Below are positions 1-57,911 of a stretch of 57,911 nucleotides of DNA, piece after piece. Made by a program: the position numbers and the translations under genes. The stretch's first letter is position 1. Each line of letters begins with the position of its first letter. Source of the stretch: a virus; IMG/VR virus record IMGVR_UViG_3300009551_000018, positions 1-57,911 of that record, one strand, 5' to 3'. The notes under the pieces are model-generated. The model did not search any database. It saw only the letters and a program-made list of their open reading frames with translations, and was not told the origin of the DNA.

Positions 1-99
1 GGCAGCATAAGCCCCGACCTTTTTAATACCGGCTTTTTTACCTTCTTCACTCAATTTATCGTGAACGTCATCTTCGACTATGGGTTGCAATCGTTTCAT
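1..99 (-). CDS. Partial second copy of the 54-aa gene at 57723-57887
   Basis: This is the 5' part of the small basic protein described at 57723-57887, cut by the window edge because this DNA belongs to the terminal repeat. Its start is the ATG whose complement is at 97-99. It encodes MKRLQPIVEDD... and runs off the left end. In the closed circle it is one gene, not two. Confidence 0.6.
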   Translation of the reverse strand, partial: MKRLQPIVEDDVHDKLSEEGKKAGIKKVGAYAA

Positions 100-123
100 G
101 GTATTTTTCTATTTGGTCGCGAA
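1..123. repeat. Direct terminal repeat, left copy
   Basis: The first 123 bases are identical to 57789-57911. This is either a circular assembly closed on itself or a short direct terminal repeat of a linear virion genome. Reading across the join keeps the 54-codon gene at 57723-57887 and the CAT tRNA intact, so the join is biologically continuous. The unique length is 57,788 bp. Confidence 0.97.
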
Positions 124-190
124 AACAGGATTCGAACCTGCAACCTTTGGATTATGAGTCCAATGCTCTAACCATTTGAGCTATTTCGCA
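114..190 (-). tRNA. tRNA with CAT anticodon (elongator Met or Ile2)
   Basis: A 77-nt cloverleaf with an encoded CCA tail (complement at 114-116). The acceptor TGCGAAA pairs with TTTCGCG (a U-G wobble at 1-72). The D stem is GCTC/GAGC, the anticodon stem TTGGA/TCCAA with loop CTCATAA, and the T arm GCAGG-TTCGAAT-CCTGT. The anticodon stem lacks the three G-C pairs of bacterial initiators, so it should be an elongator Met or, if C34 is modified to lysidine, Ile reading AUA. AUA-rich low-GC phages often carry the latter. The 5' end overlaps the end of the gene at 181-411 by 10 bases. Confidence 0.95.
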
Positions 191-411
191 TTTAAATCAA
201 TAGGTAAAGCAAGTTCAGGCCATATATCAACGCGATTAGGCAGCCCATTGCGTTTAAAGAATGATTGTCTCATTCTTTCTTTATGATCCGCCGTAAAAGG
301 TTTACCATCATATTTTTCGATAGCTTTAACATCAAATTTTGAAAAGAAAATATCAAAATCTTCATCAGTCAGCATTGAATTATTTTGTCCCTTTACCTCT
401 TGCATTTGCAT
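181..411 (-). CDS. Hypothetical protein, 76 aa
   Basis: I do not recognise this protein. It is acidic at the N-terminus (LTDEDFDIFFSKFD) and basic in the middle (HKERMRQSFFKRNG). It is the first protein gene after the promoter at 591-622, and its last codons overlap the 5' end of the CAT tRNA. Met13 is a plausible alternative start because a purine-rich stretch precedes it. The position just after the capsid unit hints at a virion or late role, but nothing in the sequence proves it. Confidence 0.7.
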   Translation of the reverse strand: MQMQEVKGQNNSMLTDEDFDIFFSKFDVKAIEKYDGKPFTADHKERMRQSFFKRNGLPNRVDIWPELALPIDLNAK

Positions 412-447
412 TGTAGGCGTGACGTGGACGCCTCGTTATTTGTAAAG

Positions 448-574
448 TGCCAGACAGAGGGGGAGTTGCACCCCCGCCTTTCTTAACTTACTTATTAAAT
501 CTATTTTTCAGCGTTCCCTCTGAATTTAATATAAAACTTTCAATTAAGACCCTCTACTACTGAGGTATCCGCCC
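448..574 (-). ncRNA. tRNA-like element with an interrupted anticodon arm
   Basis: Read on the minus strand, a 7-bp acceptor can form (GGGCGGA with TCTGTCT, three of the pairs G-U). It is followed by TA, a D arm CCTC-AGTAGTA-GAGG, a half anticodon stem TCTTA, 59 nt, then the matching half TAAGA. A 5-nt variable loop, T arm GGGGG-TGCAACT-CCCCC and G-GCA end follow. The 59 nt include a hairpin (ATTAAAT-TCAG...CTGA...ATTTAAT) and are too short for a group I intron. The T loop has G where U55 is expected and the tail is GCA, not CCA. It may be a decayed tRNA, a tRNA with an odd insertion, or a tRNA mimic. It lies just downstream of a strong promoter match and upstream of a real tRNA. Confidence 0.4.
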
Positions 575-590
575 ATATTTTTGTTTAACG

Positions 591-622
591 CAAATGTAAT
601 ACTAAAAAATACTAATTTGCAA
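591..622 (-). promoter_or_regulatory. Bacteroidota-type promoter for tRNA / glycan / tail unit
   Basis: On the minus strand this reads TTG-N21-TACATTTG, a perfect match to the Bacteroidota -7 element TAnnTTTG with an acceptable -33 spacing. It lies just after the capsid terminator (803-839). It would drive the tRNA-like element, the 76-aa gene, the tRNA and, across the circle join, the genes from 57887 downwards. Confidence 0.75.
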
Positions 623-661
623 GTATGAAAACAACTTTATTTTTTATCTGTCTTATACAAC

Positions 662-811
662 ATGATAACAAACATTTTCATAGCCTTTTGTACGGTGGTT
701 TTAACCCTGTCGGCTTGGTTCATTCCTAATCCTGTATGGCTTCGTGCTTGTTATATTATTGGGGCAATAATTGGATGGATACTTTGCGTTCATATATTCT
801 TTATAAAATAA
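662..811 (+). CDS. Small membrane protein, 49 aa
   Basis: The protein has two hydrophobic segments (about residues 4-21 and 31-48) separated by a short PNPVWLRA turn, so it looks like a two-pass membrane hairpin. It is on the strand opposite to the capsid and glycan units, in the gap between them. Function is unknown; a small anti-host or superinfection protein would fit this moron-like position. The start ATG at 662 has no clear ribosome binding site, as is usual in this genome. Confidence 0.5.
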   Translation: MITNIFIAFCTVVLTLSAWFIPNPVWLRACYIIGAIIGWILCVHIFFIK

Positions 812-839
812 AAAAGGTTTGATATTTCTACCAAACCTT
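803..839 (-). terminator. Rho-independent terminator after the capsid gene
   Basis: An 8-bp perfect stem AAGGTTTG/CAAACCTT (814-839) is followed on the minus strand by a T-rich tract (TTTTTTATTTTAT). It ends late block 1 just past the major capsid stop and also overlaps the end of the plus-strand 49-aa gene. Confidence 0.85.
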
Positions 840-864
840 CACCAATTATAAACCCAATTATTGA

Positions 865-2157
865 TTAAGAACCAGGATTAACATAAGTACCATGTACAAA
901 TGCATCATTGTAGTAGACCGGAAGGGCCACTCGCCCCTCCACCCGGACCGTGATCTGGTTATTCTTCACGTTATCGCCATCCTGTTCAAAGAACTCAATA
1001 ACCGGATCCTCGCGGAATAACAATTGTGCACCCATTTCCCAATCACCTGTAAGGAATACGTTGGTAGCCATTGCGGTAGTTTTGTAGGATTTAACCCCTG
1101 CAACTTCCAAGCCCATGCCTGAGCCACCGTAGCTTACTAAACCACCTGGTAACGAATAGATACCAGCAGTCGAGCCACTTGATTGTGATAATAAAGCGTT
1201 GTTGTATCCGGCAGGATCAAGCACGATACCTGTAGCAGTGTGATTGAGTTGCTCCAATAGGGTAATTGAATCAACCAACATTTCTACCGATTTTGTTTTC
1301 CCAGGTACGTATGTGATCGAGTTTGCCGAATTGAATAAACCTAACAACTGACCATTTGCACCTGTACCGTTCAGTATTTGTGCGTCCTCTGCATCCAAAT
1401 ATTTCTGTAACAGACGGAAAGCTAAAGAGCTTTTCAAAGCCGGGATGTCATCCAATGATTTACGGGAAATACGAATCCATCCAGCAATAAATTCAGCTTC
1501 CGCGCTTACTTCCTTATAGCGGATGTCAAACTGTGGCTTTGCACCGCTATTCTCCTGCCATGTGCCGATAGAGCCATCAAAACCAATTTCCTTTAAGAAG
1601 TTGTACAGTGATGTAACCATACGTCCGGTTGACATAATATCACGCATGTGAACCCTGCGAGAAGGGAACGGAACGATACCGGGTGCCATCTGAACGTTAG
1701 CCGCAGTCAGGTTTGAAATTGAGCTTAATCCCATATCACCAACGGCTTTCAGTTCGTAACGCAACTTATTTTTGTCAGATTTACCGGCAAAGAACTTTTT
1801 CAGTTCATCAACGTTTTCATCGATCGCTGTATCGAAAGCGTCTTTGAAAGTTACGCCTTTATCGGCTTCTGCTTTTTGCGTGGTGCGCAAACGGTTGATT
1901 TCCAAAAGAGCCTCATCATGGGACTTCATTTTTTCTTCCCACGCTTTCTTTTCCTCAAGAACTGCCTCAAGTTTTTCTTTAAACTCCACGTTAGTTCCTA
2001 TAATGGTTGCTATTTCACCTTTCAAAAGGTTTTTAGCTTCATCAAGGCTTGCTCCTGTTTCAGTTGAAACACGATCATAAACCTCGTTGAATTTACCTTT
2101 CACCTCTTTTACTTCGGGCGAATCAGTATCCTCTATTTTGAATATTACTTTACTCAT
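865..2157 (-). CDS. Major capsid protein, HK97 fold
   Basis: 430 residues. Residues 1-115 are charged and helical, like the delta/scaffold domain of HK97-type capsids. The HK97-fold body follows from about residue 135 to 425, with typical features such as the LNGTGANGQLLGL segment near 265 and the C-terminal RVEGRVALPVYYNDAFVHG strand. It directly follows the prohead protease with a 5-bp gap. The protease would cut after the scaffold domain. A terminator closes the unit right after it. This is the self-assembling shell subunit. Confidence 0.93.
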   Translation of the reverse strand: MSKVIFKIEDTDSPEVKEVKGKFNEVYDRVSTETGASLDEAKNLLKGEIATIIGTNVEFKEKLEAVLEEKKAWEEKMKSHDEALLEINRLRTTQKAEADKGVTFKDAFDTAIDENVDELKKFFAGKSDKNKLRYELKAVGDMGLSSISNLTAANVQMAPGIVPFPSRRVHMRDIMSTGRMVTSLYNFLKEIGFDGSIGTWQENSGAKPQFDIRYKEVSAEAEFIAGWIRISRKSLDDIPALKSSLAFRLLQKYLDAEDAQILNGTGANGQLLGLFNSANSITYVPGKTKSVEMLVDSITLLEQLNHTATGIVLDPAGYNNALLSQSSGSTAGIYSLPGGLVSYGGSGMGLEVAGVKSYKTTAMATNVFLTGDWEMGAQLLFREDPVIEFFEQDGDNVKNNQITVRVEGRVALPVYYNDAFVHGTYVNPGS

Positions 2158-2162
2158 TGTGA

Positions 2163-3077
2163 TTAAAATTTAAATCCTGTTAATAGTGTTGATTTGAATC
2201 CGAATCCATCTATTAAGGATTTTTCGGCTTGTGCTTGTTGAGTGCTTTTTTGAAACATGCATTTGCAATCAGGGCATTCTATTTGTTCGCCATCGTCATC
2301 ATTATCTCCGGCGTCAAATGCTGATTTACATTTTGGACACGTAACCATTGCGGCTCCTTTGCTGTCAAGTGAAATTAGCTTTCCTAAATTATAGTAATCG
2401 GTGTTTATTTGCTTTAATTCAATCTCTAAGGCTTCATAAGTTTCATCCCTCATTCCTGTTTCTTTGAGAGCCTTAATTAGTTTTTGTGCGCGTTTGGCAA
2501 GGTCTTCAGGTTTGATCTTTGACTTCATACCTTGCATCCTTGCCTGTGGGTTCGCTGCCCATGTTACCGGAGAAACTTCTGCAAGGTTTAACTCGTAAAG
2601 TTCACGATACCATGTTTCCCAATCTTGTGCATCAGGTTGTATGATAGCAGATTTAACGGTTTGAAAACCTATTGAATTTTCTTCTACCAATCCGTTTGCT
2701 ATGAGTTTTACCGCGTCTTCTGCAAACGATGCACCACTTGTTACCTGAGCTTCATAATAAAGACCTTTAGCGTCTTCCTGTAAAACTTTTGGCTTTGCTA
2801 ATACCTGCCAAGTCATATGTTGATTAAGAACAAGTATTGAGTTAGTGCCATTTGGCCCGTTTTCAGCTATTGATTTTTTAAACGCTCCAGGCATAATAAT
2901 GTCGTCGTCTAAATCCTTATTGCCGAAAACCGCTGCGTATGCTGTCCAAGTTTTTTTACCGGGATCAGCGTCAACTATTTCGGCAGGGCTTGCAAAGTTC
3001 TTTTGCTCATACAAACCTTTGGGTAATTCTATCCATCCCGAAGATGACTTTTGATAATTGCCGAATAGTTTACTCAT
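2163..3077 (-). CDS. Prohead protease (S78 family) with C-terminal zinc ribbon
   Basis: 304 residues starting at MSKLFGNYQ; an upstream in-frame extension to 3185 has no support. The N-terminal half is an HK97-type maturation protease with catalytic His87 (LNQHM) and Ser135 (EENSIGFQ), plus the IIMPGAFKKSI motif near residue 62. The C-terminal part has a CPKC...CPDCKC zinc ribbon of about 30 residues. That ribbon is an unusual addition to this protease and could be a docking or nucleic-acid-binding module. It matures the capsid gene product just downstream. Confidence 0.9.
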   Translation of the reverse strand: MSKLFGNYQKSSSGWIELPKGLYEQKNFASPAEIVDADPGKKTWTAYAAVFGNKDLDDDIIMPGAFKKSIAENGPNGTNSILVLNQHMTWQVLAKPKVLQEDAKGLYYEAQVTSGASFAEDAVKLIANGLVEENSIGFQTVKSAIIQPDAQDWETWYRELYELNLAEVSPVTWAANPQARMQGMKSKIKPEDLAKRAQKLIKALKETGMRDETYEALEIELKQINTDYYNLGKLISLDSKGAAMVTCPKCKSAFDAGDNDDDGEQIECPDCKCMFQKSTQQAQAEKSLIDGFGFKSTLLTGFKF

Positions 3078-3120
3078 AATTGGATATAAAAATATATCAT
3101 TAAAAAATAAGTTTACAAAG

Positions 3121-3152
3121 TTTTGGTATACATTAACGTTTGCGTATATTCG
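3121..3152 (+). promoter_or_regulatory. Probable plus-strand promoter for the 3157-3811 cassette
   Basis: TTTTG-N19-TATATTCG is one mismatch from the Bacteroidota -7 consensus. The box ends 4 bases before the ATG at 3157, so the transcript would be leaderless or nearly so, which makes the call tentative. Confidence 0.4.
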
Positions 3153-3156
3153 CTTT

Positions 3157-3426
3157 ATGGGAACGTTTACAGAAAGACTTACCAATTATCCATTTGAAAA
3201 AATCGAAAGATTTATTCATGATGGCAAGAAAATAGCACATTACTTTTCTAAAAGAGTTATGGCTCAAGAAATAAATGGAGTAATGACTATTTTAAGGGTT
3301 GATATTAGCGATAATGATAACTGGTGGTATTTGAATGAATATCAAAGCTGCATTCTATTGGAAAATTCACATTGTCCATTAGATTTTATATTATCATTAT
3401 TTAAATTCGAATATTCACACAAATGA
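3157..3426 (+). CDS. Hypothetical protein, 89 aa, plus-strand cassette gene 1
   Basis: The start MGTFTERLTN is preferred; the frame is open further upstream but that stretch crosses the start of the divergent protease. I do not recognise the protein. It is mixed charged/aromatic, ending in ILSLFKFEYSHK. Its stop overlaps the next gene by 4 bases (ATGA), so the two are likely co-translated. The cassette sits antisense inside late block 1, between protease and MuF-like genes. Confidence 0.65.
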   Translation: MGTFTERLTNYPFEKIERFIHDGKKIAHYFSKRVMAQEINGVMTILRVDISDNDNWWYLNEYQSCILLENSHCPLDFILSLFKFEYSHK

Positions 3427-3689
3427 CAGCAACAGAACTTTTTGAACAAATAACCTCTGAGCCTAAATGGTACGCGGGTTATACAACTCCGCAACATGCC
3501 AATCTTTTAAAGAAACGCTTTTATTCGGGAACTATGAGGGAGGAAACCATAAAAAAAATGTTTAACCATTTTGGATATTATTATATCGGTTCTTGGGAAA
3601 TGAAGCCCAAAGTCGAATTTAATTATGAAGTTGTTCAAGCAGAAGCAAAAAAGATTGCATTTAATTTTAAAATTCCTGAAAGTAAGTGA
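3423..3689 (+). CDS. Hypothetical protein, 88 aa, possible helix-turn-helix, cassette gene 2
   Basis: It begins MTATELFEQITSEP and has a helical segment MREETIKKMFNHFGYY (about residues 37-52) that could be a helix-turn-helix. The fold is not certain. It is translationally coupled to genes on both sides by 4-base and 3-base overlaps. A regulatory role is only an inference from the segment and the size. Confidence 0.65.
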   Translation: MTATELFEQITSEPKWYAGYTTPQHANLLKKRFYSGTMREETIKKMFNHFGYYYIGSWEMKPKVEFNYEVVQAEAKKIAFNFKIPESK

Positions 3690-3811
3690 AATCACTCAAA
3701 ACAATAAAGACCATCAAACGCGCTGAAAAGAAGCGTAAAGAAGATGAGGCACGAAAGGTAAGGCAAGTTTTATCTTATCTTGAGAATCGGGATTCCGCTT
3801 TCAGAAAGTAA
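3686..3811 (+). CDS. Small basic protein, 41 aa, cassette gene 3 (GTG start)
   Basis: It starts with GTG overlapping the preceding stop (GTGA) and encodes a strongly charged helix (KTIKTIKRAEKKRKEDEARKV). Its 3' end overlaps the end of the convergent MuF-like gene by 42 bases. The tight coupling supports a real gene, but the GTG start and shared DNA keep confidence moderate. Confidence 0.45.
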   Translation: MKSLKTIKTIKRAEKKRKEDEARKVRQVLSYLENRDSAFRK

Positions 3812-4606
3812 TGGCACAACAACCATCGAACACCTACAATTAACTACCTCATTAGCCGGTGCGCTCATATCTCCAGGATACAACATTTGTGAACTACCTA
3901 CAGTGAAAGTATCTGCCATATCAACTAATTGTCCGTTTGCATCTACATGGTCAGCTCTGGTATTTTTATCTAAAATTGAGAGCCATTGTTTTGAAACTTC
4001 ATAATCCGAATCCATACCACCTAAAAAAGCACCGTAATTCGCACTTGTTGTAGTTTCTGTTCTCGCTATTACCAAAGCCCTGTTTCGATTAAATTCTGGT
4101 GAATCCAATTTTTCTTGAATGAAAGTTGCCTGTTGTGACGTTGGCAAATCTTGTGAATCATCCAAAAGTTGCTGAATCCTTTCCCTTGTGGTATCCGTTA
4201 CGCTTGTGACACGTTCAGCCCCTTGTGTGTGAAAGAATAAGCTCATTAATTTACGCCACTTTTCACTAAAGAATGATGGCACGTCTTTTTGAGCCAATTC
4301 TAAGGCTTTAGAGCCTTTCACCATCTTTTCTATATTGTTGTATGTAAAAGTCGCTCCGCTTACTCCTGCGCGTTGATACACGCTTAAATAAGCCGTTTTA
4401 ATGGGTTGCTCTGTGACTAAAACAGAAAGGTGACTTGAAACTTGTGAAACTGAATGATGCGTTATGAATTGGGACACATTTTTACATTGCTCATCTAAAG
4501 CACGTTTGAAATGTGGGTAGGCTTGTTGCTCAAGCGTATGATGTAGCCTTTTCCAGTCGCGTAAATATTGCGGTTTGTTATACCTTGCCGTTTGAATTGT
4601 TGTCAT
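3770..4606 (-). CDS. Head morphogenesis protein, MuF/SPP1 gp7-like
   Basis: 278 residues. The C-terminal half holds the family signature: IARTE at 180-184, the DKNTRADHVDANGQ stretch around His220, YPGD near 245, and NCRC at 256-259. Family members bind the portal and are packaged in small numbers, with roles in DNA ejection or head assembly. The start overlaps the end of the portal gene by 29 bases, the usual order portal-MuF. Its 3' end is shared with a plus-strand small ORF. Confidence 0.88.
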   Translation of the reverse strand: MTTIQTARYNKPQYLRDWKRLHHTLEQQAYPHFKRALDEQCKNVSQFITHHSVSQVSSHLSVLVTEQPIKTAYLSVYQRAGVSGATFTYNNIEKMVKGSKALELAQKDVPSFFSEKWRKLMSLFFHTQGAERVTSVTDTTRERIQQLLDDSQDLPTSQQATFIQEKLDSPEFNRNRALVIARTETTTSANYGAFLGGMDSDYEVSKQWLSILDKNTRADHVDANGQLVDMADTFTVGSSQMLYPGDMSAPANEVVNCRCSMVVVPLLSESGIPILKIR

Positions 4607-6050
4607 TGTTAACTACTTCTGCCCCTGCAAGTGTGAATTGATTATCAGTTATGGCTAAATCATCTAATAGCATCATGTTTGATGGCACGATTATTTTATC
4701 CATTAGCGGATCAGGATGTACATCGAATCCCATACCTTGACGTTTCTCATTTCCACTTATCCACCAACTTTGAGCCATCCATTGTGCTACAATGTTCAAA
4801 TCATTCTGCATATCAGGTAATGACAATGCATCGTATTGAATGAAATAATCGTATTGATTATCTGAATAAGGCGGACAAATATCACGTGTTAGCCTGTCAG
4901 ACCCTATGTTGCAAAGCGGAATGATAACGTTGTAAATAAATTGCCTCATGTGCGCAGCAACGTTGTTATCTGTTGACGCTGACATATCATTTAGCAGTGT
5001 AATTGGAATGTGATAGGCATTTGCAATGTCTTTTCTATCGAAGTTCATCGACTCCAAAAGCATTAACTCCTGTACTGGCAAGCCTACCTGTGTGTAATCA
5101 ATTGCGGCCGGTGTGGCAAATAAACGATCAATTAACTCTCCACCTGAGTAACGGTTTTTTTTGGCTATTTGGTCTTTAAAGTCCATTGCCTGGTCGGATG
5201 TCCATTTTACATTACCGTCTTTTGGCGAAAAGAAACCCATTGCACCACCGTTAACTATTTGCTTATTGGCTTCTACCCTGCTATCCTTATTTTTTTGTAA
5301 GGTCATACGATAGGCCATTAACGGGGATTGTCCGTAAAGCTGTGATCCGTAATTATTGTAATTTGGGTTAAATGTTTTAGTATGGCTTACCGTTGTTGCG
5401 TCAAAGTCGTACATATCCGAACCAAAGAAACGCTGATTGATGACACGATAACCTTTTATCGGCTCAAATGGCCCACCTGAAATAATCTGCATAAATTGTG
5501 CAGGCAACACATACATTTCAGACCATTTTTTATTTGACAGGTTTATACCGTTGTAGTAGTTGTAAGTATTTCCTGTTAACAGATAAAACCCGAAAAAATG
5601 TTTCATCCAGTCTATACCGGTTTGATACCTGTTCGGAGTGTTAAGCAAATCTGAAATTGGCGCAAAATAAACCTCATCCATTGTTTTGGCTTTAATTTGC
5701 AAAGCCTTGTATAAGCCTTCTTTTGTTCCTGATTGAATTAGATTGCGGTACTTTTGAACCGATGTTTTGTTTTGCTTTTTAACCCTGAATACAGTTGGAA
5801 CGCATAAAGATAGCTTTGTCAGAATCAGATCAACGCATGTATACACATCCGCGTTCATTTGGAAACCATTCTGAACGTAGGTAAATGTGTTGTCGGCTAA
5901 TTGTACAGGTTGACCGTTATTCAGCCACCCGTAAAGTGTGGTATTGTAAGCAGATAATGAAGTTAAAGCAGCTTCTAACTCTGTGTTTCGGTTCTGTATC
6001 TTTTTAAGTTCATCTACCGAAGCTAATCCTAGAAAATCCTTTAATCCCAT
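4578..6050 (-). CDS. Portal protein, HK97 type
   Basis: 490 residues, close to the usual length of HK97-type portals. Recognisable parts are the N-terminal MGLKDFLGL, the WMKHFFGFYLLTGNTY helix/strand region (about 146-161), the GQSPLMAYR segment and the DIANAYHIPITLL segment. The dodecameric ring at the head vertex is the DNA gate and docking point for the terminase encoded just upstream and the MuF-like protein just downstream. Confidence 0.9.
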   Translation of the reverse strand: MGLKDFLGLASVDELKKIQNRNTELEAALTSLSAYNTTLYGWLNNGQPVQLADNTFTYVQNGFQMNADVYTCVDLILTKLSLCVPTVFRVKKQNKTSVQKYRNLIQSGTKEGLYKALQIKAKTMDEVYFAPISDLLNTPNRYQTGIDWMKHFFGFYLLTGNTYNYYNGINLSNKKWSEMYVLPAQFMQIISGGPFEPIKGYRVINQRFFGSDMYDFDATTVSHTKTFNPNYNNYGSQLYGQSPLMAYRMTLQKNKDSRVEANKQIVNGGAMGFFSPKDGNVKWTSDQAMDFKDQIAKKNRYSGGELIDRLFATPAAIDYTQVGLPVQELMLLESMNFDRKDIANAYHIPITLLNDMSASTDNNVAAHMRQFIYNVIIPLCNIGSDRLTRDICPPYSDNQYDYFIQYDALSLPDMQNDLNIVAQWMAQSWWISGNEKRQGMGFDVHPDPLMDKIIVPSNMMLLDDLAITDNQFTLAGAEVVNNDNNSNGKV

Positions 6051-6096
6051 TTCTGTATGTTTCTGTAAATATAATTTGAATTATCGAATTTACAAA

Positions 6097-7524
6097 TTAC
6101 CAAGTCCATGAGATAACATAGTCCAATTCAAAGTAGTATCTCATCATTAGTAAATCGCGCCAATCCGGTGAATGTCCAATATTCTCTTTTACTTTTTCTT
6201 TTGGCAATATCCTGAGCTTTCTTTCGTCATCTACTTTATAGGTTTTCATCCATGAAAGTTCAAGTGCTATTTCTTCTTTTTCATTGCCTGACAAATCGCA
6301 TTCTATAAAAATTTCATTTTTATTTATTTTAGATGCTAACCCGTAAATGCATTGCGTTTGAAGATTTGCGTAATTTTCAGCCTTAATTTTACTTAGTGGA
6401 TTTTCAGCACTTTCAATTGGTAATAGTGCGGTTGAATTATTTAAAAATCCCAATATTTCACAATTATCGACTACTCCACCACCTACACCGTCTTCATCAG
6501 CTACACATTGCATATTCGGTATGCCATATTTAACCCTGAAAGCTAAAATACAATTCTGTATTTCAACGGTAGATGAAATTGCATATTCTTGATGTTCTAC
6601 CAAAACCCATCCATTCCATACGGCTATTCTTGCTTTGTCAGATCCAAATCGTGCAATATCGGCAGTTATATATTTTTTACCTGTTTTTTGAACGTGGTTA
6701 TTTTTGAAAATTGATATTATACTATCATATTCGCATAATGCTGTTGGATCATCGTCGTATTCCCAATTTCCATCTCGTAATCTGGCTTTTGTAATTGGGT
6801 CTGTAATAGCGTTTAGATTGGCCTCATAGCCACTTTCTTTAAATGGGTTGTCTACTATCTTTGCTTGAATAAAAACACGCCCCACCTCTAATTCATTGTT
6901 TACAGATGGTTTATAGTAGTACGTATAAATCCAATTCTTTTTTGGATTGGCTGTAAGGAATATTTTACCGCGTCCTAAATTGTATTTGTCATTTAAGTTA
7001 CGACCGACACGGGTTTTCAAAGTATCGAATGCCCCGAAATGCACTTCTCCTGCTTCTTCTATCCAACCGCCTGTATATTCAACTGATCCGTAACGTTCAT
7101 ATAGCGGGTCAGATGGCAGAAACTTTAAATCTAAAAGTGAAATTCTACTACCATTGAAAAACTGAATGTAATTCATTTGACCATTGAAAGAATAACTTGT
7201 AATGCCAAATTCTTTGCAAACTTTAAAGAATGTCAAAAGTGTGCTATCCTTTAGCCTTTTTAGTTCTTCACGCCCTATAAACCATGTTGTGCCTGGACAC
7301 GAAAGGCACATAAACAAAAGCCAACAGCAACCTAAAAAGCTTTTACCACCACCCGCAGCACCACCGTATAACAAATCAAATGTTTCGTCATCGGTCAATT
7401 TTTTTAATGCCGCTTCCTGTTTTAAATGTTTGCCATTTTGAGAAACAGTTATGAAATCAAAAAAGCCTCTTTTGAAGGCTTCAGTGTAAATTTGCTCTTT
7501 GTTTAAAATGATATTAGTTTCCAA
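6097..7524 (-). CDS. Terminase large subunit
   Basis: 475 residues. The ATPase half has a Walker A YGGAAGGGKS (53-62), a Walker B-type GGWIEEA (152-158) and a coupling motif TANP (192-195). The nuclease half has ITADIARFGSD (286-296) and ADEDGVGGGVVD (342-353), which supply the acidic metal ligands of the RNase H-like fold. It packages DNA through the portal. Its start overlaps the end of the small-subunit candidate by 11 bases. Confidence 0.94.
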   Translation of the reverse strand: METNIILNKEQIYTEAFKRGFFDFITVSQNGKHLKQEAALKKLTDDETFDLLYGGAAGGGKSFLGCCWLLFMCLSCPGTTWFIGREELKRLKDSTLLTFFKVCKEFGITSYSFNGQMNYIQFFNGSRISLLDLKFLPSDPLYERYGSVEYTGGWIEEAGEVHFGAFDTLKTRVGRNLNDKYNLGRGKIFLTANPKKNWIYTYYYKPSVNNELEVGRVFIQAKIVDNPFKESGYEANLNAITDPITKARLRDGNWEYDDDPTALCEYDSIISIFKNNHVQKTGKKYITADIARFGSDKARIAVWNGWVLVEHQEYAISSTVEIQNCILAFRVKYGIPNMQCVADEDGVGGGVVDNCEILGFLNNSTALLPIESAENPLSKIKAENYANLQTQCIYGLASKINKNEIFIECDLSGNEKEEIALELSWMKTYKVDDERKLRILPKEKVKENIGHSPDWRDLLMMRYYFELDYVISWTW

Positions 7525-7906
7525 TTTTTGCTTTTTGGGTTATTTGCAGAATTGTTTGTAAATCGTCATCACTTATTTTGCCAATATCAAACCCGATCTC
7601 TACTTCGCCTGAATGCTCAATTTCCTGCTTTGGAAAGCCATATCTGCTATCCATGATAACTTTATATGCTTGGGGTGTTTCGGCTTCACGTGCGGCTTTA
7701 ATTTGGGCTAATGTGATTTGATCTTCTAATGTTAGCTTTTCAAATTCACCTGTAATTGGATTTGTCCAATCGGTAACAGTTTCAAGCCATTTTTTAGCTA
7801 CGGTAGCCCTTGTTTTAGTTCCTACTTCGCGTCCTTTTGGGTTTCCTGATTGTCCCGGTTGAAATACTTTTGCACCTATTGGAGTCTCACCTTTTTTAAA
7901 TGGCAT
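7514..7906 (-). CDS. Terminase small subunit candidate (DUF5681-like)
   Basis: 130 residues. The N-terminal FQPGQSGNPKGR motif (residues 15-26) is typical of DUF5681 proteins found next to large terminases. The remainder is helical (TRATVAKKWLETVTD, ITLAQIKAAREAETP) and could hold the DNA-binding and oligomerisation parts. Position as first gene of the packaging operon, right after the promoter at 7934-7965, supports the terminase role; the family assignment itself does not prove it. Confidence 0.75.
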   Translation of the reverse strand: MPFKKGETPIGAKVFQPGQSGNPKGREVGTKTRATVAKKWLETVTDWTNPITGEFEKLTLEDQITLAQIKAAREAETPQAYKVIMDSRYGFPKQEIEHSGEVEIGFDIGKISDDDLQTILQITQKAKIGN

Positions 7907-7933
7907 TTTATTTCTGCTTTATTTCTGCTATAT

Positions 7934-7965
7934 CAAAACTACATAGTAAACATCAAAATTCAAAA
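7934..7965 (-). promoter_or_regulatory. Bacteroidota-type promoter for packaging/head operon
   Basis: On the minus strand TTTTG-N19-TAGTTTTG matches both elements perfectly. The expected start of transcription lies about 20 bases before the TerS ATG. It is the only clear promoter for late block 1. Confidence 0.75.
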
Positions 7966-7971
7966 TTTGAT

Positions 7972-8010
7972 CAAAAAACAAGCCCACCGGGTGCATAAAT
8001 CCGATGGGCT
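7972..8010 (-). terminator. Terminator ending the early-region operon
   Basis: A hairpin AGCCCA-CGG...CCG-TGGGCT (7981-8010) is followed on the minus strand by TTGTTTTTTG. It separates the gene at 8072 from the packaging promoter, which overlaps the T-tract side. Confidence 0.85.
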
Positions 8011-8071
8011 TTCTACTAACTACTTTTACAAAATACGGTTTTTAGTTCATTTATACCTCCGCTTTAGTGTT

Positions 8072-8332
8072 TTATTTAATTTCTCTCCAAAATACTATAT
8101 CTTCCTTTATATTGGTTGTTAGCCCATTATCACATAAAATCACCCATCCATCAAAATACGGGTCACATGGAACTATTACAGTATTATTGCGGCCCTTTAG
8201 TCCATTCTTTTGATATGTTGTAAAAGGAAAATAAGCAGCGTAACCCATACCTGTATTACCGGCTAAGTCCATTAATTCAACCATATTTTCATGAGTTGGA
8301 ATTTCATTTTTTATATCAATCCAATTTTTCAT
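8072..8332 (-). CDS. DUF551-like small protein, 86 aa
   Basis: The start MKNWIDIKNEIP is preferred over an ATG seven codons upstream because it lies just past the stop of the preceding frame. The opening W-x2-IKNEIPT, a central YAAYFPFTTYQKNG stretch and the C-terminal DGWVILCDNG...DIVFWREI resemble DUF551 proteins, which occur widely in phages with no known role. It is the last gene of the early unit before the terminator. Confidence 0.6.
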   Translation of the reverse strand: MKNWIDIKNEIPTHENMVELMDLAGNTGMGYAAYFPFTTYQKNGLKGRNNTVIVPCDPYFDGWVILCDNGLTTNIKEDIVFWREIK

Positions 8333-8333
8333 T

Positions 8334-8522
8334 TCAATTATCTGTTTTAACAAACTGTTTTTGCTCCAACATTTTTATTTCGATTTTCTGCCAGTTAATT
8401 AGTATGTGCAATTCATCTATTTGCTTCTTATATTTTTGGCATTGAGAAATAGCATCATGGTTTATTTCTAATAGGTCAGCAATTTATCTTTGCTGTTCGG
8501 TTAATAGTTCTGCTGTTGTCAT
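8334..8522 (-). pseudogene. Small coiled-coil gene broken by an in-frame TAA
   Basis: An ATG overlaps the stop of the preceding gene (ATGA). It opens MTTAELLTEQQR, meets TAA, and then continues in the same frame for 49 codons (IADLLEINHDAISQCQKYKK...) to a TGA. One C-to-T change (CAA to TAA) would explain the break and restore a 62-residue helical protein. It could also be suppressed or a sequencing error. Other genes here end normally at TAA, so general reassignment of TAA is ruled out. Confidence 0.6.
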
Positions 8523-8704
8523 GATTTAGTCATTGTGAGATAATATTTCATTAAATCATCTTCACACTTTTTCAATTGGGCTTGTAGCTTTTTTTTTAAA
8601 GCATACTTTTCTGCAAACTTTCTTTCAGCGGTTGGTTTACTCATGCCTCTTAACCCCTTAATTGGCTTGGTTATTTTTACTTTTGGTAAATCGTAAAAAC
8701 TCAT
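8519..8704 (-). CDS. Hypothetical lysine-rich protein, 61 aa
   Basis: Unrecognised. It has a basic N-terminus (VKITKPIKGLRG) and a charged helix (RKFAEKYALKKKLQAQLKKCEDDL) likely to form a coiled coil. It is coupled by 4-base overlaps to the gene before (8701-8823) and the broken gene after. Confidence 0.6.
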   Translation of the reverse strand: MSFYDLPKVKITKPIKGLRGMSKPTAERKFAEKYALKKKLQAQLKKCEDDLMKYYLTMTKS

Positions 8705-8823
8705 TTCAAGCTATTTAAAAACACTTGTGAATGATGTGATAACACAATTGCTGCGATAGCTACAAAAAGTATCACCGCTATTGGTATCAAATAAATTGCG
8801 AGATTGAATTTTATTGTTTTCAT
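8701..8823 (-). CDS. Single-pass membrane protein, 40 aa
   Basis: A short basic N-terminus (MKTIKFN) is followed by about 22 hydrophobic residues (residues 8-30) and the tail SHHSQVFLNSLK. The stop overlaps the next start (ATGA). Role unknown. Confidence 0.55.
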   Translation of the reverse strand: MKTIKFNLAIYLIPIAVILFVAIAAIVLSHHSQVFLNSLK

Positions 8824-8856
8824 GGTTTTATTTGTGAATGTTTAAAATTATGATTT

Positions 8857-9090
8857 TTATGCAAAATATCCGTCAGGAAATATTAAAGCATCCTTTTTGA
8901 TATTATAAAACATAGCGTACTCTAAGTCTGAAATCATAGCCTTATACGCAGCTCTATTATGAACCATTAATGTGTGTTGGTCTTTTGTACCTTCTCCGCT
9001 ATTGATAAGGATTGTAAGCTTATCGATTCTTTTTCTATAAGAATCTGTGAACTTTTTAATATTAAGTTCAGTTTTTGTAAGTGCTTTCAT
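8857..9090 (-). CDS. Hypothetical protein, 77 aa
   Basis: Unrecognised; largely helical and basic at the N-terminus (TKTELNIKKFTDSYRKRIDKL). It is preceded, 11 bases before the ATG, by the leader motif CGAACTTAAA that recurs before several early genes. Confidence 0.6.
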   Translation of the reverse strand: MKALTKTELNIKKFTDSYRKRIDKLTILINSGEGTKDQHTLMVHNRAAYKAMISDLEYAMFYNIKKDALIFPDGYFA

Positions 9091-9189
9091 TTTTTTATTT
9101 CTTTAAGTTCGTTGCCACCAAAGCCCCGCATTTGTTACAGTGCGAGGTTTGATGTTTATCCCGTAGCTTTACGGGCTTAAACGGGTTAA

Positions 9190-9354
9190 TTATTGAAGCA
9201 GGTTACTAAGACCTGTTTGGTAAACCGTAATATGATGTAATACATCGTCAAGGCTGTATACAGTTTTACTACGTGTTCCAATTGTAACAGTCCAAATACC
9301 TTGATTTTCGTTGTATGTTACATTAAGATTGTAATTGTTGTTTAAAGTTTTCAT
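9190..9354 (-). CDS. Hypothetical protein, 54 aa
   Basis: The start MKTLNNNYNLNV is chosen; the open frame extends 15 codons further only through a TTG. The protein is small and beta-rich with the central motif GIWTVTIGTRSKTVYSL, and no family is recognised. A promoter match ends 43 bases upstream of the ATG. The DNA after it to 9089 holds a CCCGTA/TACGGG hairpin without a T-tract. Confidence 0.55.
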   Translation of the reverse strand: MKTLNNNYNLNVTYNENQGIWTVTIGTRSKTVYSLDDVLHHITVYQTGLSNLLQ

Positions 9355-9396
9355 TGCCGTCAAGCTTTTAATATCAGCTACATTGCTAATACATAA

Positions 9397-9427
9397 CAAA
9401 TGTAAACAATTATTTTTGATTTGTCAA
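9397..9427 (-). promoter_or_regulatory. Bacteroidota-type promoter
   Basis: TTG-N20-TACATTTG on the minus strand, upstream of the 54-aa gene and downstream of a two-way terminator. It likely starts the short unit that ends at the 7972-8010 terminator. Confidence 0.7.
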
Positions 9428-9466
9428 GTGTTTTTACAACTATTTTTCAAAATAATTTGACTTAAA

Positions 9467-9504
9467 TAAAAAACCGCCTTAGATATTACTCCTTAGCGGT
9501 TTTT
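9467..9504. terminator. Bidirectional terminator
   Basis: The stem AAAACCGC/GCGGTTTT, with T-runs on either strand (9467-9504), separates the broken beta-helix gene from the downstream unit. Confidence 0.8.
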
Positions 9505-9528
9505 ACGAACTCTCAAAACACAAGGTCT

Positions 9529-10645
9529 TTACTTATAACTTATGATGTTATCGGGTATAATGTTTGAATTTAATGTAGTATCGTTCCAATTATTGTTTGT
9601 AAAAGTCACTCCTGATTGAGTTGTTTGACCTGATTTACCAAGCCATAAACCTAAATATGTTCCATCAGGCCTGATCCATCTTGCCCTATTATTGGAAACT
9701 ACAGTATTTGTTTTTGTGCCAGTAAATGTAAAGCCATCATAGCTTACTTTCATGGTTTTATCGTCACAAACCACAATGTTATTATCATACAACAGATTTG
9801 ATCCTGTACAAACGCCTATTAGCCCGTTTACGCCACTATTTACGCAAATGTTATCAGTTATGTCATAATAGCTTCCTGAAACGTCAGGGGCGGTCAATCC
9901 GGTGCCTGTATCGCCTGCATTCGGCCAACCACCATCTACCTGTCCACCTTTTATTTTATTCCGCTTAATTTGAAAATGGCTTGCAGATGTTCCGCTTGTT
10001 TGGAATATGCTGATTATATCGTGGGCGTGGACTGCTATGCCTCTCTGACAAAAATATGTTATCGTTTACTTGTTGATTTGCTCCACTGCAATTAACATAC
10101 TGGATAAAATGAGCGAAATTGTTATTGTATTTGACAGGTGCCCAAAGATTAAGCCCCTGATTGAAGTTTACTTTTGTTCCTGTGCAATTGGTAGCCATAA
10201 CGCCAAAGTTTACCATTGTGAAGAAACAGTAATCAACCGTGCAATTAACGCAATTATTTAGCCTTACTGATATACCATTTGTATTGGAGAACCGGCAAAG
10301 GGTTATATGGCAATTTGTGCAGTTATTTAAAACCAAAAGATCAACCGATTTTTTTGAGCCGTCAAAAGATAAACCTGTGATTGTTAATCCTGATTGATTG
10401 TTGTATGTTTTTGCTGCTGAAACTATTCCACCTGGATTTATTGGCGTTGGTGGAATAACAACCGGTGCTGAATAATCTATGCTCGAAAAACCCGCTATCA
10501 TTTGCGTGACTGCTGCATCTACAATGCTATCTTCTTTTGCAGAAGCCGTTGAATTATTGAAACTTCTACCGTGTAAACTTGCTTTCAAACTTTCGCCAAA
10601 ACTTGTGGCATTTGATGAGGCATTGTCTTTTGATGCTATGTCCAT
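9529..10645 (-). pseudogene. Beta-helix (pectate-lyase-like) protein, frameshifted
   Basis: The first frame (10645 to about 10050) encodes an Asn/Cys-rich right-handed beta-helix: repeated turns such as VLNNCTNCHI, RLNNCVNCTVDYC and MATNCTGTKVNF. It then runs out of frame at a run of five A (10050-10054, plus strand). Removing one base joins it to QRGIAVHAHDIISIF and on to the second open frame ending at 9529, giving about 370 residues. The break may be real, a homopolymer read error, or a shift site. Such folds are typical of tail spikes and depolymerases, but this gene lies in the early region, away from the tail genes. Confidence 0.75.
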
Positions 10646-10713
10646 GATTTACTGATTTTTAAAATACACTCAAAGCTAAAGTTTTTAATTTGAATTTCAA
10701 TTCCGATGTTATG

Positions 10714-10890
10714 TTACTCACTTTCCAATTCTTTAATTTGTGCCTCAATCTTAGTTTTGAGTTCTTTCGGCAAATCCCACCAAAGTAAGCCCTTTAGCGA
10801 ACCAATGTACTCACCTTTTAATCGGGCGTAATCAACCGTTAGTTTTAAGTTAATGACCTCTAACTCTTGGTAGCCGGGTTTCTCGCTCAT
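10714..10890 (-). CDS. Hypothetical protein, 58 aa
   Basis: It opens MSEKPGYQELEVIN, is helical and charged throughout with one LKGLLWWDLPKE segment, and ends at TAA. It lies 12 bases after the upstream gene. Unrecognised; the coding pattern and tight packing support it. Confidence 0.55.
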   Translation of the reverse strand: MSEKPGYQELEVINLKLTVDYARLKGEYIGSLKGLLWWDLPKELKTKIEAQIKELESE

Positions 10891-10902
10891 ATCATTAATG
10901 GC

Positions 10903-11274
10903 TTAAGGGGTGGTTACTTGTTTAATAAAGCCAACTACGGCTTGGTAAGTGGCTGAAAGTTTGGTGTCATCTATTATATCAATCCCCCATTCTTCACCCT
11001 TTTTGGTAATTATACAGGCATGTAGATTGCTGTTAAAACAGATGTCAGTATCCCATCCCATTGCCTCTATCTTCTCAACTACTGGCATAAGCCAATCCCA
11101 TGAGGTGTGATACTGCAAGTCTTTAATAGCAATTGTATCGTAATAATTATAATACTTGGGCGATGAGCCTCGCAGCCTTCCCATATATAAACCTTCTTCA
11201 AATTCAATAGGGGTTCGGCTGGTCATGAATTGATCTATGAGCTTATTATTTTCGAGTATCTCTTGTTCTTTCAT
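10903..11274 (-). CDS. Phage ABA-sandwich-like protein, 123 aa
   Basis: The central stretch YHTSWDWLMPVVEKIEAMG (about residues 55-73) followed by short strands matches the pattern of the phage ABA sandwich family, common in Bacteroidota phages and of unknown role. The start overlaps the stop of the upstream gene by one base (TAATG). Confidence 0.6.
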   Translation of the reverse strand: MKEQEILENNKLIDQFMTSRTPIEFEEGLYMGRLRGSSPKYYNYYDTIAIKDLQYHTSWDWLMPVVEKIEAMGWDTDICFNSNLHACIITKKGEEWGIDIIDDTKLSATYQAVVGFIKQVTTP

Positions 11275-12179
11275 TATGGCTTTTCTTTTAAACTATCAGT
11301 ATCTGTTTCTCGTGGTTGAAAGGGTGATTGGCAACCGTGTATATCAATTCCTATTTCTTTTAACTTAGCTTGTAGATGTGGCCTCCAATAATAGCGCGGT
11401 CTGCCTTCCGTTGGCGGTTCAGGGAAATCATAATAGCCCATCAGCCATTTAAAAACTTCAAGCATATTAGCTATCTCCTTATCCTTGTCAGCTATAATGG
11501 ATTGGGCTTTTAGGGTGGCGTATCTTTCGGCAACTGTCTTAACCATGTGAAGCGGAAAGTAGTCACCTTCCAAATGCTCGATACTGTATATAGGAACTTT
11601 ATCATCTGATGGGTATTGCTGATAATGCAACTCATCTTGTAACTCAACTAATAATTCTTCTATTGTCTCCGCACTCACCCCAGTATCGGTAATGCGGTCT
11701 GACTGTGTGGATGGTGAGCCACTAATAGAATTTCCGCTTACATTGCATTCAGAATCCGGGCTGCAACACTCATCATTACAAGGTAGTTTTGTAACTGGAC
11801 AGATATTATCTTCTCCAATTATAAGTTTTTCCTTCCCCCTAACTTCATTACCCTGGCTTGCTTCTGGTGAGGGGGCTAATATCCAAATTTGGCGGAAACT
11901 GTGCCCATATTCAGAAAAGAAATCCCTGTCACTGTCATCGCAATTTCTCCAATCGTCTTTTCCCTTTCTGGTATACTGCCACTGCAAATAAGCCATAACT
12001 ACTTCACCGGGTTTGGTGTCAGGGGAGTTCTGGAACTCGAAATACTTAAAGTTGTCTTCAAATATAGTCCACTGATGATTTATTATTTCTCCTGTATTGG
12101 GAGTATCTATGATTTTATCATGTGGATTAATAGGTCTCCACCTGCCTGTATGGTCTTTATAAATGGGTGTTGGGGTCAT
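11274..12179 (-). CDS. Hypothetical protein, 301 aa
   Basis: Unrecognised. The N-terminal 110 residues are aromatic and polar (GRWRPINPHDKIID, YLQWQYTRKGKDDW). A low-complexity, cysteine-bearing linker follows (about 120-165, CPVTKLPCNDECCSP), then a helical region and a C-terminal FPEPPTEGRPRYYWRPHLQ segment. The mix suggests a mosaic of small domains. It is in an unbroken run of minus-strand genes with 3-base spacing to its neighbour. Confidence 0.65.
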   Translation of the reverse strand: MTPTPIYKDHTGRWRPINPHDKIIDTPNTGEIINHQWTIFEDNFKYFEFQNSPDTKPGEVVMAYLQWQYTRKGKDDWRNCDDSDRDFFSEYGHSFRQIWILAPSPEASQGNEVRGKEKLIIGEDNICPVTKLPCNDECCSPDSECNVSGNSISGSPSTQSDRITDTGVSAETIEELLVELQDELHYQQYPSDDKVPIYSIEHLEGDYFPLHMVKTVAERYATLKAQSIIADKDKEIANMLEVFKWLMGYYDFPEPPTEGRPRYYWRPHLQAKLKEIGIDIHGCQSPFQPRETDTDSLKEKP

Positions 12180-12182
12180 AGG

Positions 12183-12614
12183 TTATTGATCTAATGGAGT
12201 TGCGTATAAGTCAAAAGTACTACCAAGCATAAAGCTTTGTTTAGCTGGCTTTAGATCGCCGGATGTGCCGACAAAATGAATAGCAACATGGGTTTTATTA
12301 ACTTTTATTTTTGTAACCCTGAATGTTCCCGGTTGCATACATGTTCCTGATTTGTATTCTTTACCTACTTCATATCTTTGCAGTAGATCAATTGCCGCAG
12401 CTATCATTGAACCCGCATTAGACAAGTTTTCAATTTTGTTTGAAAGCTTTAAACTGGCTTTATCAAAAGGCCATGCATAAGGTGACAATCCCATGTAGAC
12501 CGTTGCCGCATTAATAAACTGCTCAGGCGTATGCCCGCTGTCATGGTTGTAATCATAGCCTTTTTTGGTATGACTTTCTCTCTTTTCTGAAATTAATAAA
12601 GCTCCTGTTTTCAT
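12183..12614 (-). CDS. Hypothetical protein, 143 aa
   Basis: Its first half (YNHDSGHTPEQFINAATVYMG...NAGSMIAAAIDLLQRYE) follows a layout seen in many phage genes: D-H-T-PEQ then an Ala-rich helix. The second half is beta-rich (GTFRVTKIKVNKTHVAIHF). No biochemical role is known to me. Confidence 0.65.
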   Translation of the reverse strand: MKTGALLISEKRESHTKKGYDYNHDSGHTPEQFINAATVYMGLSPYAWPFDKASLKLSNKIENLSNAGSMIAAAIDLLQRYEVGKEYKSGTCMQPGTFRVTKIKVNKTHVAIHFVGTSGDLKPAKQSFMLGSTFDLYATPLDQ

Positions 12615-12653
12615 ATCGCTAATTTTTAAAGTATGCTATTGGGTAAAGGGGGG

Positions 12654-12932
12654 TTAAACGGGATAGTCTGTAGCGTCAAAAAAAATGTACCCTTTAGGAT
12701 AGATTGTGAATTGATCTATTGTATCTTCCGGGTCGTTAGGATCGCCTTCAAAAACAGATACAGGCTCAATACCCTCTTCGCTTTGATAATAATCTTCGCT
12801 CAGAATCCATATTTGGGGAATGTCATAATAAAATTCATCACATCTCTGCACACCCAATGGGTTTTTTAAGAGTTCTTCATCCGAACGCGTGTTCAGATAA
12901 TCTTTCAGTTCTTTAAAATTTGCTATTTTCAT
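12654..12932 (-). CDS. Hypothetical acidic protein, 92 aa
   Basis: Acidic, opening MKIANFKELKDYLNTRSDEELL with a central YDIPQIWILSEDYYQSEEG. Acidity and size would suit a nucleic-acid mimic, but that is speculation. Confidence 0.6.
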   Translation of the reverse strand: MKIANFKELKDYLNTRSDEELLKNPLGVQRCDEFYYDIPQIWILSEDYYQSEEGIEPVSVFEGDPNDPEDTIDQFTIYPKGYIFFDATDYPV

Positions 12933-12970
12933 AATCTTTCTCTATTACTTTAGTGTATGAAGGGTGGGGA

Positions 12971-13141
12971 TTAAAGTTCGATCTCGTAAGTAACATCGTC
13001 CTCGCTATAAGGTGTAAATTGCAGCAAAGCTTTTCTAACGGCTTTATGGGCTTCCTTAGCTGCGTATTTAGCCTGATCGTCTGTTAAGGCCCATTGCTTT
13101 TCATCAACAGGCAAATCGATTGTAATTTTCAGGTGTTTCAT
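12971..13141 (-). CDS. Hypothetical protein, 56 aa
   Basis: It opens MKHLKITIDLPVDEKQWALTDDQ, then a helical AKYAAKEAHKAVRKAL, and ends EIEL. It has a clean coding frame with 10-base spacing to the upstream gene. Unrecognised. Confidence 0.55.
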   Translation of the reverse strand: MKHLKITIDLPVDEKQWALTDDQAKYAAKEAHKAVRKALLQFTPYSEDDVTYEIEL

Positions 13142-13151
13142 CTTTTCTGCT

Positions 13152-13433
13152 TTAGGTTGTGGCTTTACGAATAGCGTTTGTGACTTTGTTTAAAACATTT
13201 ACATCCGTTACAGGTATGTATTGCTGAAGTTCAGTTAAAGCGGCTTGGCAGGCTTCGTACAATTCAGGTGCAGCGGCTATTAGTTTGGCATTGGCTTTCA
13301 TTTCAGATTCAACAGTGTCTTCGTGTCCGACACTACCTACAATTATATCAAAAGGGTCATCTGATACTACTTTCAATAAAAAACTGCTTTCGTCAAGCCT
13401 CCACGGGCCCGATGTAAATTTTTTTGTTTCCAT
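13152..13433 (-). CDS. Hypothetical protein, 93 aa, NAKLIAAAPELYEA type
   Basis: The start METKKFTSGPWRLDES is preferred over an upstream extension lying in the preceding gene. A GPWRL opening and ANAKLIAAAPELYEACQAAL helix (about 51-70) mark a family that is widespread in phages and has no assigned function. Confidence 0.65.
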   Translation of the reverse strand: METKKFTSGPWRLDESSFLLKVVSDDPFDIIVGSVGHEDTVESEMKANAKLIAAAPELYEACQAALTELQQYIPVTDVNVLNKVTNAIRKATT

Positions 13434-13446
13434 TATCTTATTGTAA

Positions 13447-13671
13447 TTAGAGGGTTGCCAATAATTGTTCTTTAGTATGAAAGATTTCGCTTTCATCAAA
13501 GGCGGTCGTGTATTGCGATCCTGCCGGATTTTTAAGAACCCAATAGGTAGTTCTATAATTACCCATACCGTCTACATTTATAACAATGCGTTCAATGGTT
13601 GATTGCCATACTTTGTTAAGCGTTATGAAGTATGCATCGTCCGAAATATTAAGCTTCGTTTCTATTTTCAT
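13447..13671 (-). CDS. Hypothetical protein, 74 aa
   Basis: A small beta-rich protein opening MKIETKLNISDDAYFITLNK with a central GNYRTTYWVLKN. It is preceded by the AAAAG-ATG initiation context common to this operon. No family recognised. Confidence 0.6.
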   Translation of the reverse strand: MKIETKLNISDDAYFITLNKVWQSTIERIVINVDGMGNYRTTYWVLKNPAGSQYTTAFDESEIFHTKEQLLATL

Positions 13672-13675
13672 CTTT

Positions 13676-14059
13676 TCAAATATTTATTGTTAGTTCGCTA
13701 TTGGTGAGGGAGAAAATTAAATTCTGTAAAGTGTGAGCAAAAGGTATAGGTACTATAAAGCCTTGATTGTTCCAAACCCATTGCTTGAACTCATCCTGCA
13801 TAATTCGAATCTTGTGAGATTGGCCAATGTCGTATAGCCAAAAACCGTAAGGATCATCTTTTGGAGCTTCTAAAAATCCCGCTTTCTCCAGTATTTCAGG
13901 TGTCAATGGGATAGGCGAATAATCTTTTGAATATTCAGGATCAATTTGCCATTTATATAAATCTAACCCGTCTATAAGCCTTATAATAACATTCCCATGT
14001 TTATTTTGGGTATTCCAATTTAATAGATTCCCAATTTTTAATTCTTCTGCTTTTATCAT
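13676..14059 (-). CDS. Hypothetical protein, 127 aa
   Basis: The ELKIGNLLNW opening, PIPLTPEILEKAGF and C-terminal LQNLIFSLTNSEL are hallmarks of an uncharacterised family common in Bacteroidota phages and prophages. The start overlaps the previous stop (ATGA). A barrel-like RNA or DNA binder is possible but unproven. Confidence 0.65.
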   Translation of the reverse strand: MIKAEELKIGNLLNWNTQNKHGNVIIRLIDGLDLYKWQIDPEYSKDYSPIPLTPEILEKAGFLEAPKDDPYGFWLYDIGQSHKIRIMQDEFKQWVWNNQGFIVPIPFAHTLQNLIFSLTNSELTINI

Positions 14060-14424
14060 CTTCCTTCCTGTTTAATAAAGTGTAGTGAGAGAGCTAAGCC
14101 GCGGTCGATTAATTTATTTAAATCGAAATGATGTGAGTATAAATATTGGTATTGCTTCAATGTATAGGCCGCGTTATCCGATTCAGTATTCCATTCAATT
14201 TTACCGATTCCCAAAATATGTTCAGGTAGCATCATGTCGGACAATGGCCTTAGCAATGGCTTTATATCATTGGTTTCAATTTTCCACCAATGATAGCTGT
14301 TATTAATTTCACCCTGTGCCAATCCTTGCATTTCAAGTATTACACAATTGCCAGTAGTCCCGAATGTGAACATTAAATTATACGGCAAATATGGTGCGAG
14401 TTCTTCAAGTTTTATTGTTTCCAT
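14056..14424 (-). CDS. Hypothetical protein, 122 aa
   Basis: KPLLRPLSDM near residue 54 and YLYSHHFDLNKLIDRGLAL near the C-terminus identify an uncharacterised family that usually sits, as here, next to the ELKIGN family protein. The two are translationally coupled, suggesting joint function. Confidence 0.65.
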   Translation of the reverse strand: METIKLEELAPYLPYNLMFTFGTTGNCVILEMQGLAQGEINNSYHWWKIETNDIKPLLRPLSDMMLPEHILGIGKIEWNTESDNAAYTLKQYQYLYSHHFDLNKLIDRGLALSLHFIKQEGR

Positions 14425-14430
14425 TGATAG

Positions 14431-14688
14431 TTATTTAAGTAACTCTCCGGTAATTGTATCGTATTTTGCCATGGTTTCGCCTTTCTTGGTCTTTCGGGAT
14501 TTTATGTATTGATGATATATTTCACCCTCTCTTACTCTAAAAGTAATTTCATCGTCCCGGTATTGATTTATGGCGTACGTGCCGGTCAACTTACACCCGT
14601 CATTACCTAAATCATTAATACTGAAATGGTACTCTTTATCATACCCTTCAATGAATTTTTCTGCGGCTATTCGATGTGTGGTTTTCAT
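14431..14688 (-). CDS. Hypothetical protein, 85 aa
   Basis: Unrecognised mixed helix/strand protein (MKTTHRIAAEKFIEGYDKEYHF; YRDDEITFRVREGEIY) with a basic C-terminus (SRKTKKGETMAKYD). The A-rich start context AAAAAAGATTATG is shared with several neighbours. Confidence 0.6.
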   Translation of the reverse strand: MKTTHRIAAEKFIEGYDKEYHFSINDLGNDGCKLTGTYAINQYRDDEITFRVREGEIYHQYIKSRKTKKGETMAKYDTITGELLK

Positions 14689-14747
14689 AATCTTTTTTAT
14701 TTTTCTTCTTCCCTTTCTACCCCTACCTGATAAAAAAAGGGGGAGGG

Positions 14748-15038
14748 TTAATTTTTGGTTTTTAATAGAGCATTATAAGCCATATTGTACCAACTGTTAT
14801 CCTTTTTATAATTAACAAGAACTCCATCACGAATTTTAGCTAAAACTAACTCAAGTTCTTTCACTCGGAAATTCATTACACTTTCGCCCTCTACCTCAAT
14901 CCAATCAGAAGTTTCCCAACGATCGTCATACCCGTTATTGCTATAATCTTCTAAAATATAATGACGACCACGACAGAATACATAATATCCTGCCACTCGT
15001 TTTCCATTATCGACTCTTAATGCCGTGTATTGTTCCAT
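14748..15038 (-). CDS. Hypothetical protein, 96 aa
   Basis: Opens MEQYTALRVDNGKRVAGYYV and contains GRHYILEDYSNNGYDDRWETSD. The YYVF.RG.HYIL layout recalls YopX-like small beta proteins, but the match is too weak to name. Spacing to neighbours is under 60 bases. Confidence 0.6.
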   Translation of the reverse strand: MEQYTALRVDNGKRVAGYYVFCRGRHYILEDYSNNGYDDRWETSDWIEVEGESVMNFRVKELELVLAKIRDGVLVNYKKDNSWYNMAYNALLKTKN

Positions 15039-15089
15039 ATCTTTTCAATCTTTTTTTCACCTACAAAGACCATCTACCGCGTAGGATGG

Positions 15090-15329
15090 TCAAAATCCAA
15101 ATTGTCTGTAAGTATTAATTACCACGCCATCGGTATCAATTTCAGTGTCGCAATGCGCTTGACAATTTTGTACAGTTTGGTCAATTACCAGTTTTGCAAA
15201 TTGCTTAAGCGCGTCAGAAACAGTTTGCACATATTGTTCACCAGCATGGGGATGCGAAATCACATCGTTTGAAAAACCTTGATGTTTCAGCCATTCTTCG
15301 ACCGTTATTTGAATGTAATCTTTGCTCAT
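15090..15329 (-). CDS. Hypothetical protein, 79 aa
   Basis: Opens MSKDYIQITVEEWLKHQGF, then HAGEQYVQTVSDALKQFAKLVI. It is helical with a C-terminal NTYRQFGF. Unrecognised; coding pattern is good. Confidence 0.6.
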   Translation of the reverse strand: MSKDYIQITVEEWLKHQGFSNDVISHPHAGEQYVQTVSDALKQFAKLVIDQTVQNCQAHCDTEIDTDGVVINTYRQFGF

Positions 15330-15355
15330 TGTCTTTTATCTATTTTATGGGTTTA

Positions 15356-15490
15356 CTACCTCTTTAGTCTTTTGGCAACATCTGTGCCTTTTATCTTGTC
15401 GATTTGCTCGTTTAATTGCTTTATCCACTTGTTAAAGTCATTTCCTGTATATCCTTGTGGAATAATAGGGGCTTGTGTAGAAGTTTTCAT
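15356..15490 (-). CDS. Hypothetical protein, 44 aa
   Basis: Opens MKTSTQAPIIPQGYTGNDF, followed by a charged helix NKWIKQLNEQIDKIKG. It has its own promoter match (15516-15545) and the recurring leader motif CGAAACTTAAA about 10 bases before the ATG. This supports it as the first gene of a unit running towards 7.97 kb. Confidence 0.6.
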   Translation of the reverse strand: MKTSTQAPIIPQGYTGNDFNKWIKQLNEQIDKIKGTDVAKRLKR

Positions 15491-15515
15491 TTTTTAATAT
15501 TTAAGTTTCGATATT

Positions 15516-15545
15516 CAAATGTAACAATTATTTTTGATTATGCAA
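15516..15545 (-). promoter_or_regulatory. Bacteroidota-type promoter with leader motif
   Basis: TTG-N19-TACATTTG on the minus strand. Five bases beyond the -7 box lies CGAAACTTAAA, the same arrangement as at 21667-21712 and 32082-32127. Confidence 0.75.
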
Positions 15546-15578
15546 TAGCAAAAGTTAAAATAATTCAACTTTTTTTGA

Positions 15579-15755
15579 TTAATTGTTACTTATGCCTTTT
15601 TCGCGGATGTTTTGAAGGTCAAGTTCCTGTAGTTCGTATTGATCTACTTTACCTGGATTTAAATTTTCGGTTGTTTCCATCAAACTTTTTAAGCTTTGGA
15701 GTGCCGGTTTAAGATCTTCTAAATTTCCTTTTATCTTAGTTTTTGGACTTTTCAT
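15579..15755 (-). CDS. Hypothetical protein, 58 aa
   Basis: The start MKSPKTKIKGNLEDL is preferred; it overlaps the end of the exported-protein gene upstream by 20 bases. It is highly charged and helical (LKPALQSLKSLMETTE). No family recognised. Confidence 0.55.
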   Translation of the reverse strand: MKSPKTKIKGNLEDLKPALQSLKSLMETTENLNPGKVDQYELQELDLQNIREKGISNN

Positions 15756-16029
15756 TTTTAGCGGGTTGAAGTTGTAAAGTGTCTTTTCTGATGTAAGATT
15801 GTTGAAAGGCCGATAAAACATTATTCATTATGTCACGTGCAGGAGAAACATCTTTTGATTTCGCCTCTGATCCACTTAATAGGCTGTCAGCGTGAATAAT
15901 TTGCTTTTGGAGTGATAAATATTGTTGCTCAGTAAAAGGAATGTAATAAACCTTAAATGGCTTTTTTTCTTGTGAAAATGCTGCCAGTGATGCAAACGCA
16001 ATAAGAGTAGTAAGAATTGATTTTTTCAT
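15736..16029 (-). CDS. Exported protein, 97 aa
   Basis: A classic signal peptide, MKKSILTTLIAFASLAAFSQ, ends in a Bacteroidota-style cleavage site before EKKPF. The mature part is helical and polar (EQQYLSLQKQIIHADSLL). An o-spanin-like or periplasmic anti-host role would fit, but no lipobox cysteine is seen and no partner is adjacent. Confidence 0.65.
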   Translation of the reverse strand: MKKSILTTLIAFASLAAFSQEKKPFKVYYIPFTEQQYLSLQKQIIHADSLLSGSEAKSKDVSPARDIMNNVLSAFQQSYIRKDTLQLQPAKNEKSKN

Positions 16030-16031
16030 GT

Positions 16032-16226
16032 TTAATTATTTTGAGGGTTTTTAGTGGTGTGTGAATCCCGTAAAGCAATACAGGCCGTATCTCTAAATTC
16101 GGCTAATTTACCGTAAAACTCCATCATGCCGTTTGCGTCACAATGTTTAACAGCAAGGTCTTTTAATGCTTCATATTGGTCACTTATTTTACAAATATAT
16201 TCTTTGAATTTTTCGTCGGTTATCAT
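16032..16226 (-). CDS. Hypothetical protein, 64 aa
   Basis: Helical, opening MITDEKFKEYICKISDQYEAL, with ACIALRDS near the C-terminus. Coupled to the membrane protein upstream (4-base overlap) and 2 bases from the exported protein downstream. Confidence 0.6.
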   Translation of the reverse strand: MITDEKFKEYICKISDQYEALKDLAVKHCDANGMMEFYGKLAEFRDTACIALRDSHTTKNPQNN

Positions 16227-16360
16227 TTTTGATTACGTTTAAGTTCTTTTCTCATTTGTGCCTTCTCAAAATCCAACCACTTTTTAAAGAAAAAAAGATT
16301 GATCGGAATAGCGATTAAAAATATCGCGTAAATTGTGTATAGTATTATTTTTCGGTTCAT
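16223..16360 (-). CDS. Single-pass membrane protein, 45 aa
   Basis: MNRK is followed by about 22 hydrophobic residues (5-26) and then a charged cytoplasmic helix FEKAQMRKELKRNQK. It overlaps its neighbours at both ends (TAATG, ATGA), forming a coupled trio with the exported protein. That grouping is suggestive of an envelope-acting set. Confidence 0.6.
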   Translation of the reverse strand: MNRKIILYTIYAIFLIAIPINLFFFKKWLDFEKAQMRKELKRNQK

Positions 16361-16611
16361 TAGTTTAGGGTTTTATTATATTCAAATATTGCATTCATTA
16401 CCTCACTTACAACAGTAGTGGCCACAAAAAATGCTTCTTCCTGTGTTTTAATATAAGGGGCTACAAATGCGTTAATCTGATCTATATTTGGCCCATCTTT
16501 ATGCCAACTTTGATCGTATGCTTTTGATATAGCATTTTTCAACCTTGTAATCTGTGATTTATCTAAACCTAAGGCTTTTTCAAAATCGTTAACTTCTTTT
16601 TTGTAATTCAT
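16360..16611 (-). CDS. Hypothetical protein, 83 aa
   Basis: All-helical, MNYKKEVNDFEKALGLDKSQ then QINAFVAPYIKTQEEAFFVA. It might fold as a small helical bundle; function unknown. Confidence 0.6.
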   Translation of the reverse strand: MNYKKEVNDFEKALGLDKSQITRLKNAISKAYDQSWHKDGPNIDQINAFVAPYIKTQEEAFFVATTVVSEVMNAIFEYNKTLN

Positions 16612-17189
16612 GATTTTATGTTTAAGTATTTATAAGCTTGAATTAATTCTTTGTCGGTGAGCAGATGTTTAAACTTTTCAAATCTTTCAAGTGCCAAATT
16701 ATAAAAAGGCAGCTTTGCCCGATCTTCTGCGCCTTTGTCGTCCCAAGAATTATGGCATGTGCAAACTCCTAAAAGTGACGTCCCTAAGAACAAAATATTA
16801 TCAGGTTCGGTTGCTACACTTTCAAAAACAGCCTTTGGCAAAACGTGTGCTGTAACACATCGTTTCATCTTCTTTGTAAAGGCATATAAAGGCTTTTGGC
16901 AACCTTGACAGTTGTAAGGCATACATTCGGCCATCTTATCAAAAAAGTCGTTTATATCGCCTTGTTTTGCCTTTTCTTGATCGGTTAGTTTTTTAGGCTT
17001 TGAAACAATTCCAGTTCGTGTTTTAGTAATAGGTTTTAACTCCGATTTTTTGACGGTGAAATAATTATCTTCAAGCCTTCTTAATTCGTTGTCACAAACT
17101 AAAACTTCACTGCCTTTATCTATTTCAACAAAGACTGTTTGTCCGTTATAATTGTGAGCAGTACCACGCTTTATTTTTGGCTTAATCAT
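16608..17189 (-). CDS. HNH-like zinc-binding protein, 193 aa
   Basis: A N-terminal beta-rich region (about 1-60) precedes a CQGC pair (near 94-97), CVTAHVLPK (near 111) and LGVCTCHNSWD (near 140). The Cys pairs with AHVLPK and CHNSWD resemble an HNH/treble-clef nuclease fold of the kind used in phage recombination (NinG-type) or restriction. The exact catalytic His is not certain. It overlaps both neighbours by 4 bases. Confidence 0.6.
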   Translation of the reverse strand: MIKPKIKRGTAHNYNGQTVFVEIDKGSEVLVCDNELRRLEDNYFTVKKSELKPITKTRTGIVSKPKKLTDQEKAKQGDINDFFDKMAECMPYNCQGCQKPLYAFTKKMKRCVTAHVLPKAVFESVATEPDNILFLGTSLLGVCTCHNSWDDKGAEDRAKLPFYNLALERFEKFKHLLTDKELIQAYKYLNIKS

Positions 17190-17398
17190 CTTGGAGTTCC
17201 TTTAACACCATCAATTTTAAAAAATGGATTTGTTTTGCCGTCAGCTATTTTTGCACCTAACGCTTCAGCAACACATTCTCTAAATTCATCTACTGAAATA
17301 TAGATAATGGCATCTTCAAATACCGCTGTATGGCTTATAGAAACTTTTGCTTTTATAGCCATCTGATCTTGGTTTTTGTCGTCTTTTACTATTTTCAT
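17186..17398 (-). CDS. Hypothetical protein, 70 aa
   Basis: Begins MKIVKDDKNQDQMAIKAKVS. A central VFEDAIIYISVDEFRECVAEAL suggests a small alpha/beta protein. Coupled to the HNH-like gene. Confidence 0.55.
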   Translation of the reverse strand: MKIVKDDKNQDQMAIKAKVSISHTAVFEDAIIYISVDEFRECVAEALGAKIADGKTNPFFKIDGVKGTPR

Positions 17399-17405
17399 GA
17401 TTTAA

Positions 17406-17510
17406 TCATTTTTCATTAGGGTCTAAAACAAATTGTGCAATGTGACGACCAGTTCCTTTACCTTGATGAAATTTATTATCAAGCGGTTTAGTGTTTTTAC
17501 TATTTTTCAT
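17406..17510 (-). CDS. Small basic protein, 34 aa
   Basis: MKNSKNTKPLDNKFHQGKG then TGRHIAQFVLDPNEK. The upstream frame overlaps it by 11 bases. It is short, so support is limited to packing and start context. Confidence 0.4.
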   Translation of the reverse strand: MKNSKNTKPLDNKFHQGKGTGRHIAQFVLDPNEK

Positions 17511-17607
17511 TTTTCATCCAATTATCGCAACTGTCATCCTCAAAGTTTTCGCCTGAGAATTGTTCCCAAAATATACAAACCATAATACCTATTACTATCA
17601 GTTCCAT
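17500..17607 (-). CDS. Small protein, 35 aa
   Basis: MELIVIGIMVCIFWEQ, hydrophobic, then an acidic tail SGENFEDDSCDNWMKNEK. It may be membrane-inserted. It lies between the helicase-methylase and the 34-aa gene. Confidence 0.4.
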   Translation of the reverse strand: MELIVIGIMVCIFWEQFSGENFEDDSCDNWMKNEK

Positions 17608-17618
17608 GAGAGTTAAAT

Positions 17619-19829
17619 TTAAAATAATAAATGTTGAGTTTTGCCGATTTCAGCATTCAAACAATTTTTAACTGCTAAATCAAAGTATGATGTTTTTAGT
17701 TCACCACCTATGGCTTTACGTTCCATTTTTATAGCCTGAAAAAGTTCTGACCCGATGCCGGCAAACGGCGTATAAATGGTATCGCCTTTATTTGTCCATA
17801 AATGAATTGATCTTTCTATAGTATCTAAGCTCAAAGGGCAAATGTGCTTTTCGTCTTTCTCATCTCTTGCACCTTTTAAGTTTAAAGTATTGCCAAAATC
17901 AATATCCATCCAAACTGGAGATGCTATTTTTTGCCATAAATCAACCGGTAAATATCCGGGTTTATCAGGATGTGTGTCTTGGTGTGTAACGGGGTTATTG
18001 TGATCGCCTGGTTTACGAAATACCATCAAATATTCAGGTATTCCGACACGCGACATTGCAGCATCTTTTTTAATCTGTTTATGAAGTAACCCTAATGCTT
18101 TTGTACGTGTCATTTCGGTAACAGGGTTTTTCCATATTGTAACCCGTGAATGATAGATAAATCCAACTTCAGTAAATGCCTGTAATATCATACCTGAAAA
18201 GTCACGTAACCCGATATATCCTTCTTTGCCTTTTTGAATAGGCAAATCCATGCAATGAACCGCAACATTACGACCAGACCAAAGTATCCTGTATAAGTCT
18301 TCAACAATGAATTTAAAGGCAAATAAAAACTCATTGTAGTCTTTTGAGTTACCCATATCTTCAAGTTCACTTGAATAAGTATATAATTCAGCAAATGGAG
18401 GTGAAAATATGCTAAAACCGATACTTTCATCGGGTACATTCTTAATTGTTTTTACGCTGTCACCCAAATACAATTCAAAATTATTACCTGTTACAGTTTT
18501 AACTTCGCGTTGGTCAATTTCTTTAACTTCGCTTTTTATGTTTTTCATTACCGCTTTAGCCATTGCTTGTTGCATGTGTTCAAATTGTTTTTGTTTATTA
18601 TAAATTGATTGTATAACGTTGGTCATTGTATCTGTTGTAATCAGATAAATGTTTACCGGATGAGCCTGACCGAAGCGATAAGAACGCCTAATACCTTGAT
18701 ATAACCCCTCAAAGCTAAAGTCCAACGAAGCGAAGATCTGATTATGGCAATTTTGGTAATTCATCCCCATTGCAGCTATTTTTACTTTTGTTAGCAGTAT
18801 GCGAAAGTCTCCATTTGCAAAACCCAATAGCTTATTTTTTTTATATTCATTGCTGTCAGACCCTTTTACTTCTACAATTCCAGGTATCAGTTTACGTAAA
18901 TACTCACCTTCTTCATTTTGCTTTATCCAAATGATAAAAGTTTCATTAGAGTTATTTACAATATCTGCGACCTGATCTAACCTTTCTATTTTTGTAAGCC
19001 TTAATTCAGTATTGAAATTTGTAGCTGACACGGCAACGTCATTAAACAATTGTCCGTTTTCTCTACTTTCGGTTTTTATTTTGTGTTCAACCAAATTAAG
19101 TGACGGCAAATTATACCCATCCATTTTAAAACCTATGTCAGCAGGATTTGAAAGCATTATTGCCCATTCCGATACCCATTCATAAAAACGTTCCTTTGCA
19201 TGCCCTTTTAAACGCCATTTAGCCGTATCTCCACCGTCATGAACAAAGTACATGGCAAGCATTTCATTGTAGCTCATAACGTTTAAAAACTCGCTATGAT
19301 TACCCAACTCCATAGGGTCGTTTGGGCTTGGCGTTGCAGTACAGGCTAATTTATAAGGAGAATTTGCGAAGTTTTCAATTATCAGTTTTCGGGTTGCTCC
19401 ATCAAAGTTTTTAATGATTGAGCTTTCATCCAAAACGACACCTTCAAACCGTGAACAATCTATATTTTCAAGTTGCTCATAATTGGTTATATGAAGATTG
19501 CATAACTCAATTAAATGTGGATCATACTCAATCAGGTTATAACCAAATCTTTCAGCCTCTTTTATGGTTTGACCCACAACGGCCAACGGTGCTAAAAGCA
19601 AAACAGAACCACCAGTATATTTTGCTATTTGATAAGCCCATTCTAATTGTTGAAAAGTCTTGCCAAGGCCACAATCTTGAAATAAGGCGAAACGACCTTT
19701 CCTCAATGCAGTTTGAACGCAAAATTTTTGAAATGGAAATAATAATGGGTTTAAATCTTCTATGGAAATTTCAAAACCGGATTCGACAAAAGATTTTTTC
19801 TTCTGTAATAGAAATTCGTCGTAATTCAT
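17619..19829 (-). CDS. SNF2-type helicase fused to DNA methyltransferase, 736 aa
   Basis: Residues 30-440 carry superfamily-2 motifs: Walker A CGLGKT (53-58), LDES (133-136), TATP (164-167) and the late arginine motif QGIRRSYRFGQ. Residues about 450-730 form an amino-methyltransferase of the DNA N4/N6 type with catalytic SPPF and the SAM-binding motif TPFAGIGSE near the C-terminus, in beta-class order. Such fusions occur in phages and defence islands. It could methylate phage DNA while moving along it, for protection from restriction. No specificity unit is adjacent. Confidence 0.85.
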   Translation of the reverse strand: MNYDEFLLQKKKSFVESGFEISIEDLNPLLFPFQKFCVQTALRKGRFALFQDCGLGKTFQQLEWAYQIAKYTGGSVLLLAPLAVVGQTIKEAERFGYNLIEYDPHLIELCNLHITNYEQLENIDCSRFEGVVLDESSIIKNFDGATRKLIIENFANSPYKLACTATPSPNDPMELGNHSEFLNVMSYNEMLAMYFVHDGGDTAKWRLKGHAKERFYEWVSEWAIMLSNPADIGFKMDGYNLPSLNLVEHKIKTESRENGQLFNDVAVSATNFNTELRLTKIERLDQVADIVNNSNETFIIWIKQNEEGEYLRKLIPGIVEVKGSDSNEYKKNKLLGFANGDFRILLTKVKIAAMGMNYQNCHNQIFASLDFSFEGLYQGIRRSYRFGQAHPVNIYLITTDTMTNVIQSIYNKQKQFEHMQQAMAKAVMKNIKSEVKEIDQREVKTVTGNNFELYLGDSVKTIKNVPDESIGFSIFSPPFAELYTYSSELEDMGNSKDYNEFLFAFKFIVEDLYRILWSGRNVAVHCMDLPIQKGKEGYIGLRDFSGMILQAFTEVGFIYHSRVTIWKNPVTEMTRTKALGLLHKQIKKDAAMSRVGIPEYLMVFRKPGDHNNPVTHQDTHPDKPGYLPVDLWQKIASPVWMDIDFGNTLNLKGARDEKDEKHICPLSLDTIERSIHLWTNKGDTIYTPFAGIGSELFQAIKMERKAIGGELKTSYFDLAVKNCLNAEIGKTQHLLF

Positions 19830-19857
19830 TAAAAGTTAAATTTAAGTTCGTTGTGTA

Positions 19858-19888
19858 TAAAGATAAGACAAAATAATTTGATTTACAA
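19858..19888 (-). promoter_or_regulatory. Promoter candidate for the helicase-methyltransferase
   Basis: TTG-N20-TATCTTTA (one mismatch in the -7) on the minus strand. Between it and the ATG lies the leader motif CGAACTTAAA (19841-19850), 11 bases before the start. Confidence 0.55.
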
Positions 19889-19890
19889 CT

Positions 19891-20130
19891 TTATTCTTTC
19901 GTCTTCAAAAACTCTCCGTTAATAACTTTGCCTATTTTTTCGTGGTGTTTTTCAAGCCCTTCTTTGATGAGTTCTTTGTCACCTTCTGTAAAAACGAAGT
20001 CTTCTTTTGTCATGAAGCGAAGCCTGGAGTTGTTAGCCACGATGCCGCAATCTTTCTCTAAGAACTGTTTCTTATTGATAACTTCGAGGGATTCTATAAA
20101 TTCTTTTTGAGGGTCTTTTTGTTTAGCCAT
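19891..20130 (-). CDS. Hypothetical charged protein, 79 aa
   Basis: The start MAKQKDPQKEFIESL is preferred over an upstream extension. It is highly charged and helical (TEGDKELIKEGLEKHHEKIG). Its end touches the promoter of the helicase gene. Unrecognised. Confidence 0.55.
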   Translation of the reverse strand: MAKQKDPQKEFIESLEVINKKQFLEKDCGIVANNSRLRFMTKEDFVFTEGDKELIKEGLEKHHEKIGKVINGEFLKTKE

Positions 20131-20162
20131 GATGTTAAATTTAGTTGTGAACATTTTTGTTA

Positions 20163-20528
20163 TTAATATTGGTCATCAAAGTCATCTTCATAATCAAACT
20201 GCAATTCCCAATTGTGATCCGCCAATGCCTTTACTTTTGCCTTGTCAGTTACAGACCATGTGTTTTCAGGCATAGACTTTATATTTGCAACTTCACGTAT
20301 CAAAATTGCTTTTTCGCTCATTAGATTGGCTCTTTTTGCCTCAAACTGTTTTGCTTGAATAAACTGCTTAACAGCTTTATCTGTCAATCTTTGGCAGTCT
20401 TTACGGGCAATATCTATATCGATTGTATCAAGTCCGTTTTCGTTTTCCAATGACATAGATGCTTCGAAATGACAGTAATTGTAAGACTGCATAACTTTTA
20501 CAGATGCGGTAGTAATTTTTGTGCTCAT
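20163..20528 (-). CDS. Hypothetical protein, 121 aa
   Basis: The start MSTKITTASVKVMQ is chosen. The SYNYCHFEASMSLEN opening followed by long helices (KAVKQFIQAKQFEAKRANL) is a pattern found repeatedly in Bacteroidota phages, with no known role. The C-terminus is acidic (FDYEDDFDDQY), as in single-stranded DNA-binding proteins, though no OB fold is evident. Confidence 0.6.
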   Translation of the reverse strand: MSTKITTASVKVMQSYNYCHFEASMSLENENGLDTIDIDIARKDCQRLTDKAVKQFIQAKQFEAKRANLMSEKAILIREVANIKSMPENTWSVTDKAKVKALADHNWELQFDYEDDFDDQY

Positions 20529-20555
20529 AATTATTGATTGCTTTTTAATTGCCAA

Positions 20556-20575
20556 AGCCCCTTTTTATCGGGGCT
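20556..20575. terminator. Hairpin AGCCCC/GGGGCT, weak terminator
   Basis: A 6-bp GC-rich stem with an 8-base loop between two minus-strand genes, without a strong T-tract on either side. It may act as an attenuator between the 20601-21655 unit and the genes below. Confidence 0.5.
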
Positions 20576-20600
20576 ATTTGGTGTCAGTTAATTATATTGG

Positions 20601-20903
20601 TTATACATTTGAAGAAACATATTTATGTGCTTGTGAATATATTTCAGATTTACCACGTCTTTTACATTCATCATAACAGGCATCACACATCCAATGATAA
20701 TCTGATCTTGGATTATTTTCTGCATAAGCAGAAAGCCAAATATCGCTTTCACATGCTTTTCTTAGTTCTGTATCAGACATTTCTGTTAATTTTAACAAGT
20801 ATGATATTTTTGGCTTCCCATAATTATCGTTACCGGTATATATTCCAAAAGGTTTACCTAATTCCAATAATGCTTCTACATCTTTATTTATTTCTGTTTT
20901 CAT
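20601..20903 (-). CDS. Hypothetical protein with CxxC, 100 aa
   Basis: An N-terminal helical half (LLKLTEMSDTELRKACESD) and a C-terminal half with WMCDACYDECKRRGK, a likely zinc-binding cluster. The opening LLELGKPFGIYTGN is distinctive but I cannot place it. Overlaps the upstream gene by 4 bases. Confidence 0.6.
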   Translation of the reverse strand: MKTEINKDVEALLELGKPFGIYTGNDNYGKPKISYLLKLTEMSDTELRKACESDIWLSAYAENNPRSDYHWMCDACYDECKRRGKSEIYSQAHKYVSSNV

Positions 20904-21151
20904 GATTGTAATTCTGTTTTAGGTTCTGTTAAATCGTATTTCTCATAAGTCGCCATTTCGAGGCTTGTAGGCCATTCGTTAAGGCAAGTTCTTCGTATTT
21001 CGTCGATAGCCATACTTAAACCATGAATACGGTTTGATTCGCATAATTCCGCTATGTGGTCATCTTTAATAAATGAATAATTTGGCTTGTTATTCATTAC
21101 ATCTATCAGGTTATTGATAGCTTTCTTTGCTTGGGTTATTGGGTCTTTCAT
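20900..21151 (-). CDS. Hypothetical protein, 83 aa
   Basis: Helical, MKDPITQAKKAINNLIDVM, then SMAIDEIRRTCLNEWPTSLE. Coupled on both sides by 4-base overlaps. Confidence 0.6.
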   Translation of the reverse strand: MKDPITQAKKAINNLIDVMNNKPNYSFIKDDHIAELCESNRIHGLSMAIDEIRRTCLNEWPTSLEMATYEKYDLTEPKTELQS

Positions 21152-21372
21152 AATTCGCTTTTGATAAAATAAACACTTCCGATTAATTCAACGTTTACGC
21201 CGTAGATAAAGCACATTTTCTTTTTATCTGAATCTTGGCTTACGAAATATTGAACAGGAACAGTTCCTATCCTTGGTTTACGCTCGCGTTTTATCTTAAT
21301 GAATTTGAATAGCCTCCCATCGGTGCTAATTATGCCGCCGATAGGAATATCCCATGTTGTTAATTGTTGCAT
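21148..21372 (-). CDS. Hypothetical protein, 74 aa
   Basis: Small beta-rich protein (WDIPIGGIISTDGRLFKF; GTVPVQYFVSQDSDKKK). Unrecognised. Confidence 0.55.
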   Translation of the reverse strand: MQQLTTWDIPIGGIISTDGRLFKFIKIKRERKPRIGTVPVQYFVSQDSDKKKMCFIYGVNVELIGSVYFIKSEL

Positions 21373-21373
21373 C

Positions 21374-21655
21374 TTATTTCAAATTTTCGGTCAGGTAATC
21401 TTTCACTACTACATGCAAGTTTTCGCGTGTGAAAATATCCGCGTCAAGCTCTGTTAACTCGTCGGGTGAGTAAATATACTGCAAGTTCATTTGGTTGTCT
21501 CTTACGTGTTTTAAAAGCGTTGCAAAGGCAATCTGATGAAAGCTAACATCTGACTTGGTATCAGCTTCGTAAACGGTGTAGTCAACTATTACAACATCTT
21601 CGCTGTTAAGTTCTACTTTCCAAACTTCGATTTCTTGTGTGTTTTGAGTTTCCAT
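21374..21655 (-). CDS. Hypothetical acidic protein, 93 aa
   Basis: It opens METQNTQEIEVWKVELNSED, is acidic, and ends VVKDYLTENLK. It is the first gene after a clear promoter and leader motif. As a first early gene of acidic character, an anti-host protein is possible but unproven. Confidence 0.6.
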   Translation of the reverse strand: METQNTQEIEVWKVELNSEDVVIVDYTVYEADTKSDVSFHQIAFATLLKHVRDNQMNLQYIYSPDELTELDADIFTRENLHVVVKDYLTENLK

Positions 21656-21681
21656 TTTTTGAGTTCTTTAAATTCGATAAA

Positions 21682-21712
21682 CAAATGTAGTCAAAATAAA
21701 TTGAAATCAAAA
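21682..21712 (-). promoter_or_regulatory. Bacteroidota-type promoter with leader motif
   Basis: TTTTG-N18-TACATTTG on the minus strand, followed after five bases by CGAATTTAAAG (21667-21676) and, 11 bases on, the ATG. It sits just before the 20.6-21.7 kb unit. Confidence 0.8.
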
Positions 21713-21730
21713 TAAATTGATAAAATATTT

Positions 21731-21762
21731 TAAAATAAAAAAGCCTCCCGTAAAAAGAGGCT
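21731..21762 (-). terminator. Strong terminator
   Basis: Stem AGCCTC/GAGGCT (21742-21762) followed on the minus strand by TTTTTTATTTT. It ends transcripts coming from the 21.9-24.8 kb genes. Confidence 0.88.
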
Positions 21763-21895
21763 AATTGTTGCGTGACAGCACAACTGGCTTTTTATACTTA
21801 GCTGCAAGTGTGTGTTAAAAAAAGCGTCCTATAATCTATCTTTTGATTCTCCCATACTAATGTGTGGAATTTCGATTATAACCACGCTTTATATT
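21763..21895 (-). other. Untranslated 3' stretch or small RNA
   Basis: 133 bases without a convincing gene lie between the stop at 21896 and the terminator. An 8-codon frame (MGESKDRL) and a GTGG/CCAC stem are the only structure seen. A terminator-ended small RNA is possible. Confidence 0.3.
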
Positions 21896-22249
21896 TTACG
21901 CTGCTTTAAGCTTTACCGCGTTTAATTCTTTTTTGTACAGATTTATTTTTGATTCAAAATAGTTAACGTATGTTTCAAATTTATTGATCCTGTATTGTAA
22001 TAACTTTTGAAATATGTATTCCCGGTTAACTTGCTTGTTGCAAACGTAGAAATAAACCTTACCGTTATCGAATATTTTGTCTGTATTTAAATACGATCTC
22101 TTTGGTAATGTTGCAGGCCCTTGTGGTAAATATAATTGGATAGAATCCCCTGTATCTGACTGAATGTACATGCCAAGATCAATAGACAGCCTTAATGTGC
22201 CGTCTTCGCCCTCTTTAAGAGAGTACAGATATGTACGCAGGGTTTCCAT
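21896..22249 (-). CDS. Hypothetical protein, 117 aa
   Basis: The start METLRTYLYSLKEGE is preferred (six codons after an alternative ATG). The first half is beta-rich (LRLSIDLGMYIQ; YLPQGPATLPKRSYL), the second a long helix with NREYIFQKLLQYRINKFETY. Unrecognised. Confidence 0.6.
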   Translation of the reverse strand: METLRTYLYSLKEGEDGTLRLSIDLGMYIQSDTGDSIQLYLPQGPATLPKRSYLNTDKIFDNGKVYFYVCNKQVNREYIFQKLLQYRINKFETYVNYFESKINLYKKELNAVKLKAA

Positions 22250-22305
22250 TTCGTTTGCATCACACAAATATAGCTAATATTATGCCAAATCAAAATTGAT
22301 TGGTT

Positions 22306-23031
22306 TTAAAACAATGTTAATTGATCTCTATATGTTATGTTTTGTATCGGTGTAGTCAGGTTCAAACTGGCTGAACGACTATGAATAATAAATTCAGTAT
22401 ATTGTTTTGCTATTGCCTCTGCTATGCCGGTATAGGTAATGCTTCTCAATCTTTCGCGATCAGGTCCAGGTGATGCCATCCAAACATCCTGCCATTTTAC
22501 TCGCTCCGCTTTATCCTTTGGGGGTGGCCCGACAATGTTTGTTGGTTTTAATTTTGGCAGGTTTTTCAACCACAAGCAAGTTGCTTTCATTTTTTGATGC
22601 CCAAAATGCCACGGCTGAAAACATTGATTATATTTTCCTATTCCTATTTTATCTGCTATGCCATTAACTGCATATTTATGTGGTATAGGATTTTCGGTTA
22701 CCACATAATCAGAATTAAATTCGTGTCTTAAATTAAAAAATATCATTGCGTCAATTAAACTCATCCAACGTCTTGTATTTTGGCGTCCATCTGGATTATA
22801 AAGCCATCTAACACCGGAATTTGCTATGAACTTACAAACCGGATGAAATACAACTAAATCATATCTTTCATGAAGTAAATCCCTTACATCACCTTTGTAA
22901 TGTGGTAATCCCTTTGCTCCCTTATGTTCAATATCACAAGACATACATTTATGACCTAACATCATTATTTGTTCAGTTACTTCCTGGCTTTCCTCACAAG
23001 CAACAAGACAATTTAATTTTATATCATTCAT
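22306..23031 (-). CDS. DNA cytosine methyltransferase-like protein, 241 aa
   Basis: It has a SAM-binding opening VACEESQEVT (9-18), an acidic strand SCDIEHKG, the catalytic-loop equivalent FHPVCKFIANSG (62-73) and VTENPIPHKY, with FGHQKMKATCLWLKNLP downstream. These follow a phage family usually labelled DNA cytosine methyltransferase. The usual PPC loop reads PVC here, keeping the cysteine but not the second proline. It may modify phage DNA against restriction, or be a relative with another substrate. Confidence 0.7.
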   Translation of the reverse strand: MNDIKLNCLVACEESQEVTEQIMMLGHKCMSCDIEHKGAKGLPHYKGDVRDLLHERYDLVVFHPVCKFIANSGVRWLYNPDGRQNTRRWMSLIDAMIFFNLRHEFNSDYVVTENPIPHKYAVNGIADKIGIGKYNQCFQPWHFGHQKMKATCLWLKNLPKLKPTNIVGPPPKDKAERVKWQDVWMASPGPDRERLRSITYTGIAEAIAKQYTEFIIHSRSASLNLTTPIQNITYRDQLTLF

Positions 23032-23046
23032 AATTCGTGTGATAAC

Positions 23047-23283
23047 TTAAATATCAAAAAGTGCTTTGAATTGTGATTTTATATAATTTTCACCCTGAGA
23101 AAAACCATACCATTGATAACAACGCATAAACCGTCCTACAATAGTACATTGTTCATTAGTAAAACCTTTTGCCCGAAGTGCTTCAATCAAACTAACTGTT
23201 TTACCGTCAATAGTAAATAAAACAGATAGTTCTTTTTGAGCCAATAAACCATCTTTTTCAACTTCTTCTTTATCAGTTTTCAT
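23047..23283 (-). CDS. Hypothetical protein, 78 aa
   Basis: It opens MKTDKEEVEKDGLLAQKELS and carries ALRAKGFTNEQCTIVGRFMRC, a short helix-turn-helix-like segment. The role is unknown. It overlaps the next gene upstream by 4 bases. Confidence 0.6.
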   Translation of the reverse strand: MKTDKEEVEKDGLLAQKELSVLFTIDGKTVSLIEALRAKGFTNEQCTIVGRFMRCYQWYGFSQGENYIKSQFKALFDI

Positions 23284-24086
23284 ATCTCTATATTTAAATT
23301 AGGTAAAAGCTCAAACATATCTTCAATTTCCATTTCAACATCTGCCAAATCTTTAAAAAACTTATTCAAAGCGATTCTTTTGCATTCAGCTACTAACCTG
23401 GTACTTTGATCTGAACTTCTTATTTCATCCAATATGGAACGTGCCTCGTTGATTTTAACAACGTTTCCCATGTATTGTAAAGGGTTATGTTGTTTTTCTA
23501 AATTGGATAAAGCCTGAGCCTTAAATTCAAGTTTCTGATCTTTTGTGAAGTTAATCTTTCCGTTTGCATCGAGTGTGTTGTAAACTGAATTACCGTAATC
23601 GTTGTAATAACCGTTTTCTTTGAAAAAACGCCATGCCAAAACAAGATTGTTCCACGCTATTTGTGCTTTTTGTTCGTCGGTAGGTTCAGTTGGTTTTTGT
23701 GATTCTTTTTCAATCTGAACTTTAGCCTCTATTCTATCTTGTGATGCTGAATATTCTGTAAGCCAATGAAACACATCTTTAGGTGCAAGCCCGAACACTT
23801 CACCGTATTTTGCTTTTGATCCGTTTTCTATAGCTATACCAATTTCAGCAATCGTTAAGCCTGGAAAATGTTTTTTAATATCATCGAATATTATAACCTT
23901 AATCGATGTTCTATCCTGTTCACTTATTTTAAGCCCTAAAAAAAATATAGCCTTTTCAATGGCATTATTTATAGCTCCATCAATTTCATAAGGTAAAGCA
24001 TGTTTAATTTGTGTAGCTAATAAAGCTTTTTTGATAATCGAATTTTCAGAATTATCATTTTGTTGTTTAATGATTCCCGTTTCCAT
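23280..24086 (-). CDS. Hypothetical protein, 268 aa, possible replication partner
   Basis: Helix-rich; residues 20-110 (LPYEIDGAINNAIEKAIFFLGLKI...) and a KYGEVFGLAPKDVFHWL segment resemble proteins that follow initiators in Bacteroidota phages. It could load or partner the host helicase, but no ATPase motif is visible. Its start overlaps the initiator-like gene by 20 bases. Confidence 0.6.
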   Translation of the reverse strand: METGIIKQQNDNSENSIIKKALLATQIKHALPYEIDGAINNAIEKAIFFLGLKISEQDRTSIKVIIFDDIKKHFPGLTIAEIGIAIENGSKAKYGEVFGLAPKDVFHWLTEYSASQDRIEAKVQIEKESQKPTEPTDEQKAQIAWNNLVLAWRFFKENGYYNDYGNSVYNTLDANGKINFTKDQKLEFKAQALSNLEKQHNPLQYMGNVVKINEARSILDEIRSSDQSTRLVAECKRIALNKFFKDLADVEMEIEDMFELLPNLNIEI

Positions 24087-24849
24087 ATCTTTTTTCCATG
24101 TAGTTTTTATGACTATTTATTGCAATTTCTGATTTACTGATAGGCTCTTGATTTATAGAACCTGTTTTAAGTTGAAAGAACCCGGAGTAATTATTACCTA
24201 TGGCACTATCAATTATTTCAAATGCTTTAACAGGATCTTTGTTACTGAATTTAATAAGCTTTTGTAATGCTGTATTTTTACTGTCATCCGATTTGTAACT
24301 CTCGCCACGATCTTTTTTATATTTCAACCATCTATCAAATATTTTTTTTATTTCGCTTTCTTCTTTATTTATAAACAATTCAGTTGCAATTTCATTATCA
24401 ATTTCAATTTCAGGTTTTGCTTCAACTTTTGCTTTAGCAAATTTTTTCTTGTTTTTAGGTATTGATTTTTGAGTTTCTTCACCGCCTTTTTTACCGGCTT
24501 TTGCGCGTTTTTCACTAATTAAAGCGTCTTTTACCATTCGTTTTTGAATAAGAAAATCACCCTCAATATTCAATACTTTTTCATCTACCAATTCACTTAA
24601 TGCAGATAAAATACAATTGAAATCATATGGCATAAACTTAGCAAGTTGTGAAGCAAAATTATTTATTTGCTTTGTTGTTTGCTTGAATTTTTGCTTAAGC
24701 AAAATTGTTCCATATTGCTCTGATTTATGCATAATGCACATTAATCTAATGTACACTCCAGTTGTCGAGGCTGAGCATTCCATTAATTTTTCATCAGTCA
24801 TAAAATCCTGAATGTATAATGGTAAGTAAGGTTGATCGCGTAAAGCCAT
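24067..24849 (-). CDS. Replication initiator / organiser-like protein, 260 aa
   Basis: The N-terminal 110 residues (RDQPYLPLYIQDFMTDEKL; STTGVYIRLMCIMHKSE) follow the DUF1376-like winged-helix layout of phage replisome organisers. A basic linker AGKKGGEETQKS and a C-terminal helical domain with FDRWLKYKKDRGESY follow. The protein would bind the phage origin and recruit the host helicase. The phage has no visible polymerase or helicase of its own. The origin may lie within or near this gene. Confidence 0.75.
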   Translation of the reverse strand: MALRDQPYLPLYIQDFMTDEKLMECSASTTGVYIRLMCIMHKSEQYGTILLKQKFKQTTKQINNFASQLAKFMPYDFNCILSALSELVDEKVLNIEGDFLIQKRMVKDALISEKRAKAGKKGGEETQKSIPKNKKKFAKAKVEAKPEIEIDNEIATELFINKEESEIKKIFDRWLKYKKDRGESYKSDDSKNTALQKLIKFSNKDPVKAFEIIDSAIGNNYSGFFQLKTGSINQEPISKSEIAINSHKNYMEKRYGNGNH

Positions 24850-24861
24850 TTATAGAAGTTA

Positions 24862-24904
24862 CATAAAATAACAAACCCCGGCGTAGTAAGGAGTACGACC
24901 GGGG
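24862..24904 (-). terminator. Terminator upstream of the initiator gene
   Basis: The stem CCCCGG/CCGGGG (24876-24904), followed on the minus strand by TTTGTTATTTT, ends transcripts from the 25-27 kb genes or attenuates them just before the initiator gene. Confidence 0.8.
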
Positions 24905-24910
24905 CAGTTT

Positions 24911-24925
24911 TACATTGTTAATGTA
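24911..24925. promoter_or_regulatory. Inverted repeat TACATT-GTT-AATGTA
   Basis: A perfect 6-bp palindrome with a 3-base spacer between the terminator and the gene at 25017. It could be an operator, or simply AT-rich chance. The remaining 90 bases hold nothing I can name. Confidence 0.25.
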
Positions 24926-25016
24926 TGTTTAGTATATAATTGCAGCTCCTTACTTCTACATTTATATACTTGAATATGTTTACAATTATAACAAAATACT
25001 TTTCAATTTTCAAATT

Positions 25017-25244
25017 TTAAACAGCCGATTGCCTCACAATAACAACAGGTTTTTTTGGATGCTTTGGAAATACTTTTTCAATAAGAGCGTTTATTTCGTC
25101 TGTTTTAAGCCCGTATCGATAAGATAAATCATCGAAGTGTACATAGTTGTTATTTACAACATCTTCTATCACAGAGGCTATAATTAGGTTTGATGGCTTT
25201 TTACGGATACCATTAAGCCCGAAGTAAACATTCTCATCCATCAC
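25017..25244 (-). CDS. Hypothetical protein, 75 aa, possible HTH
   Basis: Begins MMDENVYFGLNGIRKK. The segment VHFDDLSYRYGLKTDEINALIEKVF (about 35-59) fits a helix-turn-helix. Regulatory function is inferred only from that. Overlaps the previous stop (ATGA). Confidence 0.55.
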   Translation of the reverse strand: MMDENVYFGLNGIRKKPSNLIIASVIEDVVNNNYVHFDDLSYRYGLKTDEINALIEKVFPKHPKKPVVIVRQSAV

Positions 25245-25426
25245 CTATAAGTTATAATCTTATCTTTTATAAGGCCAAATTTAACAGGTAAATCTTTTGG
25301 CTTTCGATGTTTAATAACGCTTGTTGGTTCTTCTATGGGATTTTGTTCTGCTTCTAACTCCGCATGATATTTATCACGCTCGCGAGCCGTGTTAAAATTA
25401 ACTGTTACGTCTTCAAATTCTCTCAT
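25241..25426 (-). CDS. Hypothetical protein, 61 aa
   Basis: Opens MREFEDVTVNFNTARERDKYH. Charged, with a PSNVI-type linker replaced by TSVIKHRKPKDLPVKFG. Unrecognised. Confidence 0.5.
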   Translation of the reverse strand: MREFEDVTVNFNTARERDKYHAELEAEQNPIEEPTSVIKHRKPKDLPVKFGLIKDKIITYR

Positions 25427-25444
25427 TGTTATTAAGGTTAATAG

Positions 25445-25603
25445 TTATGATTTACGATTTGCATATCCAATTAATAAAAAAACACTGGATGCAATACACC
25501 AAAAAATCTTTAAAATTAAGTTTTCGTGTGGGGTGATAATATTTATAATTTCACCAAATCCACCACACATCAATGATATTCCACAACAGATTAATACTTT
25601 CAT
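25445..25603 (-). CDS. Small membrane protein, 52 aa
   Basis: Two hydrophobic segments (residues about 3-22 and 31-48) with a polar turn HENL. Cysteine-rich N-terminus MKVLICCGISLMCGG. Likely a membrane hairpin of unknown role. Confidence 0.5.
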   Translation of the reverse strand: MKVLICCGISLMCGGFGEIINIITPHENLILKIFWCIASSVFLLIGYANRKS

Positions 25604-25613
25604 TTATTGAGGT

Positions 25614-26045
25614 TTAAAATGCTTGTTTGTAAATCATGTAAGGCTCTATTTGCAAAAGGAAAGTTTCTTTATCTGAAAAGGCAAAAGCTATTCCGTTGGC
25701 AGCTTTTATTTGCTTTATTCGCTCAATCTGACCTGGTGAAAGCTTGTCTGCACCCGTTTTTACCTCTAATTCAAAATAACGACCTGTATCGCATTGTATA
25801 GCTGCTATATCCAAAAGTTTAAAGGTTATCTGATTCTTTTTGAAATGAAACTTTGTTTCTTTTGTGCCGTCTGCTTTAACAACGGTTTCAGAACGAGTTG
25901 AAGGAATATTATTTTGCCTCCATGCAACAAAACAACCTGAATTATTAAGATAGTCAATTGCCCACGCTGTAAGATCGGTTGTTGCTTTTCTTGACTTTAC
26001 AAGCTTTTGCTTTCTTGATAATTCAGGTTTGTTAAATAAATCCAT
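25614..26045 (-). CDS. VRR-NUC domain nuclease, 143 aa
   Basis: A compact PD-(D/E)XK nuclease of the VRR-NUC type. It has a N-terminal LTAWAIDYLN and FVAWRQNN, metal ligand Asp79 (LLDIAA), then Glu94-x-Lys96 (FELEVKTG), and Gln106 in SPGQIERI. Phage members of the family act as structure-selective nucleases (Holliday junction or flap resolution) in recombination and before packaging. The genes above it encode the annealing set. Confidence 0.85.
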   Translation of the reverse strand: MDLFNKPELSRKQKLVKSRKATTDLTAWAIDYLNNSGCFVAWRQNNIPSTRSETVVKADGTKETKFHFKKNQITFKLLDIAAIQCDTGRYFELEVKTGADKLSPGQIERIKQIKAANGIAFAFSDKETFLLQIEPYMIYKQAF

Positions 26046-26056
26046 TGTCCCGGTTT

Positions 26057-26710
26057 TTATTCAGTTGTAACAGGTTGTGTTTTCTTTTTACCTTTTGGTT
26101 TTTCTGCTATAGTTTCAACTGATGGGATTGCAGATTTAAATTTTCCGTTTTCAACTTCTTCAAAAGGTATTTTGTATTGATCCGACTTGTAATGTATCCA
26201 TTCCAATGCTTCAATCAAGAGTGTTTCTAAATGAATTTGTGCGAAGTCGATAAGTGGATAGTTCCAACTGTCATCTGTTGCTTTTAAGGTTGAAAATGAA
26301 GGGCAATTTATTTTTTGCTTCATTCCATCCGGTGTGGTTAGTATGCCGAATATTTTAAAGCTGCTGGCATCGTCTTTTGTGGTTATTTGAACAGATGTTA
26401 TCTCAACGTTTTTATAACGCTTATCGTCAAGATAAATGTTGTCTGTAAAGAAGGCGTTATTTTCAAGTGTAATGAGTTGACCCATTCTATCAGTAGGTTC
26501 AGTTAAACCAAGCCTTACAAGTAAATGAACCGCCATTACAGCCATAGCATCATTAAAATGCCTATGACGTGCAAAATCGCTTTTACGAGGTGTTTCCTCA
26601 TTTACTACTTCATTGTGATCACGCGGTTTAAATCGTTCACGGAATAATACTTTTGTCTTTTCTCCCATGAAATAAACGGCTTTGATGTTTTTTTTGATTT
26701 TTGATTCCAT
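26057..26710 (-). CDS. Hypothetical protein, 217 aa
   Basis: Unrecognised. A basic N-terminus (VLFRERFKPRDHN; PRKSDFARHRHFNDAM) leads to a helical then beta-rich body (VEITSVQITTKDDASSF; IDFAQIHLETLLIEALEWI) and a lysine-rich tail. It could be a recombination accessory from its position between nuclease and annealing genes. Confidence 0.6.
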   Translation of the reverse strand: MESKIKKNIKAVYFMGEKTKVLFRERFKPRDHNEVVNEETPRKSDFARHRHFNDAMAVMAVHLLVRLGLTEPTDRMGQLITLENNAFFTDNIYLDDKRYKNVEITSVQITTKDDASSFKIFGILTTPDGMKQKINCPSFSTLKATDDSWNYPLIDFAQIHLETLLIEALEWIHYKSDQYKIPFEEVENGKFKSAIPSVETIAEKPKGKKKTQPVTTE

Positions 26711-26739
26711 TCTGTTGTTTTTTATTTAAAGGTGAATAA

Positions 26740-26844
26740 TTATTTTGAATTAAAAGATTTTGGCGGTTTAGGTTGTTTACCTTCTCGAATTATTCTGTTT
26801 TCGGGTGGCTTCGGCGGTGGTGGAATGTTTTTTTTATTTTTCAT
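26740..26844 (-). CDS. Proline-rich small protein, 34 aa
   Basis: MKNKKNIPPPPKPPENRII then REGKQPKPPKSFNSK: basic with three PP runs and no hydrophobic core, so probably disordered. It overlaps the next gene upstream by 4 bases (ATGA). A protein-tethering peptide is plausible. Confidence 0.5.
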   Translation of the reverse strand: MKNKKNIPPPPKPPENRIIREGKQPKPPKSFNSK

Positions 26845-27425
26845 TTTGAATAAAATTTATTTAAAAGATTTGTTGATGCTATGATTAGTTTATTATTTAT
26901 TTTATCAAACTCATCTTCATCTGTAGCATGAAATAATTTAATAGACCCATAAGCACCACTTGCCATAGCGCAAAGTATTTTAATTCGTGTCGCCTCTTTA
27001 GTTTCCTGTTCAACAAAAAGGCTTTGTGGTTTTTCACGTGTTTTTAAGCCATTAGAAAGCACTTGTTGAATTTTGGCGTTATCCCTTATCTCTGTCAATA
27101 AACTCTCTATACGGGCTATATTATCCTCAAATCCAGGCAATTTAATAGGCTCTGCCGTTTTCTGTTGACGAACGCGAAGTTTTTCAAGTATTAACAAGGC
27201 CATTTCTCGGTTTGGTTCTCCTTTTGACCAAATAAACTTACCATTTTCTGAGGTAACTATTTTGAGTTTTTTGACGACTGAAAATGTGCTTTTTGATATG
27301 TTATACTTTTCTTGCAAATAAGTGCTTTCGGTATTATTTGACCGATCAACTCTGAATTTTAAATCATACAAAAAGTTAATCGTCTTTTCGATAGATTTCT
27401 CATTCGCGCTTCTTACTCTTGACAT
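26841..27425 (-). CDS. Hypothetical protein, 194 aa, possible HTH
   Basis: The N-terminus has a segment STYLQEKYNISKSTFSVVKKL (about 38-58) compatible with helix-turn-helix. The C-terminal half is helical, and includes TRIKILCAMASGAYGSI. Leader motif TTTAAAGTTCG lies 10-11 bases before the start. Possibly a DNA-binding regulator; not proven. Confidence 0.6.
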   Translation of the reverse strand: MSRVRSANEKSIEKTINFLYDLKFRVDRSNNTESTYLQEKYNISKSTFSVVKKLKIVTSENGKFIWSKGEPNREMALLILEKLRVRQQKTAEPIKLPGFEDNIARIESLLTEIRDNAKIQQVLSNGLKTREKPQSLFVEQETKEATRIKILCAMASGAYGSIKLFHATDEDEFDKINNKLIIASTNLLNKFYSK

Positions 27426-27447
27426 TTTAAGTTAATTTAAAGTTCGA

Positions 27448-27963
27448 TCAATATGGTTTAACTATTTTTTCTGTTATTGGATCAGCATGTAATGAATGCA
27501 TTGGACAAATTAATTTACCTCTTGCTAAAATCATTGTTGCCCCATAATGAGGACATTTTTTGCCAGCACAAGATTTACCTATCATTGATTCGTACCAATC
27601 CCAATAAGCCTTTTCAAACTTTCCTGTAGATTCAGGTTGTTTCAAATAGGTTATTTTTCTTATGCATTTTAAAGGTTTAAATTCTATACTCACAAATGGA
27701 TCAGCTCCATCATGATTTACCCATATTGGATACCCGACTTCACCATTAGATTTTATTCTCCAATCTCCTTCTTTACCTACTGAAATAAACCGTGAATCAA
27801 TGTGATAATGTTTATATCCTAATGAGAACGTTGGATCTGAATGCAGCAAAGGGAAAACCGGAGTTTCATAAAGCTTACCGCTGTATCTATCTTTCGATGT
27901 GGCAACAGCAACTAAATATTCACGTCCAACTATGCAGTTACTTGTTTTGTGTGCGTATTCCAT
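27448..27963 (-). CDS. Hypothetical Cys/His-rich protein, 171 aa
   Basis: A beta-rich body (SNCIVGREYLVAVATSKDR) ends in CAGKKCPHYG then LICPMHSLHAD, a likely zinc site near the C-terminus. The repeated motif TTAAGTTCG abuts its start codon directly. No family recognised. Confidence 0.6.
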   Translation of the reverse strand: MEYAHKTSNCIVGREYLVAVATSKDRYSGKLYETPVFPLLHSDPTFSLGYKHYHIDSRFISVGKEGDWRIKSNGEVGYPIWVNHDGADPFVSIEFKPLKCIRKITYLKQPESTGKFEKAYWDWYESMIGKSCAGKKCPHYGATMILARGKLICPMHSLHADPITEKIVKPY

Positions 27964-27984
27964 ATTAAGTTCGATGGTGTGAAG

Positions 27985-28929
27985 TTAGATATAAATTTCT
28001 TGTATTTCAGGTAGTATTGCTTTTTGGTCACAAATCTCATAGAAGTCACAAGCCAAACATCTATTGTATTCAGGACGTGCTTTCCATTTGCTTTTAACAA
28101 ACTTGCTTAGAATGTCTTTAGCTTGTTCAATGGCTAATTTGTGGAATGTAAGGCCATCAGGTGTTAAAGTCATCTTCATTATTTTGATCCATCCGCCTTT
28201 ACCAAAAATTAAAAAGTAAAATGGTGCCCATTCTCCTGTTGCTTCATGATAAAGATAGGTGTAATGTGCTGCCTGGATTTTAGCACTATCCTTATTTTCG
28301 ACGTCCGCCCATCCATTACGCCAATCATCCGCTTTTGTTTCGGTGTATTTCACATCGTATAAAGCAATTTTAGCCTGTTCTATCAAATCGTTTGTCACCC
28401 AATCCAAATGCCCTATTTCTTCATCGGTTTCAATTTTAACCTGCTTATCACCTTTTTCAACATCTAAGCCTTTTAGTTTTAAAACCTGCTTTGCTATTAA
28501 GATTATTTGGTCAAGATCAAGTTGAATTTGTGACGCTGATCCTTTAGATAAATCTTCCGGCATTTTTTGAATCAGCTTATAAAGTCCCTCTTTTGTTAAA
28601 GCCGATAGCAAATGTCTGTCCTCGCCTTGTTTATCTGATATGTAATCAATCATTTCTTCTTTACCTGATGATTTTACAGGTCTAAGGTCTTTAATGCCTA
28701 TACGCGGTAAAAATGGCTGTACGTTGTCGCGTACTTTACCCAAAAGATGCCATTCAAAATATGACCCTAATTGCATTGCTGCTGTGGGTTTTGTTTGTTT
28801 ATGGTCAACGTATTTAAATTTAAGATAGCGCGGGCACCATTGAGGTTTTACTTTGTCTTTTTCTTGATCGCTTTCTGTCAAAAACAAATCATTAATTAAA
28901 GACTGGCTTATTTTAATTGGGTATTTCAT
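27985..28929 (-). CDS. RecB/Cas4/AddB-like nuclease, probable Fe-S, 314 aa
   Basis: A PD-(D/E)XK exonuclease with HLD at 174-176, DVK at 192-194 and Gln219 (QAAHYTYLY). A lone Cys32 in the N-terminus plus Cys291, Cys294 and Cys300 at the C-terminus match the four-cysteine iron-sulfur layout of AddB and Cas4. The start shares one base with the stop of the annealing-protein gene (TAATG). Together they form a probable exonuclease/annealing recombination pair like Exo/Beta, here with Cas4-type nuclease. Confidence 0.8.
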   Translation of the reverse strand: MKYPIKISQSLINDLFLTESDQEKDKVKPQWCPRYLKFKYVDHKQTKPTAAMQLGSYFEWHLLGKVRDNVQPFLPRIGIKDLRPVKSSGKEEMIDYISDKQGEDRHLLSALTKEGLYKLIQKMPEDLSKGSASQIQLDLDQIILIAKQVLKLKGLDVEKGDKQVKIETDEEIGHLDWVTNDLIEQAKIALYDVKYTETKADDWRNGWADVENKDSAKIQAAHYTYLYHEATGEWAPFYFLIFGKGGWIKIMKMTLTPDGLTFHKLAIEQAKDILSKFVKSKWKARPEYNRCLACDFYEICDQKAILPEIQEIYI

Positions 28930-29615
28930 TAGTTTAGGCTATCAGGGAATTGAGTTAAAAGTTCGTTGTATTCTTCTGTAGTTATTTGCTGTTGGGCATA
29001 AGCTTTCAAAAGGTCGGCTTTAGATGTTATTTCAACTTTTTCATTTTTGAATTTGGCTTTCTTTTTATCCATGTATGATGCCATAAATGGTATTGTGTCA
29101 CGCCTTGATAAATCTTTCCCAAATAGTTTGCCGAATTTTTCTGCTGCATCCTTTATAGCGTAACTTTCGGCAGCTGGTAAAGCAAGCTGTACAGCATTTG
29201 ATTTTATAGCAGCTAAATTTGCAGCTGATTCTCCACTATCTGTTTGTACAGGACACGCACCTATCCCATATTGTGTTTTTTTAAGCCCAGTAATTGGATT
29301 AGTTACTATTAATTTAACCGTAACATATACCGATTGAAACATAACACCCTCTCTTACTATTTCGACTTCCCAATCTTGAAAAATCTTTGTTAAAAGAAAT
29401 TCAATCTTATCAATCGGGATGTATGGTAATGGTACATAATTGCCTTTATCATCTTTTATTTTTGCAGTTGGATGATATTTAATCCATTTTTTAGGAACTT
29501 CCTGATTTAATAATAAATTAAGTTGATCGTTTTTGAAAGCTACCGCAGGCGCATGATGTAATTCTGATAATGTAGGTAATTTATTATCATTTGATAATTC
29601 AAGTTCTGTACTCAT
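28929..29615 (-). CDS. Rad52/Sak-like single-strand annealing protein, 228 aa
   Basis: Residues about 65-170 show the Rad52-like layout: IDKIEFLLTKIFQDWEVEIV, then beta strands with ITGLKKTQYGIGAC, and the closing YAIKDAAEKFGKLFG helix, the recurrent K/TDA..+..FG element of this family. The C-terminus is a charged tail. It would anneal complementary DNA strands during phage recombination. Gene order with the Cas4-like nuclease supports this. RecT or Erf families are less likely from these motifs. Confidence 0.75.
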   Translation of the reverse strand: MSTELELSNDNKLPTLSELHHAPAVAFKNDQLNLLLNQEVPKKWIKYHPTAKIKDDKGNYVPLPYIPIDKIEFLLTKIFQDWEVEIVREGVMFQSVYVTVKLIVTNPITGLKKTQYGIGACPVQTDSGESAANLAAIKSNAVQLALPAAESYAIKDAAEKFGKLFGKDLSRRDTIPFMASYMDKKKAKFKNEKVEITSKADLLKAYAQQQITTEEYNELLTQFPDSLN

Positions 29616-29660
29616 TTTAATCTTATTTAAGTTCGTTGCTATGTTTAAATTTACTGAAAA

Positions 29661-30137
29661 TTAAGGTAAAAGTTCAGGGTTTTCATAGATATTTCCAATT
29701 GATTCAAAAATTCTATCATCTTTAAAATTCAGAAAGAAATACCTTTTTGAAATATCTTTTGCATTTTCTTTACCCTTTGCTTTGCATTTTAAAGCAAAGC
29801 CACCTTTTGAAAATTCGATAACTCCTATATCGGTGTATGATTTCTCCCAAGAATAACCTTGAATGTGATCACATTTAACTATATCACCCTCATAAATTTC
29901 AATCCAGTTTTTGTCTTTGAGTCCAGTGTATTGCCCTATGCTATCTGAATGTACTTGTGTTATGTAATCTTGACCGGATTGTGATATTTCACCAAAATTA
30001 TCATCTCCGTAACGACCAATACATTTTATAGTGGCGTTCTGTTGAAATATGAAGTATTTGTTATCTATTACAATCAGATAACCGAATATCCAATCATTTG
30101 TAGAAGTTGACCTTCCACGAAACTTTATTTCTCTCAT
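29661..30137 (-). CDS. YopX family protein, 158 aa
   Basis: The MREIKFRGRSTSTNDWIFGY opening and IGQYTGLKDKNWIEIYEGDIV core (about 90-110) are diagnostic of YopX proteins, which are common in phages of Bacillota and Bacteroidota. The molecular role is unknown. Its start overlaps the preceding stop (ATGA). Confidence 0.9.
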   Translation of the reverse strand: MREIKFRGRSTSTNDWIFGYLIVIDNKYFIFQQNATIKCIGRYGDDNFGEISQSGQDYITQVHSDSIGQYTGLKDKNWIEIYEGDIVKCDHIQGYSWEKSYTDIGVIEFSKGGFALKCKAKGKENAKDISKRYFFLNFKDDRIFESIGNIYENPELLP

Positions 30138-30463
30138 GATTTTGCCTTTTTATTATACGCCCTTTTTTGCTTCGGTTTATCACTTGCTTTTGGTTCACGC
30201 TTAGTATACGCGCGTTTCACAATCTTTTCGACAATTGGTTTGACTTTATCGGCAGCGTCTTTAATTTCTTGCTTATCGCTTTTGGTAAGCACTTCTTTAA
30301 AACCAGCTTGAACAAGTTCCATTTCATCATGTTTGAAACTCCACAAACCTTGTGACCCAAGATCAACTTCAACTTTGATACTTTTTATCGTGCCAATGGC
30401 ATTATCAAAGATGCCTGGTTTTGTGATGCGTACTCGCTTGTCCTTGTTGTAATCGACTATCAT
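30134..30463 (-). CDS. Hypothetical protein with KOW-like start and basic tail, 109 aa
   Basis: An N-terminal small beta segment (KRVRITKPGIFDNAIGTIK) resembles a KOW/SH3-type barrel. The C-terminus is a long lysine-rich tail (KREPKASDKPKQKRAYNKK) of the kind that binds nucleic acids. Confidence 0.55.
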   Translation of the reverse strand: MIVDYNKDKRVRITKPGIFDNAIGTIKSIKVEVDLGSQGLWSFKHDEMELVQAGFKEVLTKSDKQEIKDAADKVKPIVEKIVKRAYTKREPKASDKPKQKRAYNKKAKS

Positions 30464-30747
30464 ACATTTACGCTTTCAAGTTGATCTAATAATTGCTTGT
30501 TAATAGCCTCTATACGCGAGGCAAATTCTTTTAGACCTACTATATCGTCCGATTGCGCTATTTCCTCTCTACAGAGCCGCAAACACGCATTAGACAATTT
30601 ATTGAAGTATCCTAAATCCTTTGAAGTCTTTTCGCCAAAGTTTTTGCTGTCTTTGGTTTCATTGACTCCGTATTTAATCGCTGTGAAGCAATTTCCATCA
30701 ACTGATATCGCGTATTCATTGTCGTTTAACTTAATTTCGATTGTCAT
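30460..30747 (-). CDS. Hypothetical protein, 95 aa
   Basis: Opens MTIEIKLNDNEYAISVDGNCF. The rest is helical (RLCREEIAQSDDIVGLKEF). Coupled by 4 bases to the next gene. Unrecognised. Confidence 0.55.
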   Translation of the reverse strand: MTIEIKLNDNEYAISVDGNCFTAIKYGVNETKDSKNFGEKTSKDLGYFNKLSNACLRLCREEIAQSDDIVGLKEFASRIEAINKQLLDQLESVNV

Positions 30748-30864
30748 TTTTTTTATCTATTTGGTTTCTAACTTTTGTTTACTACTTTTGTGACTTAAAT
30801 AGTCTTATCTGAATTAGCATCACTCGATGCAAGTTTCATTTTAAGTAATTTAAGTTCGACGATG

Positions 30865-30901
30865 AATAACCCCCGTTGCGATAATGAGGGTTATTTTTTT
30901 G
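30865..30901 (+). terminator. Hairpin with T-run, orphan plus-strand terminator
   Basis: An AATAACCC/GGGTTATT hairpin is followed by a T-run on the plus strand, although no plus-strand gene precedes it. On the minus strand it sits right after the stop at 30903 but without a T-tract. Nearby a 14-codon minus frame (MKLASSDANSDKTI, ATG at 30839) is preceded by the leader motif. Nothing else is seen in 30748-30902. Confidence 0.5.
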
Positions 30902-30902
30902 C

Positions 30903-31136
30903 CTAAAAATGCTTAATAACAAAATTGTATATTGTTATTGAATCTGCAAATTCAGGCAAGCCACCTCTTATTTTTTCAGCCAAATTTTTAATTTCTTCTA
31001 TCATTTTGTCTTGATCTTTTTCAGGTATAGGACTTTCTGTTTTACCCATTGTTGGCATGAACGCAAAAGAATCAATCATACTTAATGTTACATATGAATG
31101 AATCTTTGCGAATATTTTGGCTTGTCTACGTGTCAT
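30903..31136 (-). CDS. Hypothetical protein, 77 aa
   Basis: Begins MTRRQAKIFAKIHSYVTLS. Helical with EKDQDKMIEEIKNLAEKIRGG. Overlaps the 53-aa gene upstream by 11 bases. Unrecognised. Confidence 0.6.
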   Translation of the reverse strand: MTRRQAKIFAKIHSYVTLSMIDSFAFMPTMGKTESPIPEKDQDKMIEEIKNLAEKIRGGLPEFADSITIYNFVIKHF

Positions 31137-31287
31137 TTCGTCTATTTTTAAAATCTGCCATTGAATTATACACTTTCACATTCCCGCTTTGTATTAGTTC
31201 GTTTATTCGAGGGCTAAATTCGGGATGATACTTTTTAGCTTGAGAAAAAGTCACTCGCATTAACTTATGATTTCCTTTACTTCTCAT
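31126..31287 (-). CDS. Hypothetical basic protein, 53 aa
   Basis: MRSKGNHKLMRVTFSQAKK then YHPEFSPRINELI. Small, basic; overlaps neighbours on both sides (ATGA with the 28-aa membrane peptide). Confidence 0.5.
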   Translation of the reverse strand: MRSKGNHKLMRVTFSQAKKYHPEFSPRINELIQSGNVKVYNSMADFKNRRNDT

Positions 31288-31370
31288 GTCAAAAGAGTTT
31301 GCTCAACCATAAAGCTAAGTATTAACAAGCCAATGGATAAGAGTAATAGAAAAAGGTTCTTTCTGTCCAT
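31284..31370 (-). CDS. Membrane peptide, 28 aa
   Basis: MDRKN then about 16 hydrophobic residues (LFLLLLSIGLLILSFM) and VEQTLLT. Stop and start overlap its neighbours (TAATG, ATGA), which supports translation despite the length. Confidence 0.45.
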   Translation of the reverse strand: MDRKNLFLLLLSIGLLILSFMVEQTLLT

Positions 31371-32071
31371 TATTCGTCTTCTTTGAAAAGTTCATCCCAT
31401 TCATCGGAAGTAATTCCAGTCATGACAAACTCTCTTTCATCATCTGTATAATTTGTAAGTACTTCCTGAATATGTTTTCCTTGTTCAAGTTGTTGTGTTT
31501 GTTCTTGAGTTATAGCAGGAAGCCATAATGTGCGTTTAATACCACTTGCCGCACTTGTACGCGTAATAGGTTGCAATATTATAGCATTATCAGGCATTAT
31601 ATCCCAAAAATGAGATGGAATTGAACCGTTATGCCATAAGTTATTGGTCTCAATAAGTCGCCCGTCATTCATTCTTATTTTCCATTCAGCACCACCAAAT
31701 CCCAAACATGATTTATCACCGGTTGACCTTGGTTTAGCAACATAGCAAGTATGATTTGCAATTATTCTATCTGTCTTTTTTGACAATTCATCCCAAAAAT
31801 CACACGAAAAACAAATGTTTTTTTCTATCAATCTATTTTTAGTGTCGGATTGCCATTTTGTAGAAACAATTTTACCGCAAAGCTTACAAGGTTCAGGTAA
31901 TATTCCTTCGCCTTCGATCAAGTCTTCGCGACTTTCGTAACCAACACTCCGCATAGTCCAAATGCCACCAAATGAAAGGGTTTTTATTTGAGTTCCCTCG
32001 CAAGTTCCGGTTACGATTTCGGTTTTCTCGTCATTACTGCATAAAAACCAATTAGTTTTAAGATTTTCCAT
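31370..32071 (-). CDS. Hypothetical protein with zinc-binding cysteines, 233 aa
   Basis: The start MENLKTNWFLCSNDEK is preferred over an ATG 13 codons upstream. Two CxxC pairs (CKLCGK; CFSCDF, residues about 60-85) probably form a zinc ribbon. A central GGAEWKIRMNDGR stretch and a C-terminal acidic tail (ITSDEWDELFKEDE) follow. It is the first gene of the early/middle minus-strand region behind a clear promoter; unrecognised. Confidence 0.65.
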   Translation of the reverse strand: MENLKTNWFLCSNDEKTEIVTGTCEGTQIKTLSFGGIWTMRSVGYESREDLIEGEGILPEPCKLCGKIVSTKWQSDTKNRLIEKNICFSCDFWDELSKKTDRIIANHTCYVAKPRSTGDKSCLGFGGAEWKIRMNDGRLIETNNLWHNGSIPSHFWDIMPDNAIILQPITRTSAASGIKRTLWLPAITQEQTQQLEQGKHIQEVLTNYTDDEREFVMTGITSDEWDELFKEDE

Positions 32072-32096
32072 TTTGTTAAAATTTAAATTCGATATG

Positions 32097-32127
32097 CAAT
32101 AATAAAACAAATTTTATTGATTACAAA
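32097..32127 (-). promoter_or_regulatory. Promoter with leader motif at the top of the early region
   Basis: TTTTG-N19-TATTATTG (one mismatch), then five bases, then CGAATTTAAA (32082-32091), then 10 bases to the ATG. The same layout as 15516 and 21682. Confidence 0.65.
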
Positions 32128-32191
32128 ATAATTTGACATTTATTTTTACCTTTATAAAAAAAATCAATTCATTCATTTAAAATTAAAACTT

Positions 32192-32230
32192 ATGAGCATT
32201 TGGTCATTTATTTTCTCTATATTAGAATAA
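32192..32230 (+). CDS. 12-codon frame, truncated copy of the gene at 32746
   Basis: MSIWSFIFSILE then TAA overlapping the next ATG (TAATG). It mirrors the beginning of the 158-aa gene (MSIFSFLVNLFS) and shares its upstream CATTTAAAA sequence. It appears to be the remnant of a duplicated gene start into which the HNH gene was placed, or a coupled leader peptide. Confidence 0.5.
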   Translation: MSIWSFIFSILE

Positions 32231-32733
32231 TGAAATTCATAGATTTAACAGGTCGAAAATATTGTAGATTAATAGTCATAGGTTTATCAGGTAAAAAAAA
32301 CAAAACAAATCACTTATTATGGACTTGCAAATGTGTTTGTGGAAAATTAATTGAATGTGCAGGAACTTCATTAAATAGTGGTAATACCAAATCTTGTGGA
32401 TGTTTAGCTAACGAATTAAGTTCAATTAGAAATCATAAACATGGGGATATTAATTCAAAAGAATATCGAGCATGGTTTAATGCAAAGCAAAGATGCACTA
32501 ATCCTAAAAATAATAGATATAAAGATTGGGGTGGTAGGAATATAAAAATGTGTGATAGATGGCTTAATAGCTATGAGAATTTTTTATCTGATATGGGAAG
32601 AGCCCCTACTAAGAGACATTCAATTGATAGAATAAATAATGACGGTGACTATGAACCATCAAATTGTAAATGGTCAACTCCATACGAACAGGCAAATAAC
32701 AAAAGACAATATTCAATAAAAACAAACATTTAA
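32230..32733 (+). CDS. HNH endonuclease, homing type, 167 aa
   Basis: The start at 32230 (MKFIDLTGRKYCRL) is coupled to the leader frame. The N-terminal part has a CxCG zinc site (WTCKCVCGKLIECAG; TKSCGCL). The C-terminal part has the W-NAKQRC-NP...GGRNIKMCDRW and HSIDRINNDGDYEPSNCKW motifs of phage HNH/AP2-type homing nucleases. These genes are mobile and spread by cutting uninterrupted alleles. It is on the strand opposite to its neighbours. Confidence 0.85.
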   Translation: MKFIDLTGRKYCRLIVIGLSGKKNKTNHLLWTCKCVCGKLIECAGTSLNSGNTKSCGCLANELSSIRNHKHGDINSKEYRAWFNAKQRCTNPKNNRYKDWGGRNIKMCDRWLNSYENFLSDMGRAPTKRHSIDRINNDGDYEPSNCKWSTPYEQANNKRQYSIKTNI

Positions 32734-32745
32734 AAACAAATCAAC

Positions 32746-33222
32746 ATGAGTATTTTTTCATTTTTAGTAAACTTATTTTCAAGCCTTTTTGACGCAACAA
32801 AACGGGCATGGAATCACCTACCAGAACAGGTACAGACAGGAATCTTAAACGGGTCGGGTATTTTCAACATCTTAAGTCAATACATTGGACAAGACCCAAA
32901 ATTGACTATCGCCACAATTCAGGCAAATTATCCAACTGAAAACCTCGAATTATTGTATGACGGATTAGCGGCTGTTGCTAAAACTTGGGGATTGACAGTT
33001 CCACCTAATTTAGAAGACTTAATTGTTACAATTCAGGGTAAACTTAAATCATTGGACGATAGTAATTGGGCGCGGGTTATAAGCGGTGGGGCACAAGTTT
33101 TGGCAGATGTTCTGACAGGGAGTTCTACTCCTTTTGAAATCGTAGTTACTTTAATTCAATGGGTATTTACAAATCTTGTTAAGCCTAAAGAAATAAAACT
33201 TGCCGAAACACCACAAAGTTAA
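32746..33222 (+). CDS. Hypothetical protein, 158 aa, possible membrane-active
   Basis: An amphipathic N-terminal helix (MSIFSFLVNLFSSLFDATKR) is followed by helical repeats (TWGLTVPPNLEDLIVTIQGK; SSTPFEIVVTLIQWVF). I do not recognise it. Its location next to the holin and its own plus-strand terminator give it the character of a moron. The N-terminal helix could target a membrane. Confidence 0.6.
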   Translation: MSIFSFLVNLFSSLFDATKRAWNHLPEQVQTGILNGSGIFNILSQYIGQDPKLTIATIQANYPTENLELLYDGLAAVAKTWGLTVPPNLEDLIVTIQGKLKSLDDSNWARVISGGAQVLADVLTGSSTPFEIVVTLIQWVFTNLVKPKEIKLAETPQS

Positions 33223-33255
33223 ATCTTCGCTGATTCACAGTTAGCATACAGAGGA

Positions 33256-33290
33256 AACCGGATAGCAGAAATGTTACCCGGTTATTTTTA
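33256..33290 (+). terminator. Terminator of the HNH/158-aa cassette
   Basis: The stem AACCGG/CCGGTT (33256-33283), followed by ATTTTTA, ends plus-strand transcripts. It overlaps the stop codon of the holin-like gene on the other strand. Confidence 0.7.
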
Positions 33291-33564
33291 TGCCCCAAAA
33301 ATCCTCAGCTTTTTGAAGAATAAGAACAAGGACTCCCATATATTCTAAGATTTGTTTTTTAGCATCTTCTGGTATTTCTGATATACCATTTGCCACAAGA
33401 CCGACAACGATTGTAAAAAAGGTTATCATCTTAAAAATGGCCTTTATTTTATCAGGCGTTGGTAAACTTAAGGCACTTACGCCTATCACAGTCTTGGTAT
33501 CTGATTCTTTAGATACTACGTTTTCCTGTGTGATTACTGGTTGATCTGATGTAGGTTCTGCCAT
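33274..33564 (-). CDS. Holin-like membrane protein, 96 aa
   Basis: A polar Ser/Thr-rich N-terminus is followed by one clear hydrophobic span (about 44-62, KMITFFTIVVGLVAN) and a weaker second (about 75-90, MGVLVLILQKAEDFWG). It is 22 bases downstream of the endolysin gene. Size, topology and position fit a holin that opens the inner membrane for the endolysin, but no holin family is named. Confidence 0.7.
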   Translation of the reverse strand: MAEPTSDQPVITQENVVSKESDTKTVIGVSALSLPTPDKIKAIFKMITFFTIVVGLVANGISEIPEDAKKQILEYMGVLVLILQKAEDFWGIKITG

Positions 33565-33586
33565 TGTTTCTATTGTTTAGTGTTAA

Positions 33587-34126
33587 TTATGCCTCATTTG
33601 TGCCTAATACAGCCCCTGAATCGCTTAAATATACTTTCCTTACGTTGGATGGCTGTTTGATTCTCCAATGCGCTCTACGGGCTGAAAATAGCCTTGTTTT
33701 TGATATCCATTCAAAAGTAGTAGTATCGCTTTCATTTCCACCGTAAACAAGAAAGTTATTTTTGCTTTCTCCGATATAAAAAGCAACGTGCCCACCACCG
33801 GGACGCGTAAATATTAATGTATCGCCTAACATTTCCTGTCCTTTTTCAACCTCATCACCCCATTTTGACCAAGCCAAAGATGAAAGTAATTCTGAATTAT
33901 AAGGGAATCCACCGCGTTTTGCGCATACTCCCATAAATAAACCACACCACGGTACTGAATCACCGGCATACCATCCTGAAACTCCGACTTCTTTTGCCCA
34001 TGCCATTATAGTTGGATTATTTGCAGAACCAGGCACTTCGGTTGTGCCATAAAGTTTAAGACCCTCTAAAAGCATTTGAGGGCCAATTTCGTTATTTAAC
34101 CATGCGTATTTTTCGGGTAAATTCAT
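33587..34126 (-). CDS. Endolysin, TIGR02594/CHAP-like peptidase, 179 aa
   Basis: An NlpC/P60-CHAP type cysteine peptidase. It has the WYAGDSVPWCGLFMGVC core with nucleophile Cys61, GGGHVAFYIG with His113 and YGGNESD with Asn131 as likely triad. The opening family trait GPQMLLEGLKLYGTTEVPG is typical of TIGR02594 proteins. It should cut peptidoglycan peptides at lysis, paired with the holin downstream. There is no signal peptide. Confidence 0.88.
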   Translation of the reverse strand: MNLPEKYAWLNNEIGPQMLLEGLKLYGTTEVPGSANNPTIMAWAKEVGVSGWYAGDSVPWCGLFMGVCAKRGGFPYNSELLSSLAWSKWGDEVEKGQEMLGDTLIFTRPGGGHVAFYIGESKNNFLVYGGNESDTTTFEWISKTRLFSARRAHWRIKQPSNVRKVYLSDSGAVLGTNEA

Positions 34127-34332
34127 GCTGATAATTGGAATTTAATTTCTTTATATTCTTTCTTTTTTAAGCCATTGACTTTCATTTTTTCAGGTTGACA
34201 ACACCAACAACTACAAGGCTTTCCAGTTGACCTGAAACAATTAAAATTACCATTAACGCCAACTAATCTATAATTTTCAAGCCTTTTTTTAAACTTAAGC
34301 ATTTTTAACTCATGTCTTCTGCCTTTATTCAT
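34123..34332 (-). CDS. Cysteine-rich basic protein, 69 aa
   Basis: A lysine/arginine-rich start (MNKGRRHELKMLKFKKRLENY) precedes FRSTGKPCSCWCCQPEKMK, a compact cysteine cluster, and a charged tail. Small proteins with this layout are frequent near Bacteroidota phage lysis or structural genes. Metal binding is likely; the role is unknown. Confidence 0.6.
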   Translation of the reverse strand: MNKGRRHELKMLKFKKRLENYRLVGVNGNFNCFRSTGKPCSCWCCQPEKMKVNGLKKKEYKEIKFQLSA

Positions 34333-34454
34333 CGTGGATTAATTATTTCAGATATTTTATCAGCGTTAATAATAACATACAAAGCCAATCCCAATAAAAA
34401 ACATATCACTGCTAATATGTAAAAGTCTTGCTTGGTTTGATTGTCTATTTGCAT
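34329..34454 (-). CDS. Single-pass membrane protein, 41 aa
   Basis: MQIDNQTKQDF, then about 20 hydrophobic residues (12-32) and NADKISEIINPR. It is the first gene of the lysis unit and overlaps the next start (ATGA). It may be an anti-holin or spanin-like component. Confidence 0.55.
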   Translation of the reverse strand: MQIDNQTKQDFYILAVICFLLGLALYVIINADKISEIINPR

Positions 34455-34481
34455 TGATTAAAGTTACAAAAGGTTTGCAAA

Positions 34482-34506
34482 TAAAAAAGCCCCGAATTAA
34501 CGAGGC
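34482..34506 (-). terminator. Terminator before the lysis unit
   Basis: The stem AGCC...CG...GGCT, with TTTTTTAT after it on the minus strand, ends the transcript of the topoisomerase-like gene above. Confidence 0.8.
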
Positions 34507-34549
34507 TAATCTCTTGCAATGAACTTTGCAAGAAACATCACAAAAGGCC

Positions 34550-35569
34550 TTAAATACTTTCTTTAAATCCAATCAGAGTTTTTATGTGTCCCTTTTCTTC
34601 GTTTAGAATTTCTTCATACAAACCTTCATTTATACGAACGGTTATTTCATCCTCTAAAAGTTGGTTTAGTACATCGGGGCGTAAGGCATCCACTTCCCAT
34701 GAAGTTTTACCTAATTCAGCAATAAATTTACCGCTTCGAGGATCTGTTATTTTAGCTGGATTTGGAGGTGGTTGATAAAGTTGTATTTGTTCTAATGTTA
34801 ATGCAATTGGTATAATTTCAAATTGCAACTTTAACCACTCATCAAAAGCATTAATTTCGATAGTTTCGTCATCCTCGTCAAGCCCCTGATTGTTTACACA
34901 TTCATTAAACCATTCATCGTAATATTTTTGATATTCAGAATGTCCTCTAAAAATATCTCTCATAACTTCCGAACCAACTAAAAATTCAGTAACTCTATCG
35001 CGAATATCGCGTATCATATCGATACCGGATGGGTCATAGTCGCCCAAATATAGAATTGTGCATTTTTGATTTTCTTCTATGGCATCTTTAAAGCGATTGT
35101 AACTATCATACATAGCAGATGCAGAACTATATCCCCTGTTGACCAATATTGGCACGTGATATTTTTCTGTGACACGCTTAAGCACTCCTGATAATGCATC
35201 TTTCTCAACCCATACCTCAAGGTAGTTTTCCTGACCTTTCATTCGCGGTAATTGGAATGATTGAATACAAGCTTGTAAAATATCTTTAGGGCTACTCCAT
35301 GATGCCGGAGTATGTGGCTTTCTAAGGCGATCCTCTATTGCGTCCCAATCAACAATACCCGCCATTCTGCCTTCTTTAAGAAGTTTGGATACTTTCGCGT
35401 ATTCAGGTAACGCGTTAGGGATTATGTCACGAGAAACCAACTGATAGTATAATTGGCGCAAAGTAAGAACGTATCCTTGTTCTTGATATTCACCTATAAT
35501 TTCATTGATGATTTCGAGTTTACGTCGATTATCCGACGAGAGACGAATGTCCCTGAATTTTATTTTCAT
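34550..35569 (-). CDS. Spo11 / Topo VI subunit A-like (TOPRIM) protein, 339 aa
   Basis: The N-terminal part contains LTLRQLYYQLVSR (35-47), which looks like the winged-helix site of the catalytic tyrosine (Tyr41 or Tyr42). The middle holds a TOPRIM domain: EVWVEKDAL with Glu122, and LGDYDPSGIDM with Asp177 and Asp179. This order matches Spo11/Topo VI-A proteins, which cut both DNA strands through the tyrosine. No B subunit (GHKL ATPase) is encoded in the window. It stands alone between a promoter match and a terminator. Similar orphan A-type genes have been reported in mobile elements. Annotators often call the family a hypothetical TOPRIM protein. Confidence 0.75.
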   Translation of the reverse strand: MKIKFRDIRLSSDNRRKLEIINEIIGEYQEQGYVLTLRQLYYQLVSRDIIPNALPEYAKVSKLLKEGRMAGIVDWDAIEDRLRKPHTPASWSSPKDILQACIQSFQLPRMKGQENYLEVWVEKDALSGVLKRVTEKYHVPILVNRGYSSASAMYDSYNRFKDAIEENQKCTILYLGDYDPSGIDMIRDIRDRVTEFLVGSEVMRDIFRGHSEYQKYYDEWFNECVNNQGLDEDDETIEINAFDEWLKLQFEIIPIALTLEQIQLYQPPPNPAKITDPRSGKFIAELGKTSWEVDALRPDVLNQLLEDEITVRINEGLYEEILNEEKGHIKTLIGFKESI

Positions 35570-35607
35570 TTTGCAAAGTTTTTACCTGCCATCCATTTGG
35601 CATTAAT

Positions 35608-35637
35608 CAAAGATACAAATCTTTTGGTTAAAACAAA
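35608..35637 (-). promoter_or_regulatory. Promoter candidate for the topoisomerase-like gene
   Basis: TTTG-N18-TATCTTTG on the minus strand, upstream of the gene at 34550-35569 and after the stop of the spike gene. Confidence 0.6.
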
Positions 35638-35649
35638 TATTATTGAAGT

Positions 35650-37719
35650 TTAATATACATGGATAATTACGGCAATTTTGCCAACGCCATACACACCATT
35701 TGTAACCGCTAAAGTACCGTTAACATATTGAAGGCTATACTTAGTGCTTGACGCCCCGAATATGGATATTGGATAATTACCTTTAGGGCTTGAGGTTGTC
35801 GCGGTTGTGGTTAAAGTTGGCAACCCTGTTATAGACGCATCACCATTTACCAAACCGCCATAAGTAAATTTAAGCGTTGGATTTGCCTCTCCCGGTTTCT
35901 TACTCAGGTTTGTTGCCGTTAAAATCAAAGGTGCTTTATTGATCGTTAACGTAATTGTGGCGTGGCTACTGCCTGCCGTGTTTGTGCATGTTACCGTATA
36001 GTTTGTGGCTGATTGCACTACGCTTGGAGTACCTGAAATTATACCTGATGACGTGTTTAAAGATAACCCTGATGGCAAAGAAGGTGAAACTGAATAAGTT
36101 CCAGCACCACCGCTATTTGCAGCTATCATATTCGTCAAAACATAGCCATACGTTGCAACCTGGCTCGATGGTGAATACCCTATTGATGGGGCTACAACTG
36201 CCGGTGGGTTAACGGTTATCACCAAAGGGAAGACATAATTTCCTGCTGAGTTATGCGCTGTGATGTTGTACGTATTACTAACCACGACTACAGGAACGCC
36301 ACTTATTACGCCTGTGCTTGTATTTAAAGTTAAACCGCTTGGTAAAGTCCCTGAATAACTTGTAACCGCTCCACCAGTGTTATTAGGGCTTAATGGGATG
36401 ATCGGATTTGATACCGTATACGTTTGTGGTGATGGATAAGTTGTATGCGGTGGAACTATTGGGACGGCATTAACCGTAAAAGTAATATTTGTAGTGCTGT
36501 TACCAGATGTGTTTGTTGCCAAAACCGAATTTGTGTGCGTTGCATAGGTCGCGGTCGCTGTGCCTGAAATTAGCCCCGTAGTGGCATTTAAAGTTATTCC
36601 CGATGGTAGAGAGCCAGTAAGCACAAAAGATGACGCTACGCCGCCTGTATTGATTACATTGGCTGAAATAGATTGTCCTACTGTTATTGTGTAAGTATTT
36701 GGTGAGTAACTAATATTAGGCGGTGATAAAGTTGAACATGATGTGTTAAATAATGGATCGGGCAAAATTGAAGCATTTAAAGTATTATCTCCAATATTTG
36801 TCGTCCAATCTGTAGGTTGAAAAGCTGTTGCAGGATCAAACCAATAATTAAAAACGCTACCGCTTGTTTGAATACAATAAACCCTGTTATGACCTATTGT
36901 TATGTTTGAACTTGCTACAAATGGAGTGGTGTAATTACCGAATGCTATACCTACATTACTATATGCTGTACGTGCCAAATAGCCAACGTTGTAAGACATT
37001 TCAATATCGTGCCCACCTTGAACCTGACATAATACAGAACCAACATTAACAAATGTATTACTATCGCACCTCTGGTATGATCCACCTTTATCGCCCCCTA
37101 CCATACCAACATATCCAGTTCCAGGTGGATTAGTAGAACCGTTTACAGCCTGATTTCTGCAACATCGTATAGGGCTTCCCGAAGTGCCATTGCACTTATA
37201 AATAGAATATTGATCTCCAATTCCTGAACTTGAAACATCGTGATATGATTTATTATCTAAGATTTGAATTGAAGTACCATTACACCCATTTAATTGAATT
37301 GACGAACCACCGCCATCTGTACTTGTTGCCGTGACATTTGGATCTATGATATTGTAAAAATAATTATACCAAAGGTGTATATTGTTTGTCGCGCCTACTG
37401 CATAAATGCCTCTCCAACCGGCCTGAAAAAAGCAAGTATCTATTGTGATATTATAACATCCTGATCCTATCTGAATTAATCCGTTTAGGTTAGTGCTGTT
37501 TTTAATAACGCATTTGGTAACATGAACATCGTGTACACCGGCAGGAATATTGATGCCCACGGTTGCTGCACCACCCATATCAATTACATAACCTGAATAA
37601 TTTGTGTTGCTTACTGCTGTAATGGGTGAATGGGAAACAAAACTACCGCATCCTGGAACTGCCTGCCCGAATGTTACAAATGGTAGTATCATCAAAAGAA
37701 ACAGTAACAGTCTTTTCAT
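35650..37719 (-). CDS. Secreted-type tail spike: beta-helix, He_PIG repeats, MBG, 689 aa
   Basis: The start MKRLLLFLLMILPF is preferred; it begins a signal peptide ending at ...VTFGQ. Residues about 30-330 form a right-handed beta-helix with Asn/Cys turns (IQIGSGCYNITIDTC). Three He_PIG-type Ig repeats follow (about 340-590; each with YSPxxYTxTVGxxIS... and LPSGITLNATTGLISGT), then an MBG-like domain (about 590-680; LILTATNLSKKPGEANPTLKFTYGGL). The domain set is that of host secreted adhesins. It probably acts as a virion spike, but the signal peptide is unusual for that. Confidence 0.8.
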   Translation of the reverse strand: MKRLLLFLLMILPFVTFGQAVPGCGSFVSHSPITAVSNTNYSGYVIDMGGAATVGINIPAGVHDVHVTKCVIKNSTNLNGLIQIGSGCYNITIDTCFFQAGWRGIYAVGATNNIHLWYNYFYNIIDPNVTATSTDGGGSSIQLNGCNGTSIQILDNKSYHDVSSSGIGDQYSIYKCNGTSGSPIRCCRNQAVNGSTNPPGTGYVGMVGGDKGGSYQRCDSNTFVNVGSVLCQVQGGHDIEMSYNVGYLARTAYSNVGIAFGNYTTPFVASSNITIGHNRVYCIQTSGSVFNYWFDPATAFQPTDWTTNIGDNTLNASILPDPLFNTSCSTLSPPNISYSPNTYTITVGQSISANVINTGGVASSFVLTGSLPSGITLNATTGLISGTATATYATHTNSVLATNTSGNSTTNITFTVNAVPIVPPHTTYPSPQTYTVSNPIIPLSPNNTGGAVTSYSGTLPSGLTLNTSTGVISGVPVVVVSNTYNITAHNSAGNYVFPLVITVNPPAVVAPSIGYSPSSQVATYGYVLTNMIAANSGGAGTYSVSPSLPSGLSLNTSSGIISGTPSVVQSATNYTVTCTNTAGSSHATITLTINKAPLILTATNLSKKPGEANPTLKFTYGGLVNGDASITGLPTLTTTATTSSPKGNYPISIFGASSTKYSLQYVNGTLAVTNGVYGVGKIAVIIHVY

Positions 37720-37729
37720 GAAACTAAAG

Positions 37730-38020
37730 TTACTTTTTATATTTGATAAAAACATATAGCCTCATCTTTGCTATAAAAGTTGGTAGATTGATTAGAAATA
37801 GCACCCAAGCCAATGAAATTAATTGAAGGTATCCGAATAGGGTTGCTATAAAATAAATCGCTGTAGAGGCGTATAAATAGGTTTTAGAGATAAATAACTC
37901 AAGCCATAAAGTCCTGAGTTTCCCGTAATCAGTTGATTGTTTAAATTCATAGGCAATAAGCCCAGATATGGAAGCCATTCCGATTAACATCATGATGACA
38001 AGGAAATCGCTAAAAGTCAT
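37730..38020 (-). CDS. Membrane protein, three spans, 96 aa
   Basis: Hydrophobic segments at about 4-21, 49-66 and 70-88 with a basic end (KMRLYVFIKYKK). Coupled to the gene above by 4 bases. Part of a run of five small membrane genes whose task is unknown. Confidence 0.6.
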   Translation of the reverse strand: MTFSDFLVIMMLIGMASISGLIAYEFKQSTDYGKLRTLWLELFISKTYLYASTAIYFIATLFGYLQLISLAWVLFLINLPTFIAKMRLYVFIKYKK

Positions 38021-38232
38021 TTTCTATTTTCGAGTAAGGTTTTCAGTCCTGATAAAATATTGTTATTTTCTTTGATATTTTTATTTGTTTCGTCTTGTTG
38101 GCGTTCTTGAGATTTTTGCCACTCTCCGCGTTCGGTTTTGTGTTCTTTCATCAAATACATAATGAACCATCCCATACCACAAATTATAATTCCGGGAAGT
38201 CCATACTTTTCAAGTATAGTTTCAAAATTCAT
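38017..38232 (-). CDS. BhlA/UviB-like membrane protein, 71 aa
   Basis: A N-terminal hydrophobic span (PGIIICGMGWFIMYLMKE) is followed by a charged, coiled-coil helix (TERGEWQKSQERQQDETNK) and a basic end. This is the layout of bacteriocin-associated BhlA/UviB holin-like proteins. A second holin or a lysis regulator is possible. Confidence 0.6.
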   Translation of the reverse strand: MNFETILEKYGLPGIIICGMGWFIMYLMKEHKTERGEWQKSQERQQDETNKNIKENNNILSGLKTLLENRK

Positions 38233-38474
38233 CTCTGAACCCGATTATATATAAGTTCCTTTAATTCATCTATTTTATCTTCCAATGGCTTGTTTTCTTC
38301 CTGAACTATCCTACGCAACCGTTCATCCCTACTTTCGCTCCAGTATTTGAAAACATAATAAATAGCCGTATGGGTGAGGCCGTACAATGTCGCCCACGGT
38401 AACAAATTTACTAAAATGATATACCACGGACTTTGAGGTGGTTCAGGTAATGCCATTTCTCTATTATTAGTCAT
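38229..38474 (-). CDS. Membrane protein with coiled-coil tail, 81 aa
   Basis: A hydrophobic N-terminal span (WYIILVNLLPWATLYGL) then WSESRDERLRRIVQEENKP and a helical end. It resembles its neighbour in plan, suggesting a membrane-anchored pair. Coupled by 4 bases. Confidence 0.6.
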   Translation of the reverse strand: MTNNREMALPEPPQSPWYIILVNLLPWATLYGLTHTAIYYVFKYWSESRDERLRRIVQEENKPLEDKIDELKELIYNRVQR

Positions 38475-38475
38475 G

Positions 38476-38835
38476 TTAAAACATTTTCAGTTGTTTGCCA
38501 TTGATTAAAATCATTAATGTTGTACAAGCAACCGATATATTAAAAAACCAAAACTTACTAATGGGGTCAATTAATAATTGATGGTGGTTCAAGATAATCA
38601 AAATATAATTAATAATTAAAGTCCAAAAACAAACTGAGTTAAATTCTTTATGCCATTCACTTTCAAATCCATACTTTCTATCAAAGTAGTAAAATAATAA
38701 CATTGATAAATTTAAATAGTTATAGAAAAGCTTCAATTGCTTCATAGGTATATCAGGATTATATATTTGGAGTATATATAAACTGAACAAGATGCAATAA
38801 AGCATTATAACACCTATGCAAAATAATGATCTCAT
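38476..38835 (-). CDS. Multi-span membrane protein, 119 aa
   Basis: Four hydrophobic segments (about 3-22, 36-50, 68-85, 97-113). Unrecognised; it could be a superinfection-exclusion or lysis component. Overlaps the gene above by 4 bases. Confidence 0.6.
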   Translation of the reverse strand: MRSLFCIGVIMLYCILFSLYILQIYNPDIPMKQLKLFYNYLNLSMLLFYYFDRKYGFESEWHKEFNSVCFWTLIINYILIILNHHQLLIDPISKFWFFNISVACTTLMILINGKQLKMF

Positions 38836-39023
38836 TCTCCTATATCAGCTACACATGCAGATCCGTTCCAATACTCGCCTTTGGGGCACTTAGGTGGTGG
38901 TGTAGTAGCATTAACCTGATTCAAATGATCGCGCCACGAAGCCAATTTTGTGTTAATTTCTTCGCTTTCAGGCAGGCTTTCTAAAAACTCTATGCCTTCA
39001 ATTAGTAAATCTTGTAATTCCAT
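38832..39023 (-). CDS. Hypothetical protein, 63 aa
   Basis: Helical start MELQDLLIEGIEFLESLPE, then PPPKCPKGEYWNGSACVAD, a Cys pair typical of small extracellular modules. It is polar and has no membrane span. Confidence 0.55.
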   Translation of the reverse strand: MELQDLLIEGIEFLESLPESEEINTKLASWRDHLNQVNATTPPPKCPKGEYWNGSACVADIGE

Positions 39024-39034
39024 TTTATCTTAAT

Positions 39035-39394
39035 TTATTGTGTTGCAATTCTTGGTTCTGTAACCTTCATTAAGCTGTCAATTTTAGACTTTACCAATAT
39101 TAAATTTGGTAATTGGTTGCCTTGTATCGTGCCACTAACATACGTTAGAAAGTTACCATTTTTATCATAATAATTAGTAGTCAGGTTAAAGTATGAAATA
39201 TCCCTGCCAAAACCTCCCATTATCCAATATACAGACCTTGCACTATCACCTTTTGCTGTTACTCCAATACCTCTTATTTCAATGCATTGAGGGCATAATA
39301 TTATTGAATCTGTCCCAAACAATGATTTTGTTTTATTTTGCGCTTCGGCTTTAACCACTATGGCCAAAAACAGAATGATTAAAAATGATTTCAT
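39035..39394 (-). CDS. Exported protein, 119 aa
   Basis: Signal peptide MKSFLIILFLAIVVKAEAQ with cleavage before NKTKS. The mature part is beta-rich (YWIMGGFGRDISYFNLTTN). It follows the fibre gene in order and may be a fibre partner or a periplasmic factor. Unrecognised. Confidence 0.65.
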   Translation of the reverse strand: MKSFLIILFLAIVVKAEAQNKTKSLFGTDSIILCPQCIEIRGIGVTAKGDSARSVYWIMGGFGRDISYFNLTTNYYDKNGNFLTYVSGTIQGNQLPNLILVKSKIDSLMKVTEPRIATQ

Positions 39395-39450
39395 AAGGTA
39401 AAGATAATGTTGCTTATTAATTATATCATGCGTAAAAATACGTTAATTGT

Positions 39451-41985
39451 TTAATACCAAGATGTCGTACCACTATCGTAAGTAAGCACTACTAACCCAC
39501 CCGCTGTAGGTGCTGTTATTCCGTCTACAACAGTGCCATTTCCATAAGTAACAGTTGTTATGTTTTGAGTGTATTTAATGAATACACAGTCGTTATTTGC
39601 AGGGGATGAAGGTAAATTAACAGTTAATGCCACCAATGCACCGGCAGGGTTAATTATGTTGTATTGATTGTTTGTTAATGCTACAGTGCCGCCAGTAGTA
39701 GGTGTGAAAATAGTATGAGGCCTTGCACCAACTGTTCCTAAGCTTCCGTCCCCTAAAATATATTGTGAAGATGTGCCAATACCTGTAGAGGTCAAATTTT
39801 TTGACGCATCTGTAAAAACAACTTTTGATGCTGTTAAAGAAGTTGAATTGAATGTAGTAGCTTTTGCTGTTCCATTGACTTGTAATTTACTTGATCCATC
39901 ATCGGTTGTTGTGCCTATCAATAAACCAAACGAGCCAGCTGTCAAAGCCCTCATAACCTCGTTAGTCCCTGCTGTCTGCAAGCCACCCCCATAGTTCCAA
40001 CTAAAGAAGCCACCTGTTATTTGGTAGTTCTGAAATGAGCCACCTGTAGGTTGACCTATTCCGATACGCGTGCTTGATCCACCGTCATAAATATAAATAC
40101 CAGATCCGCTACCTGCACCTGTGCCGAAACTCAATAACCCGTTTAAGACTAAAGTTGAGTTATTGGTAAAATAGCCCGCTTCCGCTCCTGAGCTATTTCC
40201 TGTTTTAAATACTATATTTCTGTTAGTTGCAGTGTTCCCAGATGAAGAGTTATTACCTGTTAATGTAAGCGTTCCGTTTGCAGAAGTTGAACCTACAACC
40301 AAAGGATCAATAATAGAGGTAGTGAATGTCGGAGTAGTGCCAAATACAGCAGCACCGCTTCCAGTTTCGTCGGTTAATGCTGATGCTAAATTTGCGCTTG
40401 ATGGCGTTGCTAACCATGTCGCTATTCCTGTCGCTAATCCTGTTATACCTGTGCTTACTGGCAGCCCGGTGGCATTAGTAAGCGTTATAGATGTAGGTGT
40501 GCCAAATACTCCGCCATTAGGTATAGTAACAGTTCCAGTGAATGTAGGGGAAGCAATATTAGCCTTTAAATTAAACTTCGTTTGTGCTGCTGACAGCGAT
40601 AAACTATTTGCTACCGATCTCACAACTGTACTATCTATTGCGTGTAATCCATCGTTTCGTAAATAAGTAGTGTTAGAACCATTTGACGCAGTAAAAGTCA
40701 ATAGTCCAGATGGATTTCCTGCTGTTGGTGCAGAGGATATTTTTAAATATCTTGTATCGCCTTTAGGAAAAAAGTTTAAAATAGTTTGAACTAAAGATGT
40801 ATCAACCTTTGTAGTTACAGCCGAAGAACCGTCAAATGATGATCCTGTCAACCCATATCCTAAAGTTAATGGATGTGTTGTTGTTCCCCCTGATATAGTA
40901 CTTTTAACACTATCAATCAATTCAATGGTCGTTCCAATTGTTGGCAAAATATTCCTGCTTAATCTTTGCTTTGCCGATGATATGGCTTGCATATTAAAAC
41001 CAATGCTATCAACATTTTCAAATCCGTATATTCCCTTGTTGACTGTTCCGTATATTATACCCTTAGTCAATCCAGCATTATTAGTGTACCCCTCATTTAA
41101 CTGAGCATCACCCCCCGCCGTGCTATAAGAAGAAAATGAACTACCCGCTCCTGATTGAGTAAATGTATTTTGTAGCACTCCGTTAAATAATTGCATTTGC
41201 GCTACATTGCTTCCGTTTAAAGACTTCTGAATGAAGTTGGTAGTCGAATTTGCTGTCCATGTGACCGTAGTTCCTTGTAATGTGCCTGTCCCCAATCTAA
41301 GGCTTGTTCCTGATAAAACTACTCCACCTGTTGCTGTATAGGTTGTACCACCACTTGCAAGTTGTCTATATACTTTACCATTTTTAATAACTAAAGCAGT
41401 ATCAACGCCAGTTGTATCAGGCAAAAAATTCATTTTTATTTTTGCGCTATCAACTTCAAAATATGTATGATGTGCAGAAGCTATCCTGAACATCGAATCA
41501 AGGGAACGGGATTTAAAAACGGTTACATATCCATCGAAATTAACCGCTCCATAAGCTTCACCTGGCGTAGCATGAACTCCAGGCCCAAAGAATCCAGATG
41601 CTGTTCCTATACCTCCTTTTATTATGCCTGATGGATCTTTTATTAACAATGTATACCCCGGATCATTGCTTGAGATTAAAGTCAAAGCAGGTAGTGTAGT
41701 AGAAGTGCTTTTAAATACCAAATTAGTTTTATGAATTGTATCTGCTAAATCTACCGTATCGCCCAATAATTTAAAGTTATTCGTAAATGGTAAAATACTT
41801 TCACGATAAGATACAAACCGTCTCCACAAATTAGTTTTTGTGTCAAGTACATAATATGACGTGTCGGTACCTGAAATAGATTTATACCACTGCGCACCTA
41901 ATTGTATTGGTGTAGGTGGTTTTGGGTCTTGTGCATATGCAAAAAACGGTATGATGAGTAATAATAAAAATAAAATCTTTTTCAT
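39451..41985 (-). CDS. Tail fibre-like protein with signal peptide, 844 aa
   Basis: A signal peptide MKKILFLLLLIIPFFAYAQ begins the protein, and PPTPIQLGAQWYKS follows it. The body is repetitive, rich in Gly/Ser/Thr (TGTVTIPNGGVFGTPTSIT; SSANLASALTDETGSGAAV), as in trimeric fibres. The C-terminal 90 residues are a beta-rich head (TNNQYNIINPAGALVAL...). It is likely the main host-binding fibre. The secretory signal is atypical for virion proteins. Confidence 0.8.
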   Translation of the reverse strand: MKKILFLLLLIIPFFAYAQDPKPPTPIQLGAQWYKSISGTDTSYYVLDTKTNLWRRFVSYRESILPFTNNFKLLGDTVDLADTIHKTNLVFKSTSTTLPALTLISSNDPGYTLLIKDPSGIIKGGIGTASGFFGPGVHATPGEAYGAVNFDGYVTVFKSRSLDSMFRIASAHHTYFEVDSAKIKMNFLPDTTGVDTALVIKNGKVYRQLASGGTTYTATGGVVLSGTSLRLGTGTLQGTTVTWTANSTTNFIQKSLNGSNVAQMQLFNGVLQNTFTQSGAGSSFSSYSTAGGDAQLNEGYTNNAGLTKGIIYGTVNKGIYGFENVDSIGFNMQAISSAKQRLSRNILPTIGTTIELIDSVKSTISGGTTTHPLTLGYGLTGSSFDGSSAVTTKVDTSLVQTILNFFPKGDTRYLKISSAPTAGNPSGLLTFTASNGSNTTYLRNDGLHAIDSTVVRSVANSLSLSAAQTKFNLKANIASPTFTGTVTIPNGGVFGTPTSITLTNATGLPVSTGITGLATGIATWLATPSSANLASALTDETGSGAAVFGTTPTFTTSIIDPLVVGSTSANGTLTLTGNNSSSGNTATNRNIVFKTGNSSGAEAGYFTNNSTLVLNGLLSFGTGAGSGSGIYIYDGGSSTRIGIGQPTGGSFQNYQITGGFFSWNYGGGLQTAGTNEVMRALTAGSFGLLIGTTTDDGSSKLQVNGTAKATTFNSTSLTASKVVFTDASKNLTSTGIGTSSQYILGDGSLGTVGARPHTIFTPTTGGTVALTNNQYNIINPAGALVALTVNLPSSPANNDCVFIKYTQNITTVTYGNGTVVDGITAPTAGGLVVLTYDSGTTSWY

Positions 41986-42437
41986 AATGTCACTATTATC
42001 TTATAGTCTGTATCAAAAAATCCTTCGTAAACTATAAATGTTACCTGTGTACCAACGTACTGAAAACGCTCTAAATATGGTGCGCGGACATAATCGTATC
42101 CATCTGCAACTAACACTTTTATAGAGGCTTCAATATTTCCAAAGATATTAAACAAAGGTATTCCCCAAGATATTATCAATTCTCCCGTAGACAAGTTTTG
42201 ACTTATCAAAGGATTTGAAGGCAAAAGAACAACACGACTACCACCACCGCTACCTGTTGTAAACCAATACGGCAGATCATTCCAAAATGTGAGTCCGTCA
42301 CCCATTTTCACCCCTATTGGCTCACCATAAATTGACCTTTCAAAACCAAGTTGCCTATCAGGTAAAACGGGGTTTGTATACTCCCATGATTCAGTAGTAT
42401 CGGTTCTACATAATATCCTTCCGTTTACTAATATCAT
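41982..42437 (-). CDS. Tail protein with Mtd_N-like domain, 151 aa
   Basis: The N-terminal half (WEYTNPVLPDRQLGFERS then IGVKMGDGLTFWNDLPYW) matches the pattern of the major tropism determinant N-terminal domain, used as a fibre-anchoring module. The remainder is beta-rich. In DGR phages this domain carries a variable C-lectin; none is seen here, and no reverse transcriptase is present. Overlaps both neighbours by 4 bases. Confidence 0.7.
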   Translation of the reverse strand: MILVNGRILCRTDTTESWEYTNPVLPDRQLGFERSIYGEPIGVKMGDGLTFWNDLPYWFTTGSGGGSRVVLLPSNPLISQNLSTGELIISWGIPLFNIFGNIEASIKVLVADGYDYVRAPYLERFQYVGTQVTFIVYEGFFDTDYKIIVTL

Positions 42438-43027
42438 GATGCTTGAGTAATTATTAATTGTGGTAAAGGTGCGTTTGCGTGGCCTTCGTCTATCGTGTCA
42501 AAACGTAGTACAGCATAAGAACCAGGCGCAACAATAGTCGCTATAACGTTCCCGAATTGATCTACAATTGTAACTGTTTCTGTTGGTAGTGGTATTGGTG
42601 GGATATTGGTTGTAACTTTTGTTAGTTCACCGTCACCTTGAAAGCTTAATTGTGAAGCTGATATTTGATCGAAAGGTGAATTACTATCGCTTTCTGTTAG
42701 CAGGACTGTGCCGGTCCATTGGATGTAGTTTAAATCGGTAAAGATAAAATTCATCTTTCCGGTTAATAATATCATATCTTGGAAAACAGATATATTCGGG
42801 GCATCTATGAAATTTGTGTATTCTGAAACAGAAAGTGTATATGAATATTTTGATGCATAATTAAACCTCTTGCCACTCCCACCGTCCTTTGTTGTCTTTT
42901 CAAGTAATTCGCGGCTTAATTTAATTGATGTATCTGTGGCATGGCTCACGGAGTACCCAACGCCATTAATAACCACATAAAATAAGAGGTCTTTCCCTAA
43001 AATGAAATCTGGATTCGGTGTTGCCAT
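42434..43027 (-). CDS. Second tail tube-like protein, 197 aa
   Basis: The N-terminal half (GKDLLFYVVINGVGYSVSHA; LLEKTTKDGGSGKRF; ASKYSYTLSVSEY) follows the phage tail tube (TP901-1-type) layout, resembling the tube gene at 48652. The C-terminal strand-rich piece (VTIVDQFGNVIATIVAPGSY) is a likely extra module. Position after the tip protein suggests a specialised tail-end ring or tube part. Confidence 0.65.
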   Translation of the reverse strand: MATPNPDFILGKDLLFYVVINGVGYSVSHATDTSIKLSRELLEKTTKDGGSGKRFNYASKYSYTLSVSEYTNFIDAPNISVFQDMILLTGKMNFIFTDLNYIQWTGTVLLTESDSNSPFDQISASQLSFQGDGELTKVTTNIPPIPLPTETVTIVDQFGNVIATIVAPGSYAVLRFDTIDEGHANAPLPQLIITQAS

Positions 43028-43059
43028 TTAGGACTTAAATATAGAAATAATTTTAACAA

Positions 43060-45762
43060 TTATTGATTTCTTGCACTCCGCTCAAAGAGAGGTGTATAAG
43101 TATATATGTTTTGCGCCTCGTCGTCGGAAATCTCAATCAATGTTATGCTATGCAAATTATCTCTCAAATGAGATTCAATCTTATAGGCCATAAATAGCTT
43201 ACCTTCATAAAAACGAAGCCCATAAACAGCGTAGTAACTCATATAAGGTGCTTCAACCTCGCCATCGAACTTGTAGTAACATTTTTGATATTGACGTGCA
43301 TAAGCTTTAGTTATAATGGCCGGTATGCGATCTAATTTGTCCCCTTTTAATGCGAAATTCCACGTGTTAGCTACAATCGCGCTTAAATATTCAGTGCCAT
43401 AGAAAATATTACCTGCAACACGCTTGTTATTCGGATAGGTGAATAGTTTAAGGTCGTTTTGCTTAATGTCTGCCGGTGGTAAGCCTGTTACTACTGTGGT
43501 GATATGTTTTTCACCGGTTTGTTTATTGTATTGACCTGAGGCATCCGAAAGCGTAATATTTAACTGATCTATCAAAACATACCTACTATGATCCGGCCCA
43601 GTTACCTGATATATACCGACTCTTGCATTTGGTAATACAGGCCAATTTGTGTTATCATACATCTGATAAACTGATGGGTAAAACCTGATGTACAAATTAC
43701 CTCGCTGTGATTCAGGGAATGGTGGGCATGTGATTGAAAAACTTTGCCATCCTATAAAATCTTTTGTTGGTGTGCCTTTTATACTTGAAAGTTCGCCTTC
43801 TGAATTATAAAATGGTGGATTTGTAGTACTCCAAAAAGGTACAGCATTTTGAAATGAGGCAGTATGACCTCCGTTATAATCATCCAAAGATATGTTTACA
43901 TTTGGAACATTGAATAAATAATACTCGTTACCACTTGATCCGTCAACAAAAACTATTGCAAAACAAAACACCATTCCTACCTCGTGCCCATCAATTGTTA
44001 CTCCGGTCGTATCTGACGGCTTCCATCCAAAGGAAACATTTAATAATTTATTGGCCTGGTCGATGTTAAAAAATGGTGATGTTTCAATATAATTAAATTG
44101 AGTACCATCGTAACCCTCTATTTTTAGTTCCCAATTTCCATCCAACGCCCCGCTTCCGATATCTTCTGTTAATGGGTCGTAATTGCAATATGCAGGACAT
44201 TGATCAATATGATTTATCCAATCGGGTGGTAACTCTCCCTGTACCGCTCCAATTTCAAATGACGGATTTTCATATAAAAGCGAAAGAATATTAAAACTTA
44301 CATCATTTTCGATATTATAAGGCTTGTCAAAGTTCCATGTTTGCGGTGGATTGGCTGGCGATAAAGGCACATCAAAACCTATCACTTCATATTGAATGTT
44401 TACATCCTCTGTGATTATACCCGTAAATCCAGGCAATATCTGATAGAAACATTCTGAAAATTGACGCGCCACAACTCCGTTATTGATGTAACTCAAATCA
44501 TTCCAGTTTATTAACCTGAACTCGCCTTTTTCCTGAAATATAGTAAGTTTCATTGCCATTAAAAGCAATGATAAAGCGTCATAAGTGTTTATAGGAACGC
44601 CTGAGCTATCGTAAAGTATATCTGACCATGTAGAGATATTCAGCCAAAGAGAGGTTGTAAACAGGTTATTATATTGAAGTGATGAAACGATATGCACACC
44701 ACCGTAATTATATCCCAATTGATCCAAACATTGTTTTACAAGGTTTGCCCAAAGTGTAAACCCGTATTGCTGAATTTGAAGTGTTCCATAACCCTGACCA
44801 CCTGTACCGTCACCCCAAAGATTGCCTTTTAACGATGGTAAACCGTCTGTAGCTTTAAACATAACAATGTATGGTGGATCTGAATACTCATCTTGCATCT
44901 CATCCGGTATCAAATAACCTTTGAAATAAATGGTATCGTCTGAAACTAATTGCACGTACCATGTTTGCTCCGGTGCGGTTGCAAATTCTTCTATCGTGAA
45001 AAGTGTACCGTCATATAAAAGGCCAATATCTAACTGATGCGTTATGATGGGTGAAATTTTATCTTCTTCCTGATCTTGCCGTGTCCAAACAACGGGGTCT
45101 TCGTTTCCTTCAACATCTTTCGGGTAGTCTGTTTTTAGGTACGCATTACGCATATCATAAAGTTGCAATTCCCATATCATTGAGTTGTCTTTGTTTGGAA
45201 ACTGTAAACGGTATTTATAATGCGTGTAATCAGATGAAAAAGCTATTATGGTAAAAGGCTTATTGATTTGGCATGAGTTAGTATCTTCTGCCAAAATCCT
45301 GTAGTTCCCCGGTGGTATATTAGTAAAATACCCTGTCGTGTTAGTTGCGACTATTACTTCACTTGGTAAAATAACATGAATAAGATAATAAGTGATCGGT
45401 GCGTAGGTTGACACACAAAATAAATTTGCAGTACCGTCATTTGCTCCCGCGTCTGTTTCATCTGTTTTAAAAAAAGACGATATGCTTATATCGCATGTCG
45501 GCGGTGTATATCCGCAATGTGATGAGTTTGAAACCTTCGTATAATAGGCATAAGGTGGGTTTGTTTTTACTTTATAAGTATACTCGTCAAATGTTCCAGG
45601 TGCGCAAATTATTGATATTGTAGTGTCTACAGGTGGTTGCGGTGGTGCAAAACCACCCATATCTGAATAATTTATAGTTGTTGGTGTGTCATCTAACCTG
45701 TAAACAGTTCGTATGACTCCAAGCGAAGGCGCATAAGTGTATAAAGTTACTGGTGAACTCAT
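43060..45762 (-). CDS. Large tail tip / baseplate protein, 900 aa
   Basis: It follows the tape measure directly (4-base overlap), where the distal tail/hub protein is expected. Residues about 90-170 (DAGANDGTANLFCV...TGYFTNIPPGNYRILAEDTNSC) resemble an SprB-type adhesin repeat of gliding Bacteroidota. The middle region has strands, helical parts and aromatic sites (PPDWINHIDQCPAYC; WSTTNPPFYN). The C-terminus is alpha/beta. It may carry hub and receptor-contact functions. Confidence 0.7.
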   Translation of the reverse strand: MSSPVTLYTYAPSLGVIRTVYRLDDTPTTINYSDMGGFAPPQPPVDTTISIICAPGTFDEYTYKVKTNPPYAYYTKVSNSSHCGYTPPTCDISISSFFKTDETDAGANDGTANLFCVSTYAPITYYLIHVILPSEVIVATNTTGYFTNIPPGNYRILAEDTNSCQINKPFTIIAFSSDYTHYKYRLQFPNKDNSMIWELQLYDMRNAYLKTDYPKDVEGNEDPVVWTRQDQEEDKISPIITHQLDIGLLYDGTLFTIEEFATAPEQTWYVQLVSDDTIYFKGYLIPDEMQDEYSDPPYIVMFKATDGLPSLKGNLWGDGTGGQGYGTLQIQQYGFTLWANLVKQCLDQLGYNYGGVHIVSSLQYNNLFTTSLWLNISTWSDILYDSSGVPINTYDALSLLLMAMKLTIFQEKGEFRLINWNDLSYINNGVVARQFSECFYQILPGFTGIITEDVNIQYEVIGFDVPLSPANPPQTWNFDKPYNIENDVSFNILSLLYENPSFEIGAVQGELPPDWINHIDQCPAYCNYDPLTEDIGSGALDGNWELKIEGYDGTQFNYIETSPFFNIDQANKLLNVSFGWKPSDTTGVTIDGHEVGMVFCFAIVFVDGSSGNEYYLFNVPNVNISLDDYNGGHTASFQNAVPFWSTTNPPFYNSEGELSSIKGTPTKDFIGWQSFSITCPPFPESQRGNLYIRFYPSVYQMYDNTNWPVLPNARVGIYQVTGPDHSRYVLIDQLNITLSDASGQYNKQTGEKHITTVVTGLPPADIKQNDLKLFTYPNNKRVAGNIFYGTEYLSAIVANTWNFALKGDKLDRIPAIITKAYARQYQKCYYKFDGEVEAPYMSYYAVYGLRFYEGKLFMAYKIESHLRDNLHSITLIEISDDEAQNIYTYTPLFERSARNQ

Positions 45763-47906
45763 TGAGTGCGAGATTTAGTTTTAGCCGAACGAACAGATAA
45801 TAATTGGAAATCAGAACCTTTGAAAACACCTATTATTTTTCTGCCATAATCTGCATCTGATTTATTACCGTTAGTATTAACCCCTGCAAAATCCGCTAAA
45901 TGTTCAGGTGTTACAATTGCTTCCGGCCCTCTTTCCCCAAATATTCCTAATGTTGGTTGTGTAAAAATACCACCCGTAGCGAAAGTATTAGGGCTGAATG
46001 AACTTGAACCGCCAGACGTGCCACCAAACAAGTTTTTAAAGCCACTGAGCTGACCAAATAACGATCCGAATGATACTGCCCCACCAAAACCTGTAGCCGT
46101 TAATAGAACGTCTAAAACTGCCGCTGCCGCTGCCGCTGCAACTAATTTTTCTATCAATTGCAATAAGAACGCACCCATTGCCGAAACAAAGGATTGTGTC
46201 CCGTTTAAAGCACTTTCAAAAGCCCGTGTTAAACCACCGCCAAAAACCTGAACGATATTATTAACGGCCTTCATTTCTTCGTTATAATGCTTTAATGCTA
46301 ATTGTGCCTGATATGCCCATTCGGTTTGATCCTGAAAAGCCTTAACCCCTTTTTGCATAGACTTAACTACATCGTCGTTTGATTTTCCAAGCCCTGCGTT
46401 ATCTAATTGATCCGGTGAAAATTGACGTACACCTGAGTTATCAAGTAAACCACCATTATCAAGACCCTGACCAAAGCCACGTTGTGACCCTAAGCCTGTA
46501 TTAGTTTCTATCGGTGCATTACGACCCGCTAATCCAAGCAAAATATTATAAGTAGCGATAGCCTTGTCTAATGCAGTTTGTAAGGTTTGAATATTTTTTA
46601 CTAAAGGGTTATCTGTTGTGCTTGCATCTGTTTTACCTTCGACTATAGAATCCTGTAAAGCATTTTGAGCCTCTTGTAATTTTTGACGTAATAAATCTAT
46701 TCCAGTAACCGCCTCTTTAATTTTTTGCTTTTTATCATCTGGAAAGAAATCCCATTTATTTTTACTTGATATTTGTGCAGCTTTAGTTTGAAAATCATCG
46801 GCTATTTTTAAAAGTTCACTACCATCTTTTTCGAATTGTGCTTTTTCTTTATCCCTATTTTCCTGTGCAGTTTTTGAAGCATCTTTTTGAGCTTTTGCAC
46901 CTGCGCCTATTGCGCCTGCACCACCTGCACCACCAGAACCTGAACTACTCAGAGCGCGAACAAATTTATCCCATACAGTTAATGATTCTTCATCACTTTT
47001 CATTTGCGTTTTAGACGCTTCAACTGCCTTATCACTGGCTTCTTTTAACGCGGTTTGTGCAGCCGCTTTATAAAGCATCATTTTCACATAAGCCGCACCA
47101 CCCGAAACTAATTTTTGTTCAACTTCGTCTAATGTCTTAACAGACCCCATTGTTTTACCCAATGTGTCATTATATTCTTTTACAACTTCGCTTTTTGAAA
47201 TAAAACCTTCTTTGGCAAGTTTTACGTTTTCTGTTAGTTCAGCAACATTTTTAACGGCTTCCCCGTAACTATCATCTAATTTTTGAACTACTGCATGCTG
47301 TGCACCGGCCGCGTCTTCAAAATGTTTTGTTGCATCATATGCGTCATCTTCTGATTTAGCAAACTTTGATATTAATTCAGCGGCAACAGTTAATGCCAAA
47401 ATTATACCACCTGGCCCTATTAAAGATGAACCTAAAGCTTTCATAGCACCACTAAAACTACCCGTTTCATTCACAAGTGAGTTAATGTGGTGACCCATTG
47501 CCATTAACGAACGTTCAGCAGCTTGCCCCCCTAATGTAAAAGCCATTACTCCATCCCTTGCGGCTGAAATACCGGAACGCATCTGCATGAACCGCATAGA
47601 GGCCGATTGCGCACCTGTACTTAAATTATTAAATCCCTGACGCCCTAAATTGGACATACGTTGGATTTCAGCATTCAACTCCTCTACTTTTTGATTGTAT
47701 TCAGCAATACGAGCAGGATCGGTTGCGGTATACGCTATTCTTTGATAGCTTGCCATCCTGATAGTAAGTTGCTCGATAGATTTTTGCTGACTATTTAAAG
47801 AGTTTACAACTGCATTTGAGGCTGTGGATGCAGTAGAACCCATGCTTTGCATTGCATTATTGTAGTCCGAAATATCAGCTCCAACACTTACTAAAAGATC
47901 TGCCAT
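45759..47906 (-). CDS. Tape measure protein, 715 aa
   Basis: Long, helical, with Gly/Ala-rich membrane-like stretches (LGSSLIGPGGIILALTVAAE; VAAAAAAAVLDVLLTATGFG) and a C-terminal GGIFTQPTLGIFGERGPEAIV motif common in tape measures. Its length predicts a tail of roughly 105-110 nm by the usual 1.5 angstrom per residue relation. It follows the tail chaperone frameshift pair. Confidence 0.9.
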   Translation of the reverse strand: MADLLVSVGADISDYNNAMQSMGSTASTASNAVVNSLNSQQKSIEQLTIRMASYQRIAYTATDPARIAEYNQKVEELNAEIQRMSNLGRQGFNNLSTGAQSASMRFMQMRSGISAARDGVMAFTLGGQAAERSLMAMGHHINSLVNETGSFSGAMKALGSSLIGPGGIILALTVAAELISKFAKSEDDAYDATKHFEDAAGAQHAVVQKLDDSYGEAVKNVAELTENVKLAKEGFISKSEVVKEYNDTLGKTMGSVKTLDEVEQKLVSGGAAYVKMMLYKAAAQTALKEASDKAVEASKTQMKSDEESLTVWDKFVRALSSSGSGGAGGAGAIGAGAKAQKDASKTAQENRDKEKAQFEKDGSELLKIADDFQTKAAQISSKNKWDFFPDDKKQKIKEAVTGIDLLRQKLQEAQNALQDSIVEGKTDASTTDNPLVKNIQTLQTALDKAIATYNILLGLAGRNAPIETNTGLGSQRGFGQGLDNGGLLDNSGVRQFSPDQLDNAGLGKSNDDVVKSMQKGVKAFQDQTEWAYQAQLALKHYNEEMKAVNNIVQVFGGGLTRAFESALNGTQSFVSAMGAFLLQLIEKLVAAAAAAAVLDVLLTATGFGGAVSFGSLFGQLSGFKNLFGGTSGGSSSFSPNTFATGGIFTQPTLGIFGERGPEAIVTPEHLADFAGVNTNGNKSDADYGRKIIGVFKGSDFQLLSVRSAKTKSRTQ

Positions 47907-47915
47907 GCCTTAAAG

Positions 47916-48240
47916 TTAAGGTAATTTTCCTAACATTTTCAAACGTTCCTGTCCCTGCTCAAACATTTTCTTCCTGTCTTCAACTGTTGTAGGTACTGAA
48001 ACTATCTTTTCAGGATCAATTGGGAGTGGCATAATGTCTTCGGGGGATTTTGGCGGGTTAGATGCGTTCATACGAATAAACCACCATGCAATATAACGGG
48101 TGTGTTCCCATTGCTTATAAAGACGTATGGCATAACCCGATGATTTACACGACCATTCATAATAAGTCATTGACATAAACTCATGAAGGGATAACCCAAC
48201 TTCGCCTATGGCAAATTCTAATTCGTCTTTAAATGTTACT
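47916..48240 (-). CDS. Tail chaperone extension (gpT-like), -1 frame
   Basis: The open frame runs from the slippery run through VTFKDELEFAIGEVGL... into MSMTYYEWSCKSSGYAIRLY. A separate start at 48176 is available, but the continuity in the -1 frame implies a fused G-T product made by frameshifting. The C-terminal part is polar and helical (VPTTVEDRKKMFEQGQ). Chaperones of this kind coat the tape measure during tail assembly. Confidence 0.75.
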
Positions 48241-48652
48241 TTTTTTTTGGAGTAGATTTAGCCTTTTCTTCTTTGGGTTTTTCGGCTTCTTTTTTGGCGT
48301 TCTTTTCGGCTTGTTCGGTAATGAATTGGCTCATACCTGTAGCATCTTTATAGGCTTCCCAAATTGGTGACCATTCGTTCATATCTACATTGCCAACCTG
48401 TTCTGATACCCATTCTAAAGTATAGCCGTGTTTTAGATTGAACTTTGAGTACTGATACCCAATAAGTCCGCAATAAACTATCACGGACATACCCAATAAA
48501 AAGTTTTGTTCTATAATGGAGTTAAGGGATTGTGTTGCTTCGACAATATCATCCTTTTTTTCTGTCCATTTCATTAACTCTACCTGAGCATAATTATTGA
48601 AATGAAAAAAGTATTCTTCGCCTTTTATTTCTAAACGAATTACGGTATGCAT
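48236..48652 (-). CDS. Tail assembly chaperone (gpG-like), 138 aa
   Basis: Opens MHTVIRLEIKGEEYFFHFNN. The frame ends TPKKK at a run of nine A just before TAA. Its position, between tube and tape measure, and the shift-prone end identify the G-type chaperone. The C-terminus is Lys/Glu-rich. Its start overlaps the tube stop by one base (TAATG). Confidence 0.8.
   Translation of the reverse strand: MHTVIRLEIKGEEYFFHFNNYAQVELMKWTEKKDDIVEATQSLNSIIEQNFLLGMSVIVYCGLIGYQYSKFNLKHGYTLEWVSEQVGNVDMNEWSPIWEAYKDATGMSQFITEQAEKNAKKEAEKPKEEKAKSTPKKK
48240..48248 (-). promoter_or_regulatory. Probable -1 frameshift slippery site (nine A)
   Basis: On the minus strand CC-AAAAAAAAA-GTAA allows slippage. A -1 shift reads AAA GTA ACA... 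and enters the downstream open frame. This gives the G-T fusion typical of siphovirus tails. Confidence 0.7.
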
Positions 48653-49098
48653 TAAGAAGGATTAACTTGTGTAATTACGCCTGATGAATCGAATGTATAA
48701 GAATAGGTTACAATCTCATCAAATTTACCGGTTTGTTTGATGTTGGTTAGATAACCATCACACCCGTAGAAATTCGGGCCGATCATAACAGAACAAAAAA
48801 CCTTGTCTTTTGTAATGGCGAGGTTCATCAATGTTGCTCCCGATATTTCACCAGGTGCACCACCACTTTGGCTCTTATCCAATACTGAAAATCCTGACCC
48901 TGTAATTTTCATTGAGGTAGATAATGCAATCATTGAACCGAATAAGTTACCGCTTGTATCTACCGTACATTTTGACGAATTGTCGAAAGTTTTGATAACC
49001 ATTTCAACATCGCATGTTTGATCGCAACCGATAGCAACACCATCGATATAAATAAACATATCCTTGCCGGGAAAATATACTGGATTATTGTCTGCCAT
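48652..49098 (-). CDS. Major tail tube protein, 148 aa
   Basis: Beta-rich, opening YFPGKDMFIYIDGVAIGC, with SKCTVDTSGNLFGSMIALST and the C-terminal KFDEIVTYSYTFDSSG. It has the usual place and size of a lambda/TP901-1-type tube subunit, just before the chaperones and tape measure. Confidence 0.8.
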   Translation of the reverse strand: MADNNPVYFPGKDMFIYIDGVAIGCDQTCDVEMVIKTFDNSSKCTVDTSGNLFGSMIALSTSMKITGSGFSVLDKSQSGGAPGEISGATLMNLAITKDKVFCSVMIGPNFYGCDGYLTNIKQTGKFDEIVTYSYTFDSSGVITQVNPS

Positions 49099-49149
49099 CG
49101 CTTTAAATTTTATCTAAAAATACAAAATAATTTAACAAAGCAAATTTTT

Positions 49150-49332
49150 TTATTTATGTCGCGTGTTCCAAATCTTTGTTGCCATATCTAAGGCTGTAGG
49201 TTGCTGTTCTATTTCAGGCAAATCTTTTTTTGCAAGACTCATTAACACGTTTGTTATTTCTTGAGGCGTGACAATGATTTTATCTTTTGCCTGCCTTTTG
49301 ATACGACCGTATTTTATAGCATTTATATTCAT
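49150..49332 (-). CDS. Hypothetical protein, 60 aa
   Basis: Basic start (INAIKYGRIKRQAKDK) and helical remainder (PQEITNVLMSLAKKD). It shares one base with the upstream stop (TAATG). No family is recognised. The 50 bases before the tube gene hold nothing clear. Confidence 0.55.
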   Translation of the reverse strand: MNINAIKYGRIKRQAKDKIIVTPQEITNVLMSLAKKDLPEIEQQPTALDMATKIWNTRHK

Positions 49333-49661
49333 TATTCTGTATCAGAAATTACAATCCATCTTACCGCTGCGTTATCTGTTGTGTTAATAGCTCCACTTGA
49401 ATCCACCGATTGAATCACAAAAGAAGTATCGTTAACTATCAAAGGCCACGGAGTCATTAAAAACCCTACCGGTCCATCACCTTGCTGTTCATAAACTACG
49501 TTAATATGTCTCAAAAGGTTATTTACCAAAGGACAATTAACAGTAATCTGTCCGTCAACCAAAACAGCGCGGCCACTTGCAAATTTATTAACCGAATCGG
49601 CTATTTTATTATAATCTTCGGCTGTTACCGTATCCCCCGTATTTTTATGTGGTAAACTCAT
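49332..49661 (-). CDS. Small tail-region protein, 109 aa
   Basis: KNTGDTVTAEDYNKIADSVN is a typical N-terminal pattern of phage fibre or decoration proteins. The rest is a beta-sandwich-like run (VRWIVISDTE end). Virion role likely, name uncertain. Confidence 0.6.
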   Translation of the reverse strand: MSLPHKNTGDTVTAEDYNKIADSVNKFASGRAVLVDGQITVNCPLVNNLLRHINVVYEQQGDGPVGFLMTPWPLIVNDTSFVIQSVDSSGAINTTDNAAVRWIVISDTE

Positions 49662-50134
49662 GATAATATAAAGTCTAATGTGTATGGCAAACTACCAGAA
49701 CCAGGAACGGAAGTTTTTGCCAAAATAAACTGATACCTGATTAATTTTCTGTTGATAGTCTTTGTTGGTGTTTGCAAAGTCATATCCCGGCTATTTAAAA
49801 CCTGCGTGTTCATAACCTGAAAGTTTGCTATTGTAATATCACCATTATCTAAATCTATCAGCGAATTAATATTACTGCAAAGTTCATCCAATGGTTGACG
49901 GTTTGAATATCCGGCCAAATTTTGGCTTACAACATCTAATAAAATTGTGGTTGCCCAAAGATGACCACATTTATTAGTTGAATGTTGCCTGTTTTCCTGA
50001 TCGGTGAGTAAAATATACTGATTTGGTATTTCGATGTCTTTCGGTACAACCATATCATAACATGGTGCCCCAACATCTGAAAATAATGATACAAAGGCTT
50101 CTCTCACAAATAAATCAGGAAATATGTTTTGCAT
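49658..50134 (-). CDS. Tail terminator / completion-like protein, 158 aa
   Basis: The layout (PNQYILLTDQENRQHSTNKC, WATTILLDVVSQN, DELCSNINSLI) agrees with gpU/DUF3168-type tail terminators. They cap the tube and join it to the head connector. It is between the gp10-like gene and the tube gene, as expected. Confidence 0.65.
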   Translation of the reverse strand: MQNIFPDLFVREAFVSLFSDVGAPCYDMVVPKDIEIPNQYILLTDQENRQHSTNKCGHLWATTILLDVVSQNLAGYSNRQPLDELCSNINSLIDLDNGDITIANFQVMNTQVLNSRDMTLQTPTKTINRKLIRYQFILAKTSVPGSGSLPYTLDFILS

Positions 50135-50166
50135 ACATTAAAATTTAATTAAATATGAGTATAAAA

Positions 50167-50198
50167 TTTGATTTGGCAAAAATCAAAAATTAACTTTA
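50167..50198 (+). promoter_or_regulatory. Plus-strand promoter of the 50206 cassette
   Basis: TTTG-N20-TAACTTTA, one mismatch from consensus, 8 bases before the ATG at 50206. It gives the cassette its own transcription. Confidence 0.6.
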
Positions 50199-50205
50199 TA
50201 TCATT

Positions 50206-50505
50206 ATGAAATTCACGCATCACCATCATGTACAACATCATCACAAAAAAAGACGCGAGAATTTAAACATTTATTTAAACGGTATATTAGTATTAATCAT
50301 TAAAAACATTCAAAAAATGCAAACAATTTCAATTAACATCGATGACAATCAAAGCGATTTAGATGTGTTAAAAGGGCAAATTGCTGATTCTGTTACTGCT
50401 TTATCAAGTGCAATTGAAGCAGGAAACGCCGCTTTAGCGTCTTTGCAGGCTTTCCAAATTTCATTTACTGCAAGCGTAGCGACAACACAACCACCAACAG
50501 CATAG
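50206..50505 (+). CDS. Small helical moron protein, 99 aa (or 62 aa from 50317)
   Basis: From 50206 the protein starts MKFTHHHHVQHHHKKRREN, a histidine/basic cluster, then a hydrophobic stretch (LNGILVLIIKN). A second start at 50317 gives MQTISINIDDNQSDLDVLKG, a helical Ala/Ser-rich protein. The cassette has its own promoter and terminator and lies antisense inside the tail operon. Which start is used is open; the His-rich N-terminus is striking if translated. Confidence 0.6.
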   Translation: MKFTHHHHVQHHHKKRRENLNIYLNGILVLIIKNIQKMQTISINIDDNQSDLDVLKGQIADSVTALSSAIEAGNAALASLQAFQISFTASVATTQPPTA

Positions 50506-50528
50506 TTTTTAAACTAATTGAGGGTGAT

Positions 50529-50551
50529 GGCGACTTAATGTCGCCTTTTTT
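50529..50551 (+). terminator. Terminator of the 50206 cassette
   Basis: Stem GGCGAC/GTCGCC with TTTTTT after it on the plus strand. It overlaps the stop of the gp10-like gene. Confidence 0.88.
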
Positions 50552-51095
50552 ATTTACTCTCATTTTGCTTTAACATTTCTTTTAAAGCTGTTTCAAGCAT
50601 AGGTACTAACTTTTGAGATTGAGCAACAAAAGCAGGATATAAGAATGGTTGTGGTGCAAGTCCGTTTCTTAAAATTGATCGCGCCATTACCCAAGCTATT
50701 TGTTCAGGTGTTTCGTTTTTCGTTCCTGTTATCCCGTGACGTGAAATCCAACCTACCAAAGCTAAAATAAACGCTTGCATATCCCCACCTGATTGCCCTT
50801 TAAATTGTGACGCTATATCGCTCATTTCGGCAGGGACGTCTACCTTTCCACCTGTACCAAATTCCTGAAACGCTGATTCAGGTGCGGTTGATGCAATGGC
50901 CACAACAAAATCACTGATTTGATTCTTTACTATACCTTGACGTATCTTTCCTAAGTCGGCAGGCGCATTGGTTTTGGCGTCTGCAACAATAAGATCAGCT
51001 ACCGCGTTTATTGATGCTTTGGCAATTCTTTGGCCTTGTGTACCTAAGTTATTAAGCTTTGATATTAATTGTGGTAAACCCTGTACTGAGTTCAT
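50550..51095 (-). CDS. HK97 gp10-like head-tail component, 181 aa
   Basis: The family traits are GLPQLISKLNNLG at the start, ADLIVADAKTNAPADLG (about 31-47), AFQEFGTGGK near 81, and the C-terminal APQPFLYPAFVAQ. These proteins connect head and tail. It overlaps its upstream neighbour by 4 bases. Confidence 0.85.
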   Translation of the reverse strand: MNSVQGLPQLISKLNNLGTQGQRIAKASINAVADLIVADAKTNAPADLGKIRQGIVKNQISDFVVAIASTAPESAFQEFGTGGKVDVPAEMSDIASQFKGQSGGDMQAFILALVGWISRHGITGTKNETPEQIAWVMARSILRNGLAPQPFLYPAFVAQSQKLVPMLETALKEMLKQNESK

Positions 51096-51499
51096 GATCT
51101 TTTTATCCCTAAGATAAAGACAAATACCTGATCTTTATAAACTGTAGCTTCTGTATTTTGAAAAGATGATTTTGTCCCGGGGTAATAAGGTGATATTGCG
51201 TGTACGGTGTATATGTCCCCCGGATTGTTCAAGTCCTCGAAAAGATAGCCTTTTTGTGGTGTGAACATGGAACGATAACGAATCACTAAGGTCTTGTCAC
51301 CGTTTAACACCGTTGCACCGGCCTCTATAGCCCATTGGTGATACTGTTTTATAGGTTGCAAGTCACCCCAAGTAACATCGGTAGGTGCTGTTTGAGAGCA
51401 AACTAAAGGTGTCTCTGTCAATACTGCACCACCTGAACTATTTAAAGCTGATACCTCTTTAAAGAAACGTATACGGTGATTTAGTTTGCCTGGATTCAT
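51092..51499 (-). CDS. Head-tail adaptor (head closure), 135 aa
   Basis: GKLNHRIRFFKEVSALNSSGG opening, QWAIEAGATVLNGDKTLVI and RYRSMFTPQKGYLFED fit the Phage_H_T_join / SPP1 gp16-type closure protein that seals the portal ring. Order connector-adaptor-gp10 is canonical. Confidence 0.85.
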   Translation of the reverse strand: MNPGKLNHRIRFFKEVSALNSSGGAVLTETPLVCSQTAPTDVTWGDLQPIKQYHQWAIEAGATVLNGDKTLVIRYRSMFTPQKGYLFEDLNNPGDIYTVHAISPYYPGTKSSFQNTEATVYKDQVFVFILGIKRS

Positions 51500-52056
51500 A
51501 CTATAGTCGCAAATCTTCTGTAATTGGTTAACAGCATAGTTATGTTGCTTGGTAAATCAATCTTAGTCATATCCCGGTTTTCATAAGTGAAGCTTACAAT
51601 TTGTTTCACTGCAACTATCAGATCGTTTGGTATTAAAGACACATCTGTGTAACCAACATCAAGCGTTAAAATAAATGTTACGCATTGATCGGCATGAATG
51701 GTGTAATAGTAATTGGTAAAGAAAACATACCATGCGTCCCAATACCAAAAACCATTAGCCCATCCTAAAATTATGCGCAAGGTTTCGTATTTAAATTTTA
51801 CTGTGTATGAATTTGTATCTGAACTATCCTGATTTACAACTGAAGCCCCATTTAACGGATATTGAAAGGCTATATAGTGATATTTAGCAGTTTGGTAAAC
51901 TACTTCATTGCGTTGGTAAAGCCTGTAATTAGTTTCTTTTTCGACAAGTCCAACGGCAGCGGTTATAAGCCCTTCGATAAGATCGTCGTCGTCATCAAAA
52001 TCCACGCGAAGGAACGCTTTTGCATCTGCTAAACTTAATACGTCTGTTGGTGACAT
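51496..52056 (-). CDS. Head-tail connector (gp6/gp15-like), 186 aa
   Basis: LSLADAKAFLRVDFDDDDDLIEG is the helical start of gp6-type connectors, and LIPNDLIVAVKQIVSFTYENR near the C-terminus is typical. It binds the portal in the head. In most HK97-like phages this gene directly follows the capsid gene; here a glycan cassette separates them. Confidence 0.85.
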   Translation of the reverse strand: MSPTDVLSLADAKAFLRVDFDDDDDLIEGLITAAVGLVEKETNYRLYQRNEVVYQTAKYHYIAFQYPLNGASVVNQDSSDTNSYTVKFKYETLRIILGWANGFWYWDAWYVFFTNYYYTIHADQCVTFILTLDVGYTDVSLIPNDLIVAVKQIVSFTYENRDMTKIDLPSNITMLLTNYRRFATIV

Positions 52057-52169
52057 GCCTTTAAAATTGATTGTAAATATCTATGAATGTCAATACGTGG
52101 CAACTTAGCCATCAATTTCAAATGTTCTGTATTTATTGGAACTAATTTTATTTTATCTTGCTTATCCAT
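52035..52169 (-). CDS. Bridging small protein, 44 aa
   Basis: MDKQDKIKLVPINTEHLKL then MAKLPRIDIHRYLQSILKA. It overlaps the glycosyltransferase end and the connector start by 22 bases each, so it joins the glycan cassette to the head-tail genes. Its coding potential is fair but the overlap limits certainty. Confidence 0.4.
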   Translation of the reverse strand: MDKQDKIKLVPINTEHLKLMAKLPRIDIHRYLQSILKACHQQTY

Positions 52170-53104
52170 TGATCGAACCTGTCTAACTCCAGTTTACTTT
52201 TTTCTTTAACAACCCTCACGCGTTCTAAACTTGCCTCACTTTGCCGTTGCCATGCTTGACTGTTGTTAATCAAATATACAATTACCTCACAATATTTTTC
52301 AATATTATTTCTATCGACAAAAAGACCGGCTTCGGAAAGGTTCTCTTTTATTCCCGGACACGGGTGCGCGATAACAGGAATACCATATTGCATTGCTTCT
52401 ATAGCACATTGGCTGAAACTTTCAAACTCACTTGGTACTAATAAAACCCTTGTAGACTTGTATACAGCCTCTATATCGCAACCATTTGGCAAATAGGTAA
52501 CATTGGGCAAGTGCGCTTCGATCTGCTCTCCATAGCCACCAAAAACGCCTAAAAATTGAAATTGAGGCAACCGGCTTGCTATCTCTGCGAATATATGTCC
52601 CCCTTTGTTGTGATTGCAGTTGATTAATGTAATGTATTGGCCTTCGCTTTTCTTTTTTACATCAGGTAATAACGGGTGTAAAACAGTCGAATTAAAATGC
52701 CCAAAATCTTTTGCTAAGTCGTCACGAAGTTGATAGGAATTATAAACTACGTGGCATTCATGTTGCTGTGCGTGTCTTACTGCGTAAAGTTTTGAGTTAT
52801 TATGAGCTATGAAAATGAGAGGCTTTTTATGTTGGATCATTTTGTTATATCCGTATGCTGTGCCTATCAATTGAGTTATAATCACATCTGCCCATTTAAA
52901 ATGCTCATTGTTTCCAATGAACATTTCTACGTTTTCGCCTTGACTAAAACATTCTATTCCGTTATGGATGTACGGTTCTTTTGTACCACAAATAATACGG
53001 ATGTTGTGTGCTTTTTTGAGATGATTTAAAAGTCTCGTTAAATACAGTTCACCCCCTGCCAATGGTTGATGAAAGTAATTATAAGGACAGCAAATTATAT
53101 TCAA
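52148..53104 (-). CDS. Glycosyltransferase, GT4/GT-B type, 318 aa
   Basis: The C-terminal half has the GT4 signature PSEFESFSQCAIEAMQYGIPVIAH (E-x7-E type nucleotide-sugar site). The N-terminal half opens with GGELYLTRLLNHLKK and holds ICGTKEPYIHNGIE. It would transfer a sugar from a nucleotide donor. It is the last gene of the glycan cassette. Confidence 0.85.
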   Translation of the reverse strand: MNIICCPYNYFHQPLAGGELYLTRLLNHLKKAHNIRIICGTKEPYIHNGIECFSQGENVEMFIGNNEHFKWADVIITQLIGTAYGYNKMIQHKKPLIFIAHNNSKLYAVRHAQQHECHVVYNSYQLRDDLAKDFGHFNSTVLHPLLPDVKKKSEGQYITLINCNHNKGGHIFAEIASRLPQFQFLGVFGGYGEQIEAHLPNVTYLPNGCDIEAVYKSTRVLLVPSEFESFSQCAIEAMQYGIPVIAHPCPGIKENLSEAGLFVDRNNIEKYCEVIVYLINNSQAWQRQSEASLERVRVVKEKSKLELDRFDQWISKIK

Positions 53105-53445
53105 TCTAAACCCCTTTCAAATTCTAATAAATCATTTTGCATTTTAATATTTATAGATTTATCATATATTTTGCAAAGTTGATATCCTACCCATTTATTT
53201 GGCATGTATTCTTTTAATCCACCGTGAAAGCAGTCCCTATATTCCACAAATGAAGAATAAGGTTGATTTGCAGTCCACAATTCATATTTACCAAATGTGG
53301 CATGAAATTCAGTTATATTAGTAAATATACAACCTTCATCTATTAGAGATTGTAATTCATTACTCCATTTATCAGAAACCTGTTTTTGTGGCCTATTACC
53401 AAACCAAAACCACCAAATTTTTAATTTTAAAATTAGCTTTTTCAT
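53101..53445 (-). CDS. Hypothetical cassette protein, 114 aa
   Basis: The start MKKLILKLKIWWFWFG is preferred (overlaps the previous stop, ATGA). A basic, aromatic N-terminus suggests membrane association. The remainder (FTNITEFHATFGKYELWTA) is unrecognised. Its place between two glycosyltransferase genes points to glycan work. Confidence 0.6.
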   Translation of the reverse strand: MKKLILKLKIWWFWFGNRPQKQVSDKWSNELQSLIDEGCIFTNITEFHATFGKYELWTANQPYSSFVEYRDCFHGGLKEYMPNKWVGYQLCKIYDKSINIKMQNDLLEFERGLD

Positions 53446-55328
53446 TGATGTAAAATATATGGTTTTGTATGTAAAAATTGAGTATGACTGAAACCACTTT
53501 CGCCCCATAACCCCTTTCTTGAATACAAATGAATAGGCATTTTTAAATCCAATCTTTCAAGCACATACAACAGCCCTGTGTTAGCTGTGTGTATCTCTGT
53601 TGCACCTTCAATAACTCTCACCCAATCAAAAATTGTGAATCCTGGTTTTATCGACATTTCAACTACCGGCAATTTGCTTTCTATTTTCGGTTCGATCTGA
53701 AATTGCGCCAAATGCCCGAAATAACGATTTACAAAAATGTACTTTTCAGGTAGGTCTTTTGCGAGTTCGTTTTCAGCCTGTAAATCTCTATCCCATGTTA
53801 AAGACCTGAACATTTGCCAATCGTGTCCGTACATTTGATATTTAGCTGTCATACAGTGATCTAAACCACGTCCCATATTTTCACTTGCGAAACGATACGG
53901 CAACCATTGGCCTAATGGAGTATTTATCCTGTGATGAGATTCATAAGGTAAGTTATACTGATTCTTATCTACAAAATTTATGTCAGGAAAGTGTTTTTTT
54001 AACGAAAGGTATTCAGGGTTTACAGGCCACAAAATAGAATTTCCTTCGGCTATTAAGGCTCTTACCAAAGGTACTAACCAAATGATATCTCCTAAACTCG
54101 CGAACTGGCCGACAATATATTTAAAGTTTGTTGGCTCTATCGGTGCTGTACGCGGATTGCTGCCATGCCTGCCAAATTGTTTATCCAAAAACTTTTTTGG
54201 TTGCATATAACCCTCGAAACTAAAGTTTTCAGCGTGGTAAACAGGTGCAAATTTGATTTGATATTTATCTTCAAGATACTTTCTGTATGTTCGGCAAATG
54301 TGGTGATCTTCTGGGTGTAATATTTTAATGTTTTGATCTGTGCCCAAAATTTCCATTAGTCTTTTTGTCCTGAGCGAAAAGCCACCGTTTCCAACTGCCA
54401 TGCCATCTGTGTAATGCCAGGGTGCACCTATGTAATCATATTCTAACCATTGATTGTTCCATGACTCCCAATTATGCACAAATCCGTCATACTGAAATAT
54501 AAGAACGTAGTCCGTTTTGATGTGCTTATACGCCTCTTTTATCATGAAGTTTGAATACTTCTCTTTTGACCTTATATCGGGATGTAAACAAACTATATCA
54601 CCAAACTTTATATGTGAGGTACATTTAGCTAATGGTTCTTTGATTCGCTCAGCGTTACTATCAACACAAAGCAATGTTACATTTGGCAAGTGTATCGGTT
54701 TGAAACTTTCAGCAACATCAGGGTTTTCCCAATGGTTTAGCGAACTATCAAACCCGATATGTTGTATTACTGATTCTTTGAGGCAATAAGCACCACCGGC
54801 AGCGATACAGGCCATGTGATCAAAATTCCCTATCTCAGTTTGAAGTGCTGGTTTTAAATAGTTCTTATATGCGTATTTATCAGTTATGAAGTTAATCCCC
54901 CCTACCGACTTTTTAAGATATACACCGCCAACTTCTTTTATTATCTCATGCCGTTGCGAGCCGTCCCGGTTTGTGTTTACGCTGTGAAAGCCTGTCAACA
55001 ATGTTTTAGGCTTGTACGCTTCAATCAACCGATCAACAAAATCTGTCCTTACTAAAGCGTCACTATCCAAGTTAATTACCACGTCATTGTTTTTAAACAG
55101 TTTTTCATAGCCTAAAAGTAACGTGCCTTTTATACCTAAATTAACATGGTTGCAATCAACTGGTAAACCACATTCAGAAAGTATTTTAATTGTTTGTGCA
55201 TCGGTTGAGCAATCGTCTATGACTAATATCTGATTGATTTTAGATAGGTCTGCACGTTTGAGATATTCAAAACATTGACGTAGGTAACTTGGCCTATTAT
55301 GAGTCGGAATTAGTAAAGCAATTTTCAT
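53442..55328 (-). CDS. Three-domain glycosyltransferase fusion, 628 aa
   Basis: Residues 1-200: GT2 (GT-A) domain with LVIDDCSTD near 36 and NLDSDAL (DxD type) near 86. Residues about 205-390: DUF5672-like domain (LCVDSNAERIKEPLAKC; LIFQYDGFVHNWESW; GAPWHYTDGMAVGNGG), associated with glycosyltransferase clusters. Residues about 400-628: a GT9-like domain (YIVGQFASLGDIIWLVPLVR), as in heptosyltransferases. Three sugar-related domains in one phage protein suggests assembly of a short glycan by one enzyme. Confidence 0.8.
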   Translation of the reverse strand: MKIALLIPTHNRPSYLRQCFEYLKRADLSKINQILVIDDCSTDAQTIKILSECGLPVDCNHVNLGIKGTLLLGYEKLFKNNDVVINLDSDALVRTDFVDRLIEAYKPKTLLTGFHSVNTNRDGSQRHEIIKEVGGVYLKKSVGGINFITDKYAYKNYLKPALQTEIGNFDHMACIAAGGAYCLKESVIQHIGFDSSLNHWENPDVAESFKPIHLPNVTLLCVDSNAERIKEPLAKCTSHIKFGDIVCLHPDIRSKEKYSNFMIKEAYKHIKTDYVLIFQYDGFVHNWESWNNQWLEYDYIGAPWHYTDGMAVGNGGFSLRTKRLMEILGTDQNIKILHPEDHHICRTYRKYLEDKYQIKFAPVYHAENFSFEGYMQPKKFLDKQFGRHGSNPRTAPIEPTNFKYIVGQFASLGDIIWLVPLVRALIAEGNSILWPVNPEYLSLKKHFPDINFVDKNQYNLPYESHHRINTPLGQWLPYRFASENMGRGLDHCMTAKYQMYGHDWQMFRSLTWDRDLQAENELAKDLPEKYIFVNRYFGHLAQFQIEPKIESKLPVVEMSIKPGFTIFDWVRVIEGATEIHTANTGLLYVLERLDLKMPIHLYSRKGLWGESGFSHTQFLHTKPYILHQ

Positions 55329-55594
55329 TTTATAAATTTTAATAATGGTGATTCGCCATAAGATGTTTTTGGCTTAAAATATAGCATGTGGTAATGTGTT
55401 TGTTTTTCACCGGGTCTATCGTTTGACAATTCGACTGTTTCGCATCCAAACCAAAATAACATTCTATTACAAATAAGCATCTTTACTTTTAAATACTCAA
55501 TTCCCTGTTCTTCTTTAGAGTAATCTAAAACTACAGTATCATCGGGCTGTAAAATATTAATATCAGTCAGTTTACTAAGCCAGTATTGCATCAC
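55325..55594 (-). CDS. Hypothetical protein, 89 aa
   Basis: MMQYWLSKLTDINILQPDD, then MLICNRMLFWFGCETVEL. Beta-rich and unrecognised; coupled on both sides by 4 bases in the glycan cassette. Confidence 0.6.
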   Translation of the reverse strand: MMQYWLSKLTDINILQPDDTVVLDYSKEEQGIEYLKVKMLICNRMLFWFGCETVELSNDRPGEKQTHYHMLYFKPKTSYGESPLLKFIK

Positions 55595-56226
55595 TTAAAA
55601 TAATTATGTAATCTTCTTAAACTGTCAATATCTCTGTAACGGTCTTTATGATCGTTAGATGTTTTAGCCCTGAAATGGTAGCCTTCAAAGGTTTTAAACC
55701 CTTCTACCTCGGCATCTGTTCGCGACCGATCATCAATCATTGGCACTCTGTCTTTCAATATTTGGCCTATCAAAACATCTTCTGCTCCGTGTCTATTTGG
55801 TGTTAATTCATCTTTTAAAATATCCAATACATCAGGAGAAAAGAATATACCGGCACCGCTTATGTAAGTCCCGTTTTGCCATCCTGCATAACACATCGTT
55901 TTAGGCAACATTTCAGCCACTTTAAGCAATCTTTCTTTTACAATGTAGCTACAACTGTTCGTGCGGAAAATAATGTCGTATGCGTGATAATCAATGCAAT
56001 CTAAGGCTAATTTAAACTTCCAATGCATGTTTTCGTAATCGTCGCTTGTGTTTACTTGACAAGTAACACTATGTTTTATCTGATACATTCGGTTTTCTTC
56101 GCCACCATGATAGTATATTGTATCAATGTTTGGATTATAAACTGAATCCCATCCATCCAATTGACAACGTGCAAATGATCCGAACGGTTCAGATGTATAG
56201 GTTAAAACAAGTATTAGTATTCTCAT
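55591..56226 (-). CDS. Glycosyltransferase-like protein (GT-A), 211 aa
   Basis: Opens MRILILVLTYTSEPFGS. A DIIFRTNSCSYI strand occupies the DxD region, and GAGIFFSPDVLDIL and HGAEDVLIGQILKD follow the Fringe/galactosyltransferase-like plan with the acidic ED. The DxD itself is not intact (RTNS), so the metal ligand set is uncertain. Confidence 0.65.
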   Translation of the reverse strand: MRILILVLTYTSEPFGSFARCQLDGWDSVYNPNIDTIYYHGGEENRMYQIKHSVTCQVNTSDDYENMHWKFKLALDCIDYHAYDIIFRTNSCSYIVKERLLKVAEMLPKTMCYAGWQNGTYISGAGIFFSPDVLDILKDELTPNRHGAEDVLIGQILKDRVPMIDDRSRTDAEVEGFKTFEGYHFRAKTSNDHKDRYRDIDSLRRLHNYFK

Positions 56227-56942
56227 TTGCCTAACATTTTACGTATACCTTCTCTGAAACTTAAACAATTGGAGATGCCTGGATTTGCAAGCGAATAAAT
56301 CATATCTGTATTAACACTATCAGTATATAGCGTTACGATTCTTGTTTTTAATTCTTTTGAAATAATATCAGGTATCTGCCATGCCGATAAACCTCTGCCG
56401 GTTCCTACTTCAATTATTTTTTCATTGCTATTTAAAGACTCAATAATAACCCTTACAACATCATCAATGTAGATAAAATCTCTTATTTGAGTACCGCCTG
56501 CGATAACAACATTTTCACCTGTCCTTGCACAATCAAACGACCGTTTAACTAATCCCTTGTTATTCCCATTCCCATACACATTAAAAAACCGTAATCCTGT
56601 AGCGTTTTTGCCTTTTGCTAACCATTCAATATACCTTTTCGTATACGCGTAAACATTAGTTAACTCACTTGCACTTGTACTCGAAGCATAGACAATACGT
56701 GTCGGTATTTCCATGATCTTTTTTGCGTACACGATGTTACTTTCAAATAATTCAGGGATAAAATCAGCCGAGGTTGTTGTGACTGCAGCGAGGTGTATGA
56801 TATAATCAGGTATATAATCAGGGACTTCATTATGACCACCGCAATGCACGTTATAATCTGTTAGTTTTGGCAATAGGTGTTTACCAATAAAGCCGGTTGA
56901 ACCGGTAAGAAAGAGAGTAGGTTTTATTTTGGCTTCGTGCAT
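56223..56942 (-). CDS. NAD-dependent epimerase/dehydratase (SDR), 239 aa
   Basis: Rossmann start TGSTGFIG (13-20) binds NAD(P). VYASSTSA (84-91) and Tyr98-x3-Lys102 (YAYTK) provide the catalytic Ser, Tyr and Lys of extended SDRs. It probably converts a nucleotide-sugar (epimerase, dehydratase or reductase) to feed the cassette's transferases. At 239 aa it is shorter than most UDP-sugar epimerases (about 310-340). Confidence 0.85.
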   Translation of the reverse strand: MHEAKIKPTLFLTGSTGFIGKHLLPKLTDYNVHCGGHNEVPDYIPDYIIHLAAVTTTSADFIPELFESNIVYAKKIMEIPTRIVYASSTSASELTNVYAYTKRYIEWLAKGKNATGLRFFNVYGNGNNKGLVKRSFDCARTGENVVIAGGTQIRDFIYIDDVVRVIIESLNSNEKIIEVGTGRGLSAWQIPDIISKELKTRIVTLYTDSVNTDMIYSLANPGISNCLSFREGIRKMLGK

Positions 56943-57043
56943 ATCGGCTTTTTGTTCTTATTCCAATAAAATTTAATGTTGTGTGGAATGTCTTTTATAA
57001 GAGTTGATTTTGGTAATGTTTTAGATTGATGTGCGTTTGTCAT
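56924..57043 (-). CDS. Bridging small protein, 39 aa
   Basis: MTNAHQSKTLPKSTLIKDI, then PHNIKFYWNKNKKP. It overlaps the methyltransferase end by 23 bases and the epimerase start by 19. Basic; small genes of this kind at cassette joints may be real or chance. Confidence 0.4.
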   Translation of the reverse strand: MTNAHQSKTLPKSTLIKDIPHNIKFYWNKNKKPICTKPK

Positions 57044-57599
57044 TTGTATTAATATTTGGATAGTTATTATCATAAATGCCACCTTTAATATATGATGGTA
57101 TTTCCATTTTCTCGCATATTACTACAAAGCTATTATTGTGATCGACTCCTGAAACATAAACCTTGTGGCCTAATCGGTTCAAGTACGTTTCTATTTCGCT
57201 GCCTTCAAATTCATGAATATGTTTCCTGTTACTCCAAACGTTCCAATATTCTTGTGACTTGTGAGGTAAATAAAGAAACAACATGCCACCTACTTTAATT
57301 TTACTTAGCCAGTAGTCCAACACATTGCAGTAGTTCTCATTTACATGCTCTAAACAATGGCTCGAATGAATGTAATCAAACTGGCCTTTTGGCAAATGCA
57401 TTGCGTGGTATGTTGGATCAATAGATGGCTCAATACCTATTGCACCTGGAAACATCCACTTCTCTTTATAGTAACCAATATCAAGTCCGACACCTGAAAG
57501 ATAAAACTTTGCCAAGTCACGAACCCATAAACTTGCTCCTCCTACACTTTGATGTTCAGGATATTTTTTATTATTAAATTCGATAAAATTTAAAGGCAT
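57021..57599 (-). CDS. SAM-dependent methyltransferase, 192 aa
   Basis: A class I fold: VGLDIGYYKE (SAM-binding motif I), GIEPSIDPTYHAMHL, then FDYIHSSHCLEHV (motif with SHCLEH) and KVGGMLFLYLPH. Sugar- or small-molecule methyltransferases of this type often sit in glycan clusters; it may methylate the glycan made by the neighbours. Confidence 0.8.
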   Translation of the reverse strand: MPLNFIEFNNKKYPEHQSVGGASLWVRDLAKFYLSGVGLDIGYYKEKWMFPGAIGIEPSIDPTYHAMHLPKGQFDYIHSSHCLEHVNENYCNVLDYWLSKIKVGGMLFLYLPHKSQEYWNVWSNRKHIHEFEGSEIETYLNRLGHKVYVSGVDHNNSFVVICEKMEIPSYIKGGIYDNNYPNINTNDKRTSI

Positions 57600-57600
57600 A

Positions 57601-57726
57601 TTAAAATTCTCCTGAATCTGAATTATAACCTTCTCTTTTATTATTATGTCTTGCTATAAAAAATATAGCTAAAAATATGGCTGAGAATGTACTTATCCAT
57701 ATTATTAGTTCTTTTGCTTCACTCAT
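57601..57726 (-). CDS. Single-pass membrane protein, 41 aa
   Basis: MSEAKELIIWISTFSAIFL, about 20 hydrophobic residues, then polar RHNNKREGYNSDSGEF. Stop is one base from the methyltransferase start. Role unknown. Confidence 0.55.
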   Translation of the reverse strand: MSEAKELIIWISTFSAIFLAIFFIARHNNKREGYNSDSGEF

Positions 57727-57887
57727 TTCGTTTCGTTTTTAGGTTTATGACTTACTTCTTGCTTGCTAACGTGCTTGGTTAAAAGATAGGCAGCATAAGC
57801 CCCGACCTTTTTAATACCGGCTTTTTTACCTTCTTCACTCAATTTATCGTGAACGTCATCTTCGACTATGGGTTGCAATCGTTTCAT
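57723..57887 (-). CDS. Small basic protein, 54 aa
   Basis: MKRLQPIVEDDVHDKLSEEG then KKAGIKKVGAYAAYLLTKHV. The KKVG-x-YAAYLL end resembles the second helix of small ribbon-helix-helix-like proteins, but is not decisive. It overlaps the terminal repeat (partial copy at 1-99) and is coupled to the next gene (ATGA). Confidence 0.6.
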   Translation of the reverse strand: MKRLQPIVEDDVHDKLSEEGKKAGIKKVGAYAAYLLTKHVSKQEVSHKPKNETK

Positions 57888-57911
57888 GGTATTTTTCTAT
57901 TTGGTCGCGAA
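57789..57911. repeat. Direct terminal repeat, right copy
   Basis: Identical to 1-123. It ends inside the 3' part of the CAT tRNA gene, so only ten bases of that gene appear at this end. Confidence 0.97.

Follow-up and report, generated by a model that had tools for sequence, protein, structure and literature searches.

Why should a phage carry glycan-building enzymes among its head and tail genes, and what would those enzymes modify? The question arises from IMGVR_UViG_3300009551_000018, a viral record of 57,911 nt that we analysed whole (hereafter the window, from the window phage). An earlier note on this DNA had proposed that the phage glycosylates its own virion, on capsid or fibre, with a short methylated glycan. 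We put at about two in three the probability that the cassette builds a short, methyl-capped glycan on the phage's own virion, the likeliest attachment being an O-link to the C-terminal Ser of the major tail (tube) protein (MTP) and the capsid protein (MCP). Several lines make virion glycosylation the best-supported reading. In diverged phages the cassette is strictly conserved at the capsid–connector junction; no membrane span was detected in its enzymes and no gene for DNA hypermodification among the proteins scanned; mycobacteriophages offer a parallel with experimental proof; and presence of the cassette correlates with Ser as the last residue of MCP and MTP. As to the acceptor, the original suggestion was capsid or fibre, and the data favour capsid and tail tube.

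A putative glycan-building cassette between capsid and connector genes

The first 123 bp of the record are identical to its last 123 bp, and we therefore took it to be complete and circular, with a genome length of 57,788 bp to which the 123-bp repeat is added. Circularity places the cassette (52148–57599) between the MCP gene (865–2157), which lies just upstream on the minus strand, and a gp6-type connector gene, as the earlier note had it. Minus-strand order runs through terminase, portal, MuF-like protein, prohead protease, MCP and several small ORFs to the cassette, and on through the gp6 connector and a head completion protein (profile match 1.4e-6, Pfam/PHROG) to the tail genes. This gene order, which is like that of Cellulophaga phages, suggests a host among the Bacteroidota; the metagenome identifiers may hint at soil as the source. 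The cassette ORFs lie where they had been placed, and are listed here in the order of transcription with their neighbours:

57601–57726, minus strand: single-span membrane protein, 41 aa (hydropathy maximum 2.53 over 19 residues)
57021–57599, minus strand: class I SAM methyltransferase (MT), 192 aa, conserved core (Methyltransf_23, 4.9e-9)
56223–56942, minus strand: SDR NAD-dependent nucleotide-sugar epimerase/dehydratase, 239 aa, optional module (Epimerase, 3.4e-21)
55591–56226, minus strand: GT-A fold glycosyltransferase (GTA), GT31/fringe-like by AlphaFold model matches, 211 aa, optional module
55325–55594, minus strand: 89-aa protein, an ORF with 4-bp overlaps
53442–55328, minus strand: three-domain fusion glycosyltransferase, 628 aa, conserved core (Glycos_transf_2, 1.1e-10; DUF5672, 8.7e-21)
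53101–53508, minus strand: 135-aa protein, with overlaps of 67 bp (fusion) and 4 bp (GT4)
52148–53104, minus strand: GT4-type (GT-B) glycosyltransferase, 318 aa, conserved core (Glyco_trans_1_4, 1.5e-14)
51496–52056, minus strand: gp6-type head–tail connector, the downstream boundary of the cassette (Phage_connect_1, 1.5e-12)

Four-base overlaps, previously ascribed to every junction, occur at four of them (SDR/GTA, GTA/89-aa, 89-aa/fusion and 135-aa/GT4); the remaining three are a 78-bp gap (MT/SDR), the 67-bp fusion/135-aa overlap and a 91-bp gap (GT4/gp6). From strand and spacing we infer that the cassette is co-transcribed with the head–tail genes; scans of the window for promoter- and terminator-like sites performed no better than chance. 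The true start of the 135-aa protein may be further in, and the 41-aa membrane protein, just upstream of the MT gene, is of uncertain cassette membership.

The MT, SDR, GT2, DUF5672 and GT4 assignments all exceed curated cut-offs, and Pfam and PHROG matches back the identities first given to the methyltransferase, the SDR epimerase, the GT2-DUF5672 part of the fusion and the GT4 enzyme. The MT, which is 54–83% identical in eight relatives, probably O-methylates a sugar. The SDR protein has the GxxGxxG and YxxxK motifs and, within the clade, was seen only together with GTA (window/L004, L008, L012, L014 and L018). GTA itself has no Pfam match, though its AlphaFold model (pLDDT 80.5) matches B3GalT5 (Foldseek E 2e-8, TMq 0.66), B3GNT2 and the capsid glycosyltransferase of PBCV-1 (2p6w); the label GT-A-like is thereby upheld, the predicted fold resembling GT31-type beta-1,3-glycosyltransferases. 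The 89-aa protein had no family match in Pfam or PHROG. In GT4, the EX7E motif lies at residues 228–236 and both Glu are invariant in the alignment.

The fusion consists of a GT2 GT-A domain, a GT-A-like DUF5672 domain (PF18922; 74.7 bits against a gathering cutoff of 24.4) and a C-terminal domain without an assigned family. Its DSD motif has invariant D88 and D90, and the PDB matches of its structure model (pLDDT 88.7, pTM 0.69) are tandem GT-A enzymes, POMGNT1, ppGalNAcT and TarS, and include GT-A enzymes directed at proteins or teichoic acid. The C-terminal domain had been called GT9-like from a short motif; with no Pfam match up to E = 5 and no glycosyltransferase among its PDB profile matches, profiles lend that label no support. 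Homologues of this third domain occur as separate genes beside the MT in other phages, cyanophages among them, which argues that it is a real unit.

The cassette is kept at one junction in strongly diverged phages

Gene-context comparison in related phages, which the earlier note had called for, found the MT, fusion and GT4 core kept between MCP and gp6. Ten viral contigs encode an MCP 61–100% identical to that of the window; those extending past the MCP gene have the MT, and those extending further have the fusion and GT4 before gp6. A profile search with the fusion added more phages, some with an MCP only 26–29% identical, in which MT, fusion and GT4 still lie between MCP and gp6. The cassette gene order is repeated in at least 15 other contigs (about 20 relatives of the phage carry such an enzyme set in all), so the arrangement is not due to chance; the SDR and GTA pair is an optional module among these phages. 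The full-length fusion was found in viral contigs only, bacterial genomes yielding the DUF5672 domain alone.

A search with gp6 recovered cassette-less cousins with the same head–tail gene order, in which MCP adjoins gp6 at a distance of 65–107 bp in most cases, and we therefore view the cassette as something acquired or lost at a single junction. Further afield, MT, GT2-DUF5672 and the third domain follow the MCP gene in the distant phages L033 (fused) and L036 (split) and the terminase gene in the podovirus-like L037–L040. Searches of isolated phages with the window MTP and gp6 returned no matches.

The cassette might be a moron island, hitch-hiking at a permissive junction without a virion-specific role: in cousins the junction tolerates both the absence of the cassette and other inserts, such as homing-type endonuclease genes. 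We consider this very improbable, since in phages that have strongly diverged the core enzymes are still ~40–80% identical and their motifs invariant, and since L253, L129 and the mycobacteriophage Courthouse have a cassette of this kind, built from different enzymes, at the junction or close to it. Among close relatives, the cassette is retained while terminase identity falls to ~28%.

Soluble enzymes and the targets they could reach

Modification of host surface glycans is common among phage glycosyltransferases, and LPS contains methylated and heptose sugars. The cassette might thus act on host LPS or capsule, for example in superinfection exclusion, and in a cyanophage one MT homologue does share a glycan cluster with heptose genes; modification of LPS or DNA is also the published reading for Cellulophaga phi18:1/phi18:2, the host-surface role being proposed for the phi18:1 glycosyltransferase by its authors (PMC11946311). 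Hydropathy analysis of the cassette proteins, however, detected no membrane spans in the enzymes and no flippase or membrane-anchored glycosyltransferase. The GT2 domain of the fusion matches the GtrB-like phrog_841 only weakly (4.1e-6) and lacks the GtrB membrane part. GtrABC serotype-conversion modules are likewise phage-encoded glycosyltransferases, but the cassette has neither their flippase nor their membrane glycosyltransferase, and its genes sit in a virion operon. With the cassette inside the head–tail operon in every close relative, and with the terminal-Ser correlation described below, a host-surface target appears quite unlikely.

Some phage glycosyltransferases act on DNA, and the window phage encodes a helicase–DNA methylase protein (17619–19829) that would suit an anti-restriction hypermodification of its genome. 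Against this, a Pfam scan of 20 non-cassette proteins, small ORFs aside, found one N6/N4 DNA methylase as the only DNA-modifying gene and no base hydroxymethylase or thymidylate-synthase-like gene; the cassette is moreover tied to virion genes and includes a sugar-type MT and an SDR enzyme. DNA is, in our judgement, an extremely improbable target.

A C-terminal Ser generally accompanies the cassette on capsid and tail tube proteins

We propose here, from comparison of protein sequences, a new candidate acceptor, the C-terminal Ser of two virion proteins:

865–2157, minus strand: MCP, HK97-fold, proposed acceptor, C-terminal ...VNPGS (Phage_capsid, 3e-22)
48652–49098, minus strand: putative MTP, proposed acceptor, C-terminal ...VNPS (named from position and family-wide alignment, the window protein having no direct family match)

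The MCP ends in NPGS in the window and nine relatives and in FAS, NAS or YQS in diverged cassette phages, with Ser penultimate in L020/L027. Wherever a cassette phage of the clade has its MTP on the contig, that protein ends in Ser; these MTPs are as little as 25% identical, terminal Ser is among 10 invariant columns, and its codons are a mixture of TCN and AGY (TCT, TCA or AGC). In cassette-less cousins, by contrast, the last residue is Asn, Ala or Pro on MTP and Ala, Val, Ile or Gly on MCP. Comparison of the C-termini of other virion proteins of the clade revealed no family-wide terminal-Ser rule.

A second MCP family, reached by a profile search with the MT, offers a near-minimal pair. L253 and L255 carry after the MCP gene a cassette unlike that of the window (a glycosyltransferase that by eye resembles the C-terminal half of the phi18:2 enzyme, an MT, a GT9-like protein and a GT4-like protein), and their MCPs end in VYGDFGNVS and VYGDFGNAS. 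Cassette-less members of the family have the VYGDFGN stretch too, mostly with an Ala end (VYGDFGNVA). In the enlarged family, Ser is terminal in both cassette phages and in 3 of 79 cassette-less contigs (L278, L282 and L290); a terminal Ser by itself thus does not establish a cassette, but where there is a cassette the Ser tends to be present.

Several further phages, among them Che8, Corndog-type phages and phi18:2, were tested after the terminal-Ser idea had formed and lay outside the set that formed it. In Che8, MCP and MTP end in ...KTGS and ...SDGS; in the Corndog relatives Firecracker and Dylan, which have an O-methyltransferase and glycosyltransferases between portal and protease, in ...LVGS and ...KGDS; and in phi18:2, in ...VSGT and ...TVGT. 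Babsiella and Sbash have AS (MCP) and GS (MTP), Yoshi has ES on both, and the Marvin MCP ends in GS; in Courthouse, MTP fits and MCP does not. No terminal Ser or Thr was seen in the proteins checked of Muddy, TM4, Bxb1, 11b, Mesorhizobium P1, phi10:1 and KPP5665-2, whereas the MTP of Shpa, a phage without a cassette in its head region, does end in Ser. Cassette-less isolate controls such as Muddy, TM4, Bxb1 and Shpa were classed by the head region alone, irrespective of glycosyltransferases elsewhere. By lineage, terminal Ser/Thr occurs on MCP in 10 of 14 cassette lineages against 0 of 11 cassette-less ones (Fisher, P = 3e-4) and on MTP in 12 of 12 against 1 of 12 (P = 5e-6); these P values are indicative only, since the lineages, a modest sample grouped by hand, are not fully independent and the mycobacterial cassettes are partly homologous. 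L215, found later, was left out of this comparison. Myrna, glycosylated according to PMC12363180, gives a mixed picture: gp98 ends in AGGS, gp99 (annotated as major head protein) in RKA and gp123 in TTV.

The enzymes may instead glycosylate the virion at another acceptor, such as a tail fibre, internal Ser/Thr or the Ig-like (He_PIG/MBG_2) protein that the window phage encodes at 35650–37755, the C-terminal Ser being structural. MCPs without terminal Ser do occur beside glycosyltransferase cassettes (Courthouse, GFGD; L033, ATGL; L036, DGAN; L215, EQSV), and L215, with an MT downstream of such an MCP, runs contrary to the MCP rule; for L033, L036 and the podovirus-like L037–L040, the rule is not fitted or not judgeable. 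Yet the clade has terminal Ser conserved on MTP and MCP and not, as a family-wide rule, on other virion proteins, and glycosylated phages whose MCPs and MTPs are unrelated to these have it as well, which makes a different acceptor unlikely. Two side observations also speak against C-terminal virion glycosylation as a whole: the unit of MT and GT2-DUF5672 is present in other phage types (L037–L040), and MT homologues stand in cyanophage glycan clusters.

Parallels in other viruses

To our knowledge, virion glycosylation has been shown so far in a few actinobacterial phages. The closest are the mycobacteriophages Che8 and Corndog/cluster O, which are reported to glycosylate their virions (Freeman et al. 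2023, doi 10.1016/j.chom.2023.05.028; PMC4351075), the glycans sitting at the C-terminal ends of the capsid and tail tube proteins according to PMC12619734, citing Freeman 2023; the Corndog paper had already suggested that the O-methyltransferase and glycosyltransferases in the virion operon modify the capsid. Like the window, phages of the Che8/Corndog type encode an O-methyltransferase and several glycosyltransferases; in cluster O these genes lie in the virion operon (portal to protease), in Courthouse the cassette lies between MCP and connector, and in Che8 and cluster O both MCP and MTP end in Ser. Unlike the window, they have other MCP and MTP lineages and probably other hosts, and an SDR and a three-domain fusion were not seen there. 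Among themselves, the mycobacteriophage cassettes share partial homology; Firecracker gp33–36 gave no significant hmmsearch or blastp match to the window cassette.

Cellulophaga phi18:1 and phi18:2 (Helsingorvirus) also carry an MT and a glycosyltransferase in the head operon (MuF to protease), but theirs are of Methyltransf_24 and TOD1_MUCI70 type, without homology to the window enzymes. Chlorovirus PBCV-1 encodes its own glycosyltransferases and has its glycan on the capsid; it is a different virus with a different MCP, and the GTA match to 2p6w is a likeness of fold only.

Virion glycosylation would thus extend to a distinct clade of uncultured phages with unrelated enzymes and, through phi18:2, to a culturable group of Bacteroidota phages. 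If the C-terminal Ser/Thr rule is true, glycosylated virions could be predicted from genomes, soluble glycosyltransferase sets would act on a one-residue C-terminal acceptor, and it would become testable why phages whose hosts bear no antibodies coat their particles.

A possible pathway

Under C-terminal virion glycosylation, the glycan would be made in the cytoplasm, probably late in infection. Attachment of the first sugar to the terminal Ser would fall to one glycosyltransferase domain, for which GT2 of the fusion is the simplest candidate; the two other fusion domains (DUF5672 and C-terminal), together with GT4, would extend the glycan. In some phages the optional SDR and the GT31-like GTA might make and add a further sugar, and the MT would methylate a sugar, probably as a cap. 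The glycan may alter adsorption to surfaces or protect the particle. Acceptor site, sugar order, linkage, timing and benefit are all our suggestions from gene content and comparison.

Heptose was considered as a cassette sugar, a hint from cyanophage S-T4, in which the MT homologue adjoins heptose genes in a glycan cluster; profiles did not support GT9 for the third domain of the fusion, and we set the idea aside. Nor did we adopt the idea that the sugar dependent on SDR and GTA goes to MTP alone, for which the tree grouping (n = 3) is a lead only: the MTP tree, contrary to the portal tree, groups the SDR/GTA phages window, L008 and L014 (support 0.985).

Comparable gene cassettes in other phages

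In two compared phage contigs, the interval between the major capsid protein (MCP) gene and gp6 holds a second, differently built cassette of methyltransferase (MT) plus glycosyltransferase (GT) genes (L253:1755-4542 and L255:2285-4068). The MCPs of both contigs end in Ser; those of most cassette-less relatives end in Ala. A further contig carries GT4-type and GT25-type genes in this interval (L129:5978-7930), and its major tail protein and MCP end in NSNS and KGSA, respectively. The head operon of Cellulophaga phi18:2 (L189:962-2634) encodes a TOD1_MUCI70-type GT together with an MT annotated as a DNA methylase; modification of the virion by this pair is an alternative to the published reading, which assigns it to LPS or DNA (PMC11946311).

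Cyanophage S-T4 (L201:5512-8641) encodes an MT homologue (48% identical) that adjoins a homologue of the third domain of the window's GT fusion and also neighbours genes annotated for ADP-heptose synthesis. C-terminal extensions are present in three MTs (L009:12312-13283, L010:12737-13783 and L011:11897-12655), and the extension in L011 (GDVFMPGCFDKSIKDGKF) is similar to the start of prohead proteases, a likeness that found no support in Pfam.

Other features of the window phage

The terminase large subunit (window 6097-7524) appears to have been swapped in the window phage and L003, L005, L008 and L009, with an identity of about 28% across phages whose capsids and portals are 60-85% identical. 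Outside the cassette, one 736-aa protein (window 17619-19829) combines an N6/N4 DNA methylase domain with SNF2/helicase-C-type regions, and a 701-aa protein (window 35650-37755) with an MBG_2 domain and three He_PIG Ig-like stretches is possibly a fibre or adhesin. The one predicted tRNA-Met (CAT; window 114-190) lies between the cassette and the MCP gene and straddles the edge of the 123-bp terminal repeat.
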